From the NCBI GenBank assembly GCA_030041195.1, contig JASHOI010000219.1, positions 1 through 9,272 of the forward strand: DNA of 9,272 nucleotides, read 5' to 3'. Source of the stretch: Streptosporangiaceae bacterium. Its GTDB lineage: Bacteria; Actinomycetota; Actinomycetes; Streptosporangiales; Streptosporangiaceae. The notes under the pieces were generated by a model that was not told the origin of the DNA, did not search any database, and worked only from the letters and a program-made list of their open reading frames with translations. The translations under genes were made by a program, and so were the position numbers. This document shows positions 1-9,272 of the stretch, piece by piece; position 1 is the stretch's first letter; every line of letters begins with the position of its first letter.

Positions 1-2
1 CC

Positions 3-1082
3 GGGCCGGCGGCGGCCAGCGCCGCCACCGCACAGCAGTTCGCCCCCGGCGCCGCCCGCGCGCTGTTCGTGCAGACCGACAACCTCGCGGGCAACCAGGT
101 CGTCGCCTACCACCGCGCCGCCGACGGCACGCTCACGCTGGCCGGCACCTACTCGACCGGCGGGCTGGGCGGCCAGCTCAGCGGTTCGGTCGTGGACCAT
201 CTCGCCTCGCAGGGGTCGCTGAGCTACGACCCGGGACCCGGGCTGCTGTTCGCGGTGAACGCGGGCAGCGACACGGTGTCGGCGTTCGCCGCCAGCGGCG
301 ACCGGCTGGCGCTGCGGCAGGTGATCGGCTCCGGCGGCGCGTTCCCGGTCAGCGTCGCCGCCCGCGGCAACCTGGTCTACGTGCTGAACGCGCTCGGCGG
401 CGGGTCGGTGCAGGGCTACTGGGTGGTCGCCGGCCGCCTGGTGCCGATCCCCGGCTCGGCCCGGCCGCTCGGCCTGAACCCGTCGGCTTCCCCGCAGTTC
501 ACGAACACGCCGGGCCAGGTCGCGTTCTCGCCGGACGGGACGCAGCTGATCGTGACCACGAAGGCCAACGGCAATGACATCGACGTGTTCGGCGTCGGGC
601 CGGACGGCCGGCTGTCGCCGAGCCCGGTGGTGAACGCCGAGCCCGGCACGGTCCCGTTCGCGATCGCCTTCGACCCCGCGGGCGATCTGGTGATCGCCGA
701 CGCCGGCACCAACGCGCTGTCGACGTTCGCGCTCGGCGCGGCCGGCACGCTGACCGAGCTCGACTCGGTCGGCACCGGGGAGTCGGCCACCTGCTGGGTC
801 GCGGCCGACGGCAACCTGGAGTTCGCGTCCAACGCGGGCAGCGCGACGGTCAGCGGCTACGTGGTGAGCGCGGGCGGCCAGCTCACGCTCACCGGCCAGA
901 CGCCGACCGACCCGGGCACCGTGGACGCGGCGGTCACGCCCAGCGGGCGCTTCGTCTACGTGCAGACCGGCGGCAACGGCGTGGTCGATGAGTTCGCCGT
1001 GGGCAGCGGCGGTTCGCTCACCGAGATCGGCAACGTCACGGTCGCGGGTGCCGTTGGCGGCGAGGGGATCGTGGCTCCCTGA
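3..1082 (+). CDS. Secreted beta-propeller (lactonase-like) protein, 5'-truncated by the window
   Basis: The reading frame is already open at the window edge, so the true start lies upstream; 359 residues are visible. The first visible residues (Ala-rich, then QQFAPGAARALFVQTDN) look like the end of a signal peptide followed by the first strand of the mature domain, suggesting export. The body consists of repeated blades of the type 'SPDG..L.V....N..I.VF.VGPDGRL', with further copies around IAFDPAGDLVIADAGTN, WVAADGNLEFASNAGS and AVTPSGRFVYVQTGGN. This is the pattern of the 6-phosphogluconolactonase/3-carboxymuconate cyclase-like seven-bladed propellers. Substrate is unknown; many secreted actinobacterial members have no assigned reaction. 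It ends in TGA 23 bp before the sigma factor gene. The GTG at 69 is in frame but is internal, because the coding pattern continues upstream of it. Confidence 0.85.
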   Translation, partial: GPAAASAATAQQFAPGAARALFVQTDNLAGNQVVAYHRAADGTLTLAGTYSTGGLGGQLSGSVVDHLASQGSLSYDPGPGLLFAVNAGSDTVSAFAASGDRLALRQVIGSGGAFPVSVAARGNLVYVLNALGGGSVQGYWVVAGRLVPIPGSARPLGLNPSASPQFTNTPGQVAFSPDGTQLIVTTKANGNDIDVFGVGPDGRLSPSPVVNAEPGTVPFAIAFDPAGDLVIADAGTNALSTFALGAAGTLTELDSVGTGESATCWVAADGNLEFASNAGSATVSGYVVSAGGQLTLTGQTPTDPGTVDAAVTPSGRFVYVQTGGNGVVDEFAVGSGGSLTEIGNVTVAGAVGGEGIVAP

Positions 1083-1092
1083 AAAGGCGGCC

Positions 1093-1105
1093 TAAGCTGG
1101 CGGCG
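1093..1105 (+). promoter_or_regulatory. Leaderless -10 element for the ECF sigma gene
   Basis: TAAGCT (1093-1098) fits the actinobacterial -10 pattern TANNNT. Exactly 7 nt separate it from GTG at 1106, so transcription would begin at or next to the start codon. No Shine-Dalgarno sequence is present in the 23-bp gap and no clear -35 box is visible. The same TAAGCT-N7-GTG arrangement recurs before the ybaK gene. Confidence 0.6.
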
Positions 1106-1702
1106 GTGGATCAGGAAACGGACGCGGAATTGCTCGGTCGCCTGCGCGCGGGCGACGAGCGGGCGTTCGTGACCCTGGTCCGCCGCCACCATGCCGTCAT
1201 GCTCCGCCTGGCTGCCGGGTATGTCCCGAGCATGGCCGTGGCCGAGGAGGTCGTCCAGGACACGTGGCTGGGCGTGCTGCGCGGCATCGGCGGGTTCGAG
1301 GGGCGTTCCTCGGTCACCACCTGGCTGTTCCGGATCCTGGTGAACCGGGCCCGGACGGCCGGGGCGCGGGAACGCCGCAGCGTCGCGATCGGCGACTCGG
1401 TTCCGGCCGTCGACCAGTCGCGGTTCGACGCCACCGGTCACTGGGCGGCCCCGCCCGGGTCCTGGGTCGAGGAGGCCGAGAACCGGGTCGACGCGGCTAA
1501 GCTGGCCGGCCGGCTGCGCTCGGCCGTCGACGAACTGCCGGCGCGGCAGCGGGAGGTCGTCCTGCTGCGGGACGTCGAGGGCCTGTCCAGCGAGGAGGTG
1601 TGCGGCGTGCTGGAGATCAGCGAGGGCAACCAGCGGGTGCTGCTGCACCGGGGCCGGAGCAGGCTGCGCCAGGTGCTCGAGACCGAGTTCGGGAGGGCGT
1701 GA
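1106..1702 (+). CDS. ECF (group 4) RNA polymerase sigma factor
   Basis: 198 aa, normal size for an ECF sigma factor, which directs RNA polymerase to a small stress or envelope regulon. Region 2 spans about residues 8-90, with the -10 recognition helix around EEVVQDTWLGVLRGI (47-61) and FEGRSSVTTWLFRILVNRAR (64-83). A variable linker of about 45 residues follows. Region 4 is about 135-193: DELPARQREVVLLRDVEGLS, then the helix-turn-helix around EEVCGVLEISEGNQRVLLHRGRSRLR. The start GTG at 1106 is chosen because a leaderless -10 lies 7 nt upstream and no earlier start fits the family length. The next gene begins across the stop codon behind a GGGAGG, so the two are probably one transcript. The regulon cannot be told from this window; the ECF subgroup is unassigned. 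Confidence 0.93.
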   Translation: MDQETDAELLGRLRAGDERAFVTLVRRHHAVMLRLAAGYVPSMAVAEEVVQDTWLGVLRGIGGFEGRSSVTTWLFRILVNRARTAGARERRSVAIGDSVPAVDQSRFDATGHWAAPPGSWVEEAENRVDAAKLAGRLRSAVDELPARQREVVLLRDVEGLSSEEVCGVLEISEGNQRVLLHRGRSRLRQVLETEFGRA

Positions 1703-1704
1703 GC

Positions 1705-1989
1705 ATGCCCCCGAGACTTCGCCTCCCGCTGCGCAGCCGCCGCGAAATCGTGTGCCGGCAGGCGGTCGAACTGGTCACCGACTACCTCGAGGGCGCGCTG
1801 TCCCGGGCGGACCGCCGCAGGTTCGAGGCGCACCTGGCGGGCTGCCCGCACTGCACCGAGTACCTTGCCCAGATGCGCGCGACCATCGAGCTGACCGGCG
1901 GCCTCGCCGCGGATGACCTGACCCCGCAAATGCAGGACGAGTTCATCGCGCTGTACCGGGAGTGGCGCGCCGGCGGGGACGGCGCGTGA
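1705..1989 (+). CDS. Small zinc-finger (ZAS/zf-HC2) anti-sigma-like protein
   Basis: 94 aa. Carries C17 and then H43-x3-C47-x2-C50 (HLAGCPHC), the zinc-binding signature of ZAS anti-sigma factors, in the usual setting 'V.DYLEGALS..DRRRFEAHLAGCPHC'. It has no transmembrane segment, so it should act in the cytoplasm, most likely by binding the co-encoded ECF sigma factor and possibly responding to redox state through the zinc cluster; that role is inferred from family and position. ATG 1705 is preferred because GGGAGG (1691-1696) lies 8 nt upstream. GTG 1699, which overlaps the sigma stop, is in frame but sits only 2 nt from that motif. Its own stop TGA overlaps the GTG of the acetyltransferase (GTGA). 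Confidence 0.85.
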   Translation: MPPRLRLPLRSRREIVCRQAVELVTDYLEGALSRADRRRFEAHLAGCPHCTEYLAQMRATIELTGGLAADDLTPQMQDEFIALYREWRAGGDGA

Positions 1990-2504
1990 CCGGGGACGGC
2001 GCGGTCATCGTCCCGGCGGGCCGGGCCGACCTGGACCAGGTTGCCAAGATCTTCGCGTACTACGTCACGCACACCGTGGTCACGTTCGAGACCGATCCGC
2101 CCACGGTCGCCGACTGGCGGGCCCGGCTGGACACGCTGGCCAGCCTGGGCCTGCCGTTCCTGGTGGCCAGGTTCGGCGGCGAGGTGGCCGGATACGCCTA
2201 CGCGAGCCCGTGGCGGCCGAAGCCGGCCTACCGGCACACGGTCGAGGACACGGTGTACCTGGCCACGGGCGCGACCGGCCAGGGCCTCGGCCGCCGGCTG
2301 CTGGACGAGCTGCTGACCCGGGCCGGGCGGGCCGGGGCGCGGCAGATGGTCGCGGTGATCGCGGACGCGGGCGCCGACAGCGCGGCGTCGGTCGGGCTGC
2401 ACCGCGCGTTCGGCTTCGCCGACGTGGGCAGGCTCACCGCCGTGGGCCACAAGCACGGCCGCTGGATCGACACCGTGCTGATGCAGCGCGAGCTGACCGC
2501 CTGA
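1986..2504 (+). CDS. GNAT-family N-acetyltransferase, phosphinothricin/methionine-sulfone type
   Basis: 172 aa from GTG 1986. The order of motifs matches the PAT/MnaT (YncA) group of GNAT enzymes, which transfer acetyl from acetyl-CoA to amino groups of small amino-acid analogues. Visible are an N-terminal 'P.GRADLDQVAKIFAYYVTHTVVTFE' (residues 10-35), the 'ASPWRPKPAYRHTVEDTVYL' block (73-92) and the acetyl-CoA loop GATGQGLGRRLLDELL (95-110). The C-terminal 'SVGLHRAFGFADVGRLTAVGHKHGRWIDTVLMQREL' is typical. GTG 1986 is chosen over the in-frame GTG at 1962 because it gives the usual family N-terminus and makes a GTGA overlap with the upstream stop, implying translational coupling. Natural substrate is unknown; self-protection or metabolite detoxification are possible. 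Confidence 0.88.
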   Translation: MTGDGAVIVPAGRADLDQVAKIFAYYVTHTVVTFETDPPTVADWRARLDTLASLGLPFLVARFGGEVAGYAYASPWRPKPAYRHTVEDTVYLATGATGQGLGRRLLDELLTRAGRAGARQMVAVIADAGADSAASVGLHRAFGFADVGRLTAVGHKHGRWIDTVLMQRELTA

Positions 2505-2505
2505 C

Positions 2506-2518
2506 TAAGCTGCGCAGC
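2506..2518 (+). promoter_or_regulatory. Leaderless -10 element for ybaK
   Basis: TAAGCT (2506-2511) followed by 7 nt and GTG at 2519, the same geometry as before the sigma factor gene. It lies immediately after the acetyltransferase stop (TGA 2502-2504). It decides the start codon of ybaK and suggests the gene can be expressed independently of the upstream operon. No -35 box is evident. Confidence 0.55.
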
Positions 2519-2995
2519 GTGGCCGGACGAGGCACGGCGGCGACGGCGCTGCTTGAGCGGGAGGGCATACCGCACACGGTGCACACGTACTCCCATGACC
2601 CGCAGCATGAGTCGTACGGCAGCGAGGCCAGCGAGGCGCTCGGCGTTCCGGCCGGCCGGGTACTGAAGACTCTGGTCGCCAGCGTGGACGGCGCGCTGAC
2701 CGTGGGAGTGGTTCCGGTCTCGGCTCAGCTCGACCTGAAGGCGCTGGCCGCCGCGACCGGGGGCAAGAAGGCCACGATGGCCGACCCGGCGGCGGCCGAG
2801 CGCGCCACCGGTTACGTGATCGGCGGCATCTCGCCGCTCGGGCAGCGCCGGCGGCTGCCCGTGGTGGTGGACGCGTCGGCGCTCGAGTTCCGGACCGTCT
2901 ACTGCAGCGGCGGACGGCGCGGCCTGGAGATCGAGCTCGCCCCCGCCGATCTCGTGCGGGCCGCCAACGCCACGGTCGCCCACATCTCCCGCTAG
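2519..2995 (+). CDS. ybaK: YbaK/EbsC-type Cys-tRNA(Pro)/aminoacyl-tRNA deacylase
   Basis: 158 aa, the normal length of YbaK. Enzymes of this INS editing-domain family hydrolyse mischarged tRNA, classically Cys-tRNA(Pro), in the cytoplasm. Visible markers are the GRVLKTLVA segment with the conserved catalytic lysine (K50), 'VPVSAQLDLKALAAATGGKKATMADP' (66-90), the hallmark GYVIGGISPLGQ (98-109) and the C-terminal SGGRRGLEIELAPADL (130-145). The start GTG is fixed by the leaderless -10 and gives the expected N-terminus. The stop is TAG; if that codon were read through, the frame stays open for 81 codons to TGA at 3239-3241, crossing the tRNA gene in antisense. It is convergent with the PTH2-tRNA unit, so two tRNA quality-control activities sit side by side. 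Confidence 0.9.
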   Translation: MAGRGTAATALLEREGIPHTVHTYSHDPQHESYGSEASEALGVPAGRVLKTLVASVDGALTVGVVPVSAQLDLKALAAATGGKKATMADPAAAERATGYVIGGISPLGQRRRLPVVVDASALEFRTVYCSGGRRGLEIELAPADLVRAANATVAHISR

Positions 2996-3052
2996 CCGGC
3001 GGCCCGTTCCCGCCCCGGCGCCCGCCCGCTATCGGCCCGGTGGCCAATTAGT

Positions 3053-3109
3053 GGGGAATCCTGTCAGAGCGGGGAAACGCGCCAGTCGTATCTGCTGACA
3101 GGGTTCCCC
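3053..3109. repeat. 15-bp inverted repeat between convergent units
   Basis: GGGGAATCCTGTCAG (3053-3067) and CTGACAGGGTTCCCC (3095-3109) are complementary at 14 of 15 positions, the exception being a G-T pair that RNA on one strand would tolerate. The 27-nt spacer contains another GGGGAA. It lies 57 bp after the ybaK stop and about 50 bp beyond the 3' end of the tRNA on the other strand. It could terminate both convergent transcripts or be an operator or repeat element. No T-run follows on either strand. Confidence 0.5.
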
Positions 3110-3131
3110 GTTAACCCGATCATGAGGCCGG

Positions 3132-3158
3132 CCGGCGCGCTAGCACATGCCGCGCCGG
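3132..3158 (-). terminator. Hairpin directly downstream of the CUA tRNA
   Basis: CCGGCGCG (3132-3139) and CGCGCCGG (3151-3158) form an 8-bp perfect stem around an 11-nt loop, beginning one base past the tRNA discriminator position on the minus strand. It could serve as a terminator or as a 3'-processing boundary for the tRNA precursor. It lacks a U-tract, as is common in actinobacteria. Confidence 0.4.
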
Positions 3159-3229
3159 TGCCCCAGGCGGGAATCGAACCCGCTTCGGCCGCTTTAGAGG
3201 CGGCTGCCCGGCCATCGGGCTCCTGGGGC
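3159..3229 (-). tRNA. tRNA with anticodon CUA (amber-decoding)
   Basis: On the minus strand a complete 71-nt cloverleaf can be drawn. The acceptor is GCCCCAG/CTGGGGC (7 bp), the D stem GCCC/GGGC with a 7-nt loop GATGGCC containing GG, and the anticodon stem GCCGC/GCGGC with loop CTCTAAA. The variable loop is CGAA, and the T arm is GCGGG-TTCGATT-CCCGC. The discriminator is A73 and CCA is not encoded. In the 7-nt loop, T33 is followed by CTA (3197-3195) and AA, so it pairs with UAG. Every stem is fully Watson-Crick, which argues against decay. Oddities are G instead of U at position 8 and a 4-nt variable loop. It lacks tRNA-Pyl hallmarks and has no long arm, which argues against Ser, Leu or bacterial Tyr types. 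The charging enzyme is unknown. No promoter is visible in the 46 nt to the upstream gene, so it is probably cut from the operon transcript. Confidence 0.85.
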
Positions 3230-3275
3230 CGTGCGGGGTGACCGGCGGCGCCTGCCGCTCACCCCATGGTGCCGC

Positions 3276-3581
3276 TCAGGCGGCGTCCGGGTCGTCGATC
3301 CGGTCACGCAACTGGGCGTTCGTGACGCGGGCCCGCGCGGCCCGGTACTCCGAAGCGGTCAGGGACCGGCCGAGCCCGTCGAGGGTCCGCAGCACGAACC
3401 GCTGGGTGACGACCCTGCGGTTCAGCGCGTCGAGGGCGGCTGCCTGACGCCACACCTTGCGCTGCAGCCATCGAGTCGCCGTGGGAAGGTCGCCGTCGAG
3501 CTGGGCTCGGAGCGCGTCCCGTTCCGCGGCGAGCTCGACGAGCTGAGCGCGCAGGTCGGCTGAGCCAGTGGACGTGGTCAT
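3276..3581 (-). CDS. 101-aa coiled-coil protein between PTH2 and the CUA tRNA
   Basis: The family is not recognised. The 101-aa product is predominantly helical: a heptad-like segment ADLRAQLVELAAERDALRAQL (8-28), then an arginine-rich second helix TRWLQRKVWRQAAALDALNRR (36-56), a third helical part to about residue 90 and an acidic tail (DRIDDPDAA). It has no signal peptide, membrane segment or cysteine. The start is well supported: ATG overlaps the PTH2 stop (ATGA), and GGAGGT (3593-3588) lies 6 nt upstream. Translation is therefore probably coupled to that of the amber-containing gene. The stop is TGA, and 46 nt separate it from the tRNA. Position suggests a role with the tRNA or the hydrolase, perhaps as a binding partner; this is inference from context only. 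Confidence 0.75.
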   Translation of the reverse strand: MTTSTGSADLRAQLVELAAERDALRAQLDGDLPTATRWLQRKVWRQAAALDALNRRVVTQRFVLRTLDGLGRSLTASEYRAARARVTNAQLRDRIDDPDAA

Positions 3582-3937
3582 GTTCTCACCTCCTCTCCGC
3601 GCGAGAGGGCGAGCGGGAGGCGGGAGACCAGCCGGGCGGCGGCCGGCTCGAGCGCGGCAGCCGTCAGGGCGCCGCCGAGGTCAGGCTCGTGGAACGTTGC
3701 CACCAGCAGGCCGGCCGCCGCGGCGGCGTCGCATAGCCACCCCAGGGAAAGCTCGTCCGGAGCGGCGAGCACAACCAGCGTGTTCGAGGCGGCATGCCAG
3801 CCAGCCATGACGGCCGGGTGGGCTATGGCGAAATCAAGCGCCGCGTGCGCCGCCTGGCAAGCCTGGACGCCGGGGGCCAGGTCGGCGCGGGTGACCAGAT
3901 ACAGGCGGGGGACCTCAGAACCCTAGCGATGCGGCAT
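3578..3937 (-). CDS. pth2: PTH2-family peptidyl-tRNA hydrolase with in-frame UAG at codon 5
   Basis: Read from ATG 3937 the frame gives MPHR, then TAG (3925-3923), then GSEVPRLYLVTRADL and onward to TGA 3580-3578: 119 codons with UAG as the fifth. The part after UAG matches the PTH2 fold: LYLVTRADLAPG (12-23), VQACQAAHAALDFA (24-37), NTLVVLAAPDELSLGWL (52-68), AAAAGL (72-77) and FHEPDLGGALTAAALEP (82-98). The last block takes the place of the DAGRTQ region of classical members. Such enzymes release peptides from peptidyl-tRNA. Between the UAG and the first conserved strand there is no ATG or GTG. The next ATG (3808, residue 44) would remove the first strand and helix that carry much of the active site. 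A leaderless -10 sits 7 nt before ATG 3937, and a CUA tRNA lies downstream on the same strand. I infer UAG readthrough. The alternative is a non-AUG start at CTG 3904, which has GAGG 8 nt upstream. Confidence 0.75.
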
Positions 3938-3971
3938 GTGGGGCATCTTAGCAGGTTTCGCCGGTTTTCAA
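3938..3971 (-). promoter_or_regulatory. Leaderless promoter of the pth2-coiled-coil-tRNA operon
   Basis: On the minus strand TTGAAA (3971-3966), 15 nt, TAAGAT (3950-3945), 7 nt, then ATG 3937. The -10 fits TANNNT, and its distance to the start codon equals that of the two TAAGCT promoters on the plus strand. The -35 spacing is on the short side. This is the best promoter in the region, and it places transcription initiation at the ATG four codons before the in-frame TAG, making that ATG the likely true start. Confidence 0.65.
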
Positions 3972-4074
3972 CGCGCAGCAGGACGCGCCGTTCAGCGACC
4001 AGATCATCAACAGCGGCATGGACAGCACGCCGACGCTGACGCTGAACGGACACGTCCTCACCTCCAGCCGGCAC
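3952..4074 (+). pseudogene. Remnant of a DsbA/thioredoxin-fold protein
   Basis: Plus-strand reading from 3952 gives a fragment with FNAQQDAPFSDQIINSG, then MDSTPTLTLNGHVL. This resembles the C-terminal part of DsbA-like thiol oxidoreductases, where a cis-proline TPT segment precedes 'NG'. TAG at 3949-3951 stops the frame upstream. Downstream the frame runs antisense into the ABC permease gene and loses resemblance. No start or active-site CxxC region is present, so it is a fragment at most. It also covers the promoter region of the minus-strand pth2 operon. Moderate confidence, from motif memory only. Confidence 0.4.
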
Positions 4075-4920
4075 TCAGCGAAGGACCTTGCGGCGGTAGA
4101 GGTAGACGGCGGTGGGCGCGAACACGGCGATCAGCCCGACCGACCAGATCAGCACGGCCAGCTCCGGGTGCTGCATCGGCCAGACGTCCGGGGTGGCCAC
4201 GTTGCCGCCGAACAGGTTCCGGCACGTAGCCGCGACCGCGCTCAACGGGTTCCAGTTCGCGAAGTCGCGCAGCCACGCGGGCATCCCCTGGGTGGGCACG
4301 AACGCGTTGGACACGAACGACAGCGGCAGGAAGAAGATGAACCCCAGGGCCTGCGCGGTCTCCGGGCTGCGCAGCAGCATGCCCGCGCACGCGCCCACCC
4401 AGGTCATCGCGAACGCGATCAGCAGCGAAAGCCCGGCCGCGAGCAGCGCGTCGCCGATCCCGTGCTCCATCCGCCAGCCCACGGCCAGCCCGGTCGCGAC
4501 CAGGACCACGAGGCCGAGCACCTGGGTGGCGAGGTCGGACATGGTGCGCCCGACCAGCACCGCGGCCCGGGAAATCGGCAGTGACCGGAACCGGTCGATC
4601 AGGCCCGTGGACATGTCGGTGGTCAGCCCGACCGCGGTGCCCGGCGCCGTGCCCGCCATCGTCATCCCGAACATCCCGCTGATCAGGTACTGGTGATAGC
4701 TCCCGCCGCCGGCCAGGTGGATCGCGGAGCCGAACACGTACGTGAACAGCAGCACGAAGATGACCGGCTGGATCGTCACGTCGCTCAGCTGCTCGGGCTC
4801 GCGGGCGATCCGCGCGATGCTGCGCCGGGCCAGCACCAAGCTGTTCTTCAGCGCCCACCAGGCCCGCAGCAGCATCGGCTCGGCCGTCGCCACGGGGGTG
4901 GGCAGGGACATGGTGGTCAT
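4075..4920 (-). CDS. ABC-2 type (DrrB-like) exporter permease
   Basis: 281 aa. Typical DrrB/ABC-2 permease that pairs with a DrrA-type ATPase to export drugs or lipids across the cytoplasmic membrane. A cytoplasmic N-terminus with ARRSIARIAREPEQLSD (31-47) precedes about six membrane segments, near 49-68, 78-98, 133-149, 158-182, 190-208 and 254-275. The conserved cytoplasmic loop MSTGLIDRFRSLPISRAAVLVGRTMSDL (103-130) is the family signature, and FVPTQGMPAWLRDFANWNPLSAV (207-229) matches the extracellular 'P...P...W......NP' region. ATG 4920 overlaps the ATPase stop (ATGA) and follows AAGGAGG, so the two are translated as a coupled pair. The transported compound is unknown. Confidence 0.9.
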   Translation of the reverse strand: MTTMSLPTPVATAEPMLLRAWWALKNSLVLARRSIARIAREPEQLSDVTIQPVIFVLLFTYVFGSAIHLAGGGSYHQYLISGMFGMTMAGTAPGTAVGLTTDMSTGLIDRFRSLPISRAAVLVGRTMSDLATQVLGLVVLVATGLAVGWRMEHGIGDALLAAGLSLLIAFAMTWVGACAGMLLRSPETAQALGFIFFLPLSFVSNAFVPTQGMPAWLRDFANWNPLSAVAATCRNLFGGNVATPDVWPMQHPELAVLIWSVGLIAVFAPTAVYLYRRKVLR

Positions 4921-5894
4921 GCGACCTCCTTCTCGCTCTCGGCCGCGTCGTCCGCGGCACGCCCGGTCAGGGTCAGGAACACGTCGTCAAGGGAGGGGCG
5001 CCGGATCCCGAGGTCGTCGAGGAGCACGCCGTCGGCGTCGAGCTCGCGCACGATCTCCGGCATCCTCCTGGCCGCGCCGACGACCGGCGCCTCGACCGTG
5101 CGCGCCGCGGGGTCCACCTGCGGTGGTGCGTCCGCGATCCGCGCCAGTACGTCGCGGGCGGCAAGCAGGTCCGACTCCGGGGCCACGGTGAGCAGCACCC
5201 GCTCGCCGCCAACCTTGGCCTTCAGCTGGGCCGAGGTGCCCTCGGCGATCACCCGGCCGTGGTCGACGACCGTGATCGTGTCGGCGAGCTGGTCCGCCTC
5301 GTCCAGGTGCTGGGTGGTGAGCAGCACGGTCGTCCCGGCCGCGGTGAGCGCGCGGACCGCGTCCCAGGTGACCATGCGGCCGCCCGGGTCGAGGCCGGTC
5401 GTCGGCTCGTCCAGGAACAGGATGCTGGGCCGGGCCACCAGGCTCGCGGCCAGGTCGAGGCGCCGCCGCATGCCGCCCGAGTAGGTCTTGACCCCGCGGT
5501 CGGCCGCGTCGGTCAGGTCGAACTCGTCCAGCAGCTCGGCGGCCCGCTGCCGGGCCTGCCTCTTGGACAGGCGGCACAGCTGGCCCACCATGATCAGGTT
5601 CGCGCGCCCGGTGAGCGACTCGTCGAGAGCCGCGTACTGGCCGGTGAGGCCGATCACGCGGCGCACCTGGGCCGCCTCGGTGCGCACGTCGAAGCCGGCC
5701 ACCCGGGCGGTTCCCAGGTCGGGCCGCAGCAGCGTGGTCAGCACCCGGACGGTGGTGGTCTTGCCCGCGCCGTTGGGCCCGAGCATGCCCAGGATCGTCC
5801 CGGCGCCGACCTGGAGGTCGATGCCGTCCAGCGCCCGGGTCCGGCCGAACACCTTTACCAGGCCCTCGGCCTCGATCGCGTAGGTCTCGCTCAT
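4917..5894 (-). CDS. DrrA-type ABC transporter ATPase
   Basis: 325 aa, full length for the daunorubicin-resistance DrrA group. Walker A GPNGAGKTT (39-47), Q-loop Q86 in GLTGQYAALDE, ABC signature YSGGMRRRLDLA (138-149), Walker B ILFLDEPTTGLDP (158-170) and the H-loop histidine H196 in TTQHLDEADQLAD are all intact. The C-terminal extension of about 100 residues ends in RRPSLDDVFLTLTGR, the motif seen in DrrA proteins. ATG 5894 is supported by GAGGAGA about 6 nt upstream. It energises export by the adjoining permease. Its promoter region is shared with a divergent TetR gene, which points to repression relieved by a drug-like ligand. Confidence 0.93.
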   Translation of the reverse strand: MSETYAIEAEGLVKVFGRTRALDGIDLQVGAGTILGMLGPNGAGKTTTVRVLTTLLRPDLGTARVAGFDVRTEAAQVRRVIGLTGQYAALDESLTGRANLIMVGQLCRLSKRQARQRAAELLDEFDLTDAADRGVKTYSGGMRRRLDLAASLVARPSILFLDEPTTGLDPGGRMVTWDAVRALTAAGTTVLLTTQHLDEADQLADTITVVDHGRVIAEGTSAQLKAKVGGERVLLTVAPESDLLAARDVLARIADAPPQVDPAARTVEAPVVGAARRMPEIVRELDADGVLLDDLGIRRPSLDDVFLTLTGRAADDAAESEKEVA

Positions 5895-5909
5895 CCGTGA
5901 TCTCCTCTG

Positions 5910-5960
5910 GTACGGCGTACGAGATTTCGTTAGTACGCTGTACTATACAGTACGATGTAC
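5910..5960. promoter_or_regulatory. Divergent promoter/operator with six GTAC half-sites
   Basis: GTAC begins at 5910, 5917, 5933, 5940, 5950 and 5957, that is, three GTAC-N3-GTAC pairs. At the centre, CTGTA-CTA-TACAG (5938-5950) is a perfect dyad. It contains a possible plus-strand -10, TACTAT (5941-5946), and a possible minus-strand -10, TATAGT (5947-5942), which overlap completely. A TetR dimer binding here would block both the exporter pair and its own gene. Binding by the neighbouring regulator is inferred from position. Confidence 0.65.
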
Positions 5961-5995
5961 GAGAGTCAAGACGACCGCCTTGAACGGAACGAAGA

Positions 5996-6937
5996 GTGGC
6001 TGATCAAGAGAACACGCGGGCCCGGCAGCCGGAGCGCCGGCGGCGCGGCCCGCAGCGCAGGGACCCGGGCCAGGAGCAGCGCGGGAACCGGGGCCAGGAG
6101 CAGCGCGGGGATCCCGCCGGCGACCCGGACGAGCTCTGGCCTCCGATGATGGGCCCGGGATGGCGCGACCGCGGCACCCGGATGCACCAGATGCTGCACG
6201 ACAGCGCCGGGCGTGACCAGCGTGGCCGCGGCCGGAACCGCATGGCGCCCGCGCTGTCGCGCGCCGAGATCGTGGACGCGGCGATCGCGATCGCCGACGC
6301 GGAGGGCTCCGGCGCGGTCAGCATGCGGCGGATCGCCCAGGTGCTCAGGGCGGGCACGATGTCTCTGTACTGGCACGTGGCGAACAAGGAGCAACTGCTC
6401 GACCTGATGCTCGACGCGCTGTTCGGGGAGATCAACGCGCCCGAGCCGAGCGGCGACTGGCGGGCCGACCTCCGGACGCAGGCGCGCAACCAGCGCGCGA
6501 TGCTGCTGCGCCATGCGTGGGTCATGGATTTCATCGGTGGCCGCCCCCCGCTCGGGCCGAACACGCTGCTGGTCATGAACCGCGTGCTGGGCGCGCTGGA
6601 CGGCCTCGGCCTCGACCTCGCGACTTCGATGAACATCCTGGGCACCGTGCAGACCTACGTCATGGGCTCGGTGCTGCGCGAGATGCAGGAGGCGCGCGTC
6701 CGGCGCGACGAGGAGCAGGCCGGCGTCACCGAGGAAGTGTGGGCGCCCATGCAGAGTGCGTGGCGGGACCGGCTCGCCGCCGACGGCAGGTTCACCCGGG
6801 TGGTCAGGTTCATCGACGCGGGGATCGACCCGGACGCCGAGGAGACCAGGGACGAGCGGTTCGAGTTCGGCCTCGACTGTGTCATCGACGGGATCGCGGC
6901 GAAGATCGCGGCGCTTACGGACGGCGGGCCGCGGTAA
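5996..6937 (+). CDS. TetR-family repressor with long charged N-terminal extension
   Basis: 313 aa. The DNA-binding domain begins near residue 86 (ALSRAEIVDAAIAIADAEG), with the recognition region VSMRRIAQVLRAGTMSLYWHVANKEQLLDLM at about 108-138. The remainder is an alpha-helical ligand-binding domain of the TetR_C type (TetR_C_1-like). Residues 1-85 are Arg/Gln/Gly-rich and probably disordered, including a tandem GQEQRGNR/GQEQRGDP repeat. The frame is closed upstream by TGA at 5981, and GTG 5996 is the first start. Third-position GC stays high from there, which supports translation of the extension, but the ribosome binding site is weak and a start at the ATG pair near 6146 is possible. It is divergent from the DrrAB-type exporter and probably represses it and itself. 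Ligand unknown. Stop TAA. Confidence 0.88.
   Translation: MADQENTRARQPERRRRGPQRRDPGQEQRGNRGQEQRGDPAGDPDELWPPMMGPGWRDRGTRMHQMLHDSAGRDQRGRGRNRMAPALSRAEIVDAAIAIADAEGSGAVSMRRIAQVLRAGTMSLYWHVANKEQLLDLMLDALFGEINAPEPSGDWRADLRTQARNQRAMLLRHAWVMDFIGGRPPLGPNTLLVMNRVLGALDGLGLDLATSMNILGTVQTYVMGSVLREMQEARVRRDEEQAGVTEEVWAPMQSAWRDRLAADGRFTRVVRFIDAGIDPDAEETRDERFEFGLDCVIDGIAAKIAALTDGGPR
6067..6109 (+). repeat. Tandem 19-bp direct repeat in the TetR N-terminal coding region
   Basis: GGGCCAGGAGCAGCGCGGG occurs at 6067-6085 and 6091-6109 with a 24-bp period. It keeps frame and encodes two copies of an eight-residue unit GQEQRG(N/D)(R/P). This looks like a recent in-frame duplication in a disordered segment. Confidence 0.8.
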
Positions 6938-6946
6938 CCCGCGTGG

Positions 6947-6960
6947 CAGAATTGCCCGGT
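6947..6960 (+). promoter_or_regulatory. Possible leaderless -10 for the MDMPI-like gene
   Basis: CAGAAT (6947-6952) lies 8 nt before ATG 6961. It is close to TANNNT with a C in the first place, and no ribosome binding site is present. It favours ATG 6961 over the in-frame GTG at 6943. Weaker than the other leaderless signals in the window. Confidence 0.35.
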
Positions 6961-7659
6961 ATGAGCGATCTTGACCGTGTCGCGGTCGAAGGCGCGCTGG
7001 AGTCGGCGTACCAGAACATCACCACGGTCGCCGACGGGCTCGGCGACGCGCAGCTGATGCTGCCGAGCCGCTGCGCGGGCTGGGCCGTCGGCGACGTCCT
7101 GTATCACCAGCTTCTGGACGCCAGGCGGGCGCTGCGGGCCTTCGCCAGCCCGGCCGCGGAGCCGCCGGACGTCGACGCGGTCTCCTACTGGCGGGAGTAC
7201 GGCCCGGACGGCAGCGAGCATGACGGCACCGGTAGCTCCGCGGCGGCGGCACACGCCCGGCACGTCCGGATCGTCGCTTCGGCCTATCCGCCGGGCGCCC
7301 TGGCCTGGGAGTGGCGGGAGACTGCCGCCGCGGCGTGCCGGGCCGCGCGCGCCTGCCCGCACCCGGCCGTGGCCACTCAGGGCCACGCGCTGACCACGGC
7401 CGACTTCATCGCCACGCTCGCGGTGGAGGCGGCGGTCCATTACCTCGACATGATCGCGGTGCTGCCCGCGGCCCCGCGGCCGGATCCGGCCTCGCTCGCG
7501 CTGGTGCGGGAGGTGCTCGACGGCCTGCTCGGTACGCCGATGCCGGGTGACTGGGACGACGCGACCTACGCGCTGAAGGGCACCGGCCGGGTACCGGTTG
7601 CCGCCGCGGAAAGGTCCGCGATCGGGGATCTGGCCGACCGGCTGCCATTGTTCTGCTAG
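6961..7659 (+). CDS. MDMPI/DinB-fold (mycothiol-dependent maleylpyruvate isomerase-like) protein
   Basis: 232 aa. The N-terminal 'SRCAGWAVGDVLYHQLLDARRAL' (36-58) and the later 'DFIATLAVEAAVHYLDM' (148-164) match the TIGR03083-type actinobacterial proteins. There, a histidine at the end of the GW..D...H motif and an E...H..D motif form a metal site. The likely ligands here are H49, E156 and H160 (or D163). Members are thought to act on mycothiol-linked or related small-molecule substrates, but few have known reactions. It starts 23 bp after the TetR stop and may be expressed separately. The stop is TAG (7657-7659), and the frame stays open from there straight into the cold-shock gene. Confidence 0.8.
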   Translation: MSDLDRVAVEGALESAYQNITTVADGLGDAQLMLPSRCAGWAVGDVLYHQLLDARRALRAFASPAAEPPDVDAVSYWREYGPDGSEHDGTGSSAAAAHARHVRIVASAYPPGALAWEWRETAAAACRAARACPHPAVATQGHALTTADFIATLAVEAAVHYLDMIAVLPAAPRPDPASLALVREVLDGLLGTPMPGDWDDATYALKGTGRVPVAAAERSAIGDLADRLPLFC

Positions 7660-7974
7660 CCGGCCCGCACCGGTTGCCGGCCAAACCAGAACCGCACTGG
7701 CGGGGGGATACCGCCCGCGCTCCCCCCAAAGGCCCTTGCCGGGACGAGAACGACAAAACGGCGAACTGACAAGACCGGGGAACATCGGAACCCGAGATGG
7801 TGTTTGATGGCCCTGGTTGCGTCCTCAGTTTCACTTGCGACATGCGCCTGCGAGATCCGAGAGCGGATCTCTGGGCCTCCGGGGGTTCTCGGGGCCTCCG
7901 AAACAGGCACACCGCCGCGGCAACCCGGGGTTCTCAGAAGAGGGTTCCGGAGATCGTCTCGTAGGAGAAAGTTC
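7660..7974 (+). promoter_or_regulatory. Long structured leader of the cold-shock gene
   Basis: This 315-nt stretch has no recognisable gene. It contains three nested helices: CGGAACCC (7786-7793) with GGGTTCCG (7942-7949), GGTTGC (7815-7820) with GCAACC (7920-7925), and GAGATCCG (7852-7859) with CGGATCTC (7864-7871) around AGAG. Direct repeats GGGCCTCCG (7873, 7892) and GGGGTTCTC (7882, 7927) are also present. Long folded leaders that control translation with temperature are known for cspA-type mRNAs, so a similar role is plausible here. No clear promoter was found, so the transcription start is unknown. Confidence 0.45.
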
Positions 7975-8178
7975 ATGCCTCAGGGCACCGTGAAGTGGTT
8001 CAACGCCGACAAAGGTTACGGTTTTATCGCACCAGACGATGGCACGGCCGACGTTTTCGTGCACCATACCGCCATTCAGGTCGATGGCTTCCGCACTCTT
8101 CAGGAGAACCAGCGGGTCGAGTTCACCGCCGGCCAGGGCGCTAAGGGCCCGCAGGCTGAGCAGGTCCGCCCGCTCTGA
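7975..8178 (+). CDS. cspA: Cold-shock domain protein (CspA family)
   Basis: 67 aa, a single cold-shock OB-fold domain and the standard length of actinobacterial CspA proteins. RNP1 KGYGFIAP (13-20) and RNP2 VFVHHTAI (27-34) are present, after the usual [14 protein letters not shown] start, and the protein ends with the typical [10 protein letters not shown]. It binds single-stranded RNA or DNA and acts as an RNA chaperone in the cytoplasm. ATG 7975 is supported by AGGAG (7963-7967) 7 nt upstream. It is monocistronic and followed by a strong hairpin. The upstream leader is long and folded. Confidence 0.96.
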
Positions 8179-8206
8179 CCCAGCGGCCTTGGGCCACGCG
8201 GCCAAC

Positions 8207-8236
8207 GCGGGGCGGCTCGCTTGCGAGCCGCCCCGC
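8207..8236 (+). terminator. Strong hairpin after cspA
   Basis: GCGGGGCGGCTCGC (8207-8220) and GCGAGCCGCCCCGC (8223-8236) are perfect complements of 14 bp separated by TT; in RNA about 12 bp would pair around a six-base loop. It lies 28 nt after the cspA stop. No U-tract follows, as is usual for actinobacterial terminators. Confidence 0.75.
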
Positions 8237-8292
8237 AGCTATTGAGGCCACAACCGGGCGCCGCCCCGGGCAGAGCCGGGGCCATGGGCGAG

Positions 8293-8312
8293 TCGGCACC
8301 AAGCGGTGCCGA
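8293..8312. repeat. 8-bp hairpin in the cspA-DUF4397 gap
   Basis: TCGGCACC (8293-8300) and GGTGCCGA (8305-8312) around AAGC. Function unknown; it precedes the AT-rich segment at 8366-8401 and may be an operator or part of a structured RNA. Apart from this hairpin, the terminator and the AT-rich block, 8237-8435 shows nothing that I can assign. Confidence 0.4.
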
Positions 8313-8365
8313 TACCCGTAAAGCGACCTAAAGCCAGCAGAATGGCCAGCGCCTACTATCGGCTC

Positions 8366-8401
8366 GCTATTAACATTTGTTTCTAATTTGGCATGCGTTT
8401 T
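8366..8401 (+). promoter_or_regulatory. AT-rich segment, probable promoter region of the DUF4397 gene
   Basis: This stretch is markedly AT-rich against the surrounding GC-rich DNA, containing TAACAT (8371-8376) and TAATTT (8384-8389), either of which could be a -10. A further candidate, TATAAA, is at 8448-8453. None has a convincing -35 at standard spacing. Its position ahead of the folded leader makes it the likeliest start site. Confidence 0.35.
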
Positions 8402-8435
8402 GCAGATTGCAACTGTGGAAACGGTGCTGCCGCCG

Positions 8436-8668
8436 CTCGGCTCATGTTATAAATCCCTCGTGTCGCCGCCGCCTGCTTTGCGACAAGGGAGCCGAGTGCT
8501 GTCGAAAGCAATCCGAGCGCGCGTTACCGGACGCAAGTTGCGGATTGCGCCCGACATGATCGGCTATCGCCCCACGCTGCCGGGTTGCCCCGGGCCGGGC
8601 GAAGCCGCCGGTCTGGAGGCGTGACAAGGCAGCCCGGGCGCGGACTCGGCTCCTGGGCCAGGAGGAGG
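8436..8668 (+). promoter_or_regulatory. Candidate riboswitch-like leader controlling the DUF4397 gene
   Basis: Helices seen: CTCGGCTC (8436-8443) with GAGCCGAG (8489-8496); TGTCGC (8461-8466) with GCGACA (8480-8485); TGTCG (8500-8504) with CGACA (8552-8556), enclosing GCAATCCG (8508-8515) with CGGATTGC (8541-8548) and GCGT/ACGC (8521-8524, 8531-8534); CGGCT-A-TCGCCC (8561-8572, one bulged A) with GGGCGAAGCCG (8597-8607), enclosing CCGGG-TTGC-CCCGG (8580-8593). GGAGCCGAGT (8488-8497) can instead pair over 10 bp with ACTCGGCTCC (8644-8653). That downstream strand overlaps CTCCT (8650-8654), which can mask AGGAG (8660-8664) of the ribosome binding site. The two foldings exclude each other. No known riboswitch class was recognised. 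Confidence 0.55.
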
Positions 8669-8673
8669 AACAA

Positions 8674-9272
8674 ATGAACGGATCCAGCAAGGCATTAAGA
8701 ATGGCGCAGCCGCTCGCGGTCCTGGCGGTCTGGGCCGGCCTGCTGGGATACGTCATCCCCGCCGCCTTTTCCGCCTCGCCGACCGTCTCCGCCGCAGCGG
8801 CCTCGGCGGCATCCCACCGGGCCGCGGCACCGCGCGACGCGGGCCCCGGGTCGGCGGACCGGAGGGCGCCGAACCCGGCACCGGGTGGGCAGCACCGTCC
8901 GGACCGGGCCATGGTGCGCGTGATGCAGGCGGCGCTGCGGCCCCGCCGGGTGAGCGTGGACCTGGGCCACCACGTCCTGTCGCGCGACCAGGCCTTCGCC
9001 AGCATCTCGCCGTACCGGTCGGTGCACCCCGGCACCTGGACCGTGCGGGCCGACGCCGGCGGCGAGCGCGCGACCACCCGGGTGACGCTGGCCGCCGGCA
9101 GCCGCACCACCCTGGTCGTTCTCAGCGATCGCGGCCGCCTGCTGATCAGCGCTCCGGCGAATCCCCCCGAGGCCGGGACCGTGGCTGCCGTCGGGTCCTC
9201 GGCACCCGGCGGCGCCACGCCGAAGCCCGGCGGGTCGCCGGTTCCGTGGCTGGTGCTGGGCGGCACCGGGCT
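8674..9272 (+). CDS. Secreted or anchored DUF4397-domain protein, 3'-truncated by the window
   Basis: Open from ATG 8674 to the window end (199 complete codons). GGAGGAGG (8661-8668) lies 5 nt upstream of the ATG. Residues 12-33 form a hydrophobic signal segment (PLAVLAVWAGLLGYVIPAAF) followed by likely Ala-x-Ala cleavage sites, then a low-complexity Ala/Pro/Arg-rich linker to about residue 78. Residues 79-158 match the DUF4397 pattern: MVRVMQAALRPRRVSVDLGHHVL, the SPYRSVHPGTWTVRAD core, and VTLAAGSRTTLVVLSDRGRLL. A Gly/Pro-rich stretch and PWLVLGGTG at the edge suggest a C-terminal membrane anchor beginning where the window stops. Such proteins are surface-exposed in actinobacteria, with no defined function. 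Expression is probably governed by the folded leader before it. Confidence 0.75.
   Translation, partial: MNGSSKALRMAQPLAVLAVWAGLLGYVIPAAFSASPTVSAAAASAASHRAAAPRDAGPGSADRRAPNPAPGGQHRPDRAMVRVMQAALRPRRVSVDLGHHVLSRDQAFASISPYRSVHPGTWTVRADAGGERATTRVTLAAGSRTTLVVLSDRGRLLISAPANPPEAGTVAAVGSSAPGGATPKPGGSPVPWLVLGGTG

Follow-up and report, generated by a model that had tools for sequence, protein, structure and literature searches.

A predicted peptidyl-tRNA hydrolase gene interrupted by UAG is likely switched on by a co-encoded CUA tRNA in some actinobacteria and many phages

A comparison of a small operon of a Streptosporangiaceae bacterium with its relatives indicates that, in some actinobacteria and many phages, a tRNA with the anticodon CUA likely switches on a gene for a predicted peptidyl-tRNA hydrolase (PTH2) that is interrupted by UAG. 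We consider it quite probable that the operon is a natural suppressor-tRNA feed-forward gate, in which PTH2 and a second product, orf2, would be made only once charged tRNA from the same transcript is abundant enough to prevail over release factor 1 (RF1). It also appears reasonably probable that this gate is a portable amber-licensed translation module. In such a module, one transcript would carry a non-canonical tRNA(CUA) and a hydrolase closed by UAG, with a feed-forward start and feedback from the hydrolase, and the module would reside on chromosomes of actinobacteria as well as in mycobacteriophages and giant phages, where the tRNA bodies differ.

Results

Organisation of the operon

The operon lies on the minus strand of the window, i.e. 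the whole stretch of 9,272 nt that was analysed. A -10-like hexamer, TAAGAT (3945..3950), is located 7 nt upstream of ATG 3937, a spacing that fits a leaderless transcript. The frame opened by this ATG encodes a leader of four codons, ATG CCG CAT CGC (MPHR; 3926..3937), meets an in-frame TAG as codon 5 (3923..3925, with G as the next base), and then stays open up to the TGA at 3580-3578. The first-pass annotation of this DNA had placed a TAG as the fifth codon from ATG 3937, in frame with PTH2, and had stated that neither ATG nor GTG occurs from the TAG to the first strand of the fold. Both statements were confirmed in the window sequence; TTG is absent from this interval too, and CTG is found at codons 7 and 9 past the TAG. 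The layout of amber codon and tRNA described there therefore stands, but the middle gene, orf2 (3581-3276), and the wider spread of the operon had been overlooked.

The coding region past the TAG (3578..3922), which ends in TGA, scored 28.8 bits against the Pfam PTH2 family (PF01981), above the cut-off of 23. The best of five AlphaFold models (pLDDT 86; the remaining four, 69-72) gave a TM score of 0.77 against human Bit1/PTH2 (1q7s), i.e. a PTH2 fold, with its first strand at residues 6-12 counted past the TAG. Across 24 PTH2 rows, the columns of D81 (Asp) and T87 (Thr) are invariant. Since the GK motif of 1q7s was not found in the aligned window PTH2, catalysis is only predicted.

The gene orf2 (3276..3581) overlaps PTH2 through ATGA, encodes a helical protein of 101 aa, and was found in all 24 intact loci described below. 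Its model was all-helical (pLDDT 88), a comparison with PDB structures yielded no match at E ≤ 0.001, and no known family was found for it. In the protein database, 243 relatives of PTH2 and 1032 of orf2 were found. The last element of the operon is a tRNA gene with the anticodon CUA (3157..3229, ARAGORN), slightly wider than the 3159-3229 initially assigned to it; the tRNA has the loop CUCUAAA, no U8, and A73, and was labelled Pyl by ARAGORN. Elsewhere in the window (1106-1989), inspection of the ORFs by eye suggested a gene resembling those for RNA polymerase sigma factors and, after it, a short gene with cysteine codons that looks like one for an anti-sigma factor.

Conservation of the amber leader in actinobacteria

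A profile of 27 PTH2 rows matched at least 15 loci in the species-genome collection and at least one in viral contigs. The set used for comparison consisted of the profile loci without L014 and L015, together with L017, the window, and eight loci recovered by the tRNA search, giving 24 intact loci, 23 of them distinct (L007 and L039 are identical in sequence). L014 is a frameshifted second copy without TAG or tRNA, and L015 carries the leader, is frameshifted, and yielded no tRNA; these two broken copies were set aside from the counts. The 24 loci span Nocardia, Actinomadura, Micromonosporaceae, Streptosporangiaceae, and one viral contig.

All 24 loci have [A/G]TG, three further codons, and TAG, with ATG as the start codon in 18 and GTG in six; the frame continues into PTH2 in 23 loci and into orf2 in one (L032). 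A TANNNT box precedes the start by 6-7 nt in every case, the base after the TAG is G in 22 loci and C in two, and a CUA tRNA adjoins the gene throughout, although the end of the contig cuts the tRNA in L007/L039. A TAG kept in frame at codon 5 in 24 of 24 intact loci is not due to chance. This comparison had been proposed in the first-pass annotation, which asked whether PTH2 homologues beside CUA tRNAs keep the UAG, and all intact loci do.

TGA terminates PTH2 in 23 of 23 genes, and the 21 orf2 stops that were read are TGA or TAA, never TAG. Three Nocardia loci (L006, L012, and L038) contain a second in-frame TAG within orf2 at a position where relatives have CAG, which hints that Gln might be inserted there, or that a mere C-to-T change has occurred. 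In L032 (1057-1422), PTH2 has been lost, the leader, TAG, orf2, and tRNA have been kept, and the amber leader now reads in frame into orf2, a match from a single case that would arise by chance one time in three. Because the leader, UAG, orf2, and tRNA outlasted PTH2 in this one case, it suggests that the gate may be selected for itself.

The tRNA pattern CTCTAAA...GGTTCGANTCC had exactly one match per genome in 13 of 13 hosts, that of the operon itself; in G012, the single match adjoins an intact copy of the operon. Matches to the pattern were obtained in 11 of 300 genomes of the family of Virgisporangium, seven of 148 of the genus Nocardia, and five of 297 of the family of Actinomadura. The tRNA-first search gave ten new loci, eight with the amber leader (one of them, L039, re-finds the sequence of L007); the other two, L034 and L040, are other sequences without PTH2. 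Among 394 genomes drawn from across the class, the PTH2 profile had two matches, the centre G004 and a weak one, and a search of 296 genomes with orf2 matched the centre only. The operon is thus rare and patchy. When the flanks were compared by blastn, matches longer than 150 nt appeared in seven of 276 locus pairs, one pair being the same sequence; this count is a lower bound, several loci having less than 1 kb of upstream flank. A search of plasmids gave no match.

Features of the CUA tRNA

An alignment of 21 tRNAs (20 distinct) was examined. The loop CUCUAAA is invariant in all of them, although eight were found through a pattern demanding this loop. In the stems, 99% of the cells are paired, and seven of 21 pairs change on both sides. 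Four of five covariation measures exceeded all 500 shuffles; the fifth, a count of further pair types, showed no excess (443 of 500 shuffles were as high). The cloverleaf is thus supported by covariation, and the Rfam tRNA model gave the CUA tRNA of G004 a score of 53.9 bits (cut-off, 29). None of the 21 tRNAs has U at position 8 (A, G, or C occurs instead), and position 14 is occupied by G or A; for these reasons the core is non-canonical, and the CUA tRNA could be a poor elongator. When it was compared with 41 Nocardia tRNAs, the nearest were those for Lys, Arg, and Phe, all of them weak matches. The tRNA of the viral locus L016 has a different body, carries T8, and is located upstream of the gene.

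PTH2 and CUA tRNAs in phages and viral contigs

Relatives of PTH2 were present in 221 of 50,697 phage records. An early UAG was found in 12 of the 16 phage loci read (L162-L177): five Bixzunavirus loci with ATG-TAG, three Myrnavirus loci with GTG-TAG, and four giant phages, with the UAG at codon 3 in LR756500, LR756501, and LR756504 and at codon 4 in LR745206. It was not present on the PTH2 genes of RAS14, XacN1, and two Lak phages. In eight of eight mycobacteriophages, a CUA tRNA stands just 3' of PTH2. The 60-nt start region is common to 190 records at 90% identity or more, the TAG itself having been read in the examined loci only. Between them, seven cluster C mycobacteriophage loci (L162, L164, L168, L169, L174, L175, and L177) have two or more dissimilar CUA tRNA bodies together with a constant PTH2 UAG.

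In the four giant phages, the ORFs neighbouring PTH2 are mainly open under the standard code. Two CUA tRNAs occur in LR756501, where codon 37 is a further in-frame TAG. In LR745206, the UAG is present and no CUA tRNA was found among 58 ARAGORN tRNAs in the stretches scanned. For LR756504, ARAGORN gave no CTA tRNA, and one tRNA about 100 kb away was read by eye as CUA (four-base tcta according to ARAGORN). Extending a second giant-phage ORF near PTH2 (L166:3998-4588) to an ATG upstream of it would place a TAG at its fourth codon, which may be chance, as an ATG follows. Both Lak phages have a UUA tRNA ca. 0.6-0.7 kb from the PTH2 match (L172:2239-2311 and L173:2347-2419).

Of 104 PTH2 loci in viral contigs, 80 were examined; they include the contig of L016 (as L338) and, once more, cluster C phages. 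A locus was called gated when a start stood just before the nearest in-frame stop and no ATG came after it. By this rule, 27 loci were gated by TAG, two by TAA, and one by TGA; 43 had an ATG past the stop, and seven were of other kinds. Clustering at 90% reduced the 80 loci to 71 clusters, 25 of them amber. A CUA tRNA occurs within 3 kb in 24 of these 25, the exception (L314) being near a contig end; among the 46 non-amber clusters, 20 have a CUA tRNA nearby and three have UUA only. The partnership of PTH2 with CUA tRNAs therefore extends beyond the gate, and together with the 43 loci having an ATG past the stop, these 20 clusters mean that PTH2 does not always depend on the gate. The pairing of the same tRNA with an ordinary start, which the first-pass annotation had named as evidence against its reading, is absent from the 24 intact loci, and in phages a CUA tRNA does lie near non-amber PTH2 genes. 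A search for orf2 in phage records and viral contigs gave no match; nevertheless, the viral locus L016 holds a relative with 47% identity.

A scan of viral contigs with the tRNA pattern was also carried out. Among the 120 stretches listed, 91 had a CUA tRNA by ARAGORN, and 25 of these had a PTH2 match at E < 1e-4, as did four of the other 29 listed stretches; a few of the 25 matches were weak or as distant as 6 kb. The 29 listed loci bearing PTH2 comprised 15 gated by TAG, none by TAA or TGA, 11 with an ATG past the stop, and three others. This set and the one found through PTH2 partly overlap. The base after the UAG was a purine in 25 of 27 gated loci of the PTH2-first set and in 15 of 15 among those listed in the tRNA-first set, which fits a leaky context; a U at position +4 is reported to lower readthrough in the accessible part of PMC5289835.

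In a tree of 100 rows and 103 columns, many forks of which are open, the amber state requires at least 12 changes, three of them forced by well-supported branches. Our recoding score is unreliable in GC-rich tRNA arrays and flags the loci of cluster C mycobacteriophages; for this reason, only L321, L352, and L365 are named as possibly recoded. Ahead of the viral PTH2 frame in L327, L334, L339 (just before 3001), L358, L363, and L376, a tRNA gene was observed whose anticodon loop reads approximately TAATGA (TGATGA in L336). The CCA encoded in L327 and L334 leads directly into the PTH2 core, and no start codon stands between them. These tRNAs may gate PTH2 by another route.

Discussion

Proposed mechanism

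The first-pass annotation held that production of the hydrolase requires the CUA tRNA, and the comparison strongly supports this view through the conserved UAG, the covarying tRNA, the recovery of the operon from the tRNA alone, and the phages. Based on these sequence comparisons, we propose that the operon works as described below. The leaderless transcript would start at the AUG, and the first ribosomes would stop at the UAG and release the tetrapeptide leader. The tRNA would be cut from the 3' end of the transcript and charged by a host synthetase, and the charged tRNA(CUA) would then permit readthrough of the UAG and production of PTH2 and the coupled orf2. Weak or brief transcription would yield the four-residue leader peptide only, while sustained transcription would yield the tRNA and the enzyme. 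A predicted peptidyl-tRNA hydrolase as the product behind the gate would limit the effect of the suppressor tRNA. By cutting peptidyl-tRNA that arises from the suppressor or from early drop-off, the hydrolase would cap or clean up UAG suppression in a self-limiting loop, which is the most likely role for it, albeit a less certain part of the proposal. The occurrence of the same pair with different tRNA bodies in phages suggests that UAG decoding, and not a particular tRNA, is selected.

Alternative explanations

Translation of PTH2 might instead begin past the UAG, at CTG 3904, at another near-cognate codon, or at the GTG of phages, the leader being a separate mini-ORF. This is an unlikely reading, although several observations agree with it: the CTG codons 7 and 9 codons past the TAG in the window, the GTG of L001 and the TTG of L041 before the core, and the public annotations of homologues, which begin variously inside or just ahead of the first strand. 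In addition, a GTG directly abuts the TAG in eight of eight mycobacteriophage loci, so a restart is possible there. However, ATG, GTG, and TTG are all absent between the TAG and the core in the remaining 22 of 24 loci, and a simple restart was rejected as a general rule on this ground; five loci (L005, L010, L011, L017, and L037) lack any NTG codon in the stretch checked. A downstream start would also leave the constant TAG, the frame, and the neighbouring CUA tRNA unexplained. The partial conservation of the leader, which has four codons in 24 of 24 loci and reads MPHR or VPHR in ten, could be taken to mean that MPHR is an attenuator mini-gene, in which RF1 or Pth activity is sensed through termination at codon 5 or through drop-off of the tetrapeptidyl-tRNA, with the tRNA serving only to tune the response. 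We regard this as very unlikely, since phage leaders vary both in sequence and in the position of the UAG (codons 2-9), yet the UAG and the CUA tRNA (24 of 25 clusters) stay, and a restart site past the UAG is mostly absent. As for a decayed gene or a sequencing error, a premature stop in a small gene and the degenerate copies L014 and L015 might bring it to mind, but 24 loci from several families keep the same codon and an intact frame behind it; this conservation rules out a pseudogene, and the chance of such an explanation is negligible.

The gate would operate in cells in which UAG retains its meaning as a stop, and a genome-wide reassignment of UAG in the hosts, by way of pyrrolysine or code 15, is extremely improbable. 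It would suit the presence of a CUA tRNA, the Pyl call of ARAGORN, and the recoded appearance of the amber viral loci L321, L352, and L365. Against it, RF1 scored above the cut-off in all ten hosts searched (of 13), and PylS (PylRS) did so in none of 13 genomes, four of which gave weak sub-threshold matches. In 400 kb of G004 (Nocardia), a simple ORF rule predicted 222 genes, of which 43 end in TAG, nine of the 43 having G after the stop; for 142 kb of a Nocardia that lacks the tRNA pattern, the figure is 18 of 72, and the window ORF ending at 2995 terminates in TAG as well. Furthermore, in the two Lak phages read, the ORFs next to PTH2 appear recoded, and PTH2 itself carries no amber leader. 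Since RF1 is present, PylRS is missing above the cut-off, and TAG is still a common stop, UAG appears to be ambiguous rather than reassigned; the first-pass annotation had left room for either, and only the ambiguous codon is retained. Genome-wide reassignment was ruled out by RF1 (ten hosts) and by the TAG stops (one host sampled). The pyrrolysine system (pylT/pylS) does resemble the operon in having a dedicated tRNA(CUA) for in-frame UAG. According to the accessible part of PMC7609411, tRNA-Pyl has a 6-bp anticodon stem, a 3-nt variable arm, and G73, unlike the operon tRNAs, which have a 5-bp anticodon stem, a variable loop of 4-5 nt, and A73 or G73 (A73 in the window); the UAG of the operon, moreover, lies within a short leader. 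The pyrrolysine system was thus ruled out by the shape of the tRNA and by the lack of PylS above the cut-off in the 13 genomes.

Relation to known systems

No account of an amber-gated PTH2 came to light in the literature searched, which did not extend to preprint servers or to most subscription papers. The closest design that we can point to is the synthetic 'leak dampener' of E. coli, in which, as far as the accessible part of the report goes, one input drives a suppressor tRNA and a UAG-interrupted gene (Ho et al., PMC7969014). As in the operon, the gene product appears as the suppressor tRNA accumulates; however, that circuit is engineered, with stop codons designed in, whereas the operon is natural and conserved and would gate a predicted tRNA enzyme. 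The co-occurrence of PTH2 with a 'pyrrolysine' (CTA) tRNA in the tRNA arrays of cluster C mycobacteriophages has been described (PMC5966550), and the accessible part of that account mentions neither the in-frame UAG nor a dependence of PTH2 on the tRNA. The PTH2 of jumbo phages has been interpreted as a ribosome rescue factor in the accessible part of PMC7824862.

Phages using code 15 (crAss-like and Lak phages) share with the operon a suppressor tRNA that reads UAG, and Lak phages contain a PTH2 relative. In recoded phages, UAG is spread across many genes, whereas in the four giant phages the PTH2 neighbours follow mainly the standard code and the UAG is confined to codons 3-4 of PTH2. The gene prfB, which encodes RF2, is autoregulated by an early in-frame UGA through a +1 frameshift and senses the termination machinery. 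It resembles the operon in having an early stop in a translation factor gene; the operon instead keeps the frame and co-encodes a tRNA.

If the gate operates as proposed, stop codons would serve as natural AND-gates keyed by a co-encoded tRNA, and such gating would require neither a new amino acid nor a dedicated synthetase nor genome-wide recoding. The odd annotated starts of these PTH2 genes would be accounted for, and the natural amber tRNAs with their unusual core would be usable in genetic code work. The coexistence of cells and phages with an ambiguous UAG would become testable, and the arrangement would represent a stepping stone from standard to recoded phages.
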